This document shows, one piece after another, positions 1 to 64,000 of a stretch of 64,000 nucleotides of DNA (positions within the stretch are counted from its first letter, which is position 1; each line of letters starts with the position of its first letter). Under the pieces are notes generated by a model, which did no database searches, was not told the origin of the DNA, and saw nothing but the letters and a program-made list of their open reading frames with translations. The stretch comes from Owenia fusiformis. Its lineage: Eukaryota; Annelida; Polychaeta; Sabellida; Oweniidae. The stretch lies in assembly GCA_903813345.2 (NCBI GenBank), contig CAIIXF020000003.1, positions 21,776,931 through 21,840,930 on the forward strand, in the 5' to 3' direction. Position numbers and translations under genes: made by a program.

Positions 1-1092
1 TACATGGCATAATGTTGGTATACTGTATTCCATACACGCTGTCACTTCATGACATGTCGTTGGTATGTTCCCTACACGCTATTGTGTCACTACGTTGGAT
101 AATGTTGGTCTGTTTCGCCCACGCCATTGTGTCACTACATGGCATAATGTTGGTGTATTCCCTACACGTTATTGTGTCACTACATGACATAATGTTGGTA
201 TATTCCCTACATGCTATTGTGTCACTACATGGCATAATGTTGGTATACTGTATTCCATGCACGCTGTCACTTCATGACATGTTGTTGGTATGTTCCCTAC
301 ACGCTATTGTGTCACTACGTGGGATAATGTTGGTCTGTTTCGCCCACGCCATTGTGTCACTACATGGCATAATGTTGGTGTATTCCCTACACGTTATTGT
401 GTCACTACATGACATAATGTTGGTGTATTCCCTACATGCTATTGTGTCACTACATGGCATAATGTTGGTATACTGTATTCCATACACGCTGTCACTTCAT
501 GACATGTTTTCCGTATGTTCCCTACACGCTATTGTGTCACTACGTGGGATAATGTAGGTCTGTTTCGCCCACGCCATTGTGTCACTACATGGCATAATGT
601 TGGTGTATTCCCTACACGTTATTGTGTCACTACATGACATAATGTTGGTGTATTCCCTACACGTTATTGTGTCACTACATGACATAATGTTGGTATATTC
701 CTTACATGCTATTGTGTCACTACATGGCATAATGTTCGAATGTTCCAAACATTCCATTGCGTCACTACATGGCATAATGTTGGTCTCTTTCCTACACGCT
801 ATTGTTTTACATAGCATAATGTCGGTGTATTCCCTACACGTTATTGTGTCACTACATGGCATAATGTTGGTATACTGTATTCCATACACGCTGTCACTAC
901 ATGGCATAGTGTTGTTATATTCCCTACATGTTATTGTGTAACTACATGCCATGTTGTAGGTTGTTGTAGGTATGTTACGGACACGATATTACGTCACTAC
1001 GTGGCATAATGTTGGTATGTTCCCTACACGCTATTGTGTCACTACGTGGCATTATGTTGATATGTTCCCGACACACAATTATGTCACTTTAT
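1..1092. repeat. 45-bp satellite with 225-bp higher-order unit
   Basis: Tandem array of a roughly 45-bp monomer with core words CACTACATGGCATAATGTTGG and CCCTACACGCTATTGTGTCA. Variant monomers recur every 225 bp (5 x 45): TATACTGTATTCCAT starts at 19, 244 and 469, and the next copy at 871 is shifted by a 3-bp loss. The array begins at the window edge, so it probably continues to the left. Because 45 is divisible by three, long open frames appear on both strands; they are repeat artefacts, not genes. The last copies (950-1092) are more degenerate. Confidence 0.95.
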
Positions 1093-3280
1093 ATCATAAT
1101 GCCGACCCTTCGCATGCCAATTTCACCTAGTTAACACATTTTGAATTGAAACTTAAATTGAAAATTGGATCCTCAGAACAGTCTTCTTTTACAAATGTTC
1201 CATCACAAAACAACAAAACAACAATACACCAAACAATCAACAGATATGAAGACACACACCTTCCATAGTCCATATGGTAAACAGTAGTTGATGGAACGTT
1301 GGTACTCTTAATTTGGCAGGTGTTTGCCTTATATGTCACATCAAAAAGAAGAATATATGAGTGCCAGGTATATAGGTTTAACCATTTGCGTGCTAAAATG
1401 GGAAAAAGAAACATGTAATATTATGGCCTTAGACGATACTAGTCAATAACATATCTTTGTACAGAATAAATAATTAAGGGGAGTCTTGCCCAGAGGTAGT
1501 CTGCCTTGCGATTTCACTGCATTAGCAAAATAAAATATCCCTTATCAATATAATTACATCCAAACAATCGATTTATCATATTGTGAAGACTAGACCAACT
1601 TGAAAAATATCTTCAACAGGCTTTATATTTCTTTCAGTAAACTGGCCAGAAATTCTATGAGGTCCTAGCGCGATATCGATTGATTTTATCAGATTGTTTA
1701 TTGCTTGAATACAATTTTAAGCCATTTGCCTTTTTCAAACGCAGTCGAAGGCTGCTTTTTGGCATATGTTGATGGTTTTTTTCTTACGAATCAGATCAAG
1801 AAAAGTATATCAGTATCCCATCGAATGAAGATGGGGTTATGTACAGAACATTTTTATTATCACTAGAAGAGTAATAGAATGATTGTGCTGATATTTTGTT
1901 TGTACGTTCATGCAAAAAGTCACATTACCACATGTCACATTTTGGCAATTTATCTATCATGGCCATTTTTCAGAAATGATTTCTAGTTGTATTGCATGAC
2001 ATTCATTAGATATTCGATGGGTTTTGGTGCGCCTTGCCATTAAGCATTGTCGTTATCTATTTAGACATATACATGGCTTCTACTAACTTAGAATGACGGA
2101 GATGTCATAATCTACCATGTATGATGGCGGAACTAAACCGCAACGGCTTCTCTTGGTTCGAGGTATGACGCCAAAAGTTGAAATTTAACTCCATTCACTT
2201 TTTCATTTACTTGGCGAGACTTCCTGAATATTAACCTCCTGGATTTGACAGTTCGTTAAATAGAAAGTTAATTTGTATTATTAAATCTTCTCTATACTGT
2301 GAAATATGAATAGCTGTTAATTGAGCTAATTCCACAGCACGTATTGGCATTATTACAAGGTACCACTATAGTAAATAGAGGAGTTTCTATATTGGTTTGA
2401 AATCTCGTTCATTCTCGTTTTTTCGTACGATGTTTGCATATTAAATTTCCAATGTCTTATCTTTCTTCTTTTTGAATTTGAATTCAGTAAACAGTTTTCC
2501 ACAAAAATAACTTTGATTTATACAGTAATGTTATTTAAATTATTTTCAATGACTTTTTCAATTTTCTAAAAAATGTGAGCAGAATCTCCATTGATGCAAT
2601 GTTAAAATACTGGTTAATACGGTCTACAATTATTCATGATTAATTACAATTAATTATTTTTCATTAACAAGATCATCCCATAGTATGCCATTGGAGTTTT
2701 AAACAGATTAAACCAACAATTTGTGATAAATCATGAAATTAAGTGACTATTGCAAAATTTTCACATTGAAGCCGAGACAGTCTGGCCTAACCAAAACAAA
2801 TAGTATCCTCATCTAATAACGCTTTATATAAACTAAGTATGCAGTTCAGCTTTCAAATGGTAATAAGTGGTTAGTAGGTCTTGGAGCCGCAATGTTTCTC
2901 CATTTTTCGGACAAACCTCGCGAGGTACATGTAAGTCGAATTTGTTCGACCGCTCATTTTTTCTTGGACAATTATAAATTGAAAAATCAATGAGATTATT
3001 TCCCAATATGCCCGACAACTGTATAGATTATTATCCACGCTTCGCTTAATATTGCAAAATCCATTCCCGACATCAATGCGATCAGTTAACAAGTAGTTTT
3101 TACATTGTGTTTATGTCAAAGAAGCTTTTTTTTTATTTAAGAAGCATATATTATGTTAAAGAAGCTTACCGCGGAGTTCAGGAAAGGTATATTTCAAAGA
3201 AGCTTACACTCAGGTTGAGGAATAAGAGTTTTATGTTAAAGAATAAAATATTATAATATTTAATTAATATATTTCAATTC
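1093..3280. other. AT-rich stretch, nothing recognised
   Basis: No gene, RNA or repeat could be supported here. The small minus-strand open frame at 1127-1414 has a hydrophobic stretch but no recognised motif or convincing splice context. Several AAGAAGCTT-like words recur between 3120 and 3210 without a clear period. Confidence 0.5.
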
Positions 3281-3592
3281 ACCAACTATAATTCAGGAAA
3301 GTTTAAACTTGTTTCCCCATTTTTGCACGTCACCAATCATCATTTAGGAAAATTAAACATGTTTCCATTTTTGCCCTTCACCAATTATTATTTTGGAGAA
3401 TTTAAACTTGTTTCCCCATTTTTGCACAACACTAATTATCATTTAGGAGAATTTAAACTTGTTTCCCCATTTTTGCACTTCACCAATTATCATTTAGGAG
3501 AATTTAAACATGTTTCCCCATTTTGCACTTAAACATTTATCATTTAGGAAAATTAAACATGTTTCCCCATTTTTGCATTTTACCAATTGATA
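3281..3592. repeat. 51-bp minisatellite, about six copies
   Basis: Direct repeat of about 51 bp with the words TTTAGGAGAATTTAAAC and GTTTCCCCATTTTTGCAC, followed by TTCACCAATTATCA. Copies carry substitutions and one or two small indels. The period is a multiple of three, which explains the 69-codon open frame on the plus strand; it is not a gene. Confidence 0.9.
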
Positions 3593-6500
3593 GCACTATT
3601 ACATGTATCTCTTAGGAGATTATATTTCAAATTGTAAGGAATATATTGGTAGGTCAACTGTACATGTGGCTTGCGATTCTATCACCCCATATAGATTCGA
3701 TTCTGTCATGTATATGAAATAAGTACATTGTTAAAAAGTGAATTCCATTTATTGTTAATAAATAAATTAATATTAATGAGGTTTATAAAAAAATAAATGG
3801 CACATATACATTCGCCCGGCTCAATGGTCTTATTCAGTATTCCATCCATATTGCAAATAAAATCAATTTATTTGTTAATAACTTAATTTCTTCCGATTCG
3901 TGCCAGTCTGACGTATTGATCATCCATCCAGCCAATACTAATAGTACACGACCATATTAAAACGCAGTTCTCAAATAGCTGATCCGTGGTGCATGGTAAT
4001 CACAGATCAAACATATACTAACGACCATGAATTCGGCGAAGTTGTGTTTGATGAAGAAGATCGGGCCGATCACATCACGAGAAACCATAGTCTTCTATTA
4101 TCTCCTTTCGTAGTTGAAGGCAGAAAGGTGTGATGATCAGAATCATAGAGCACAACTAAGCTCCCGCGTTGGTCTCTTCCAATAGATCCAAGTATAACAA
4201 GTTCCGAAATACGATTTGTGAAAAAGTGCGGTGTAGGTGGATCCATCTTATCATACTAAGTATATATAAGAGCGTCATCACAAAGGAGAGTCCATCTCAA
4301 AATAGGAGGAAAATTAGATGACGTGGATTATTCTGATTGATGGGGTGGATTGACAAACGAATGAGTTACATGGAGTGTGTGTTGTTGGGTGAGCGACGTT
4401 ACGCGGTCATAAACATCACAGTCTGATTGGCACCATCCGATAAAGATTTTTCCCTTGGATAATGAATATGGTCACACGATTTATACTTAGTCTAGTAATT
4501 CCAAACTTATCCTAGATGCTTTGAAAATCACCCATTTTACCCATTACTATTTGTGTTGCATGTGCCTAGCCACCATCATCTATGTGTTTAAAGTGCTAGT
4601 CTTTTGAGATTTGTCATTAGTAATTTCTCCCGAGTCTTTTTCACGAAAGAAATTCATTCGATAATATGATAATATTTTACATTTGAAAGTAACTTGATAA
4701 AAGACAACAAACAATGGAAAACTAATGAATGAATCACAGATTAATCAAAACAATATCACCACTCGAGGGCACGGTATAATATTATTTTTCAATACATGGT
4801 CGACGACCCGTCTACGCTTACGTTGTTTGCCTTTATAACTGATCGCATTAATTAGATCAACAAAGAACGACTCAAAACAACAAGTATTTACCGTAGACTT
4901 AAATCTCGTATGTATTCCCAGGAGATCTGCAATCCGCATGATGCGATAATTGGCACTAGTTCGATAATTAGTTCATAGCAGGCAACGGGAACCGTATGAT
5001 TTGTACATTAATACTCATATAATACGATACTTGAACTTCCAAAGAGTGGGTGTTATCCACGAGGATTTGATTGCTTGATTGACAACTAAGTCTCCTTTGG
5101 GGGACACTGCTGGTGATAATAGATGTGTTTATCGAAGTAACTCCCTTTTGTAATATCTGATATCTGATACAGTGAAGTCTCAAAGAATAAATTATAAAAA
5201 AATAATAACAACAAAATTTTATAAATAAAATATAACAACGCGGTTAACTACGTGATAAAAATATTGCCTGTTTGATCGAAAATGATATTAGTAATCTATT
5301 TTCATAATAAATGTATCAAGTATTATATTGCATTTTATGAGCATGAGTTATTGTCCCCAGACTCCCGAGGGATACTTACAAAGTGAACAGGTAGCTAGGT
5401 TTATATGTATCGTGAATTTCCCCCTGGGCTCCTCAATACAAATATTACTGATCAGCATACTATATCAAGGGCAAACACGTTATCCACCTAAAGATGGATG
5501 ATCATGTTCATTTGTAGATGTTTAAAATTCCAAAGAATGATTTTTACGTTTCCACCTGAATTATGGTCACTAAGTTCATGGCCATTATTCATCCAATGGC
5601 AGTGTGTCGAATTCCACGATTTTCTAACTATTCCATTGCCTCAAACGTCACAGTCTGACAATCTCAATTTACCAAAGCCCCTACATGCTCAAGTAACGAC
5701 AAGTTAGCGTCCATAATAACATGCCAGAATTCATTTCTTGCTAGATTGGATACATCTCATCCCCATTATGCAACAGAACTAACAGACAGACGTTGATCTA
5801 GAAGCAATATATCCATATTGACAGATCTAATTAAAACGAGCTCTAAATAGAAAACAAATCAAGCAAACGTCGCTCAATTTGAACGTGATGTTGGATCCAC
5901 TTCAAAGAAGCTTTATGACCTGCGTGGGTATATCTCAGATTGACAAATTCCTAAATCTTAACAGGTACAATTGCAAATGTCTCTCAATCATTAGCATTTA
6001 AGAAACAACCTCTAAAACACTGTGCATCAAGATGATTCATAAGTTTAAAAACCAACATATCCAGGCATCTAAACGCTGTGGAAGTTGATGTAAAAATCGC
6101 TATTAACAATCATCAACGTACGACGGAATTAACCGTATTCAAATTGATACAAATCACAAATCATTTATCGTCGTGACATTTACCGACTCCTTTCATGAAC
6201 AAGTTATTTCATAAAGAAATAGTCGCTAGCTGAAATGAACTAATGAAACTTAAAGTTTATCTTCTTTCATGAGCTAATGCACCACGCTAGATTAACACTT
6301 CCCAACACTTGCTTTTACTGACTCTCAATACGTTCACATTAATTAATTGCATTTCAAAGTAGAGTGTTGCGTACCTATGTTTATGTTTTATGGTTGCTTC
6401 ATTCTGAAAAATACCACAACCTTTATGACTTAGAATGGAAATTTTATCTAGGTACTCTGTCTAGAACGTCATCAGTTGGCCATTAACTTGTTATGATTTC

Positions 6501-7116
6501 TATCTTATTCAACCATGGCTGCGTGTTCAGAAGTATCCAGGTCTGTTAATGACCATCAAAAGTTGTCATGGCTACCAAAACTGTAAAATCTGTAAAATAC
6601 TCTAACCGCATCTTGCCATATCTATATGCATACCAAGTGATATATCAAGCAACCTTATGATATACCTAGTACAGTAAATTAAAATGAGTATATTCGAACA
6701 CCTGTGAGCTTTCGGTCTCCATTTTATCTCCCATTTACTCATAGTGTTAAGAAATCCTGAAATGTGAACACCTCCTCGTCCGAACACTTTTAGGGGGTTC
6801 CAGTGGCATTTGTGTGACAGACACTTTTTCTGTATATCATGTCTAGATGGTGTCTTGCCATATAGTCAATGGGGGTTACTCTAGCCACAATGTGTGTTCC
6901 ATAATCTAACTGCATATTGATATAATGAAGCACCTCGAAAAAGGTCCGTCTTTTCAAATAAGCATATGTCAAATTATCAGCATGAAGCTCCTGAAAAGAA
7001 AAAAGGTGATGGGAGATAATTGTCTTAAAAACAACAATTTAAACCTCCTTCTATCTGCTTCACGATATCAAGATACTCGACATCCTGTACCATACTAGCA
7101 TAACCTTGATATATTA
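3593..7116. other. AT-rich stretch, nothing recognised
   Basis: Scanned on both strands for coding blocks with splice sites, tandem units and terminal inverted repeats. Open frames are short and have no recognisable family signature. Nothing is supported. Confidence 0.5.
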
Positions 7117-8001
7117 CAAAAAACGCAACCCAAAGAAATCGCCATATCTTGGAAAATACTGATCCAAATTGTGTTCATTTTTTCAGGAAAGAAAGAGGAG
7201 AATGTGTATGTATAGTTCCATGTGTTAGTCAGTTGTTAAACATGATGTCTTTGACACCTGCTCAAAATACATTTTAGTATTAGAAAAATACGAAAAACAC
7301 GAATGGAAAATAGCTATATCTTGAAAAATACTGATTCAATTATGTTCATTTTTTCAGGAAAAGAAAGAAGAGACTGTGTATGTATAGCTCCTGTTGTTAG
7401 TAAGTTGTAATCATGATGCCTTGGACACCTGTTCAAAAGACAGTTGTACTAGGAAAATACGAAAAACGCAGTCAGAGGTGACTGCCACAGTAATAAAACC
7501 AAAAAACTTTCTAACCATAGTGTTTTGGCACTTAAGATTTGGGACAAATTATCCTCATTCAATGTGTGGTGAATTTGTGGAGTTTCATCAAAATCACTCC
7601 AGGGACTTAACAGTCATGGTCAAAATGCCTTCTTAATTCTGCCTGAACCAGGGCGTTTGACTGCGATTTGAAAGCAACTGTAAAGTCCCTGAAGTGATTT
7701 TGATTTCACTGTACAGATTTACCATTTACATTGAATGAAGATGATTTGTACCAAATTTGAAAAGCCAAAACACTGAGGTTAGGAAGTTATTTAGTTTTTT
7801 TCGGTTAGAGTCATCCCTGACTGCGTTTTTCGTATTTTCCTAGTACAACTGTCTTTTGAGCAGGTGTCCAAGGAATCATGGTTTACAACTAACCATCTAT
7901 AGGAGCTATACATACACAGTCTCTTATTTCTTTCCTGAGAAAATGAACATAATTGAAGTAGTACTTTTCAACATAGCAATTTCTTTGGGTTGCGTTTTTT
8001 G
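7117..8001. mobile_element. 885-bp foldback element with long inverted arms
   Basis: The ends are a perfect 23-bp inverted repeat beginning CAAAAAACGCAACCCAAAG (7117-7139 against 7979-8001). The arms continue to match through most of the element; for example TTTTTCAGGAAA near 7347 and the tract around 7435-7470 have inverted partners near 7930 and 7830. The left arm contains a 170-bp direct duplication (about 7143-7312 and 7313-7482). I see no transposase frame, so this is a non-autonomous foldback element. No clear target duplication was found, so its superfamily is unknown. Confidence 0.85.
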
Positions 8002-8264
8002 AACACACTGTAATCAAGCTGACTTTTCTATGGCTTTCACCAAATGGATATCGCGAATTGAAATGTTGAGCGTGCATAGATGTCGAGTGTGCATTAAATG
8101 AAGTAACTTGGTTGGTAACCATAAGCAAGGAAATTTTGGAAAATGACTGGTATTTATAATATAGTACAGTCACGTTGGTTTACGAGATGACGTTTATTGT
8201 CAATCTGATTGGACCACCTGTTCATGACACACCACATACAATATGATTATCCAGGATAGATAGT

Positions 8265-8416
8265 CCGTAGCCAGGATTTGCCAAGGGGGGTTCATTTCTT
8301 GAAAGATTTCGACAACATTGGGCCAAAAATGGCCAAAATCACTTGAAAAGTGCTCATAATGGTGAAAAAATGCATGATGATCGCTCAAACCCTCTGAACC
8401 CTCCTGGCTACAGGCC
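8265..8416. mobile_element. MITE, CGTAGCCAGGA-ended family, copy 1
   Basis: The ends CCGTAGCCAGGA (8265-8276) and TCCTGGCTACAGG (8402-8414) form an imperfect inverted repeat. The interior is shared with the copy at 37787-38000, including words like CACTTGA(A/G)AAGTGCTCA and ATGGTGAAAAA. No coding potential. Confidence 0.8.
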
Positions 8417-8446
8417 AGTAAAATATATACCTTGAACTGTAACTTA

Positions 8447-8745
8447 TGCCTTGGTCACATTTGCTCCGATTTTCACTACTGCGCCCGGTGTAAAAGGGTA
8501 AGAGGTCCTATCAATTTATGGTCCTACTCTCCATTGATTTATATGGTGACCTCTTTCCCTTATTATCGTATACATAATTGGGGCCAGTAAGGGCCGTTAA
8601 GAAGGGGGACCATAATCCCTGGGGGACCATAATTTCTTTCACAGCGGGCGATTGAGTATTTTGTTCAAAATGGAATACGATATTGAACAAAACACTCAAT
8701 CGGCCGGGCGTCGGCCGATGGATCGGAGCAAATGTGACCCAGGCA
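8447..8745. mobile_element. TIR element with TTA target duplication, interrupted by a second MITE
   Basis: A 24-bp terminal inverted repeat with one mismatch contains GGTCACATTTGCTCCGAT (8447-8470 against 8722-8745). TTA lies directly outside both ends (8444-8446 and 8746-8748). A 3-bp TWA duplication is typical of PIF/Harbinger elements, which is an inference from the site alone. An inner hairpin (GATTGAGTATTTTGTTCAA and its partner, 8651-8700) lies on the right. The CCGGTGTAAAAG-type MITE at 8484-8648 lies inside this element. Confidence 0.8.
8484..8648 (+). mobile_element. CCGGTGTAAAAG-ended MITE, copy 1 (nested)
   Basis: Starts CCCGGTGTAAAAGGGTA and ends TTTCTTTCACAGCGGG, an inverted repeat with degraded right end. 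It shares its whole interior with 25367-25530 (opposite orientation) and 48146-48300, including AGGTCCTATCAA, GGGCCAGTAAGGGCC and repeated GGGGACCATAAT words. It sits inside the element at 8447-8745. Confidence 0.88.
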
Positions 8746-9104
8746 TTATACAGTCGTTTCTGGAAGGACGGTCCTGGGGGGAACCTTTTCTGAATGTATC
8801 AAGATGTTCATTGGGAGACTGTTCTCAGCCCAATATCTAGTTATAGTTGATGGAGCAGGGATGTATGTGGTCTCAGTATTTGATTTATCACTGATGTTGA
8901 GGTTCTGTTTCTGGTCCATTTCATTATTCACGACGGTTGTGAATAAACCATAAACTGGAGGCATTTCCAGTAAACAAAACAGCTCTAACTTGTGAAATCC
9001 ACAACTATCTCATTTTTACCATAAAATCGTGAATTATGAGGTCGTTCTGACGAAGTCTTGATCAATGGGCTTAGAACTTTGCTTAGATTATCGGAAACAG
9101 CACA

Positions 9105-9608
9105 GAACACACTGGTGATCCACTCGATTACGCTGGAACCGTTTCGGTAACAAAATGTCGGAACGTCGAACGTCTTTTTTTCCTTATTGCACATGTTGTA
9201 GGCAGAATTCCCACGACATTTTTATCACAAACGTATATCAGTATCATATGATTAAGAAAATGTACACATTTGCGAACAAATAGTTCAGAAGACAACGGAA
9301 TCGTCGATTTAATCCCTCACTTAATTACCGAAACGGTATTTCGAAAAACAGTTAAGATCTGCACTTTTAACCCTTACCGTTTATGTAAGGAATTAAATCG
9401 ACGATTCTGTTGTCTTCTGAGCTAGTTTTGCGCAAACATGTACCTTTTATAAAACATATGATACTGATACACGCGTGTGAGAAAAAATGTCGTGTGGATT
9501 CTGCCTACAACGAGCGAAATAAGCAAAAAAGAAAAATCGTACCTTCGACATTCTGACATTCCGAACCGTTTCGGTAAACAGCGTAATCGAGCGGATCACT
9601 AGTGGAAC
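9105..9608. repeat. 500-bp imperfect inverted duplication
   Basis: Two arms of about 230-240 bp (about 9105-9325 and 9372-9608) are inverted copies of each other, diverged by substitutions and small indels. Matching landmarks include GATCCACTCGATTACGCT (left) against AGCGTAATCGAGCGGATC (right) and AGAAGACAACGGAATCGTCGA against its partner near 9395-9415. The right arm contains the 3' part of the exon candidate at 9543-9720, so the left arm looks like a decayed reversed copy of that exon and its flank. Confidence 0.8.
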
Positions 9609-9720
9609 AGTTGGTATACGAGTAATATGGATGACTGCCTTGGCCTGGGTACATATAACCACAGTCTTCAAAAATCCGAGAATTCCATGATTGTACGTTT
9701 ATTTTCCTATCCATTTTCAT
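9543..9720 (-). CDS. possible exon, cysteine-containing peptide
   Basis: A minus-strand open segment encodes a peptide rich in Cys, Tyr, Ser and Asn (…DCGYMYPGQGSHPYYSYTNC… then SDPLDYAVYRNGSECQNVEG). It ends in a good donor-like context, GAAG|GTACGA. The composition resembles an extracellular module, but I do not recognise a family. The ATG at 9720 may be internal to a longer exon, and a possible acceptor lies near TTTTTGAAG. Only this one exon was found. The neighbouring inverted duplication carries a decayed copy of its 3' half. It could be a chance open frame. Confidence 0.25.
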
Positions 9721-10934
9721 TCAGGTTTATTAAACTTATAGTAAAATAATCCACAATGTCAGTTTTAGATATTGTTTATCCTTGAAGCTATTCCAGATGC
9801 CAAACAAAATGAGGGAAATTATCCACCGAGCGTAAATATATCGTTTAGGGCTACATCACAAATGCTTGCCATTTCCTAAAGGAAATCCAAATTTATTTAT
9901 CCTTGTTTTTTAAACCGAGATCAATGAGCTGTTTTGCTCGTTTAAGCAACCTGACCCTATGGCATAAATGGCTCACTTGGACTAAGATATAGTACCCTGC
10001 ACACAGAGTCTAGTTATAAACTACCGATAGGGGAAGCTCTATTTTGAGAAGCGAAGTCGAACAAATGCAAATGGTAAAGATATAGCAACAGAGTGAGCTA
10101 AAAGAGTGAACGTCGGTAAGCTTCATGATTAGGAAGTAACATTACAAGTACATATGCATTAATTCAGTTATTTCCGAAGTTCGAAATTAGCCAAACATGA
10201 AATCAATAACTCGAAGATCAAATTATTTTGAATCAAAACCAGATTACGTGATACGTTTCCAATTATTCTAGAGGAGATGATGATTCAGTTTGAGTAATTT
10301 TCCAGATTAGTTTGGCCCTTTGAAGGTCACTCAAAACAACAATCTAGATAATCTTGCTATCCCATTCATTGATTTAGCTCGTTTGTCAGATCTCGCTCAC
10401 CTTGAAAATACCAATTGCATTCATCCGTTCAAATTCAGCCCTTGTTCGATCCAAATATGACACTCAGCCCTAACAAGGCAATTCACACGTATTGGAATAA
10501 ACACCCGGACTAAACACTCATTAGACTGAACACACATATGGTGATCATTGTTCTTCTACCAGATGCAAAATCATGTATTCAGCTAAAAACGTATTGGACT
10601 CGATCGAGTGATCAGTATAGCGTCAGAAGTGGCTCAAAATTCAATATTAATATTTCATTTGATATATTGTAAATGTTCGAAATAATCTTCAAAAACATCG
10701 AACAATAAAAAATGTATTGAGTCAAATGTTAGAAGCATCGAATATGAAAAATAAAAACATCAAAGCAAAGTTTCATAATATCAAACATAAAAAAAAGTGT
10801 CAACGATTATTTCAAAAACTTTGAATAAGAAAAGAAAATATACAAAATAAGAAAATCCCATGTCAAACCTAATGTTCCATAGTTCAAACTAATAATTACA
10901 CCACAAACCAACTTAATGTTTTAACCTTGTACAT
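9721..10934. other. AT-rich stretch, nothing recognised
   Basis: No supported gene, RNA or repeat. Between 10680 and 10870 there are scattered A-rich words such as ATCGAA and CATCAAA, without a clean period. Confidence 0.5.
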
Positions 10935-11145
10935 TTCGTGTATGAAGTTTTCATTTTTATGTTCGAACTTCAAAGGTAGTCTGCAGTTAGAACCTGTGAA
11001 CGTTTTTCTTATTCGATCTTTCATTTTTCTATTCGAACTTTTATTGGTATTCTGCAGTTCGAACCTGTGAAAATTTTCATATTCGATCTTTCATTGGTTT
11101 TTTCTATTCGACCTTTTTTGGTATTCTGCAGTTGAATCTTTCTTT
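10935..11145. repeat. degenerate 70-bp tandem repeat with TTCGAAC words
   Basis: About three diverged copies share GGTATTCTGCAGTTCGAACC, then TATTCGATCTTTCATT, at a spacing near 70-74 bp. Related TTCGAAC words continue on the other side of the exon candidate at about 11430-11520. Confidence 0.65.
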
Positions 11146-11157
11146 TGCGCATGCGCG
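11146..11157. promoter_or_regulatory. NRF1-type palindrome TGCGCATGCGCG
   Basis: TGCGCATGCGCG matches the palindromic NRF1 consensus (YGCGCAYGCGCR). It lies 237 bp from a second such site and on the far side of the candidate first exon. Such CpG-containing decamers are unusual in this AT-rich window. Binding is inferred only. Confidence 0.45.
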
Positions 11158-11192
11158 AATTAGAACAATCGTGTCGAAACATCGGAACATAC

Positions 11193-11321
11193 CCTAAAGC
11201 GAAAAACTTCGGGGCGGGAGTCATCATCGTCATTATCATCATCATCTGATGAGTTTGCATTTACACTAAACACGTAAATATATAAACATAAAACTACTAG
11301 TAAAATTTTGAACGACGCCAT
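11193..11321 (-). CDS. putative first exon of a secreted acidic protein
   Basis: From the ATG at 11321 the frame encodes 43 residues. The first ~22 form a classical signal peptide (Met-Ala-Ser-Phe-Lys, then a hydrophobic core LLVVLCLYIYVF, ending VNA). An aspartate-rich run follows (NSSDDDDNDDDDSRPE). The exon ends at AGG|GTATGT, a consensus donor, in phase 0. Immediately upstream on the minus strand are an initiator-like TCAGACTT, a TATTTAAGA box about 31 bp before it, and an NRF1-type palindrome, so this looks like a genuine 5' exon. The open frame runs further upstream to 11402, but ATG at 11321 directly precedes the signal sequence. Later exons would lie at lower coordinates and were not found. 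Family unknown. Confidence 0.45.
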
Positions 11322-11332
11322 TTGTAATCCGG

Positions 11333-11394
11333 AAGTCTGAGAGGATCCACATGCGCCTACTCTTAAATACAACACCACCCACTGCGCATGCGCA
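11333..11394 (-). promoter_or_regulatory. candidate core promoter (NRF1 site, TATA-like box, initiator)
   Basis: Reading on the minus strand: TGCGCATGCGCA (11394-11383), TATTTAAGA (11369-11361) and TCAGACTT (11340-11333), then ATG at 11321. The TATA-to-initiator distance is about 31 bp, as expected for a focused promoter. All three motifs are seen directly; promoter activity is inferred. Confidence 0.45.
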
Positions 11395-11402
11395 AATACC
11401 AA

Positions 11403-14400
11403 TTAACCAATTTAATTTTGATTCTTACGTTAACTTTTTTGTTTCGAACTTTGGACTATTTGGGTTTGAACTATTACCATTTTGGTTCGAAACATTTAAA
11501 TATTTTGGTTCGAACCTTTTCACATATTTGGATTAGAAATTGAATGAAGCTTATTTCTGAAAGCATATCTTCAATCTTTTTCGAATGCTTAAAAATAAAC
11601 ATCGAAGCTAATTCAAAAAATATTTCAGTTTGACACTTTATTTTCATTGTTTGTTGTTTTGTTTTTGGTGTTTGATATTTGATCTTTCAAGTTCGATGTT
11701 TTGTTTTTTTTCTTTTGAAGTTGCTTTATTCGCAGTTTGGACTTAAGATTTAGACGTGGATGAGACGTGTAACTATTCATTTGAATAATTAAATACTAGA
11801 TATGGATTGATTGAATAAAATTTTCACATTTCTACAAAAACTGTGAAAGTTTGAATTGAAAAGTGAAATTTCAAACAAGGAAAGGGAATTATCAAAGGAA
11901 GAATTGATTAATTTGAAGAAAAATTGGAACAATTGAACTGAAAGTGAAAATTTATTGAATAAAAATGAAATATCAATTATAAAATTGAAAAGATCGAATA
12001 AAGACGCAGAAAAAATGCCAAAGATCAGGGGTTAAGCTAAGGTTCTGAGAGCAGCCGGTAAAAATGGCATTATGGTCCAGTTGCCCACTATACCACTGAA
12101 AAAATCAACTGGTCCGTATCAAAAGTAACCTGGCAAAGGACCAGTGGACAGGCCCTTAGCTCAAGTCCTGTTGGTGATCACAAGTCCAGTTCCAAAGCAA
12201 AAACAAATACTGTTGTAGAGATTGAGCTAAAACATATTTGCCTTAGTATATCGCGATCATATGTCTATTGATTTATTTATTAAAGAAGCCTTGTCTATGA
12301 TCGATCTCTGCTCCCTAATACGGATTAACACTCGTGCACACTTCATAAAGTAGGAATTAAAATATAGGGCAGGATTATATCCGCATTTGTTATCATACCT
12401 TGTATGTGTTCATTCATCAGGGAAAGTCTCAATACTGATATATCAATGCATTTTCAGAATATTGATATTAGTAATTTGTTCGTATATCACCGGAATTATC
12501 GTGAGACGTAAATCCAGTCATACAAATCCTGGATTTGTGTCACTCAGAAATCTGGAATAACACAAAACGATGTTGAACTTCGTAAAACATCGGAACCATT
12601 TGAAGTCATGGATCTTGTCATACTTATTTGTTCGTGTCAACTAAACAACCGTAAAAATACAACCAATAAACATCAAAACTATGGTGAGACACGAATCGAA
12701 TCCTGCCATGTATGTTCATATACCCATCAAGTGTCCAGAGTAACCCGAAACGATATTCGTAAAACATCGGAAACATAAACATTTACCTTTACGCCCAAGT
12801 CCTGATCTTTATTGTCACTTTTTACAATTATTAATAGACATCAAAACTAGAATATGGCAACTCCACGGAGTGGCAAACCCCTACATAATATAATATTCAC
12901 AATCTACTGTAACAAAATATGCCCACCGATTTCTCGCAGAAGGCGTCTAATTTTGATTTCCCGAATCTCGAAACAGATATATGATACAATTATTGTATGT
13001 TATCTCCTCTCTGTTTTCTCGATCCTCATAAATGAGCCCTGGGGCTCGGGCCTAGAAAACTTGGAATATACGTGAAATATATAATATTTTATAGATAACA
13101 ACCAGCTTTTCAAACAGTAATCATCATTTCTTTGGTTAGCAATTATATACCTAGATATTCGCGAAAAATCCCACATTTGAAAAATATTTTTGCTTAAATT
13201 GCGTTTCCATAAAAAATAAGAATATATCCATGCACTAGCATTTGAGTCATCCAAACAGGACATGCGGATAATTATAACATATGACTATCGATACAACCAT
13301 GAGAACAAGCCACGACTATTCAAGAACAACAAAAATACAAAATATTAAAAGACGAATTGCAGATCTGATCTCATCGTAATTTTTGAAACATCGAAGTCAT
13401 GTCGACACATTGTTTCACCCTACTGAAATTACAGTGTAAATCATAATCACGGGAGATTGCAAAAAAACAATTTAGATCAGATTCAGAATCAAATCAAACA
13501 ATTAAACCAGATCTCATTCGATCTGGTTTATGGTTTTGTTGAGTTGATTGCTATGGCTGTTATTCGACCACGAAAACGATTAGACAGTGCATTTATCATT
13601 ACTTATTTTGGTATGCTCTCATATGATAATCCCTTAAGTTGATGCGAATTTCTTCTTGCATGATCATCTTGATTCATGACGGTATTTCAATGGCTCCACC
13701 TTTTATTAAGACCACATTGGAAGTCCATGGCGGGAAATTTAACCTGGTCTGTCAAAGGCATCCTGTTAAGTTATCATTTTTGTTCTGCACGCAGGAATAA
13801 TCTCCGATTCTAAATCTTAGACTAAATATTAGGTTCCGGCGGGGTGTTCGGCAATTACCATCAATCAAGTTCTACCACGTTATTACCGAACCATACACGC
13901 TTATTACGGCATGCCGATGTTTGCACATTCGCAATCATGGTAATTTTATTACACGTTTAGTCTTCACTCTTGATAGCGAGAATAGAAAACATATTAATTT
14001 CCCGATTTATTACTTTTGGTGGATACCATACAACTTAAAATAGAATTGGTTGAGATGACATAGAAAAATACACCAAATGTCTCCCATTAACCACAATTCC
14101 CAGTAAACAAAAGATCAACGCATCACGTAAGGCCTAAGTTATGATTTATGCATTCTTTGTAAACAGTTGTTGTGAAAAGCTCAGTAAAAGTCAATGCTCT
14201 TTTCAAAGATCGAGATGCCTTAACTGTCTGTCCTTGTAATTACGTTATAGGTCGTTTCCATGCATGGTGGCACTCAATTTAGCAGAGTGGTGCGGAGAAA
14301 TGAGCATCCACGTTTGATTGCTTCTATTCAGATGAAGTGACTTGGTATCTCATTGTTGAAATAAAGAATTGACTTACTGGATTCCAATACTCTAAGCGTG

Positions 14401-14438
14401 GTCGTGGTTTATATAATTGCAATGCTATAAACACACTC
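11403..14438. other. AT-rich stretch with minor repeats
   Basis: TTCGAAC-type words continue to about 11530. Two diverged direct copies lie at about 12495-12600 and 12680-12775; both end CGTAAAACATCGGAA. A short hairpin (AAACCAGATC…GATCTGGTTT) lies at about 13504-13529. No gene could be supported. Confidence 0.5.
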
Positions 14439-14629
14439 GCGGATCCAGAAGTTAACAAGAGGGGTGTGGGGATGGGGGAGGGGCTTTCAAATAAAAAAAT
14501 AAAAAAATTTAAAGCCCTTTTATGATAATTTAAAAAGGCCAAGCGAAGCCAAAAAGGACCACTTAAATAAGGCCCTAAACATTTTTTGGGCAAATAATTT
14601 TTTGGTCTCTTTTGGGCCCATGGATCCGC
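14439..14629. mobile_element. possible MITE with GCGGATCC ends
   Basis: GCGGATCC (14439-14446) and GGATCCGC (14622-14629) bound a 191-bp segment. It contains a G-rich left part, an A-rich middle and a right half with AAAAAGG/CCAAAAAGG words. The open frame reported across it on the minus strand is not protein-like. Short terminal repeat and no second copy here, so moderate support only. Confidence 0.5.
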
Positions 14630-16208
14630 CATAATCGAAAAGTATTTTCACAAATCCCACAATTATTAAATAGGAAATGTTTCAATATCGTTATACAGCC
14701 ACAACTGCAATATGAAATATTTCAGAGACAGAACTCTAATTAGGGTTTCTATTATTACACGGATCTTGAAAACCTCGAGGATATATGTTCATTAATCACA
14801 AACGATACTTGAAATTTTCTCAAACAGAAGCCAATTATACATTTGGAGAAATAACACGAACGATATATCGAAACTTTCATTAAAAATACATACTTTCTAT
14901 TTGTTCTTGTTCATTTGTTCTTTATATTTCAAATAATTAAACTTATTTTTAATTATTTATCTTTTTATCAATTGATTTAACTATTTTATTAAGCGTCTTA
15001 TAACAAGGCTCAGGGGCAATGTTCTTGCAAGGCCATAAATTTGCTTTATCATAAACAGAGGCTTTAGTAAATAAAGATGGTTATCAATACATCGTATTTA
15101 TTGAGCCATAAATAAACGAAAGTATCCTTTTAGCTCAGTTATAGGACGTAACCTGTTCTTTAAACAGCAAGACAATGCTTTCTTTATAGCCCATGACAGA
15201 CGTATAATTGCGTTGTCTTTTAAACTTAGATTTCTTTCAAACCGTCTGCCATTTTGAAACGGGGACGTTCGTTATCGTTTCGAATAAGCTTCGTTGATAG
15301 CTGTAATTGATCGGAGATCACCCATTCATGTAGAAAAACACAGCTGTGTTCTTCAGCACGAATAAGAAAGATCTGTAAGTAAACTGTCAGGGAAACAAAT
15401 AAAGCTATTAATGATTGATGTGATAATCTAAAAGATTCCGATTTTATCTCCTGGGATTCTCAACGATCAGCATTAGTTATAGCTTTGTCGCAAATCTATC
15501 ATTAGATTATGTACACGATTTGATATCCAGTAGTTGGGAAATGAGCATGTTAATTGCACAAAACATTTTCCTATGTACACATAGCTTGCTTCATTACTCT
15601 AATGGGTAAAAATGATATGTACCTTTTTTATGGTGCAAGGATTAACTGCGTTTTGGCGTTTAGAATGGTTGCTTACCGCACGATTTTGAAAGTAAACGAC
15701 AAAAGTATAATTCAATCATAATATTGTTGGTTGGTTCTGTAAGGTAGGTGGAACAACTATAGTATCCCATTTTCTCCCTAAGGAGAAGTCTCGCAGCCAG
15801 ATGCACAGTACAACGAAATGATAGCGATTTAAAGGTAGGTAAATGGCAATACTTTGAGCACAATATGATTTGTTGGTTTGTGCTGGGAAAGCTATGTGAC
15901 GTCAGCGTTAAGTAGCCATATCAACTACATTTCATTGTCTTCGAAGGAAAAGTCCCTGAAGCAGATACCCCCACCCGCTGTCTTTCTCTTAGTCTCACCT
16001 GATCTAGCTTTAGGATTATGAGATTTTGTTATCCCGCGCGGATGCCTTGAGAAAATATAGCAGGTGCCTTGGTGTACGTACTTTAAGAAAATGTACATAA
16101 AAGTTCATCTATGTAACCTACATATACCATATATAGTATGGTATATAGTCTAGATAGGAGTGAGATATCTGAGGCCACACTCGTTTTTTGGTAGTCTTGT
16201 CCCAAGAC
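14630..16208. other. AT-rich stretch, nothing recognised
   Basis: No gene, RNA or organised repeat could be supported in this stretch. Confidence 0.5.
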
Positions 16209-16210
16209 TG

Positions 16211-16264
16211 TGTACCCCACCCCTGTGTACTTCACCTACACAAAGTGAAGTAGACGGGGGTACA
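16211..16264. repeat. nested hairpin
   Basis: TGTACCCC pairs with GGGGTACA (16211-16218, 16257-16264), and inside it TACTTCAC pairs with GTGAAGTA (16228-16235, 16245-16252). It could extrude as a cruciform or be part of a decayed element. Confidence 0.6.
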
Positions 16265-16726
16265 CAACAGGGGCGGATCTGAAAACTAACAGCCCAGGCA
16301 GGGGTTATATTGAAAATGTTACGGAACTCAGTACCCACAGGCCTCTTATACTGTAGTGTATACACCAACGAACTAAGAGATATGATATAATATTATGGAT
16401 AAACACGTTACCATTATAGTATGATAGGAATCTAAAATATGCATCGATCAGAAGTTGGATACATATCGGCAATTCCATTCAGTAACTCGATGTAAGGTTT
16501 GTATACATTGGTTCAAGTTTAATTGTCATAATCCTAAATTAGGTAATTATTAATTAATTGGCATTCGAGCGAGGAATTGGTGTTAATATATCAAATTCTG
16601 CCCAAAGGGATTTCTAATAACTAGTCTAATAGGTCTTGGTCTCATTGCCATAATTATTGCTTTGGGGCTTATGCGTCCCTATTTCACTGCTCTCAATCAA
16701 GCACCCTTGGTATATGCAGCAATGGA

Positions 16727-16790
16727 CCGGTCGAGTGCAACAGCGTAACAGGTGCGGTCCGGTCGAGTGCAACAGCGTAACAGGTGCGGT
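16727..16790. repeat. perfect 32-bp tandem duplication
   Basis: Two identical 32-bp copies (16727-16758 and 16759-16790) begin CCGGTCGAGTGCAACAGCGT. No mismatch, so the duplication is recent or was copied by slippage. Confidence 0.9.
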
Positions 16791-16839
16791 ACAACGGTTA
16801 TTTGTGAATTTAAATTGCCCATAACTAATTGTTTATATA

Positions 16840-17655
16840 CAGGGTGTCAAATCAGTCCCCTCCCCCTCAACAGGTAAAACCAAGATATCAAGATATATAC
16901 CAAGTATGATCTATCATTGGATCTATAACTTAGAGCTCATCCTGAGATACATTCATATAGTGATATCAGACTCAGGGATTAGTCTCGTACCCTTATTTAC
17001 ATAAACTTGCAGAAGATCTAACCTTGTAATCTGAAATTTTTATATTACTTTTAAAGATTGTAAATATGTTGTGACCTTGTTTATGTTTTATGTTTATTGT
17101 ATTAATCTAACAATGTAATTAGTTTATATGAAATCCGATTTGAAATCGGGAATAAAAGATACATACATACATACGTTGATTGGCGTATATCTGACACATG
17201 TCAATCAATCTCACAAATTTTTACATTGTAACAATTGGGGTGACCATAGGCCTAAAAACAAGGCAATTTGGCATAATTGGCACAATAATGGCATGGTATA
17301 AGAAAAGCCATAAGGACCCAAAGATGACAACATATATGGCAATGAATTAAACCTATTTCTGGATAGGATTAAATGTGTAGAAAATAGAGGTGCAAGGAAA
17401 GTGGTGAAAACCCTTTTGTAACAAGTGGAATGTGAAAAAGGTTAACTTTTTGACGTATTCCCGAGGTCATATCCTTCTCATTTTGACGCTTAAGGAGGGT
17501 ACATTAACTACAAAGGACATCATGAAAATATTCCATCCAAAATACTTGAGAGTTGGTGAGTTAATATAACTGAGGATGATCTTTCCAATGGTATATCACA
17601 GTAGGTACCATATATTTAGCTGTAGCAGTAGGGGCGGTACTTATATGACACCCTG
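16840..17655. mobile_element. 816-bp TA-flanked TIR element (CAGGGTGTCA ends)
   Basis: The ends CAGGGTGTCA and TGACACCCTG are perfect inverted repeats, each flanked by TA (16838-16839, 17656-17657), the signature of Tc1/mariner-type integration. No transposase frame was seen. It is interrupted by a retrotransposon-like 3' tail at about 16990-17174. Confidence 0.75.
16990..17174 (+). mobile_element. probable non-LTR retrotransposon 3' tail
   Basis: The segment ends with a small hairpin (CCGATTTGAAATCGG), an AATAAAA signal and a short ATAC microsatellite (about 17158-17174). This is how many CR1/RTE-type 3' ends look. No coding part is present and the 5' boundary is uncertain. Family assignment is inference. 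Confidence 0.4.
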
Positions 17656-17657
17656 TA

Positions 17658-19310
17658 TACTTTTTGTGAATACTTGGGGATCATAGTTGATTACGATCAA
17701 ATAGGATGGGGTAGGGTCAACAAAATACTTCGGCTGCGTCTAGACATATAGTAAATACTGAAAGCTTGGAGCATTGTATATCCGCCCACGTCTAGCCACG
17801 CAGTATCCCGAGGTATGAAACATTTGTTGGGAGTCGCTGAATTCGAACATGTTTCCCGAGAACTATCATTCATAGCATTATAGTCCTTTAGAGCATTGAC
17901 GTTCGTAATCATAAACTCAGGTGAAGGAGATATGGGTGTATATCTTGAGTAATTGACGTTGAGCCATTATTCCATTAACAGAAGCATGCAGAGGATGTGG
18001 GTTTACTTAATCAATCAGAGTAAAAGAGGTGAAATACAACTCGAAGTCATGGCACGGTCATTTATAGAAAGCATCTAATGATCTATCCATTAATGATAGC
18101 ATCCATCCCGTAGTTCATCCCGTAGTTCGCAGCTCTCACGCGATTCTTACTCTAAGTCTCTAATATGGCCTACGTATACATAAAAGGCTTTTTAATAATT
18201 GTGTCATTTAATGTAGGTATATTGGTAGCATTTTGGGAGTCGTTTTAGTCTGACATGAACAAGTGTTAAAGATTCGAGTCGATTAACTTGTCTCAATAAT
18301 GAAACGTCTACACCAGTAATCCAGAGTCATAATTACGACATTGGTCTCATTTTACGTCATGGTGTCGTAAATCATCACTTTATTTATGATAATTCGGTTC
18401 TGGAACGTCACGTTTGAGAGAAACGGAGAGAAAAAACGCAAGGCTGAGTGTACCTAGTCTTACTAATTGGCGTGGATGTTTTCCTATATGTTTTGGACGC
18501 TCGCGTACTCACATCGGACACAAACTTTTAAAAATCGCCCTTTTTACTAGTACTAGTACTAATATTCTTGTTGACCAAGGAACTGAAAATGTTGATATAT
18601 CTGCCATTACTTCTAGCATATTCACGATAGATACAAGACAGTCATGGTTGATCATGTACCTATTGAGGAAGATATTACCTCTATAGGACATCATTTCAGA
18701 CTGTATATTGATGAAAAATAGCAATTCAATCTCAATGAGTATCAGTGTAATCATCCCGAATTACCCATCACCAACGTTAATCACAGAAATCACATCAATC
18801 ACAATATCTGCAAAACACGCCACAACTAAAAGCATATGTCAACAACCACCCTTATATAATCTAACACTTCTTTGTTTACAAGTCTTGGCGCAGAGGTTAG
18901 TTATAAGAAGTTAAGTAAAACGAATGGGAAGGACATAAAATAATGTATACATGAACAACATACACATGGTAATTAAGTAAGCTTAGCCTTTTAGATAATT
19001 AATTGGCATATGCGGATGATGTTATTTTGCGTTAAGTAGACTTTGATGCCTGTGTCGGTGTATACTTATTAGCATCTATGAAATAACACGAATGGTCCCA
19101 CATTCTCTTAAACCTCATGACTTGCTCGAATGATCAAAACATTCATAAACTAACTAGTTTTTTAATTGAGATATCCATATTTCTATCTTTAATGTACATG
19201 GCTCTGCTATTTCTATGATGCACAAATCTACGTCTTTTGATCACGTTTACCTTTTATCAAGAGCTTTTCAGTGTGACATTTGACTAATTAAGTTTTCATT
19301 TTATTTCCAG
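17658..19310. other. intergenic or intronic, nothing recognised
   Basis: Searched for the missing upstream GTPase exon with a GxxxxGK(S/T) P-loop and found none. A short TACTAG repeat occurs at about 18545-18560. The open frames here have no recognisable features. This may be the upstream intron of the RGK gene. Confidence 0.45.
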
Positions 19311-19393
19311 ATGAATATTTCGAAAAATCAGTCGCAGTACAACTAGATGAAAAAGAATCCACGCTAAACTTCTTTGTTTTACCTAGCAATGAG
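19311..19393 (+). CDS. RGK GTPase exon A (switch region)
   Basis: 83 bp between TTATTTCCAG and GTAAGA. It starts with the last two bases of a split Asp codon (phase 1 intron before it) and ends in phase 0. It encodes EYFEKSVAVQLDEKESTLNF then FVLPSNE, comparable to the 'xYERTLxVDGExATxxLxDxWE' stretch of RGK proteins but without the usual D-x-W-E. Confidence 0.82.
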
Positions 19394-22300
19394 GTAAGAT
19401 TATGAGTAAGTCATTAGTCTTTAAGAGGGATGGAGCTACACGTTTTTTGGAGAACGTGAACGTTTGCTATTATAACCGTCAGAGATTATCATCTCTTTCT
19501 AAATACAGAGTCCAAAAAGAACTACTTCCCAGCTAGTTAAGTACATGATGTGGAAAGTAGTCCCCCGGGAACCATACTTTTTATGTTCAACGTTCACGTT
19601 CCTCAAAGCAATGCTAGCTTAAGGTAGTTTCGCACGATGCCAAATTAAATCGCCCCGAAATACATTAACCTCCATATCAATTAGTTGACGTTGAACTCGT
19701 TTCCAATTCCTGGTTAATACTGTTTTTATGGTTGTGTCTGAATTCAAAATTTCCGGAATAAATCCAAATGGTGTATTTATTAGCTTGGTTGAACTCACAA
19801 ATCAATATTGAAAACGATTAAGTAAAAGGATTAACGATTTGATTATCATTGATTTCCCAAAGATTCATTCTCCCACAACAACATTTATCTCCTTCCTTTA
19901 TTCATTACTACCTATAAAATGAGAATAAGTCATGAGACACTGTCAGGCAAATCGAAAGTCGGGAAACGACCGGTCGCAGCTAAAAAAACAAAAATTGTGA
20001 TCGGCTGTCTTGTTATTGCAGCTCTTGAAATAAAGCTCTCTGAATGGACGCCGATCGGTCTAGTCAGTGTCTTAGTTACTATTTTCATTATTTTTCCATC
20101 CATTATCATTCAACGTCGCGCCATTGAAATATCTTCCTCTCATTACTTTACGGCATTGTGGTATGTTTTCGCACTTCATTCGACAATGACTGATTATGGT
20201 TTGTCAGGTAAACTATATCTGGGAACAATGAGACGGTGATTTAACACCAGGTAGACCTTACTTAGGTAGCAAAAACACAATGGAATGAACTGGCTGAGAA
20301 TGATGTACATTACAACACTATCAAAATGTATACGTTTGGGTCTGGGAGAGGTTTAATGCAAACTGTGTCGCTATAGAATGAATTCCCTCACTATTTTTGC
20401 AAGTTGGTCGACGTCAGGTGCACGCATGTACGTATGGACATAAGTGAAAACCCAACATGACTTTGTTTTAAAAATGTCAGGCATTTAAATTCAAAAATGT
20501 CATTTGCTTATTAAACGAGCACTCTTGTTATCCGCACCGAGTTTTTTTGGAGGCACAGTCTACATAGGGTGTAATTGATAATCAACTAGTCCAGGTCAAG
20601 GTCAATACGACAGTAACTGTTATAGGGTCGGTGTTGCGGGGGGGGGGGGGTGTTTATAATCTTAACGTTTATGTGACAAATGTATTATATTGTAGCAAAA
20701 CACACATTCTGACGGTGTGTTTTTGAAGAGTTTGCACATGAAAAGTTGAAAATGCATGAAGTGAATACATTAATTACATAAAGGTGATCACATCATTTTG
20801 GTTGTAACACTTTTGAAAGTAAACATTCTTCTTCAAATTATGAACTTTAGGAGCTTTAGGAGCCCTTTCAGTATTTTTCGTTATTTCAGGAGTTCTCAAA
20901 ATATAGTGGCGTTGATGCCTATGTGATCGTCTATTCAGTGGCTGACAAGTCGAGCTTCAAGCAAACGAAAGAACACACAAAGTTTATACGAAAACATATC
21001 TCCAGGGAAATGCCCATCATCATAGTTGGGAACAAGAGCGACATAGTCCGCCAGAGACAAATTACACCTGAAGGTAACGTATTTTTGTATATACTAATTT
21101 CAATCCGTCAGAGACAAATTAGACTTGTTGGTAAGGTTAACCCCTCTTAGTTGAACAACTTGAGATGTCCCTTTGGACATCCTTGCTGCAAGGGTATTTT
21201 ACAAGTATATATTTGAGCATAAATGAAGTCCTTTGAAGAAGGATGCCTTTGGATCGCGTGTTAAAGGCTTTTTATATAAGACGATTAAAAATATCTTCAA
21301 AGTCATTTTCCGAATGTTTGTAATTAACCCTACTATCACACCAAACTAGTTCTCACTACGTTCCCGAAAACGGGCTTTAACTGTGTACGAACGGACTGGA
21401 CCTACTGAGAACCATTTGGGATCTATTTACAAACTTCATCGAATGTACTCGAACGGGTAGGTCCTCTAGAACTTAGACAATGCTCAAAATGTTCTCGTGG
21501 TCGTGACGTTCTACAATTAGAACGAGTGACAATTCTAACGACGAGCTGGACGTACTACGAACGGAACCGTCGTACTTCAATCCTACTAAGGACGTTTTAA
21601 CAACGAGTTGAACTATCTGAGGACGTGTTGAGAACGAGGTAGAACTAATTGCAAACGGGTTTAAACTGATTAAGAACGTATTTAACACTGCTTATGAACG
21701 AGTTAGCAAAAATGTAGCTATCACACCAAACAAGTTGCCACTGCGTTCTTCAAAACTGGTTTTTAACTGTGTGCGAACGGAATAAACGTAGCTCTATTCC
21801 TACCATAGAAAACCCTTTAACTGGAACTACCTGTTTGACCAGTCAGGAGAAAGCTACTGAATTTCAAAAATATTTCTCTAACATGTATCACTTAGAACCA
21901 GATGCATTGAATAATGATATTCATTTTCCTGACAGATGCAATAACAAATTAGAGAACATTTACTTTGACCAACAGGAAATTATCTCTATAATTAAGGATC
22001 TTGACCCCTCAAAAGCAAATGGTCCAGATGGAGTTACAATAAAAATGCTCCAGCTATGCAGGAATACTATTTCTGTGCCACTTAATTTACTTTTTCATAA
22101 AATTTTGACCACAGGTAATTTTCCCCAGAACTGGAAATTAGGGGATATCTGCCCAATATTTAAAAAGAATAATAAGAATGACATAAGAAATTATAGACCT
22201 ATATCTCTTCTCAGTATTACTTCCAAAATATTAGAGCGAATTGTCTACTCTAAGATGTACGAACATTTAATTGAAAATAACTTATTGTATAAATACCAGT

Positions 22301-25300
22301 CCGGTTTTTTGAAAGGGCACAGCAATGAGTTACAACTGTTAGCCATCCAAAACCTAATTTGGCGCAATTTTAGCGACGGCAATGATACACGTGCAATTTT
22401 TTTGGATATTTCGGCCGCGTTTGACCGTGTCCCCCATTACCTTCTTCTAAAAAAGTTGAAAGCGTATGGATTTTCAGGAAACTTATTAGTTTTTCTAAAA
22501 TCTTATTTGACTGATAGGAGTGTCAAAGTAACTGTGAATGGCAAATGTTCTGACACCTCTCCTAGCAACTACATAAACTGTTCTGTGCCTCAGGGAAGTA
22601 TTCTCGGACCTTTGATGTTTCTCCTCTATATAAACGACTTACCGGACAACCTGACCTCAGAGTGCTTTATTTACGCAGACGACACCTCCCTCTTTGTACC
22701 TACTTCCCCAAACAATCCGCAGTCTCATATACAAATTCAAAATGATCTAAAAAAAATCGAAGCCTGGTCTAAACAGTGGAAACTAGATTTTAAACCAGAA
22801 AAGAGCAGAGAAATGACCTTTTCTAAGAAAAATAATCCAATCTATCCACCAGTTATCTTAAATGATAAACAAATTGAAAAAACTGACATTCATAAACACC
22901 TAGGCCTCATTTTTGATAAAAAATTAAGTGGGTCAGCACATATAAATTCTATCTGTGCAAAAATCCAAACAGCTCTTAACCCCTTAAAAGCACTTAAGGG
23001 TAGACTAAAATCAAAACAATTAAATATTCTCTATACAGCTTATATTCAGTCCTTATTTGATTATTGTGATATCCTTTACGACTGTGCTCCTATTTGTGAC
23101 CTTAACAGACTTGACAGTCTCCAGTACCAAGCTGGTCTAATAGTCTCTGGTGCTCTCCCAGGCTCCAGCACTTCCAAAGTACTTAACATTTTGAACTGGT
23201 CCACCTTAACTGAGAGGAGGATCCTTCACTTTAAAACAATTATGTACAAAGCCGTGAACGATCTAACACCTATTTATATCTCAGATATATTTAGGCCATT
23301 CATAAACCCTCAAGCAAGATTGTTAAGGAAATCTCGAGATTTCACTATCCCTATTCACTATCCACATAAGTCTCCAATATACAAAATGATGAACCTATGG
23401 AATGATCCAGGATCTGTTCCCTTGGAACAAAAGCTCTTGCCAACTATTGCATCTTTTAAAAGAACACTTAAATTAAATTTGTTCCCTGGTGTTGTTTCAA
23501 CAATTTGTTTAAAATTAACTCGTCAACAAGAACTTTATCTGAATAGAGCCAGGGTAGATTTAATTTTAAAAGCCCAGCTCAAAGCCCACAATTGGAGCTC
23601 AGTTGAGTCATCAAATTGTTTATGTGGTTCCCCTGAAACTTTTCCCCACTTCTTTTTCAAATGCCCTCTGAAAGAACAACAAAGAAATAAATTAATAACA
23701 GATACTTTAGGGATATATGGGGACTTATTAACTCATTTCAGAACTCAGCAAGACAAAATTCACTTTTTTCTTTTTGGGGATCCATCATTAACCCAATTAG
23801 AAATGGATAATCTATTTTCACTGGTTGCGAATTATCTCATTGAAAACACAACCAGAATCTAAATATTTTCCTGCCTATGACCTGTTTCCATTTTTCAACA
23901 TACTACCCCTCCCCCAGGATATCAGCAGCCCTCCTATCTTTTGTTTCATTGCAAGGCATTCTACCATTTACAGGTGACATCCAGGTTAAAATGAATATTG
24001 TACTTTATTGTTTAATTATATAAGGGGACATCTAATGCTTACAGCGCTTTGCCCTTTGTAATTGTATCTAAATGACTTGTGCTTACAATAAATATGAAAG
24101 ATGATAAAAAAAAAATAAACGTAGCTGCAACTTTCTAAGGTCTATTTACGAACTTTATGAACGTTCTCAGACGGGAATGTGATTTTAGAATTTTGAATCG
24201 ATTCAAAATTCGATGGCGACCATACCGTTCTGTAATCAGGTCATGTTGACCTTCTAGACTAAGAGACGCGTTCTACTACGTTGCGCACCGACGTGGTGCG
24301 ACCTGAACGAACTGCGAACGAGATGGACGTATTGAAGACTGTTTAAGAACGAAGAAGCTAATTATTTCAGACGTATTTTCCGATCACAGCCAGATTGAGC
24401 CCGTTTTACGACGTTTTCGTAGGACTGGCAAGAACTTGTAAGAACTAGTTTGGTGTGATAGGGGGGGGGGGGGGGGGTAAGGAAAAAAATTAAACATCAG
24501 ACATTGACAGGATTTGATATTCATTGTCCAATTAAAATTTCCGGTTTCCAAACCTATGGAGGGGAGTGTAGTACGCTAAAGACACATAACCCTTAAAAGG
24601 CATTACGTAAAGTCTGCCAGAGACGTTATCTTATTGTCTGCATTGTTTTCCCTTCCAGTTTTTAAGGTAGGAGTTTAAAATGCAGAGGCTTGCGATGCAA
24701 TAGTACTATATGATTCCTTAGTTCTACTGTTTTTACTACCCTTGATTGCTACTACGGCCCAGCTGTAGTGGCTTAAGCCTTTATAGCTCAGTAGGGCATC
24801 GGTCTTTGGAGCCAGGGGTTCTGGGCTCGATTCCCACACAGGGCATTGTATTTAGCACACTTTATTTCAATATCTTTATCTGGCTTGTTACACTATGCTC
24901 GTTAGTTAGCCATTCCCCTTGGTTGCCATCGGGTCATTACACTATATATCGCCGAATCTCGCTAATAAACTCCTAAAATGCATAAATATATCATCATCGA
25001 TTTCATTGTCTAGGCACCAATGGATTTGGTTTGACGTTTGTTGTGATTTGTATAAATAAAAAGTAGACATTTGGGAAGGTACTTCTTGTTTCTACAAATG
25101 AGCTTTTACTTCTTGCAATTTTCTTCTGACAATGACTCGTCTGAAGTAAAAAATGGTGCATCTTGAAATGAAAGTATCTTCTAATGGCTCATGAAACCAA
25201 GTTAGCAATTTCACTGTTTGGCATTGTATTACAATGTTAAATCGGCAATCACCAAAGCAACACTAAGTAAGTTGTAAAACGCATCCACGACAACGTGTTT

Positions 25301-28300
25301 CACAAAGTAGAACTGATATTCGAAGATTATCATTCATCAAGAGGCTTAACATTTCTCCAGATTTGTGCCGATTTGAAAGAAATTATTGTCCCCCAGGGAG
25401 TATGCCCCCCCCCCTTCTTAACGGCCCTTACTGGCCCTGATTGTGTATAAGATAATAGGGGAAAGAGGTCACCATATAAATCAATGGAGAGTAGGACCAT
25501 AATGTGATAGGACCTCCTACCCTTTTACAGGCTCAACATTCGACAACATGAATATCATTTTGATTGATACATTCAACAGTCACACCTTCATTATTGTCTC
25601 TAATGTTTACATGTTTCTTATCATCCAGTGTGATTACCCTAGCAACCATAACGACGCGTCACCTGGAAACACCACTAAAAAGAAACAAACCTTTAATTAA
25701 AGAGCAACGAAATCCCCTTTCGGTTATTTTCCTAATTACACCGTCCATAAATCATGGTCTCGTTTGTATCATCAGCCCGTATTTTATGTGATTTATGGTC
25801 GTTATCTTTCGTACGATTCGAGATCAATTCATTGCCTGTCTTAAGGAGATAATAGAAAAGTCAGTCTTGCCTCTGGAATATTGAAATGAGGCTACAACAT
25901 TGGCATTGTCCATGTGCTGAATAACAAATAAGAAAAAATGAATGGAAAAGTAAAATGCCCCAATTTGTTCTCTCTGTACTTTATAATGTACCTTGGCAAT
26001 ATGTCACATTTCCTTAAGATATATGAATTCACCTCATAGAGCAAAATGATACTGAACAAAAAAGGATTGATAAACAAGTGGAAAACACACAGATGTACTT
26101 TGCCTTGCCAACACATTTTTACACTCTAGAAATTAGATTATTCCCAAGCAATTTATACACACAAGTGTACCAGGAGGAGAGATGAATTGATTTCATAAGA
26201 GGGGTCAAGATAAAAGTTGCTCAAGTCAACTCAACCCGAGTCATCTCATCTTCAAAAGCAATCTTACAAAAAAGAAACTAATTTAGATAAGTAGAGCTCA
26301 ATGGGGTCGGGTTCCTGGGAAATACTATACTTCAACCTGATTTATATGCATTAAGTTAAAGGATCGTGTATGTTATGTAATTCGTTCAACCGGTTTCGTA
26401 TCGATGCTTTTTCACAACATAACAGTATGTCACTTCTTAAAGAAGGTCAATTTTTTCAAACGATTTGCAAAACGAAAGGAATGTATAGTAAGATAGACAA
26501 ACGCCATTACGGACGTTTAATGTAATAATGACGATACACGTTGACAATTATTGACATTATTTCTTTATCGAATGGTAGTTATAGGCTTTTGCCTTATGGT
26601 TGTGGGACCTCTGCTCGAGAAGGAATTTTCAATATGGCCTCTCAATTCAAAATGGCCGCCATTATTCGTAAAAATACTGATAATTCAAATACTAGTCGAC
26701 GGATTTTGTTCAAATTTTATATGCTTATGAAGGACAAAGAAGCTTTGCTCAGGAAGAGATTTTCAAAATGGCAGCTAAATAAAATGGCCGCCATTTTTCG
26801 TAAAAGAACGTTATCTTTGAAAACTAAAATACTAATAGACGGATTTGGTTCAAATTTTATATGTTGTTACCTAGGGACAAAGGAACTCGGCTAAAGAAAA
26901 CATTTTCAAGATGGCCACTCAATTAAAAATGGCTGCCATTTTGAGTTAAAATGTAATATTTGATAACTCAAATACCACGTGCATTGGACGGACTTGGTTC
27001 AAACTTTTTATGCGGATGCCTAAGCACAAAGAAGCTCTGCTCAAAAAGAAATGTCAAGATGGTAGCTGAATTTCAAAATGCCATTTTCGTAAAAAACATA
27101 ATCTTTGATAATTTGAATTCCAGTGGATGGAGTTCGTTAAAATTTTATACGGTGATAACTTTTTATCAAATATATTTTGTCCTGTGGAATTTGCTACTCC
27201 GTGTAGTTGTTGCTACATCCTATACGTACTGTTTTGCGTTCTCTCTCATTTAACCAGGGAAGAAAAAATGGTTAATTGAACGCTATGATCGATCAACTTA
27301 TTCATTTTTGCTGCATCTAGATTGATGTAATTTGTTCACTTTTGTCCCTTCACGCAAGAATTAGCGGATTTGCATTGCAGATTGTGACAACGATGCAATA
27401 TCATAGTTTTTTGATCAGCATCAACCATCCCCGGGGATCAGTTGGTGAATAAAGGAATTAGAAGTAGGCGTCAAGACAGGTTGTTTGCAATATATGAGTG
27501 GGGAATAGATAAATGAGGGTCAGGATATGGGATGTTTTGGATAGTATGGGGTATATCCTGAGGGAAATAAAGATCTGAAACCTCACTTGTCCTTATATAT
27601 TGGAATTTGGAGTAGATAACAAAGGGTCTTCACACTTTATAAGATTGTTGAGTAGAAATTACAGGGTATCCACAATACAAGAATGCCGGATAATACTTTA
27701 GTCTGGCCTCGATATAGGATGATAATTAGACAATACAGGGTGCCCACAATATGAGGAGTAGATAAAACACGGTGTCCAAAAATGGAGAACAATTTACGAA
27801 GGAGAATAAGTATGCTAGTATATCTGGTTGTGCAGATCCTTGGATATTGATTGATCTGTTTGCCAAGTTGTCAATATATTTTTACAAAATTTTAAGAAAG
27901 TTTAATATTTTAGATTTTATTGTTTCTAGTAACATGCTCTGATACTATGGCTCAGAATTTGAAAAATATGAAAAACTTTAAATAGCCACCCTTAAACCCT
28001 TAACTTTTTCATAATTTGCCCCTGCGTCGTTTCAATTCATATTTCAGCGATGATTAGATTATTTGAATGTTATTATATGGTAAAACTACACTCGGCGGCA
28101 CACATATCCATTATCCATCGAATATCAAATTCAATTTAGGAAAAGAACATAAAATGAGGAATTAATTATCTAATAGGTATGATTAATCAATGATCTCGAT
28201 ATCTTTGAATAGTTATCCAATATCCACGGGTGAATATCTTATTATTCTGGATAATAACTCAAACTCATAAAAAGAACATAACGTGGTTTGCTGAAGCGTG

Positions 28301-31300
28301 GCAAACAAATCAAACTCGACTTATTGATATTCCTTTGGCGGATGGTTATACATATTCGACAGTTCGGCAAGTATGTTAAATCGCCGTTTTATCCCTGGAG
28401 AAGGTAGATCGATGTAAAAACAAACCCCATGTCATCCAGGTTGCTGAGAAATAGCAGTTTGGCAATTTATTCTTTATCATCTCATCTCCAAGGAACTGTA
28501 AAAAATGATTAGCTTTTTATGACCTTGCCTTTTTGCTCAGTATCAATTGCGAAAGGAATTTGTCACTGTTAAAACTGATCATTTATTTTGGATATTACCG
28601 TCTCTAATACTCTCGTAATCAGAACTTGACACACTGCGTTAATGGGGTCTTTTACAGTGTACATTATCTATCTTGTGCTGGCTTGGGTTGACCTGCAACG
28701 GATAGAGCCATTTTTCTTTTAAGGGGACCTTTAATTTTTCATCCAATATGCCATCACTTTACTTGAAGAATCCCAAAGCAGACAAAAATAGCAGCAGATC
28801 AGATATCAATCTTAGCTTGTATTCTTAGCTTGTATTGTTGCGAATGCAACTAACGGCTATCGGCTACTAGATTAGCCTATCAATTTGCAGTTGCTTTTAA
28901 TATTTAAATGGGTTTGACATCTAATTGCAATCAAACCGGTAGCCGGTAACCGCTATTTGCATTCGCGGATACAAGCTCACATTATAATGTTTAATGTATT
29001 TTTAGCTTTTCGAAAATGTCAAAGAAAATATTTGAATCTAAAGAGGATAAAAATCTATATTAGAATTATGTGTTTAATTTTTCATATGAAAAAAAGTTCT
29101 TCATCTTCGGTTCCAACTACAGTTGAACGAAAATACGTTTCAAAGTGTAATCGTGCATGGAAACACATACTTCATCGATTTACAAAGTTGCTAGGTTAAT
29201 TACTCAGATGCGAGTAGATTGTTACCAGTTTCGCCACCAGGTGGCTGATTCGGGGGAAATAACATGGCAGGGTACTACAAAATTCCCTTAAACTTGAATA
29301 TTCAGCAGTTTTAGTGGTTCACATTTCATATTACCCTTATGTATCTTATAGTTATACAAATTAAAATATGTCCAGTAAAAGAAAATATTATCTGCCCAAC
29401 ACAAGAAGAGATATTTCCATTTTTGTGATTTTACAACATGGGGGCTATGGGGAATCTCCCCGACCTAGAAGTCACATTTTCAAAGAAAATTAAATTTTCA
29501 AAGTTGATAAACTCTTTTCAAAACCATATTTCTAGATGTGATTTTACATGTAGCTTCCAAATATGACATCAGTTTGACTGAATTTTGAAATTTTAATGAC
29601 GTAAATCAAGATTATTTCTACTCGCATCTAGGATATTGTCTCAATATCTTTTTTGCTGTTACTGTGAGAGTCACAATATCTCTTATACCGTCATACTAAC
29701 TGTAATAGTAGTCAATATTTCTCATGCCGTCTTACTGTAAGTGTCTCAATTTATACCATGCCGTCCTACTGATATTGTCCGTTAATATCTTCATTGCCGG
29801 TATCTTTGAGGGTCACTCTTATTCCGTCATATTGATAGTACTCAATATTTCTCTTGCCACCCGACTGAAAAAAACGTCCTACGTAGTACTCAATATTTCC
29901 CACGCCGTCCTGCTGTTCAACTTATATTATGCCTCGATATCTTTCATGCCGTCTCACTGTCTTTCAAAGTCTGAAACATGACTTATCTTTTTTCCTTTTC
30001 AGGATAACTAATACGTTGACGTCATATTACCGTATTTACGGTATTGGACATACAGTTTAGAGCAATTACCATTATTGTTATTAAATGACTTTTTACAATA
30101 CAACTGCGTGGAGATGTTAATGAATAAACCTGACGATTGTAACAATTTGTTTGCTAATAAGTAGGAAGCCATGTTTTGTGTCAGCAAGTAGCTCCTGATG
30201 GAACCCTATGAGTCGACGTCAAAACTTTATATTAATGATTATTGTGTAACAGATCTAATGTTTTCACAATGATTTGATTGTTTGGCATTTATACCATAAA
30301 TCCTGTCTGGATCCTTTTTCAACTATAAAAACGGAACTGAAGCGCTACAAAACAAACGTGTAACAAATCGTATATAGGAGAAACCTCAAGACGTTTGAAA
30401 GTTAGAATTGAAGAACATAAGATAGAATCGAAGCAGATTCGAGGGACAATTCACGTTACACGCGCCAAGCAAAAGAAAATATGAGAGGGGTGGTGACTAA
30501 ATTAGCCATTATACGGACCACGTCCTTCAGAATAATTGTCCAAATTTCCGCCAATTTATAGTTCCCTTGATCCCTGTTCATATTATTATCGTTCTTCTTT
30601 ATAAAAATAGATTCTTTAATCCATCTTTCAAGTCTCTCATTGTTATTGTCCAAAACTGTAGTATTGTTCCAGTCCATTACACAATTATTCTGAAGGACGT
30701 GGTCCGTAATGGCTAATTTAGTCGCTTGGTGCGTGTAACGTGAATTGTATCTCGAATCTTCTATCTTATGTTCTTCAATTCTAACTTTCAAAGGTCTTGA
30801 GGTTTCTCTTATATACGATTTGTTACACGTTTTGCAAGGTACCTCATAAATGACTCCTGATTTATCATTAATGTCTATTTTGTCTTTAGGGTGGACTAAC
30901 ATATTTTTCAGAGTCATGTAGGGTTTCACTGCTGCTTTAATTTCATGTTCTATAAAAATTCTCTGGAGTTTCTCCGTCGCACCTTTGAAATACGGTAACA
31001 CTACAGTTCCTAACGGCTTTTCCTCTTCATCTTGATTGACCCTACGTTTTACATTTTTCATTGTTTAGGAAACGGTCCATTGGGCATGGGGATATCCACA
31101 ATTTCCCAACGCCTTTTTGATATGTTCAATTTCAAATAAAGGTTGTGAAAAGAAGAAAAAATAGTTTTGTGATTTAATAATCCAACCTGAAGAACACGTT
31201 TTAGGATATTGTAACCGTTGTAACTCATCTATTTTCTTTTTTTTGTGATTCCAGATGGTAAGAACGCCGCAACTCAACTTGATTGTAAGTTTATAGAGAC

Positions 31301-31490
31301 TTCAGCCACCCTTAACCATCAAGTGGACGACCTGCTGGTAGGGATCCTCTCCCAGATCAGACTATTCAAGAAAGGTGGGGACAGCCACCATAAACACGCC
31401 AAGGCAATGAACCCAAAAGGAGCCCTCACAAAATTTTTACAAAAGCACAATGTCGTCACTAAGTCATGCGACAATTTATTAGTAAAATGA
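19311..31490 (+). CDS. RGK-family (Rad/Gem/Rem-like) small GTPase, 3' three exons
   Basis: Exons 19311-19393, 20890-21073 and 31255-31490 join in frame (phases 0 and 1) with consensus GTAAG/GTAAC donors and CAG acceptors. The product has the second half of a Ras-like fold: a strand pair where switch II would be, then DAYVIVYSVADKSSF, the G4 motif NKSD and the G5-like ETSA. It ends with a basic tail finishing KSCDNLLVK, closely resembling the KSCHDL-type C-terminus of RGK proteins. RGK GTPases bind calmodulin and calcium-channel beta subunits and damp voltage-gated Ca current; that role is family knowledge. As in other RGKs the DxxG (G3) motif is absent: the exon ends FFVLPSNE. There is no C-terminal CaaX box. 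The P-loop exon and start are not in the region I could read. Intron 2 is 10.2 kb and full of transposons. Confidence 0.9.
19452..19601. repeat. inverted repeat GAACGTGAACGTT in RGK intron 1
   Basis: GAACGTGAACGTT (19452-19464) and AACGTTCACGTTC (19589-19601) are perfect inverted 13-mers bounding 150 bp. It may be a small MITE; no target duplication seen. Confidence 0.55.
20890..21073 (+). CDS. RGK GTPase exon B (G4 NKSD)
   Basis: 184 bp, acceptor GTTATTTCAG, donor GAAG|GTAACG. Encodes the core strand AYVIVYSVADKSSF, the helix with KFIRKHI, the strand MPIIIVGNKSD with the guanine-specificity NKxD motif, then IVRQRQITPE. Starts in phase 0 and ends in phase 1, matching both neighbours. Confidence 0.92.
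21178..21245 (+). repeat. 68-bp conserved short repeat, copy 1
   Basis: Starts CATCCTTGCTGCAAGGG and ends CTTTGAAGAAGGATG; the outer CATCCTT/AAGGATG are inverted. It matches 52144-52211 over all 68 bases with three mismatches and no gap. It lies about 100 bp after RGK exon B. Confidence 0.88.
21333..24461. mobile_element. TIR element pair (TCACACCAAACTAGTTCT ends), split by a LINE
   Basis: The outer ends CTATCACACCAAACTAGTTCT (21333-21353) and its exact inverse (24441-24461) form a 21-bp TIR; TA at both edges is compatible with a TA target site. A second left-end-like sequence lies at about 21722-21760, followed by the same CTGTGTGCGAACGG tract as at 21380, so two related copies abut. The segments are rich in GAACG words. 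If the LINE at 21794-24113 is removed, the flanks rejoin to a sequence that parallels the first copy, which confirms the nesting. No transposase frame seen. A G17 run follows at 24461-24477. Confidence 0.75.
21794..24113 (+). mobile_element. 5'-truncated non-LTR retrotransposon (LINE) with intact reverse transcriptase frame
   Basis: An uninterrupted frame runs to 23862; the first eight codons from 21769 belong to the host sequence. Counting from 21769, reverse transcriptase motifs occur in order: GPDG near residue 85, NYRPISLL near 141, FLDISAAFD near 211, SVPQGSILGPLMF near 272 and the catalytic YADD at 302-305. A C-x-C-x7-H-x4-C zinc-binding motif follows at 617-632. This is a jockey/CR1-group layout. 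The endonuclease and ORF1 are missing, so the copy is 5'-truncated and not autonomous. A 250-bp 3' UTR ends AATAAATATGAAAGATG then an A-rich tail. It is flanked by a perfect 13-bp target duplication, AATAAACGTAGCT (21781-21793 and 24114-24126). The open frame and perfect duplication indicate a young insertion. Confidence 0.95.
24541..24572. repeat. solo end of a Tc1-like TIR family
   Basis: CCGGTTTCCAAAC followed by GGAGGGGAGTGTA is the inverse of the left end of the element at 44600-44782. No partner end was found nearby, so this is a lone terminal repeat or a decayed copy. Confidence 0.55.
24777..24844 (+). repeat. tRNA-like sequence (SINE head or tRNA pseudogene)
   Basis: Contains a Pol III A box (TAGCTCAGTAGGG, 24784-24796) and B box (GGCTCGATTCC, 24824-24834) at tRNA spacing. 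T-stem pairs are partly kept (TGGG/CCCA). The acceptor stem GCCTTTA/ACAGGGC pairs only in its outer part, so it is unlikely to be a working tRNA gene. Probably the head of a tRNA-derived SINE; no clear tail was defined. Confidence 0.7.
25367..25530 (-). mobile_element. CCGGTGTAAAAG-ended MITE, copy 2 (inverted)
   Basis: Reverse-orientation copy of the family at 8484 and 48146: GAAAGAAATTAT, then TTCTTAACGGCCCTTACTGG, then GTCACCATATAAATCAATGG, ending TAGGACCTCCTACCCTTTTA. Terminal repeats are degraded. It lies in RGK intron 2. Confidence 0.85.
25531..26620. other. RGK intron 2, nothing recognised
   Basis: No additional element or exon could be supported in this part of the intron. Confidence 0.45.
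26625..27150. repeat. degenerate ~140-bp tandem repeat with AAATGGCCGCCATTT palindrome
   Basis: About four diverged units spaced 134-147 bp. Landmarks per unit: (C)AA(A/G)ATGGC…, then AAAATGGC(C/T)GCCATTTT, then GGATTTGGTTCAAATTTTAT, then GACAAAGAAGCT. The AAATGGCCGCCATTT core is a palindrome resembling paired YY1-type motifs; function unknown. The 117- and 97-codon plus-strand frames here are repeat artefacts. Confidence 0.75.
27420..27810. repeat. degenerate short tandem repeat
   Basis: Loosely repeated words such as GAGTAGATAA, ACAGGGT(A/G)(T/C)CCACAATA and GGATA recur every 40-60 bp. Very diverged; boundaries approximate. Confidence 0.4.
28827..28977. mobile_element. 151-bp palindromic MITE
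   Basis: AGCTTGTATTGTTGCGAATGC (28827-28847) pairs with GCATTCGCGGATACAAGCT at the right end. The arms continue imperfectly through GGCTATCGGCTAC and GTAGCCGG. No coding potential; in RGK intron 2. Confidence 0.75.
29206..29629. mobile_element. 424-bp element with AGATGCGAGTAGA ends
   Basis: AGATGCGAGTAGA (29206-29218) and TCTACTCGCATCT (29617-29629) are perfect inverted 13-mers. No internal frame or second copy, and no clear target duplication. Confidence 0.6.
29630..29965. repeat. degenerate ~45-bp tandem repeat
   Basis: Seven or so diverged units of the form CTCAATATTTCTCATGCCGTC(C/T)TACTG. The 85-codon plus-strand frame across it is a repeat artefact. Confidence 0.7.
30351..30541 (+). 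mobile_element. Penelope-like element fragment, plus-strand copy
   Basis: In frame it reads TCNKSYIGETSRRLKVRIEE then HKIE, the GIY-YIG endonuclease region of a Penelope-like retroelement. After a rearranged stretch it reads TKLAI and DHVLQNNC. It points toward the minus-strand copy that starts at about 30541, so the 3' ends meet. Broken by indels. Confidence 0.75.
30541..31145 (-). mobile_element. Penelope-like element fragment, minus-strand copy (GIY-YIG domain)
   Basis: Reading from 31145 down: EIEHIKKALGNCGYP, an in-frame stop, then VVLPYFKGATEKL, LVHPKDKI, GVIYEVPCKTC, YIRETSRPLKVRIEEHK, ITDHVLQNNC and finally MNRDQGNYKLAEIW. This order is characteristic of the C-terminal part of Penelope-like elements, where a GIY-YIG nuclease follows the reverse transcriptase. 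The reverse transcriptase is missing. The usual Gly in YIGET is Arg here, while the neighbouring plus-strand copy keeps Gly. It ends about 110 bp before RGK exon C. The frame continues to 30456 only by reading into the inverted copy. Confidence 0.88.
31255..31490 (+). CDS. RGK GTPase terminal exon C
   Basis: Acceptor TTTTTTTTGTGATTCCAG; begins with two bases of a split Asp codon. Encodes DGKNAATQLDCKFIETSATL (G5-like ETSA), the last Ras-fold helix (DDLLVGILSQIRLF), a basic linker and the RGK-like end KSCDNLLVK, then TGA at 31488-31490. Confidence 0.93.
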
Positions 31491-33473
31491 AACGTTTCTT
31501 ATTCCTATACTTTCATACTTGGCGATGTGTATTGATCAATATCATACTTGATATTCGGGGTTTTAGAAATTAATGACATTTGAACAAGTCCACCAGGAAT
31601 CTTCTTCGATAGTTCGTCCATCCATATCAATATGAGACGCGATGATGATGATGATCCCTTAGGGAAGGGACATCTGTGGATATTTCCGAACGGTTAGCTA
31701 ACATAACAATACGAAATAGATAAATAAGTATCATGCATATAGGAAAAGTTACATCGAAAAATCTTCGTCATCTCCAACCGATTCGTCATCTCCGACCGAT
31801 CACAAAGATGTCAATCATGTATTTGATACTATCAATTGCAGCCAAAAGAACAAAAATACCGATCTGAGTTGATCTAGTCGACAGTATCCAAGTTTTCCAA
31901 CACAGAGGATTCAATTAATTCAATTGGATTATAAATCACACAGATTGTAAAATACAAAAAGCAAGTATATAATTGATCAGATGAAATTATACAGATCAGC
32001 TCTGGATGTTTTTAATCAGGACATCAATCCTCGTAACCCGCCAGATAATACACTATTTTAATCTGTTATCGTTGTTTGTACCAGTGTGCTAAGTGAAGGT
32101 GTTTACGGTATGAGCTATGGAGACTTAGATAACCATGTTAAACAACACAATATAAATAAATTTAATTGTTTTAGTATTAGGTTTATACCCTAGTTTTGTC
32201 TAAATGTAATTCAAAGAGAGAATCGCAATCTCTCTTAAATATAGTTGAACATACCTCGTAGAGACATCGTGAACAATTGGAATTTGAAAAAATGTTTCTA
32301 ACAATGAAACTACATGAATGGAAAAGTCGTCATGCTGCAAAACATATTTTATTGATGCAATTTTGTAACCATTGCAAATAGTCGTTAGACTGACAAGTGA
32401 TCGAAAACAGGTGTACGAGGGTTGACCACAAACATTAACGTTTGAAACATGTATTTCCCGAATTGCCGCTCTGAGCTTTTATCTTTTATGTGAAATATGT
32501 CATGAAGGAGAGGAATCAAATCCCTTAAGAGCAGTGGTCCAATGTTTTATTATTCTAGTGATTTTTGGTCAACTCAGAAAGCATTGCCTCTTTTATTACA
32601 AACATTCAGAACTTTTTGACAAGCCTCGTACAAATGGAATTAATAGCTAGGAAGTCTAGAAATGGGTGCTTAATATTCACAGCTGTTGCATTTCATAGAT
32701 GTTTCTGTACATTTTCAGAATATCTGGGTTTATATTATGAGCATGTACCTGCATAAAATGAAAAATTATTTGAATACGAGAATAAAATGACGAATCGTTT
32801 ATTAGTTCCGACACTTCAGGTCTAATGCAAATAGGCATTGAAACTGACTAATTAGAACGCTGATCAGCATCTAAAGATCCACTACAGTAGCCAATGTATT
32901 ATGGGTCTATCCATGGGTTTTCAACTAGCCCATGGTCTACCCAAACCATGCATTTTAGATTTTTATATATATTAATTCGCTTTTATAAGAATTTAGGACT
33001 CTTTCTCTTATTTATAACATGTTACATATTCTTTTCATTTTAAAATAAATAAATATTAACACAGTGGTAGTCAGTAGTCGTGTTCTCTCGTTGAGTAGCA
33101 GTGAAATTAGCTGGGAAATCATTCTTAAAATAAAAGACACTAACATGTATGAACTGACAACGTAAATCATTTTAATGTCGTAATTTACGACAGTCTATAT
33201 TGACATATAGACTCAAGATAGAGATCAATCTATTGAATTATCAGCATTGTCTATTCAGCGTGCGTTGGGTGCGACCCCTCATTCTGAGTCAATCCCTGGG
33301 GATGTTTTGAATGGGGCTGAGGAGAAGGAGAGAAGCTAGGCTTCAAGTGGTTATGTTGATGCAGACGCACTTCCTTGGGAATATCTGGGGATACCCCTTG
33401 GTATTCAGCTAATTATAATGCAATATTTAGTAATATACATGTCATACATGTACGTTTATTAAATTCATAAGCT
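31491..33473. other. RGK 3' flank, nothing else recognised
   Basis: Likely begins with the RGK 3' UTR; AATAAA words occur near 32150. A short GAT microsatellite lies at about 31640. No further gene or element could be supported. Confidence 0.45.
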
Positions 33474-33718
33474 TTATCTTGTAAATAATATTTCCTCAGT
33501 GAGACCAATTAAATTATGAATATGTACAATGTGTAAACAACCTCTTGTATTTATATATAAAATGAAACAATAAAACGTCGTTGAATACTGGATGTAACAT
33601 TTTGTTCCAATTGCATCTATCACAGCAATTCCAAGTCTTTTTGCCCCATAGGTGTCACTACAATAGCCGGTGTAGGCGCACTTGCAGACGACTTCTCGGT
33701 AGGCTTTGGCGGGTTTTC
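33474..33718 (-). CDS. possible terminal exon, unknown cysteine-containing protein
   Basis: A good acceptor (GGTCCTTTCAG|GA) precedes an open segment of 81 codons plus two bases, ending in a stop at 33474. The first third is less AT-rich than its surroundings and reads KPAKAYREVVCKCAYTGYC then SDTYGAKRLGIAVIDAIG; the rest is more AT-rich and hydrophobic. No family recognised. No partner exon found upstream. It could be a chance frame. Confidence 0.3.
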
Positions 33719-34173
33719 CTGAAAGGACCAAGCATGTTATTTTATACAACAAAATCATTACAACTAGCTGCGAGGAAAATAATTATGTGCCCATCAGTGG
33801 GGTATCATTTCATAACAATTTCCGGCAAATTGCAGTCTAAATTACAGTTATTCTGTTTTTTCTTTGTTTTGTGGAAATAACCATTGGTAAAAAAAACTAA
33901 TATTGCCTTCGGCTAAGATAATACAAGTTATACTAGTTACATTGCAAGGAGAATTATGAATGGAATACTAAGTGTATCGACGGCAAATATAACTTTTCTT
34001 TCATATTAATTGATTCAGTTTTCTCGAAACGAATTTTCATTTCTCTTCATACTAAACTATCAGATCAAATTGAAAAATAGCTCTGGGGATAAAGGCAAAG
34101 CGAGCAACTCGTAATACAGCTCGTGTTTAAGTGCAAGAAGGTGATATTCACATTGAAGAGTACACACAATGAC

Positions 34174-34312
34174 AATAGGGAGTTTAAGCTTACGATGTTT
34201 TTTTACAACCTAAACGTGAACGGGAAATATTTAAACGATGCATTTGTATTGGCGATTGGTCATACGTATAGGTTGACGTTTAGATTTTATATGCAAGCTT
34301 AAACTCCCTATT
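34174..34312. mobile_element. 139-bp MITE with AATAGGGAGTTTAAGCTT ends
   Basis: An 18-bp perfect inverted repeat (34174-34191 and 34295-34312). If the element is counted from GGGAG, both ends are flanked by TA, consistent with a Tc1/mariner-type MITE. Confidence 0.8.
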
Positions 34313-35429
34313 AAGATAAAAATAACGTACAAATACATATTCAAGCCACACGGCACGTCGGAATCTCCACCTAATACATGAAGAACATCGAAAGATACCA
34401 ATGCCCAAATATTGTTATGCTACTATGACATTCCAACACACTACTTGGGAATGTTTGAGTCTTTCATAATTACGATGATTTCATAGAAACTTTTATATTT
34501 TACATACTTCAATTCGAAATCAGTGACCTTTCAGTACTTTAGTGTTACAGATATGAGATCGGAGACAATGCAATATATTATACTTAGGACCCGGAGAACG
34601 ATATCTAGATATGGAACGAACAGGATATTTAAATTGATGTTTTATGATGTTTCACAAGATTCCAGAAGAATTGAAACGATTCTACACACATGATGAGTGA
34701 TAATATATTTCCTCTGATATCTTAAAAGGGGGTTCTAATAGGGTGAACAAATTGACTACGCATCGAGGCACATGTAATAAAACCTTGTAATGACATCCTT
34801 GTTACATGTAATGACATCTATACATTCATTCAGATCATTCTCTTTTATAGATTATCGTATTCTAAAGTTCGATATGGAAATATAAAGGGACACATGAATT
34901 TAATAATTTTATCGTAATGACACATAAGAATAGGCCGTTCCGAAAAGTACATTTGTTAAGATTTTTGACGTTAGTTGACTTCACGATGTAGGAGACATCT
35001 ATTCATAAGGAAAATTGGTGGAAAAACAAAACAATCAAATGTGCATACACAGTACATCTCATCCGAGGTTGAATCTACAATATATACGTCACAATCAAGC
35101 AATGGATTCTAACCTGTATCTTTATGTCTGAGCATTTCGTTCGGTGCTCAATGAACGAAACTGCCCTGTCAACTCCTTAGTGGCTTCTTCTGCAATAAAT
35201 CGCAACACAAGCTCAAATAAGCAACACATAAAAGCTAATGCAAGATGAGTATAATCGGAAATAAAAATATGGGAATAGCCCATAATGCTACCAACAAAAG
35301 CATACATGCAATGTGAGGCGTTTTGGAAAATTCTTAATTCACACATTTCTAAAATGAAGCTGTAAATTAATATTCAATCAAAAGCACACACTGATATTTG
35401 TTATTCCTTATAGTAAATTGAAAATAATC
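34313..35429. other. intergenic, nothing recognised
   Basis: A minus-strand frame at 35122-35346 begins near an acceptor-like CATTTTAG and is hydrophobic, but has no recognisable family and no usable donor. Nothing is supported. Confidence 0.4.
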
Positions 35430-35435
35430 TTTATT
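35430..35435 (-). terminator. candidate poly(A) signal of the membrane-protein gene
   Basis: TTTATT on the plus strand is AATAAA on the minus strand, about 470 bp after the stop codon at 35907. Confidence 0.4.
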
Positions 35436-35906
35436 CATTCAAATATTTTTAACATTTTTGGCACCGATATGCAATCTGTAAGCAGGTCCATGGTGACCTA
35501 AATACAATTTAGTAAAGCAAAGCAAAGCATTAGGGTAGACTCATTGAGGTCATTGTCAAGGTCAAACATGAAAATGACTCCAATTAGAGTTGTTTTACAC
35601 TTTTGTCTGTACGAGACCTTAGACCAGCACAAAAATAACGAGACAATATTTAACAAATCATTTTAGCTAGATATTGGAAAGCCATGCATGCATGACCACA
35701 AAAGGTTTTCTGCCTGAAAATATCTTGCAAATAATTGGACTTAGATATTATCGCATGATCATTTAATACATGGTAGTATTTTCCCGGTGTTCAAGGCGTA
35801 TGTACAGACACGTAGTGTAACCACCCCACTGGAAGCAATACAACGCCCTTTATGAAGCGTCACCATTCAATTGGAAGCAATGCATTTAAGCAACTTTAAA
35901 CAACGT

Positions 35907-36679
35907 CTATAATGTTTCAATTTTAACGTGTGAGACACTGTAGTTTGACTTAGCACTCTTGGCAGTTACACTACTATCAGTGCGTTCCCTTACGTTAATA
36001 ATACTGCTTGGCGTATCCTCCTTTGCCTTTGGTTTGTCCGACGACACTCTGGGGCTAATCTCTGCATTGGGATCAGTTTTATCCTTTGTGAATGCATGAT
36101 TTATGGTGCCCTTTACACCATCACTGGGTTTATCAGATTCTTTGCCAAGCGCAAGCGCAGCAAGTTTGAGAGTTTCATCTGTGCTTGGAATGTCTTTTGA
36201 TTCATCACTATTTGTATTTTGGTTATTGTCTTTCTTTTGATCATTAGGCTTAGCCATGTTTAATCCCTTAAATACTCCTCCATTTTTTTGACTAGAGGTC
36301 TTTGACTTTCCGAAACCCATTTTAGATTTCTCTCTAAGCTTATTCGCCCATGCTCCCGCTATCTTCTTAGCCTCACGTTCCTTCTCTTCTTTTGATTTTT
36401 CAATCTCCAGTTTGAACGCTTCAGTTCCGAGTTGAGTGGCACGCATTGTTTTTCGAAGCATCTCTTTAGTGTGTTCACTCATGTCACTGACGTCGTCGCG
36501 GTTAGCCTCGCGCTTGGTGTGGCTAAACTCCACACATCTAGCCACACCAACTGCACACAGTGCAACGCTTGTAAGGAGGACTATAGAGATTACAGATGCC
36601 GGGACATAAAGACTCAAATTGAACGCCTCTGCCTCTGTTACTGTGTTAGCTGCAGTCGTTGTAGGGGACACAGTTGTAC
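35907..36679 (-). CDS. membrane protein exon 2 (TM helix and cytoplasmic tail)
   Basis: A long open exon after a clear acceptor. The first two bases complete the Gly codon split by the intron. The stop is at 35907-35909. Confidence 0.78.
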
Positions 36680-37296
36680 CTGAAATAACAACTTAGATCA
36701 TACAAATGTGCCCATTTATGATCATAGAAGTAATATCAAAAGAAATTATGGTCCTGGGAATAATGTTAATTGTTAATTGTTTGACGCGGACTGAAAGTTA
36801 AAATTGTAAGATGTAATAAGGTCGCTTAATGAATATCAGTGCAGATGGGGACAATTAGTATATGGCCACGACCAGCTTGCATAACATTGTTGATGGCACG
36901 AATAAAAAATATGAAACCTTATAATGTCTTTACATCATCCCTGCGTTTATGGTCTGAAATAGTGAACCGATCGAGAACCGAAAGTACATCTCGATGAAAC
37001 TTAAGGTGAGACAACTTCGGGACATGGCTGTACATGAAACCAGTATAAGGCTGCAGTGTGCAAGTTAAATGTTCTACCATGTCCACCTTGATATTATGGT
37101 GACGATGAATCATTCCAAAAGTTGTTTATCTATATGGGTCTAACTTCATGGTCATATTTTTGCTTACGATTGCCAAAGACTTACCATTTGTCGCCTGTCC
37201 ATAAACCAGCTCAAGACATGTTCCAAGGACTGCGGAATATATCATCCAATGTAATGATATACTTCCTTTTATAACGATCATATCCAAAGTCGCCAT
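35907..37296 (-). CDS. unrecognised single-pass membrane protein, two exons
   Basis: Exon 1 is 37296-37185 and exon 2 is 36679-35907; joined length 885 bases, 294 residues plus stop. The donor is CAAATG|GTAAGT, the acceptor TGTTATTTCAG|GT, and both are phase 1. The ATG at 37296 has A at -3 and G at +4. Residues ~10-33 are a signal-peptide-like hydrophobic stretch. A short Thr-rich ectodomain with an NLS glycosylation site follows, then one transmembrane helix at ~61-84 (LYVPASVISIVLLTSVALCA). The ~210-residue tail is charged: a Lys/Glu-rich, likely helical region at ~104-163 (LEIEKSKEEKEREAKK), then Ser/Lys-rich disordered sequence. It resembles a type I membrane adaptor, but I recognise no family. 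It lies about 1 kb beyond the channel gene's stop on the same strand. Confidence 0.75.
37185..37296 (-). CDS. membrane protein exon 1 (signal peptide)
   Basis: Encodes 37 residues plus one base: MATLDMIVIKGSISLHW, then a hydrophobic stretch ending VYGQATN. The consensus donor GTAAGT starts at 37184. Confidence 0.7.
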
Positions 37297-37786
37297 TGTT
37301 ATTTTGTATTTTGTCAATCCTTCAAGTATTTGCCCTAATGTTTCTCTATCTTTAAATCATATCTCTTTTTATTTCATCAAGGTATTTCTGACATTATTAC
37401 AGGTATTATTCATACCTTTTATCAAGGAATAACTCACATTTACCCAAGTTTAACTCATTTTGAATGTTCTAAATGTTATTCAGTGTCCGCCATATTTTGT
37501 AGCCAAATAAACTAATGTTTAATCTCTTTATACGGCATATACAAGGTCGTACCAAAGTTTCTAAAGAGCTCTTTGAGTATATTTCCTTAATCAAATAATT
37601 GCGATTAAACCTTCACAAAGCTTTGAGACTGTTCAAAGAATACTCGAGCCTAAGCTGCTTAAGTTCCCTAGCTACCTCCATCACAAGTCTAATTGTTCTC
37701 AATGCCTACGCATGTGCAATGCATTGTACGTATTACGTACATATGTAAATACTAAATGCACAACCGTCGATAAACAAGTAAAGAAT

Positions 37787-38000
37787 CAGGCCCGTAGGCA
37801 GGATTTGCAAAGGGGGGGGGGGACAGTTTTCAAAAATTTCCGGGGGGTTCACATTTGACAATTTTGGCCCAAATATGGCTAGACTCACTTGAGAAGTGCT
37901 CAAAATGGTGAAAAACTGCATGATTTTGAAAGAATTTTTGGCCCGGAGGGGGGGGGGGTCGCCCGAACCCTGCAACCCCCCACCCCTGGCTACGGGCCTG
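37787..38000. mobile_element. MITE, CGTAGCCAGGA-ended family, copy 2
   Basis: Perfect ends CAGGCCCGTAG and CTACGGGCCTG (37787-37797, 37990-38000). The interior matches copy 1 (8265-8416) with two long G-runs added (about 37808 and 37942). It lies between the membrane-protein gene and the channel stop codon. Confidence 0.85.
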
Positions 38001-38340
38001 AGAACAATACATTTCTCATTATGTTTAATGAGCTAATTGTAAAGTAATGTTAAAACACTGATACAACTCTAGCCTACTTTATAGTAATGGTAAATGTATT
38101 TCAAAAGTTTGTTCCAGTGTTTCATTTAAACCATTATGGACAGGGTGGTCTAGCTAACTATACATACTCGGTATGTTCTGGCACATTTTAATTAAAATAC
38201 AATTACAATTGAGCAACTCAGTTGGAAACGATACCATACAAAACGTCCATATATACATAAATGTTCTAATAAGTGCTTTTTAAATATTCTGTACAAAATT
38301 AACGAATGTCAGATTGTAATAGTAAATAGCGTTAGCGTCA

Positions 38341-38430
38341 TTATAGATGGGTGTGTTCTTCACGTTTTTCCATAGCAGGTGGCGACACAGGAGCGTTTTC
38401 TGCATCTGTATATTGAACGTACCCGTGGGG
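38341..38430 (-). CDS. channel exon 9 (C-terminus)
   Basis: Acceptor TTTACTTTCAG; encodes PHGYVQYTDAENAPVSPPAM then EKREEHTHL and TAA. Phase 0 joins exon 8 across a 5.9-kb intron that is mostly the giant foldback element. No homology anchors this tail, so it rests on splice sites, phase and composition. Confidence 0.68.
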   Translation of the reverse strand, partial: PHGYVQYTDAENAPVSPPAMEKREEHTHL

Positions 38431-41400
38431 CTGAAAGTAAATTGGATTGGGTTGTCATTCACAAAACAAAAATACAGCAAGAGTCCGTATGTATATCAAT
38501 GTGCCATCTATATTCTATATTCGAAAGTAATTTGTTTTAGGAACCTAGAGGTATAACCTCTACATCTTTGTTTATCTAAATGTTATTGAATTAGTTTTAC
38601 ACTCATATTTTCTTGATTTGGGAATCGAGGATTGGACGGAGGGGTCGATCTTTCAAGAAATTATTTCTTCCTAAATACTGTAAGTATGGGCTTTCGAGAG
38701 CTGCTGAAATACCACGGTGGTATTTAATTCGAGTAGTTAGTTTGCAGAATGGTCTTTTATCATTTTCCTAATTTTGATTTTCATAATGACAAGAAACTTC
38801 CCATTGGATAACATTATGATTATATTTCCGACATTTGATTTTTGCGAAATTGGCAGAAATTAGGCAATCTAGGCAAATTAAATGATTCAATTGAATTACC
38901 CCTAGGCCTTATACAGTATATACTGGCGTTTCAAATGACCAGCAGTCTTTAATAGGTATAACGATTGTGGATAACATTTTACTTATAGCGGGATCAGATG
39001 TCCAGATATAACCCCTTTTTTGTTCGGCTTTTTCAGGAAAGCAACAAACTTGGCACATTTGTAGAAACATTTGATTTGAGTGGAAAATGATTTCAGGGCA
39101 AGTGGTTGGGGGTGGTCTTCATGGATTTTTTACCTCTGACCCCCACCCCTATCAGGTGGGGAGGGGTAAATTATAGAAAATAAATAAAAATGGTTTTAAA
39201 GTATTTTTGTTTAAATGACTTCATTTGGTGATTGCTTTGAGCCTTGAAATGATGTAAAACTCATTTTAGAAGTGGTATTTAGTGAGGAAAATACATTTAA
39301 ACCCAATTATCCAGGAAAAAAATTCACAGTAATAGAAGTATAAGTGTTTATTGCAGATAGAAGATATTGCTTTGGTAGCTGATGTATTCTCAGAGAAAAA
39401 AAAATATCGAAATTTCAATTTTTGGTGCATTTGGCTCAGGGGTAACCTTATCTTACCTCAATAATTTTTAAGATAGTCAATGTATGCATCTCATATGAGC
39501 TAAGAATGGTGCTTCTAGTCTTGTTTTGTCATATTATTGCTAATTAGATGTACAAAAAAGATTGCAATCAAAAAAAAATTCAAATTTTCATTTTCGTTTC
39601 TGAATGGCCATATTGTACCTTAATAATTTTCAAAATACGAGGGTTGTCCCAGAAGTAATGCACTATATGCTCTAACTTTATCAATAATTTATATTTTTCC
39701 ATGAAATTTTCAGTAAATGTTCCTTAGAGACATTTTGATTATTCTACAAACTTTCATGTTGACTGATAAAACTATATTGATGTTATAATAAAATCAAGTT
39801 GGTGAGTTTGGGTAGGGCGGGGCCGGTTATACAGTCACGTCAAAAGAAATAAAAAATTGAAAATATGAAATAATCAATCAACAAATACAATTTGGTGTAG
39901 CTATAAGAAGTATGCTCAAAAATACATTTTAAGATACTAAATTACTATGAGCACATCCTAGATTTAATGGATGTATATTGCACAGTGTCCCATTTCACAT
40001 TTTCTCAAAATATTGCCCTTTGCATGTTATGTACTTTTGATGCCTGTCAGGTCAAACTCCCTCGGCAATTTCTTCCACTGTGACTTGTGGAGTTTTTGCC
40101 TCCCATGTTTGGAGTTGTCATACAGGGTCAAATCGTCTCTTTTATATCTCTTCTGCCACCCCATAATTGTAGTTCTATCTGGTATATACTCCTTATATAC
40201 TTTCTTCATGGTAGCATTGTTTTGCGTGGCTGTGAGTCCAAGTGAAGTATGGAATTAGGCCACCAAACGCAAGGCCTTCTGTTATCAGGTGAGAATTGCA
40301 GCCATTTTTGCAATTTCTTGACCGTGACTGTATTTGAATTCGTGACTATTGAAATGTGGTATTATGACATCACAGTGTTAAATGTCATTATTCGTACTTG
40401 GTTAACATCATGCTGAATAAATTTAACAATTTCCCAAACATTTTGACCATTTAGAGGAAAGAAATATTAATAAAATAACACTTAAGATCTTTTCATAATT
40501 AGAAAAATTGGTACCTGCCCCACCCACCCCTACCCCCATGTTGCTATAGCAACCATATAAAGACTTAATATTAATGTTGGATGCTGAAACTTCAGGATGT
40601 AATAGATAAAACTTAAGTTGTTATCTACACAAAATTTCAGCTGAATTGAAGAATATTAAAGAAAGTTAGAGCATATAGTGCATTACTTCTGGGACAACCC
40701 TCGTATGTAATATATCCATCTCAAATGAGCTCAAAATGGTGCATCTAGTCTTGTTTTGTCATAATATTGCTAATTAGAAGTAAAAAAAGATCGCTCCTGA
40801 AGGGCCAGGGGTAACCATATTGTACCTTAATAATTTTTAAAATATGTAATATATCCATCTCAAATGAGCTCAATATGGTGCATCTAGTCTTTTTTTAATC
40901 ATATTAACCCTAATAAGATGTAGAAAAATGATTGATAATTCTTAAAACTCTAAATTTTCATTTAAGCTTCAGATGGTCCAGGGGTAACCATATTTTAGCA
41001 TAATAATTTTCAAGATATGTAATATATGCATCTCAAATGAGCTCAAAATGGTGCATATAGTCTTGTTTTATCATATCCAAAATAAGATGTAGAAAAATTA
41101 TTGGACATTTCTTAAAAATCTGAATTTTCTATTTGACCATATTTTTAACATAATAATTACATATTATTACATATGCATCTAAAATGAGCTCAAAATGGTT
41201 CATATATCAGAAGTCTTGTTATCATATTTCCCCTAATAATATATAAAAACATACCCTTTGCATTCGTTTGACTTCACTTCTTAAAAGAGAGCTTCGTCTT
41301 CACTCACTCTTTCAAACTAAAAGAAACCTGTGAACTCACCGCGCCAATCAGTGTTCGTCGGCCAAATTTGACCGACGTTCTTTATATGGTCATTCCTTCT

Positions 41401-44400
41401 GACGTCATCGTTGAGCCCGGAATTGACCAATGACATGCGCATATTTAATTAGAATGCATTTGTCGTATGTTTCTTCAAGCTCGCTGATTGGTGGAAGGTC
41501 AGCGCGTAGGTGATTTACCCAAACTGTCACCGGTACCCGTCGTGGGGGCGGGGCTACTAAACTGTAATATGGTCTCTACTAGGCAGAGTGTAGTTTAACT
41601 AGACTCTGCACGCAGGGTAATAAAAACATAATTTGACATTTCTAAATATCTAATATCTAAAAATCTAAATTTTATATTTGAGCTTTTGACAGCCCAGGGG
41701 TAACCATACTTTAGATAATAATTTTCAATGTATGTTACATGTATGCATCTCAAATGAGCTTGAAATGGTGTATATAATCTTTTTTTGTCATATCAATATC
41801 ATGCACAGATAGTTATTGAATGGATTTTTTTTAACCAAATGCAATCCAAGATGTAGTGGGAACAAGAGGGAGCTGTCCTCCTTCCAGGCATCAACACTAA
41901 AACCCTCAAGAACATGGCAAGATGATAGTGACCAAGTAATGCAATGTCTTAGGCGCCATCAAGGATATTTCTCCATACGAGAGACTGCTTCAATCATTGC
42001 CTAACAATTGATTTTGATGTAGTAAAACTGAAAATGTCAATTTGGATTGCATATGGTAAGGGGAAATCCTTCCAATATCTACCTGCCCACAATATTACAA
42101 GACCAAAGTTTAGCCCTCCCAATTTTTCATGCAATCAATGGATTTGATATGTCACCTTTGCATTCTACTACTTCTCTAAATCATCTGATTTGAAGGAATG
42201 GAAGGTGTATACCCAGAGCTATTGCAGTTGTTTTTAAACTTTGAATCTTTTTTTAGAAACATTGCAGTTGTAGAGTCATTTGTTATTCTGATGCATTCTA
42301 ACCCACAGTTTCTATCACCACATGAATGTGGTTGGACTACTCCCACTGCTGATACTGAGGCCACAACATATGAAAATGTAGGTCCTATGAGGCGGATATC
42401 TGTATAATAACAAAAGATGTTGCATCCGAGGCATGCAAAAAACTTGTTTGATGTTTAAGGAGTGTTGAGGGAACATATGCAAATGTTTGAAATCATATCT
42501 CATTTGCTCTGGGCTATGTAGCCGTAGGGGAGACTGTCAGAATCTATAAATCCTGACCTGTTTGATTATGTTTTATGGATTTGGATTATATTTTCAAATG
42601 ATTATACATGGAATCTTAACAATGCTACTACTCAGTACAAACTGGACTGTCAAACATTTTCAAATCTTAGAAAAGTGCTCGATAAAACTAGAGTACAGTA
42701 TTGAGCTAGTGGTACTAAAAAGGAATAAATGGATGTTGTGATTCTTTATATAAATAAATAAATGGATGTTGAGATTTTTTATATATTTTTTATTAATTTT
42801 TTTAATAATTTTTTCTTATTTCAGAAGGAATAAATGGCAAAACTTGACTATAATCAACATTTTGAGCTCGTTTGAGTAACAAGTGTGATATATCTTTATT
42901 TAAATTATTACGGTAAAATGGCATCAAAAGCTAAGGCCGTAAGAATTAGATTCTTTGTTTTGCTTCCCCTTGCTTGCATGATTTTGACTAAATCAGAAAA
43001 AACAAACACATCCAAATAGCAACCACAAGGGTCTGAAAGTAACATCGCATTTCATTCAATCAGAATCAGACGAAATGGCGGATAAATTGATGTGCGTCAA
43101 AATTGACAGTGTTATTGATTACTTACTCATAGGCATACATTTTTTTTATTTTTACCCTTGAATAATACCTATATTTAAATATATTGTGTAAACGTATAGA
43201 TCTGTGTTTGTATCACTGCAAATTGGTATGTCATTCCTTTTAATGCCCATAAAATGTATACATTTCTCAGCAAACAAGTTTTTTTTGAGTTTGTGTTTGT
43301 TTCCTTGTACCCTTGCATGATTTGGATTTTGCCAGGACACAAACCAGAGAATCTAATTCTTATGGCCTAATATGAAAATATCATTTTTCAAGTTTCCAAA
43401 CATTTTTTACATTCCCTAGAAATAATATATGACAAAAGAAGATTAAAAAAACCTTTAAAGCTCATTTGAGATGCATATGTCTTGTACTTTGAAAATTATT
43501 AAGGTAAAATATGGCTACCCATAGGCCACAATAAGCTAAAATGAAAATTTAGATTTTTAAGAAATGTAAAATCATTTTTCTACATCTAATCAAGGGTAAT
43601 CTGATAAAACAAAGCTATATGCACCATTTTGAGCTAATTTGAGATGCATATATTACATATCTTGAAAATTATTAAGGTAAAATATGGTTACCTCTGGCCT
43701 TTTAGAAGCGAAATTGAAAATTTGGATTTTTGAAAAATTTCCAATAATTTTTTTACATCTTATTAGGAATAATATGACAAAACAATGCTCTATGCATCAT
43801 TTTGACCTCATATGAGATGCATACATTGCATATTTTAAACATTATTAAGGTAAAATAAGGTTACCCCTGAGCTGCATGCACTTAAAAATTGAAATTTCGA
43901 GAATTTTTTTTTCAAAAAATACATGAGCCATCCGTGATATATTTTCTATCTGAATTTTTTCAGGACTATCAGACATCACATTCTTGAAATACAGTACTGG
44001 ATGTTCCGTATTTGGCCCTTTAAACAACGAATTATTCTTAGATAATTGGGTTTAAAATGAGTTTTTCTTGCTACAGACAACTTCTTAATTGGGTTTTACA
44101 CAATTTCAAGGCTCAAAGCAATCACCAAATGAAGTCATTTCAAGAAAAATACTTTAAAACCATTTTTATTTAATTTTAATAATATACCCCTCCCAGTCTG
44201 GTAGGGGTGGGGGGTCAGAGGCTAAAAAATCCATGAAGACCACCCCAAATCACTTGCCCTGAAATCATTTTTTACTCATATCATATGATTCTACAACTGT
44301 GCCAAGTTTGTTGCTTTCCTGAAAAAGCCGAACAAAAAAAGGACATCTGACCCCGCTATTAAGATGTATGCTTACCTTTTGAGGTGCAGCACTTCTTTGC

Positions 44401-47400
44401 CTTCTCTTAAATGTCTGGAAAATAAATCTTAATTAATTCTTCAATCGACAATTCGTATTCTAATTTATTCTGTATGGTAATAACAGTATTTCTAGCTAAG
44501 ATGTTCGAAATTGTATCTGTTGAATATAGACGAACAACCATGGGTTGTTAGATTAAATTATACTATGATACAATATACCCTACTAAATATACATATTGTT
44601 ACACTCCCCTCCAAAAAAAGTTTGGAAACCGGCACTCCATCTTTGGGTCTTAATGCCGATTAATGTAATAAAATCATCAAAGTCACGAACTATTGTACTA
44701 TGAAAAGAACACCATTGAGATCCAATCGATCATTGCCATGCTTTAATAGGCTTTCAACTGAAAACTTGTTGAGGGGAGTGTATCATAGACTATGTTGCTG
44801 ATGATCGTTAACTTACCGCATAGATATATATTGCGAACGTAACATTAAATAGGACAAATATGGAAGCTAGTGTTATAAGTACGATCATGTCCATGAGAGC
44901 CACCTTTGGGTGCTCCAGAAAGAGAGTCACTAGAGCATGCCACACACAGATTAACGCTAATGTTGTGATTCCAAATAACACGTAACGATCCTGAAAAATA
45001 AACATGAGTACTGTTATTTGTTTTTGTTTGTAGTCTCTTAATTTGTTACTTTGCCAAATTATGTCTTCGATACACCCTAATCTATGACATCATCATTCCA
45101 GAAATCGGTAGCGTTCTAAAATAACTTACTAGGTACGTAAGGTATGGTATTTTGGGCAAGTTCTGGCTCACTGCAAACTTGTAGGCGACACACGTTAGGA
45201 GGAGGGTGAACGACAGCTGGAGACGATTTTGTACCAACTTTGGTATAACAGCAAACGTGGAGAACGACAGCGCAGTGATAACGAACTAGAAACATGAAAT
45301 AGATGTTGTCTCAGCCAACCACCTATAAGATCTTATTGATAATTTTAGTGATTGTTTGATTTTACTGTTTCGAAAATTTACTTTAGATTATCCAAACTTT
45401 AAGGGAAACGAAATTTGAGACTATGATTTCGTGAGTGGTTTTTCTCTTCCAATCAAGATTTCGCAAGGTCTGTTGAGACCGAAAACATTCATTTAAGAAC
45501 ATCCAGTGCAGGTTGTAAATTATCTACACGTTAAATGATATCAGAATGTTACTCTTTGTACTTAATCATGCTAAAATGGGAGAAAATGGCCATGGTTCAT
45601 ACCACTTACCGTCACAAAGAAATTATTCCATATGAAGTACTTTGGCCGTCTTGCAGCTTTCATTTTGACAACTAGGGCGGAACGTGTTCGGTGACCATAT
45701 GGGGCGATCGTCTCTTCCACGTCCACGTTACTGTAGAGGTACCACTCCTGGGCATCGGCGAAGTCCGACCTATAGACACTGGAGTACTCGTCCCTGTCTT
45801 GGATGATCTGGACTTCCTCTATACGGTCTGATACAACAGTAACGGCTAGATCCTGGATTGGAGATTTGAGGCATGTTCAAAAAAGGTTCACCATACACGT
45901 TTCAATGAACAATTTTTAAAAAAGATAGTGACGATGTGACATTGTTAAGAATTTAATTCGTGATATTACACTAGGTTTATGTGTCAATGTTGTAGAATTC
46001 ATGAAATTTCAGCGTTCACGGCCCGAGGTTATGCACGTTATAATACAATCAAAGTTTCAGTGCATTTTACGTGGGAAATTCGGCCAAATGGTTGGGGTGA
46101 GAGGAGACTAGGGTAAAAATGCTACCTGTATGTCAAATGGGAACTCCCTCAATTCTAGTGTTTCCATAAACATGCCTCTTGTGCGTCTCTCAAGACGCAT
46201 GTATGCCTCATGGTTTTTGTCTATGGTAAAAGTGTTAGTCTCTGCAACACTAGGTGTCCCTATTGTGTTTGCTATATACAGCTTTGGGTGCCAGTAGTTC
46301 CCCAAATCAACACCCTTGGCATCCTGCAAATGACAAAATACACGTTTGATTTTTTATTCCTCTCTATGAATTTGACGACTCATATTCCCCATGGAACTAC
46401 TGTAATTATATTGCATGGTATTGTATTGTATTGTATTGTATTTTATTGTTTTGTATTGTATTGTATTGTATTGTATTATATTGTATTGTATTGAATGGTA
46501 TTGTATTGTATTGTACTGTATTGTATTGTTTTTTATTATATTGTATTGTATTGAATGGTATTGTATTGCATTGTATTATATTGTATTGTATTGAATGGTA
46601 TTGTAAATGTATTGTATTGTATTGTTTTGTATTATATTGTATTGTATTGTATTGAAGTGTATTATATTGGATTGTTATAAAATGTATTGCATCATATTAC
46701 ATTTAGTATTGCTTCAAGACCCTGATATTGTATTTTGTTGTGTTACATTGTGAATTAATTGTTTTTCATTGTATTTTGTTACATTACAGTACGTGCATTT
46801 TATTTTTCCAGTCTAACTCTTTAGAAATCACAACTATTTCCTTACGAATGTGCAAGACATTCATTAAGGGAAAATATGGTTAGTAGGGGTTAGCTTTCAG
46901 ACGACTTATATCGCCCTTTCAAACCAGTGAACACATTCTACAATTTCACTGTTGACAAAGATGTCACGCTGGAGTGACATGCTTTTTCACAATAATTTGA
47001 TCAGACTCCTATGATTTGATTTGATGATTTGATAATATATTCCAATTTTGTCGTTAAGAATTACTCAATTTCAGCTGGATGATCTGTCAAAATATATATC
47101 GGAGAAAAATGAAGTTTCTCTCGATGCATAGCAAACCAGACATTGTATTCATTTTTAATTTAAGCTGGTATTTGCCAATCAAGAAAACTGCTTTCTGTCG
47201 GTTTCATTAAATTGACTTAACTTGTTAGTTGACTTATCAACACACTCCTTGATGGATTATCGTTTCAACTCGTGTGCAACCAAGAGGTATATATATATAT
47301 ACTAGATATAGTATAGGGGAATAAGAGTCAATAAAATTCGGAAATTATCTCGTGAAAGGCAGAAACAAATCTATAGGGAGTGACAAAATTGCAAGCAATA

Positions 47401-50400
47401 TGTACAATTGATGTACTAATGTATTTCTTACAGGCTCAAATATAATATCTCTCAAAAGATCCGTGGTATGTTTTCAGTTGGTGGAGTTATTTAAGATTCA
47501 AAGTGCAAAAATTTGGGAAAAATATTTAAATTCTCCCAAATAATAAGAATGGTAACCATTCTTATAAATAAATGATTGCATTATTGTAAAAATCAAAGTA
47601 CATATACTTGGGAAAATGATGAGTGTCGTAAGTACAACGGACGAGTATTAAAGTGTACTAAAAAGCATTTGAAGGTGGGAATTGTGAAATCTGTGCGATC
47701 ATAAACATAAAATAAATCAGAAATATTGGACCTACAGGAGCATAAGCTATTTGAACACTTGACGAGAGCCGATTTAACAGGGATATTTTAAGCTAAGTTG
47801 AGTCTGTTATAACTCCCAAGATAATGATAGATACACACTAGTCGGCGATCGTTACGTCGAATTGGTCTCAAAATAGGCGCCTTTAATGAAGCGTGTCACA
47901 TTCAAATAAATTGTTTCTTTTTAGGAAATATTTAGATTAATGTTCAAAATATAGTACACTGCATTGAAAGGAATACCACCCCTTTCCAGTTTTTACTCCT
48001 TGCTGCCTTTTCAAAATACCATCGGGGCCTTAAGAGAGAAAGGTATGTACTGTAGGTATAACGATGAATGACTAAAGAATAAACTGCTGATAATATCTTT
48101 GTTGCTCTTATTCCATATGGTTGATTACCTACTTCGATTTCAAGACCGGTGTAAAAGGGTAGGAGGTCCTATCAAATTATGGTCCTACTTTCCATTGGTT
48201 TAAACTCTTTCACTTATTATCGTATCCACAATCAGGGCCAGTAAGGGCCTTTAAGAAAGGGGACCATAATCACAGGGGACCATAATTTCTTTTACACCGG
48301 GTTCTTAATTTTGACAATTGTTTGTTTGAGCTGTTTTTTCATCCAGTTGAGCTTTTTGACCCAATGCACTGAATCAGTTTGATTACTAGTAATTGATATT
48401 TTGATTCATATGTTGATTGATTGAATAAACAAGTGATTAACGTGTTATCTAAAGATACCTCACCTGCACAAAGTCAAGGGCAGGCTCTCTCCACTTTGCC
48501 TTGACGAGGACCTCTGCCGTGTACTGCTCATGGAGAGTGTCGATCTCTCCTATCTTCACAATCTTCACACATACCTCTACTACCTTTTTCTGCAAGATAG
48601 AAATCATACACATTTACAATATGGCTATAATGATATCAAGGTTATAATATGACATTTACACGTGATACAATGAATGTACTTTCTAATATGAAAAAATAAA
48701 ACTCAATATAAAACAAGTACATTTAATACAACGTCAATAAAGCATTCCACTGGTTAGTACTGTAAAGTAATAGCATCTATCATTAGTGAGATACATTTAT
48801 TTATTCTGAATTGGAAAACGTATTCTTATTTTGAGGTTCCAAACTTCAAGCAAATGCAAACTGCAGCACATGTAAACAACATAATGATGTATAATAGTGT
48901 ACTTCTACTTATTTGGCAACCGGTTTAATTTGGCGAGGACCCCGAATTTGCCAATTGCAGTGGTCACCACTGATTTAAATGGGAAAAATAATTTCCGTGA
49001 ATAGACGCAGTTCTCGTTCGGTGTATCCATTTCTGGCTGTAGAAACTGAAAACGTAAGTCAATAGAGTCAATAATATTTGCTATGGCAACTTTCGCCTTG
49101 CAAACAAACAACACATCTATTCATCCTGTCAAAATTGCCAAAATTAGGCAAGATTAAGTCAATACATCGGTCGACTGTCCAAAGACACAGCTAAACTTTA
49201 GTAATACAAAGGTGAACTGTCCAATGACCCAGCCAATCTGTAATAATACATAGGTCGACTGTCCAACGACACAGCTAATCTGTAATAATACATAGGTCGA
49301 CTGTCCAAAGACACAGCTAAACTGTAATAATACATAGGTCAACTGTCCAATGACACAGCTAATCTGTTATAATACATAGGTCGACTGTCCAATGACACAG
49401 CTAAACTGTAATAATACATAGGTCAACTGTCCAATGACACAGCTAATCTGTTATAATACATAGGTCGACTGTCCAATGACACAGCTAATCTGTAATAATA
49501 CATAGGTCGACTGTCCAATGACACAGCTAATCTGTAATAATACATAGGTCAACTGTCCAATGACACAGTTAATCTGTAATAATACATAGGTCGACTGTCC
49601 AATGACACAGCTAATCTGTAATAATACACAGGTCGATTGTCCAAAGACACAGCTAAAGTGTAGTACAAAGTAACGTATAGTAGCACTTCCTATTCTCCAA
49701 GTTAACTATAAGCACACGCACTTGAGGGATAACATTGATGTAAGTCAGTAACAAAAAAAGAACTCGACTCATTCTAATCCAATCTGAAAATTAACTACCG
49801 TTTCATTTATGTGCATTCGGTAGACTCCTGTCATGGGTTTGAAACTGTCTGGAGGGAACATGATGGCGTTGTTCCTATGCCGCATGTCCGAGCTAGCTGC
49901 TGTTGACAATACCATGCATATAGTTGATACAGTTTACCTCCCGGTCAACAAACACAATTCTCAGATCCTCTTCTTGTAATTTATAGAGTTCTTTAATTTT
50001 GTTAATTTGCAGTTCAATAGTTGAAACGTAAAATAGAATCACGTGTATGCCCTAATATTGTATTTTCGTCGCATGTATTCTTTCATTATTGTTGATATCA
50101 AAACGATATCATATCCATTTAATACATCACCAGAGTTTCTGCTTAAAATTATAATCCGAAATTGCAATTTAATTTCAAATCTTGCTGTAAGCTATACTAT
50201 GTTTGCAATATAATGTTTGACTTTGTTTTGAAGGTCGTTTGCTTACAGTATTGTAAATATGTTGTTATATCGGTATATTCCAAATGTTCATGCGTTGAAC
50301 TTCGATATTTTCGGATATTTTCGAGCACATCATAGTAAACCTCACTCATATATCTAAAGGTTATGCAACAGAACTTTCATAAACTTCTAGCATTCAGAGA

Positions 50401-52366
50401 ACCCAACGTCTTCACATCTCCGTAAAGCTTATTCGCAGATAATATCTTCCAAAATATCTCCCGTAACTTTCATCTATGACACATACAAGGAAAAATGTTA
50501 AGAAAATGCAAGTGATAAGGTAGTTTCAATAAATCATGTTTCTAATGCTCACTTACCAGGTGTGCTCTTCATTAAACACTAGACTCTAACATATCTTTCT
50601 TCAGTAGGGGTATATCTAGAAACCAACAACGCTAGCTTCTCAATACTCTTACTCAATATTGCATAGGCCTACTTTAAGGAAATGAAAAATGTTATGAAAA
50701 CATTGGGGTTATTCTCGCACAATAATAACTACTTTGGTGTAAGATTTCTTCCCAACGCGCTGTGTATTAAGTATCAATTTTATGACAAAACTGACCGCAC
50801 GGCATGTAAGCTGAAATAAACATCTCACTTTTAAGCTCCCCTCCCCTTGATCTCTCCTTGATGTAACGATATAACCTAAAGTAACGCGTTCATCATGAGC
50901 GTTTATATCTTCCCCACTTAAAGTTTTAAGTTCATCGTTAACAGTGATACGAGCATTGCAGCTATAGAAAACGTTCACACATAAATGTAAATCAGATATA
51001 TTACGTTATACGTACATCACATAAAGCTAACGTATACCACATATTATACGTACATCACAGACGAATCCTACAGATACGCTTGTACGCTGAATGTTCTTGA
51101 ACGCTAAAATAAGCGTGTCGTTAATTCCAAGTCTAGACATCACTGAGGCTAGCATGTGTTCGCCGTTCCTTCAAGTCTTAAACGGAGAGATGAAAATATT
51201 CAGCTTGTCATATTTCGTGATAGGTTGATCGGGGTCCTTTTGCTCAATCGACATTCACGGACGACTTACTGTTAGTCTTAAAACTAAGTCCTGGCGTATT
51301 TTTAATTTAGTGATGATATTGATCAGAAACTGTTTAAGCAATAGAGTTACTTTGCAATCGCTTTCAGAACAATTCGTTTCCTTTTCGAAATGAGCATTGG
51401 CTAATACGCATGGATAACATCTGTACACATGTACACCAGTAGAAAAACATCATTACGTGAACATTTTCTTCTATTTTGTTTCTGTATTAAGGAGCTGAGC
51501 AGCTGAAGGTTTCGCTTATTTAGAACAGGTCCAGAAAAAAACATTCTAATTGTGCTATAACTAATTAGAAACTCATGTTCCCTTGATTGCGAGACTTCTC
51601 CCATCTAATCATATTGACTAGACCTAGATAAACAGAAATCCAGTCCGACTATAGGCATAAATGATGCCTGGATTTATTACCAGACAGCCAGAATGACGGC
51701 TTCTGAAAGTGAAAACATTTCGAAGGTCAGACGAGTCCAACGTGATCCAAAGGTCTAACGAGTACAACAGGACCTTCAAAGGTCAAACGATCGAGTTCAA
51801 TGTGACCCAAAGGTCAAACGAGTTTAATGTGACCTCCAAGGTAAAACAAGTTCATCGTGAACCAAAGGTCAAACGATTTAATGCCAAACGAGTTCAATGG
51901 GACCTCTTAAGGTCAAACGAATTCAATGTGACTTCCGAATGGTCAGTGGAGACACGAAAGCTTAATATAAAGTGAAACATTAACTAGCGAAAAATAAAAA
52001 AGATCGGTCGGGTGCATAGCGCAATATAATCACAACGTCATAAATTGCAGATGTTAAACAGTCACTCAGATTTGATACGGTTTAGATACCAAGTTTTCTC
52101 AGGGTTCCGTGTCAGATACACATATTCACATATATATGTATAGCATCCTTGCTGCAAGGGTATTTTACAAGTATGAATTTAAGCATAAATGAAGTCCTTT
52201 GAAGAAGGATGATATGTAAGTACTGTATGATTAAAAAATCAAACCCATTCTTACCTCCTCCTGCAGGTTCATCATCTCGATATTGATCATTCAAGGAGTT
52301 AGTATTCTTGGTCGTTTTATATCTAGCTGTACTTTCCGTCCGTGTTACACGACCCCGTGATAACAA
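38341..52366 (-). CDS. pentameric ligand-gated ion channel, Cys-less, nine exons
   Basis: Exons in gene order: 52366-52255 (5' end open), 49899-49799, 48589-48464, 46323-46126, 45852-45610, 45285-45130, 44990-44817, 44414-44376 and 38430-38341. All have GT-AG borders and compatible phases. The product has an extracellular beta-sandwich (PPDSFKPMTGVYRMH, then AKWREPALD, WHPKLYIAN and EFPFDIQ), a pre-M1 ARRPKYFIW, and four membrane helices: M1 in exons 5-6, M2 RLQLSFTLLLTCVAYKF, M3 VLFGITTLALICVWHALVTL and M4 MIVLITLASIFVLFNVTF. The FPFD core of the signature loop is present, but neither flanking Cys is. The M3-M4 loop is only about eight residues (LEHPKVALMD), unlike typical animal receptors. 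A ~42-residue tail follows M4. It should form a plasma-membrane pentamer; ligand and ion selectivity are not readable. No signal peptide was found, so upstream exons may be missing. Confidence 0.9.
39638..40703 (-). mobile_element. mariner-like element, 42-bp perfect TIRs, transposase remnant
   Basis: The TIR begins CGAGGGTTGTCCCAGAAGTA and is identical over 42 bp at both ends, flanked by TA (39636-39637, 40704-40705). 1066 bp. A minus-strand frame at about 40209-40027 reads MKKVYKEYIPDRTTIMGWQK then RYKRDDLTL, resembling the N-terminal helix-turn-helix of mariner transposases. The catalytic domain was not recognised, so it is defective. It is inserted in the left arm of the giant foldback. 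Confidence 0.85.
41252..41619. mobile_element. 368-bp MITE with 9-bp target duplication (TACCCT…AGGGTA), long copy
   Basis: Starts TACCCTTTGCATTCGTTTGA and ends ACTCTGCACGCAGGGTA. A perfect 9-bp duplication, ATAAAAACA, flanks it (41243-41251 and 41620-41628). A deleted copy at 53726-53806 has the same ends and its own 9-bp duplication, so the boundaries are firm. Nine-base duplications fit Mutator-like elements; that assignment is inference. No coding frame. The interior is markedly GC-richer than its host and carries promoter-type motifs. Confidence 0.93.
41344..41554. promoter_or_regulatory. promoter-type motif cluster inside a MITE
   Basis: Seen directly: CCAAT at 41344 and 41427, inverted ATTGG at 41487, a full CRE palindrome TGACGTCA at 41400-41407, and the GC box GGGGGCGGGGC at 41544-41554. 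They are typical NF-Y, CREB/ATF and Sp1 sites. Activity is not known. Confidence 0.5.
42935..43367. mobile_element. 433-bp TIR element with TAA target duplication, nested
   Basis: Ends GGCCGTAAGAATTAGATTCT and AGAATCTAATTCTTATGGCC (one mismatch), flanked by TAA (42932-42934, 43368-43370). Further inverted similarity runs inward (CTTGCATGATTTTG against its partner). It sits near the centre of the giant foldback. Confidence 0.8.
44376..44414 (-). CDS. channel exon 8 (post-M4 basic stretch)
   Basis: 39 bp between ATTTTCCAG and GTAAGC, encoding TFKRRQRSAAPQK in phase 0. Its donor is only about 17 bp from the end of the giant foldback element. Confidence 0.72.
44600..44782. mobile_element. 183-bp Tc1-type MITE in channel intron 7
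   Basis: TACACTCCCCTC (44600-44611) and GAGGGGAGTGTA (44771-44782) are perfect inverted repeats including the TA sites. The left subterminal region, AGTTTGGAAACCGG, also occurs at 24541. Confidence 0.75.
44817..44990 (-). CDS. channel exon 7 (M3, short loop, M4)
   Basis: 58 codons, acceptor TTTTTCAG, donor GCG|GTAAGT. Encodes DRYVLFGITTLALICVWHAL, the very short loop around EHPKVALMD, and M4. Having M3 and M4 in one 174-bp exon fixes the loop length; nothing can be spliced between them unless an exon is skipped. Confidence 0.92.
45130..45285 (-). CDS. channel exon 6 (end of M1, pore helix M2)
   Basis: 52 codons, acceptor TTTCTAG, donor CTA|GTAAGT. Encodes FVITALSFSTFAVIPKLV, QNRLQLSFTLLLTCVAYKF and the M2-M3 linker SQNLPKIPYLTYL. 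The SFTLLLT pore-lining stretch and Pro in the linker match the family. Confidence 0.93.
45610..45852 (-). CDS. channel exon 5 (outer beta-strands, start of M1)
   Basis: 81 codons, acceptor CCAATCCAG, donor ACG|GTAAGT. Encodes DLAVTVVSDRIEEVQ, the loop-C-like stretch with DAQEWYLYSN, and ARRPKYFIWNNFFVT leading into M1. The position after FPFDIQ that normally carries the second Cys is Leu. Confidence 0.93.
46126..46323 (-). CDS. channel exon 4 (W-x-P and FPFD)
   Basis: 66 codons, acceptor CATTTGCAG, donor CAG|GTAGCA. Encodes GNYWHPKLYIAN and ETLELREFPFDIQ. The first Cys of the signature loop is absent. Confidence 0.93.
46411..46690. repeat. (ATTGT)n pentanucleotide microsatellite
   Basis: About 280 bp of TATTG/ATTGT repeats with scattered substitutions, starting 88 bp upstream (minus-strand sense) of channel exon 4's acceptor. 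Plus-strand Cys/Ile/Val/Leu/Tyr frames across it are artefacts. Confidence 0.95.
46691..48145. other. channel intron 3, nothing recognised
   Basis: A short TA repeat occurs at about 47288-47300. Otherwise no exon or element could be supported. Confidence 0.45.
48146..48300 (+). mobile_element. CCGGTGTAAAAG-ended MITE, copy 3
   Basis: The best-preserved copy: perfect inverted ends CCGGTGTAAAAG and CTTTTACACCGG, with the family interior (AGGAGGTCCTATCAA, GGGCCAGTAAGGGCC, GGGGACCATAAT twice). It lies in channel intron 3. Confidence 0.9.
48464..48589 (-). CDS. channel exon 3
   Basis: 42 codons, acceptor TATCTTGCAG, donor CAG|GTGAGG. Encodes KKVVEVCVKIVKIGEIDTL, HEQYTAEVLVKAKWREPALD. The W-R-E-P stretch is characteristic of this channel subgroup's ligand-binding domain. 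Confidence 0.9.
49161..49672. repeat. 42-bp minisatellite, about 12 copies, in channel intron 2
   Basis: Unit AATAATACATAGGTCGACTG followed by TCCAATGACACAGCTAATCTGT, 42 bp, with alternating CGACTG/CAACTG variants. The period is a multiple of three, so the minus-strand frame at 49154-49342 is an artefact. Confidence 0.95.
49799..49899 (-). CDS. channel exon 2 (N-terminal strand)
   Basis: Acceptor TTGTCAACAG|CA, donor ACG|GTAGTT. Encodes ASSDMRHRNNAIMFPPDSF then KPMTGVYRMHINET, matching the start of the ligand-binding domain. Two leading bases need a phase 1 donor upstream, which the exon at 52255 supplies. An alternative is an ATG start at 49915, which is also in frame. Confidence 0.82.
49915..51723. 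other. channel intron 1, nothing recognised
   Basis: No gene or clear element is supported here. Confidence 0.4.
51724..51939 (+). repeat. 27-29-bp tandem array of AGGTCA-AACG-AGTTCA
   Basis: About seven units of consensus AGGTCAAACGAGTTCA followed by ATGTGACC(T/C)CCAA. Each contains two AGGTCA-like half-sites spaced four bases apart, the DR4 layout used by some nuclear receptors. No unit is perfect in all positions (second half-sites read AGTCCA, AGTACA, AGTTTA, AATTCA or AGTTCA). It lies in channel intron 1, about 320 bp from the candidate exon 1. Confidence 0.8.
52144..52211 (+). repeat. 68-bp conserved short repeat, copy 2
   Basis: Matches 21178-21245 with three mismatches and the same CATCCTT/AAGGATG ends. 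It lies 44 bp downstream (gene sense) of the candidate channel exon 1 donor. Confidence 0.88.
52255..52366 (-). CDS. candidate channel exon 1 (5' end unresolved)
   Basis: The open segment ends GGAGGAG|GTAAGA, a strong donor in phase 1, exactly fitting exon 2. Encodes a polar, probably disordered stretch (TRTESTARYKTTKNTNSLND, QYRDDEPAGG). There is no in-frame ATG; the frame stays open back to a TAA near 52430, so the true start needs a further upstream exon or an unrecognised acceptor such as TATACCCAG. Confidence 0.42.
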
Positions 52367-52379
52367 AATATATGATGCA

Positions 52380-53716
52380 CTACTCCTAGACGGTACTGAT
52401 GCTGGGTATACATCACTACGTAACAGTTATCATAACTCCATTAATGATGAATCAATTACAGGAATCAGAACAGGCTCAGATTAAGAAATGTACAATTGTT
52501 TCCATTTAAAATGCATACGACACTTTGAGTATGGTCATCGTTATTCTCATTATTTGAATTATTTTTTGGTGAAGGACCAATTGAATTAAATATTCAGATC
52601 GTGTACAATAAAACGTCAAATGATATAAATATTAATGTCAAACGGAACTTAACCCCCTCAAAATTATTTAAACGTGAAAAGTTTTTCATTTGAAATATTA
52701 TAAATCAACTATTATATTATTATTATATTAAATTACTATATGATGTCAGTCCCGTTAGCATCATATTATGAATTGCAACCTGTTTATTTAAAAGCATTAA
52801 TGAAAAAATATTATTTGTAACCTTATAAAGGGATAACAAAAACTACACAGAGATACATTAAGAGTAATTACACTTAGAAAACTTGTCACAATTTAACAAA
52901 TCGTTTGCTCACAACATCCTATCCCATGCTTATTTTTAACAAAGTACATCTGGCGTTAAGTTTGAAAAAGTACCTGTCCCCTTCTCAATCAATAGATCAA
53001 TAGATTTGGACATTTCTTTATTTTAGATCGTCAATTTCTTCCATATTTAATCAGATATATCAATTTCCTTTTAGATTATAAAAACCATTGGGATTATAAG
53101 GCATGCTTTTTAAAGGACATTCTTTCATATACCTGCTGGATTTTGTTATACCATCTCAGTTTATATTGCGAAGTCGCGATATGTTTGGATCATATAAGAG
53201 TAGTCAGATTTCGCATACCTTACCTAATTTCTTTTTCTATATTAAAAAGATGGCGTAGTTGTCATAGGCAAATTAACTCATAAAATTTAAATATTGGGCA
53301 TTTCATGGTTGCATTTTATCTTAGTGATATTTTCTTCATCCTAGATTTTACACAGTGAAGGAAATGTAACGATGATTTAAATTTCCTTTGCATGGAAATT
53401 GACGAATGCGTGACTCGTGCTTTCTAATTCTTTAGTTACGTTTCGTATAAACTGAAGTGGGGGTAGTAATTTTTAAAGTGGCATGTATGTAACCTACATG
53501 TAGGTTGAAAAATCTCTTCTTCTTCATCCTAGATGTAATCAAGTAAATACGTACATGTACTATTAACACACTAATATAAGTCTGAGGGACCAATCAGAAA
53601 TTACGTTCCATTTCTTCATTGAACAAGCAATAGATAGTAAAATAGTAAGACTTACTATTTTCTCCATTTTAAAAATTGTATGAATGAATTGTGTGAATGA
53701 TACTTCGCAGTCATCG
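52380..53716. other. AT-rich stretch, nothing recognised
   Basis: No coding block, RNA or repeat is supported. It may be promoter or further intron of the channel gene. Confidence 0.45.
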
Positions 53717-53725
53717 CGCTGCTGG

Positions 53726-53806
53726 TACCCTTTGCATTCGTTTGACTTCACTTCTTAAAAGAGAGCTTCGTTGTCAGTAGTTTAACTAGACTCTCCACGC
53801 AGGGTA
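53726..53806. mobile_element. 81-bp internally deleted copy of the TACCCT…AGGGTA MITE
   Basis: Keeps the first ~47 and last ~32 bases of the 368-bp element at 41252, with the middle removed between GAGAGCTTCG and AGTTTAACTAGACTCT. Flanked by a perfect 9-bp duplication, CGCTGCTGG (53717-53725 and 53807-53815). Confidence 0.93.
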
Positions 53807-54198
53807 CGCTGCTGGTTACCCCCATTGTGCTTTATAAAGTCGATGCAAAGATACATAATATACATGTCTTCAATAATTGTTTAATCGTATCACACTCCAA
53901 AATTGATTGTTGACCAAACTACAGCTATTTTTGCCTTAGTATACACTTAATTAGGGCCACCGTGATGAAAACCTATACAGCCTTTTTGTAAGGGTAGTTG
54001 TTCTTTGGCTGACCTGGCGTGCTAGAGTAAATCACGACAATGGCTCTATACGGAAAGACATCAGTGGATAGTAATTTTGTCTATTTCTCCAGTGGTTAAT
54101 TACATTTCACTGGTATACTTGACAATAATTGACCTTCTGTTAAATTCATAATAATAGTTGATCAAAAGTTTTCAAAGGAATTTTAGTCAATTTCTAAC

Positions 54199-54600
54199 AG
54201 TGATAGAAATGGATACTATTGTGCCACGATTGACCCATAAATACCTCCAGAGTGAACAAAATATTAGTGATAGAAATGGATACTATTGTGCCACGATTGA
54301 CCCATAAATACCTCCAGAGTGAACAAAATATTAGTGATAGAAATGGATACTATTGTGCCACGATTGACCCATAAATACATTCAGAGTGAACAAAATATTA
54401 GTGATAGAAATGGATACTATTGTGCCACGATTGACCCATAAATACATTCAGAGTGAACAAAATATTAGTGATAGAAATGGATACTATTGTGCCACGATTG
54501 ACCCATAAATACATTCAGAGTGAACAAAATATTAGTGATAGAAATGGATACTATTGTGCCACGATTGACCCATAAATACCTCCAGAGTGAACAAAATATT
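54199..54600. repeat. 67-bp tandem array, six near-identical copies
   Basis: Unit AGTGATAGAAATGGATACTA followed by TTGTGCCACG, ATTGACCCATAAATAC, then CTCCAGAGTG or ATTCAGAGTG, then AACAAAATATT. The only variation seen is this CTCC/ATTC block, in the order A-A-B-B-B-A. Very low divergence implies recent expansion. Confidence 0.97.
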
Positions 54601-56937
54601 AGTAGTCCTACACCATAGAATTGTGTTAATGTAACCTTGAATTAAATTAAAGCCATCCTATTTTTTACTTTGCCAAAGTGACAGTGGCCCACTGGTACGA
54701 TGATCCATCGTGCAATGATTATACTTTATACTTCATTTGAAGTGGAAACTACTCAAAGTACCGTGGGCCATCGTATCCTTGCATGCAATAAAAAATAACA
54801 CACATTAACTCAGGCCAAAATGTATGATATGCATTTGCAACATGAGTTATCTTTTGAAAAAAGATGCTTTTCGATTGAGTAGTCCTGAAAGCCGGGTAAT
54901 AACAGTGACTCCACTGCGTGAACACACGCCTCAGTAACCCTATAACTCCAATACAGTGGTTAGTTGCTTGATATCGGGTTTATAACGGCGTGAGATGGTT
55001 AATGATGGGGAAATGATGGTAGAAAATCGCCTTAATTTTACCTTCCCCGTGCAGCCGTGTTTGACTTTGATTTTACAAAACGCATGATACATAGATTCAG
55101 ATTTATATTTGGTTACATTTAATTTTAGGTGACAGGGTGGTTCAGCAAAACTGCCAGTGGTGTATCCAGAAACACGAAATTTTATCGGAGCAACCTTTTT
55201 GGTTTCAAATTCCTTTTTTAGATTTCAGATATTTTAAACGAGTGGTGGAGTTTTAAAAAAAAAAGATCACAAGATGATGTCTCGCTTTGACTCCAGGGAT
55301 ACTTTTAAATTACATTTTCTTTACTATTTAGGCAAAGATCATGTTGTAATGAATGTATTTGAAAATCATTGTTAAAAAAACAGATAATTTGACCGTCTGA
55401 CATGTGGTGTATACAAGTTAGTCTCACAACACCCCACAAAGCTTATGTGAAAATGCATGGATCCATTGTGGTCTATCATTCCCCAATAGAATAGGAATGA
55501 TTATCCCACGACCTGAAAAAGAAGATCTTGCCATGGTTAACTATATGGCATATGTTATATTTTGATAGTAGAGGTCACCATCTTCGACTTCCAATTAAAG
55601 GGGCAACAAGGCCTGTAGAGAGAAAATTAGAACATTTTTACTTTTTCTGAGCTAGCAGGACAACATTTGGCTTTACATCTTTTTTGATATACCTATTTTC
55701 TTAAAATGTATCCATGGATAAACTATCAATTTCAGCGTTAAGAAGTGTAAATAATTCTTTTAAAGCTTCTGTAAAGGGAGTCACCCTTATAGATTTTTAA
55801 GATCCCCCACGTTTCAAGAGGAATATCAGCTGAAATAATATCCATCCAGAGGGTTTCTTTGGGAAATAATAAAAATATATGTTAGTCTTCATGAAATATC
55901 CTTTGACACTGGTCCATGATCGTTGGATGGCCCCTCTGCACTAATTGTACTGTTGCACCTTTAAGTTGTAATACGCCTTGGTAAATGAAGTTGGAGCTAT
56001 TGAGATATTCATTGTGAATTAGAGTCTTTTGAAAAGTTACCATAAAACCCTAATACTAATCAATACACTTTGATAACGAAGTTCTTTTAAGCCAAATGCT
56101 ATATAGAGATATCAATGGTATTTGAAACGCAAGTCTGTCACCAAAGTCTATAAAAGGTAAAGTATAACACAGGCCTACTTTTCAAAACCTAACAACTAGA
56201 ATATAGTTTTGCCCCATGGGCCTTAACTTTCCATAAACAAAGTACATTTTGCTTTTGAATTTACTTGGCTATTTTAGCACAATACCGATATAGCTGTTAT
56301 AAAAATAAAACAATTATAGTGAGACGCTCTGTATGTTTCAACTTAAACCTTTGCTCGGGGCTTACCGAAACGTCACGAAACTTTTAAGTCCATGTTTAAA
56401 TATGGAAGTTGAATGTGTACATGTATTGGGAATGTTAAAACCGAGTTTTCAACCAATCTGGGATTAAATATGTTCGAAATGCAGATTGAACTTAACTTTT
56501 CGTGTTAGTTGTGACAGAGACATCTCGGATATGGATGAATAAAAGATGCTATGTCTGAACAATGGATAAGCTAACCTAGTTTACTGGATTAACGCTGAAA
56601 ATAAGGAAATGTACTAACTTATCTATTCAAGGGAACATCCGGTAAGACTAAACTTACTTACTTACTTATACGTACTATTATATATACACTATATATGTTG
56701 AAACAATATAAACTTGATATACATTTCTGCAATTCAAGCATATAATAGCAATAGTGTAACATGATTTGCTAGTGTTAAATGAATTGTTAGTGTTACATGA
56801 ATTGATAGTGCTACAATTAAACAATGTCAGTAAGTTCAGGTAAAAGATGTCCCACATCTACATTGTACATTTGCAATGTTTTTAATTGCAATAAACAAAT
56901 ACAACTGAAACAATCACAAATCAGCCAAATATATAGT
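54601..56937. other. intergenic, nothing recognised
   Basis: Short partly complementary tracts at about 54685-54775 (GTGGCCCA/TGGGCCA-type words) may be an old hairpin. No gene supported. Confidence 0.45.
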
Positions 56938-56940
56938 AAT

Positions 56941-56983
56941 AAACAAACAAACAAGCAAACAAACAAACAAACAAGCAAACAAA
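56941..56983. repeat. (CAAA)n microsatellite
   Basis: About ten AAAC units with two G interruptions. Confidence 0.9.
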
Positions 56984-59014
56984 TATTTGATACGATCAAC
57001 TGTTAACTAAGGGTCTCGGGAAACATTCCATCTAGGCCAGAACAAATACTAAATTGTCTACTTGATCCGCCCAAGCCCCTACTCTCAGCGACTTTACCGT
57101 TGCCCCCTCATCACCAGCCAATTGCACCCTCCCCTCTCATATCCGCCCTCAACGGACCACCCCATCTACACGTCCGTTTCTGCGCCTATCAATCTAAGTT
57201 GAAAGAATTAACAAATATAACTATATCAGAAGGGATTCAAGAACACCCAACCGGCCCACTTCATAGTCTAAATAATACCTAAGACTGCATAAACTTTTTG
57301 AAGGACATTGGTGTTAAGTGGTGCTTATTAATCCAAAATTGTGACGACTAACATTTGATTTTGAATAAATTTACAAATTCGTACAAAAGTCACTCAGAAA
57401 GAACTTTTTGACATTAAAAACTTCCATGTATCACATTTTGATAACATTGGACGAGACTTCAATATAAGCTACAATGATTTTACCTTTACATGAAGCCTTT
57501 AGGCAGTGTCCCCATTATTGCAGGTACATAAATGGCGATGGCACATTAAATTCTCATGAAATAGAACAGTAAAAATTTTCTGTGGTCACTGGTGGTGGAG
57601 AGGGAGGCAAACTCCAAGCCTTGAGTAAAATGAAATAATGTAAACGCCAACGGGGAAAATATCATGAATACTACACAAGTCTTCGCTGAGGATCAGAGTC
57701 TTTGTGCACGGGGTGATGCTATTTTTGCAAGAAGCAGTAAAATCATTAGAAAGGGTAGAACCAGGGTGTTTAGACCTTGAGACTTGCAGTTTATCCTGTT
57801 CTCCTCTAATCTATGTTAATCCCATAGGGCTTTGAAATAGTAAGTTTATGTGGGCTCAACAGAACCAATAAGTCTTCAATTCTTGAATGCCCTGATTATT
57901 AATGTTTGGATTAGTGTGTTAATCCCTTTTGTATATGCAACATAGACCACATTTGCAATTGTAATGACACGTTCGCTGAGTTTTGTGTATCAGTTTGCAT
58001 TTCCTGCATAATATTATTACATTCGACGGCACAGTTCCAGGGGTTCATGGTCAATGATCAAATGACCATATATGGTTATTTATGATACATCTATGATGGG
58101 GTCGTCTCAAAAAGGGGCCCGCACAGCGTCAATAATGTGCATACCGTGGCATCATATGGGTATTTTATGGATTTTATTCAAACTGTATCACTATGGTAAA
58201 ATCTATGCAGAATTTATGATTGATTTGCTACATCATGCCAAACACATCTGTTCTGTGATTCGGACGTTTGTTCACGAGTGGTCAATTTGCAATTTTAATG
58301 ACATCGTCACTGAAGTAGAATTGAAGTAGAATTTAGTATCAATTCGCTTTTCCTGCATGCATATCATGAATAAGGAGATATGATGCACTGATACCAGTTG
58401 CTGATGCCAGCCAAACCTATCCTAAGTTTTAAAAACAGAAAACATTTTAAAAGTCAATATCCCAACCAATTAAACCTTTAGGCATACCCTTGCAAAATGC
58501 AGTTTAAAAGAGTTTTTCTCAATCCTTGTTTTTTTCTACTGTTCTTTTATGAGCTTTTATGAGGTTTACATAGGATGCACGCATTGTATGACGACGTCTT
58601 TCTAAACTTTGGAATATCTTTTGTGGTGGCGAACGAGAAGGGTCAGTGGTCGATCAAGTCTTTGTCAAGGCATTTTAGGAATGTCCCCACTTGTTTTTAT
58701 GCAGTATACTCAATATTTAGATTCCTATCAGTGATTCGATTTTTTACAATCTCAATTCAGAGGTTATGATGTTTAAAGAGTGGTTTGATTTATGACTCAG
58801 TTGCCATGTTTATTTTTGATTTAAAATTGATAACGCATATATCAACATACATTGGTCCACAACCTTTTTAATAGGTTAATGTAGGTGCTTTCATTTCAAC
58901 ATATTCGAGAGTTTCAGCATTCATACATGAGAAAAGGGGCGTAGGTAGATCCAGGGATTTAAAGAGCTGTTGAAATAGTATAGCTAGTCGATTAGCTCTG
59001 TCTTATTTTAAACT
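56984..59014. other. intergenic, nothing recognised
   Basis: Small open frames only (57100-57282, 58072-58329, 58575-58769), none with recognisable family features or splice context. Confidence 0.45.
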
Positions 59015-59019
59015 ATCAT

Positions 59020-59235
59020 TTCAGTGTATTCTTTCAGTCGTACACTGCTATTCTTTTCATTCATTGGCATTCTTTGAGTCATACACTAGCATTTTTTCAG
59101 TCATACAATGGTATATCTTCACTCGTACATCCGCATTATTTCTATCGTACACTGGTATTCTATCAGTCGTAGACTGGCATTAGTTCGGTTATAGACTGGT
59201 ATTCCTTCAATGGTACACTGGTATTCTTTATTGTT
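59020..59235. repeat. degenerate ~28-bp tandem repeat
   Basis: About eight units of CACTGGTATTCTTTCAGTCGTA with many substitutions. Confidence 0.8.
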
Positions 59236-60431
59236 TTTTCAGCTATAAAGTAGATAGTATTTTTGGTCTGAAATACTTTGAGAGCATAGTTTTTATTTAG
59301 AGTTGGTCAATTTAGCAAGGTATCAATTTCAATCTGAACAAGGCAACTGTTTAACAAGCGACCATTGATGCAGTAATTTGTGATATAATGCACTGTAGTA
59401 ATGTGGAATACTGTGTTTGGATTGGCTGGAATCAGACACACCTTCCCAAGCTTTGTATGAAAGTACAATCACATAAGTTACTGACATAACGATGCTAACT
59501 ATTTTTACTTTCTTAATCTTTGGCCAGTTTCCAACGTGAGTTGATGATAAATTATGACAGAGGTGTGTTGTAATTAATGCTGTAATTAATGAATTGATAT
59601 CAAATATTGAATGTTAGCGAGACTCCAAAAAAGAGTTTGAAACGTTATCAGAGCATTTTTCTTTATGGCAATTTATTAAATCAATGTATCAATCTTGAAT
59701 GTAAAACTGTATCTTAATGATATATCTAGATCTGTGGTTCGAGGTTTCCATACGATTCGTGACACAATGTTTTATCTTAATCCTACAATTATATAACTTT
59801 TATATGAAGTTATCATATATCACATAAGTTTGAACAAACATTATTCTCTGCATTACTTATACCATGGGCTTTCAACTCTTGAAAGCCCATGCTTATACTT
59901 ATGTCTTACTTTTAATGTTACGATTTCTAAAAGTTGTGACAAGAAACTTCGGAAAGTTAAGACTGAATTCTCAAGTTGTACAATCACAAAGTCATTATAT
60001 ATTTGGTTACGACATGTGATCTACGAATTTTCTGTGTATGACCCAAGATTGAAAGTATCAGTGTCCTTAACCTGCACCGGAATAAAAGTAAATAGAAAGT
60101 GATACATAATTTACAGGGTGCTCTTCCCTCCATTGACTCTCAATTTAATGTTGACACACTAACAAATCTTTAAAATAACTTCTTTCAAGTAAGTTCAAAT
60201 AAAAGTAATTCATAATGATTTATAACTACAGGGATGTGAGAGAGCAGAAACAGTCTTAAGATAGAATCAGCGGGGGACAATATATACATTTTTTTATTTG
60301 TGTGAACTTAAGTTTTCTAGTTTCAGTTAAAAATGTTACTTTTGACGATGGCGTGTCCAATGTCGTATGTAACTTTATAAAACATGTTTCTACTTTTCAT
60401 ATAATCAAACACTTGAATTGAATAAATTCTT
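59236..60431. other. intergenic, nothing recognised
   Basis: No gene or repeat supported, apart from a small hairpin (GGGCTTTCAACTCTTGAAAGCCC) near 59866. Confidence 0.45.
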
Positions 60432-60539
60432 TTATTTATCTTGTTAAATGCTGTCTTGAATTCCATTGCGAAACCAGTATGACCCGTATTTATCTCGTTA
60501 AATGATGTTTTGAATTACATTGCTAGACCAGTATGACCC
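60432..60539. repeat. 54-bp tandem duplication
   Basis: Two copies of TATTTATCT(T/C)GTTAAATG followed by TTGAATT(C/A)CATTGC and ACCAGTATGACCC, with several mismatches. Confidence 0.85.
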
Positions 60540-61113
60540 TTTAACAAAAAACATTGTATCCCCGAAGAACTTCTACTAAATATTCATTGATGAAAGCTAG
60601 GGTAGGGCCTGAGAAACCTATTTATATAAAGACAGGCTTACACTTAACCCAATATTGCGAAAACTATAAAAAAGGTCTACATGTGCATTTACAAGTTCAA
60701 AGTAAAGAAAAAACTTGAATGCACTTATAGATATTTGTTGAAAGGATCGGTATGAACATTCAACACAATCATCCGAAATGCATACAGACCTAACACAAAG
60801 CATACAAACAAACAACAATATCAAAATATATGTTAGTTTTAATAACGATCAAGGGAACTGAAATATCTGTACGGTAGTTAACCTCAGTAAATTTGAAGTT
60901 GAAGCTGGAACTTTGCAATCATCGGGTACTCGAAGAGGACAAGGGGACTGAAATTATCCCCGGGGTACTTCGCTGAACCTGAATTCACAAATCTGAAATA
61001 GCCCTCGGGGAATTTGAAGTTAAGCGTGTGATTTTGATGTAACTTTTGGGGAATCCTCTAAAGTGATCCCGGGAAATCACACGACAGACCGCGGGAAAGG
61101 AAGTTGTGAAATA

Positions 61114-61681
61114 CAGAGTGAGCCAAAAAGTAGCCCAAACAAATCTTAATAACTCAGTCATCCAGCATGTCTAGTATGGGTTTGAAGTCATATTTGGCAC
61201 AATTGAACCATATTCAATGTTCCTTCATTTAGTCACATTTCATTTGTGTATTGTAAATGGTAACCATTTTTGGCCATTTTACAAAACTTGCTCAAAATGC
61301 CGTGTCTTGTCTTTGGAGGTAAACTTGAACGCACAAGGTGAAGTTTCTGACTACAAGGCCACATATATCTTGCGCAATGGCTCTTATTTCCCTTCTAACC
61401 TCTTGCTTCAACTCTCTGATGCTTCTACATGTTCTAGGGTTACCAACATTTTCTATGAATTGGTCCCAAAGGCAAAATTCTGGGGGTTCGTATTTGGTAT
61501 GTTTTGGTATTTTGAGCATGCTTTGTAAAATGGGCATAAAAGCAAAAAATCATAGAACAATGAAAATTAGCACAATGAAGGAACATTGAACAAGATTCAA
61601 TTTTGTACTAAATATGACTAAATCCCATACTGGATGACTGTTATCAAGATTTGTTTTGGTTGCCTTCTTTGGGTCACCCTG
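61114..61681 (-). mobile_element. Tc1/mariner-type element with transposase C-terminal remnant
   Basis: The ends CAGAGTGAGCCAAAA and the inverse of CAGGGTGACCCAAAG are flanked by TA (61112-61113, 61682-61683). The terminal repeats extend imperfectly for about 190 bp. On the minus strand, 61537-61292 encodes PPEFCLWDQFIENV, NPRTCRSIRELKQEVRREIR then AIAQDI, resembling the C-terminal end of DDE-type Tc1/mariner transposases (the 'LWG…PRTxxELKxxIxxEI' region). The catalytic core is missing, so it is a deleted, non-autonomous copy. Confidence 0.82.
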
Positions 61682-61702
61682 TATCAAGCAAGTGAGAAAT
61701 AG

Positions 61703-61893
61703 AGGTTATTTAATGGGAGGGATGGAATATGGATTTTATTCCGAGGGAAAATATGATATTGGCCAAGGAAAATATCATATTGACCGAGGGCGATAGCCCG
61801 AGTGTCAATATGATATTTTCTGAGGCCAATATCATATTTTCTCAAGGAATAAATCCATATTCCATCACGACCATCAATAACCTATTTATTTCA
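61703..61893. mobile_element. 190-bp near-perfect palindrome (MITE)
   Basis: Two arms of about 85 bp (GGAATATGGATTTTATTCC…, AAAATATGATATTGGCC… and their inverse) meet around GAGGGCGATAGCCCGAG at about 61787-61803. No coding potential. Confidence 0.85.
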
Positions 61894-61920
61894 TAATATT
61901 TTTTTTCAATTTCTTTTTTA

Positions 61921-62012
61921 CGGGATCTGATACGGGATTTTTGCTGATACGGGATCCAATACGGGATCTGATACGGGATTTTGGCTGATACGGGATTTGA
62001 TACGGGATTTTT
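61921..62012. repeat. short tandem repeat of GATACGGGAT
   Basis: Seven GATACGGGAT words separated by 2-12 bases (CT, TTTTGCT, CCA and similar), immediately beside the palindrome. Confidence 0.9.
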
Positions 62013-64000
62013 CAAATAACACTTTTATTCCATGTTATTTTCCCAGGGAAAACATTTTATTATGGAATAAAGGAGTATATATGATGGCTCACTTATGCTT
62101 AATGTTTCATTACACATGGTTACATGTTTGGAAATGAGTTGCACCAACAGTTAACATGATCATTTAGCGTGACCTATGGTGGCTTTAAAAAGCTCATGCC
62201 AAATAGCTCAACTACCGTAAAATTATATTTTGTTGTAATTCATGCACTGAGTTATTTGTTTTGTTGTATACTTATTTTTGAATCTTATACCTGTGTATCT
62301 TATTCCAGAATGCTAAACTGTGATATGCTGTGAATGGGTCAACAAATGATCCGGTATGGCAGACTCTAGAGAAAGAGGTAAAGGTTGCTGATATTTTGGT
62401 ATCGTTCTTTAGCCATGAACTCTGCTTTATTACATTATGTACTTCGAATACTGTTAAATGAGAACAGGTGTATAGGGATATCGTGTTAATACGGTGAAAA
62501 CTTATTTTACATGGTGTAAGAGATGAAAATATGTTTTATAAGATAAGAACTGTGAAAAATATGGTATATGAGGTGTGAAAAATATCGTACGTAGATGCTA
62601 TCGTATAGTAGAAAATATTGTTTTTGAAATTTCCAGAGCATCGAAAAGAGAGAGGTGGTAGCCATTTGGAGAACACCGTATAACTAGCATATGGGTCATA
62701 CACACCCTGTTACAGAAATGAATCTTTGTCAATTAAAAAAACATTGAACCAATTTTAATTTTGCCATTAAAATATCTGCTTAAAAGATTGGTTAAAAGAT
62801 ATACATTGTGAGGTACGTGGGTTGCATTTATTGGTACACCATGTACAATGGGATCTTCAAACTCTCATGTTATCAACTAGCCAGACCTAGTTAGTTTAGA
62901 AATTGTACCAAATTATGCAATGATCAACAAGTCTACTATTGTAGCAAGGATAGAGAGGCATAAGCAAAGTTACCTCGCTTTTCAAACTTCTCCAAATCCC
63001 CCCTGTCAATATTTCTAATTCTGATTTAAAATGAACACATCGGAAGAAGAAATTAAAATTAAGTCTCTTCAGGATTTGACATGGGAGTGGTACATACGGG
63101 AGCTTGCTTTAGTACTGAGTTCTTTTCAATCCCACGGTAGTCAAGTGGTCAATTCAAATAATAGTGAACACAAAAGAACCAAAAGCCAAAAAGGACACCT
63201 TTCAACTGGGCTTTGGAATAGTGGTTTCTATATCAAGACTTGTGACCTCTGACTGGTATGTTTATGTAAAGATAGGCTTTTAAGGGGAAACATAATGGTT
63301 GTTTTGAGGTTTGTCATTAAATCGTTTTTTGTATCTTTATTTTTGTGCTTTTTATAAGTTAATTTTATCGACATTTGAAAAGCTTATGATATCATTATGT
63401 TCACACTCTGAAAAAGCAAGGTCGAAGTGTAATACCGTATACACCTGCATTCACTTGAAGACCACCGGATACATGGTTTTCCTTCAAAAGTACAACCTTA
63501 CATCTACCTCTCACATTAGTCATGGGATTTAGTAAAGAAGGATTTGCATTTATATGTTTTCCGAGTTCATTGAGTTGCAATAAGCATAATGTTATATACA
63601 ACAAAGGTATATTGATCTTGAGTATTATTATTTGAAAATATTTCGAAACCACACAATTACAATTAATGCAATCATAACGTATTTGACTAAACGTTAAAAA
63701 TAATCTCTTTGAAGGTACACGCGTATTTTGATATTTGTAAAGTTAAATATAAGTTACTTATAACGTAACAGATAACACTACTAAACAGAGGTACATGCAA
63801 ATCACATTTTGAGGCCATTTGCCAAGTTTCTTTGCATATCAGACATACTTTTACTCTAACACAAGGATTTTATAAACAATTATAACAGATTAGCTTGCTA
63901 CTCTGCTAGATAATGCACATGTATAAGACACAATTTTATTTAAAAAGCATATTATTTATGAATCGGTTTTTATTAAACTCATGCAGTACGTTCAATTTAA
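62013..64000. other. intergenic, nothing recognised
   Basis: Open frames at 63031-63252, 63311-63532 and 63401-63652 show no recognisable family, signal peptide or splice context. No organised repeat found. Confidence 0.45.

Follow-up and report, generated by a model that had tools for sequence, protein, structure and literature searches.

A locus that very probably encodes a Cys-less pentameric ligand-gated ion channel subunit, closer in resemblance to bacterial channels than to ordinary nerve receptors

Background

A clade of Cys-less pentameric ligand-gated ion channels (pLGICs) in invertebrates and protists was published in 2016 (Jaiteh et al., PMC4795631), and the 'Cys-less Pro-loop receptors' were taken up again in 2023 (Johnson et al., PMC9874803). 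The 2016 paper reports Cys-less channels from one cnidarian, one echinoderm, nematodes, flatworms, annelids, molluscs, Branchiostoma and Oikopleura, and in the two papers together such receptors are listed for annelids, molluscs, flatworms, Branchiostoma, sea urchin and Nematostella (PMC4795631, PMC9874803). Old descent and lateral transfer are both posed as histories of these channels, the authors leaving the choice open (PMC4795631). In these two papers no agonist is named for the Cys-less animal pLGICs and little is said on their role (PMC4795631, PMC9874803), and a literature search covering titles and the starts of abstracts, with subscription papers mostly outside it, returned no ligand report for the Cys-less animal clade. 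In planarians, homologues are reported to be active in mechanosensory neurons, and knocking them down to cause seizure-like movements (PMC9874803, citing Ross et al. 2018).

Very probably the locus described here is the gene for a Cys-less (Pro-loop) pLGIC subunit, most likely that of an invertebrate animal. Compared by published description, its protein is like the Cys-less Pro-loop receptors in having FPxD without the flanking cysteines and polar/hydrophobic replacements at their positions (PMC4795631), and differs in carrying Gln/Asn at -2'/-1', where theirs are 'often' acidic (PMC9874803). With ELIC of Dickeya and its gammaproteobacterial relatives it has in common the pore-facing M2 residues, a short M3-M4 linker and the absence of a Cys-loop disulfide, whereas it departs from ELIC in its agonist-site residues, the missing acidic ring, Val in place of the M1 proline, a shorter loop C and its introns. 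GLIC of Gloeobacter is alike in architecture and short linker, but has 17.5% identity and one of five pore-facing residues the same. The glycine (GlyR), GABA-A, nicotinic (nAChR) and 5-HT3 receptors share the superfamily domain, FPxD and the pre-M1 Arg; unlike the protein studied here they carry two cysteines and PAR/GEK-type motifs, and 4-5 of 18 M2 residues are common to both.

Results

Gene structure

In the window (the whole stretch of DNA analysed, 64,000 nucleotides), seven candidate exons, all read from the minus strand between 49894 and 44376, join in frame to give a protein of 344 residues without a stop:

Exon A, 49799..49894, minus strand: N-terminal segment ahead of beta-1 (SSDMRHRNN...MHINET); open frame joined to exon B
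Exon B, 48464..48589, minus strand: ligand-binding domain beta-1/beta-2; AG/GT borders, phase 0
Exon C, 46126..46323, minus strand: loop A (YWHPKLYIAN) to the Pro-loop FPFDIQ, with Glu in Cys column 1; AG/GT borders, phase 0
Exon D, 45610..45852, minus strand: beta-7 to M1, with Leu in Cys column 2; AG/GT borders, phase 0
Exon E, 45130..45285, minus strand: remainder of M1, pore helix M2 (RLQLSFTLLLTCVAYKF) and M2-M3 loop; AG/GT borders, phase 0
Exon F, 44817..44990, minus strand: M3, linker of 8-10 residues, M4; 174 nt (58 codons); AG/GT borders
Exon G (possible), 44376..44414, minus strand: post-M4 tail TFKRRQRSAAPQK, then donor gtaagcat; AG/GT borders, phase 0 only

Exons B to F are each bordered by an AG acceptor and a GT donor and have lengths divisible by three, each of the six exon junctions is in phase 0, and exons A to F make up 331 codons without a stop or frame break. 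A pLGIC profile (28 rows, that of the window protein included) matched exons B (E 3e-10), C (E 1e-13), D (E 3e-13), E (E 4e-17) and F (E 0.0004), and gave no match to exon A; exon B by itself also matched PF02931 (E 0.0016). Exon A fits the frame, but its left edge as drawn lacks an AG, its 5' edge is uncertain, and its donor (gtagttaa) is weak (score 0.46). At the other end, the M4 codons are followed by a GTAAGT donor; given this donor and the candidate exon at 44414-44376, the gene may extend beyond 44817, and the true 3' end could equally be an in-frame TAA that lies 6 nt beyond the last codon of M4. Exon G, to which no homology was found, is a candidate only and may not be a real exon.

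At stricter cut-offs there were no internal exons in 36000-44376 and no signal-peptide exon 5' of exon A; a weak signal-peptide candidate at 59487-59442 was not accepted. Between 38000 and 44376, where an exon 3' of exon G was sought, four open stretches of 36-63 residues were seen, none of them convincing. A second copy, or an alternative Pro-loop exon bearing the cysteines, was sought across the window with the profile (window row included), which recovered exons B to F and ranked the next of 2109 open stretches at E 0.34; tblastn of the protein against the window gave, outside its own exons, a next match of E 0.14. One other loose Pro-loop pattern in the window, at 33745-33804, had no profile support.

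The window also holds a retroelement's reverse transcriptase frame and a GTPase exon whose nearest relatives are RAD/REM/GEM. Taken with the introns, the reverse transcriptase frame shows a eukaryotic gene, and the GTPase exon, by its nearest relatives, points to a probable animal, a protist host being the less likely alternative.

The joined protein belongs to the pLGIC superfamily

Searched one at a time, the exons gave weak or absent Pfam matches, and the cut-off was passed only once they were joined, the whole protein matching Neur_chan_LBD (PF02931) at 33.6 bits (cut-off 26, E 3.4e-8). Its best match in the PDB was ELIC (78 bits, E 5e-21), followed by a GABA-A chimera (45.0 bits), the best glycine receptor (44.8 bits), a Neur_chan_LBD protein (44.3 bits) that we take to be DeCLIC, and GLIC (about 38 bits), all among the best 60 of 230 matched sequences. 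Since PF02931 was matched above its cut-off and ELIC at E 5e-21, the likeness is not due to chance. The architecture is that of a pLGIC, with a ligand-binding domain, an FPFDIQ Pro-loop and four membrane helices, and the signatures of the superfamily are present: FPFD, the pre-M1 Arg (R in KAARRPKYF) and the M2-M3 proline (P in NLPKIPY). In alignments of exon D the pre-M1 Arg is retained and the M1 kink proline is replaced by Val, where every one of the 27 rows compared has Pro; this proline, found in 77% of 561 sequences, is usual and not obligatory (PMC4795631, Table 1).

Among the prokaryote genomes sampled, the best relative scored 80 bits, with 29% identity over query residues 4-259, and pairwise alignment over 261 ELIC residues likewise gave 29%. 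At E 0.001, a sample of 398 genomes from the phylum of the Dickeya genome held relatives in 8, and a sample of 369 from its class, Gammaproteobacteria, in 16, both counts including the Dickeya genome itself. A pattern scan of genome contigs yielded 163 matches, among which the one relative was the Dickeya undicola ELIC orthologue. In viral contigs, back-translated patterns built on the protein and on an alignment of two rows matched 5 and 235 times, none of these matches proving to be a relative by tblastn, and there was no match in plasmids. In the common 28-row alignment identity was highest to the bacterial row L012 (23.4%), followed closely by the ELIC orthologue L003 (22.8%), and stood at 15.9-18.3% for the four Cys-loop receptors. 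The channel subunit is more like bacterial channels than ordinary nerve receptors.

Missing Cys-loop and short M3-M4 linker

The Pro-loop reads METLELREFPFDIQDL. At the two alignment positions where GlyR alpha-1, GABA-A beta-3, nAChR alpha-7 and 5-HT3A have Cys, the window protein has Glu and Leu. A polar and then a hydrophobic residue in place of the Cys pair is typical of bacterial sequences, and the window protein follows this pattern (PMC4795631, section 7). The joined protein has cysteines at residues 39, 253 and 288; because the latter two lie within M2 and M3, the extracellular part found has one cysteine (residue 39) and no Cys-loop disulfide. M3 and M4 are encoded in one exon and are separated by a linker of 8-10 residues (EHPKVALMDM at most). 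A single-sequence AlphaFold2 model, covering exon F alone, placed helices at 2-26 and 28-57 (mean pLDDT 85.8). Animal Cys-loop receptors have a long M3-M4 domain, and of the two marks of that family, the flanking cysteines and the long M3-M4 cytoplasmic domain, neither was found in the exons identified. The PAR and GEK pre-M2 motifs, a signature of ion selectivity, were both absent from the window protein.

A sequence-only reading of the same DNA had proposed that FPFDIQ is kept while its flanking cysteines are replaced, and that M3 and M4 sit in one 58-codon exon about eight residues apart; the alignment with the four Cys-loop receptors agrees with the first, and the 174 nt exon with its two modelled helices agrees with the second. 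The Cys-bearing alternative exon that would have spoken against it did not turn up in the profile search of the window.

Pore and predicted selectivity

Across M2 positions 0'-17', 13 of 18 residues are identical to the ELIC orthologue, compared with 10 for the next best of 22 bacterial rows, 5 each for GlyR, GABA-A and 5-HT3A, 4 for nAChR and 3 for GLIC. At the five pore-facing positions 2', 6', 9', 13' and 16', the ELIC orthologue is the sole row of 27 that matches throughout; L012 and L004 share four of these residues. In ELIC, the resting pore is shut at 16' and 9', and 2' forms the narrow polar point of the open pore (PMC12266721). Phe16' is not special to ELIC, as it is also found in 12 of the 22 bacterial rows.

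Just ahead of M2, at -2'/-1', the window protein has Gln-Asn versus Ser-Glu in ELIC, and the acidic ring is absent. Removal of Glu229, at the equivalent ring in ELIC, makes the channel less selective and lets small anions pass (PMC3119659). With no acidic residue at -2'/-1', cation selectivity is predicted to be weaker than that of ELIC. Of the 22 bacterial rows, 12 carry an acid at -1' or -2' and 10 have none there; selectivity is therefore not decided by the ring alone, and the lack of an acid is a feature of the protein rather than an oddity.

Ligand site

None of the ten ELIC agonist-site residues, as named in PMC3119659 (two are there numbered one lower), is identical in the window protein, at a level of identity that leaves the extracellular alignment unsure. 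For this reason an ELIC-type amine response is not predicted, and, to judge from the aligned residues, a primary amine of the ELIC type, binding at the ELIC site, is probably not what opens the channel. What marks an ELIC-type amine-gated cation channel, the agonist-site residues together with the acidic intermediate ring, was accordingly not found.

Phylogenetic placement

Three trees were built. The first had 28 rows, including 22 of the bacterial frames L001-L027, all except L017 trimmed to the last 340 residues; L001 and L002, which come from the gene already represented by L003, were omitted, as were the fragments L018, L019 and L024. Nine distant bacterial rows were dropped for the second (19 rows), and ELIC for the third. 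The four Cys-loop receptors grouped without the window protein in all three, with supports (94/93, 94/89 and 94/93, respectively) just under the tool's mark of 95/80. The window protein joined the ELIC orthologue at 90/83 in the 28-row tree and 83/82 in the 19-row tree, both under the mark, and in the latter the tool warned that two long branches meet at this join. When ELIC was dropped, the window protein shifted to beside L005/L006 (55/53), and in all three trees no other end branch was as long as its own. No bacterial donor can be named, because the nearest neighbour changes without ELIC and the end branch is the longest throughout. Forcing the window protein together with the four Cys-loop receptors was not rejected with 28 rows (p 0.158) and was rejected with 19 rows (p 0.026); forcing it with the anionic pair (28 rows, p 0.064) or the cationic pair (19 rows, p 0.060) was borderline. 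Overall, the trees lend moderate support to a channel that is Cys-less by origin.

Discussion

As far as could be tested, the locus is a real gene and a new example of the described Cys-less Pro-loop receptors, not a new subfamily. The sequence-only reading had seen in it an intron-rich Cys-less pLGIC with a bacterial-style linker, which holds, the protein falling outside the Cys-loop receptors in three of three trees; the kind itself is not new, having been published in 2016 (PMC4795631). The line may have been inherited from a unicellular ancestor or acquired. The phylogeny it had called for was partly favourable, the trees setting the Cys-loop receptors apart and the constraint tests giving mixed results, and the amine ligands it had suggested found no backing in the aligned agonist site.

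By analogy with known channels, five subunits would assemble around M2, and a ligand bound between subunits would move the Pro-loop and the M2-M3 loop. In known structures the pre-M1 Arg pairs with the F-P-x-D of the Pro-loop, and both are intact here. A hydrophobic gate at Phe16' and Leu9' would then open as in ELIC, with Gln2' forming a narrow polar ring. A fuller proposal, of an animal channel with an ELIC-like two-gate pore whose selectivity ring is neutral and whose agonist site has been rebuilt, weakly selective or anion-permeable, gated by a non-amine ligand and descended from a pre-animal lineage, is possible but, taken whole, doubtful.

Secondary loss, in which an anionic or cationic Cys-loop receptor was stripped of its cysteines and cytoplasmic loop, is unlikely. 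Such cases have been argued for some nematode channels (PMC4795631), and neither the forced union over all rows nor the borderline unions with either pair speak firmly against one here; yet it requires losing both cysteines and the entire M3-M4 domain, from a family whose identity to this protein lies below that of the bacterial rows, whose best glycine receptor scores 44.8 against 78 bits for ELIC (best 60 of 230), whose PAR/GEK signature is absent, and which groups without it in every tree. That this lineage recently took up an ELIC-type gene from a bacterium, which then gained introns, is very unlikely: the join to the Dickeya ELIC row, the matching pore and the uneven run of phase 0 junctions (6 of 6) would fit, but that placement shifts without ELIC and carries the long-branch flag, identity is about 23% with four well-supported introns in place, and the published Cys-less animal group covers several phyla (PMC4795631, PMC9874803). 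A decaying pseudogene of a Cys-less channel, to which the missing M1 proline and acidic ring and the weak exon A donor might point, is highly improbable, given an open frame through exons A to F and the retained F-P-x-D, pre-M1 Arg and M2-M3 Pro.

Read as a Cys-less Pro-loop receptor subunit, the protein combines an ELIC-like pore with an agonist site unlike that of ELIC and a pre-M2 ring that is neutral, which makes it a useful test case for how pore and ligand site come to evolve separately, and also for whether an old receptor line lacking the disulfide was kept in animals alongside their synaptic receptors.

Features in the window

20860-21147 (+), Ras-family GTPase exon (PF00071, 46.6 bits)
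21718-23859 (+), reverse transcriptase open frame of 714 codons (PF00078, 112.6 bits)
30459-31064 (-), frame of 202 codons resembling a retroelement end
35910-36692 (-), frame of 261 codons
46405-46675, tandem repeat in a channel gene intron (unit ATTGT, 54 copies, 81% matches)
49161-49656, tandem repeat in a channel gene intron (42-base unit, 11.8 copies, 91% matches)

The closest PDB entries to the GTPase exon were RAD, REM 1 and GEM (41-46 bits). The reverse transcriptase frame belongs to a retroelement, probably of LINE type, and the 202-codon frame, which had no Pfam match at E 0.01, looks like the terminus of a Penelope-type retroelement. On the same strand as the gene for the Cys-less pentameric ligand-gated channel subunit, and downstream of it, the 261-codon frame encodes a Thr-rich stretch, a single hydrophobic helix and a long charged tail; no Pfam family was matched at E 0.01.

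Introns of the channel gene

In addition to the two intronic tandem repeats, the channel gene has six junctions among its listed exons, A to G; these junctions span 44414-49799 on the minus strand. All six are in phase 0, and the intron phase distribution of the gene is uneven.
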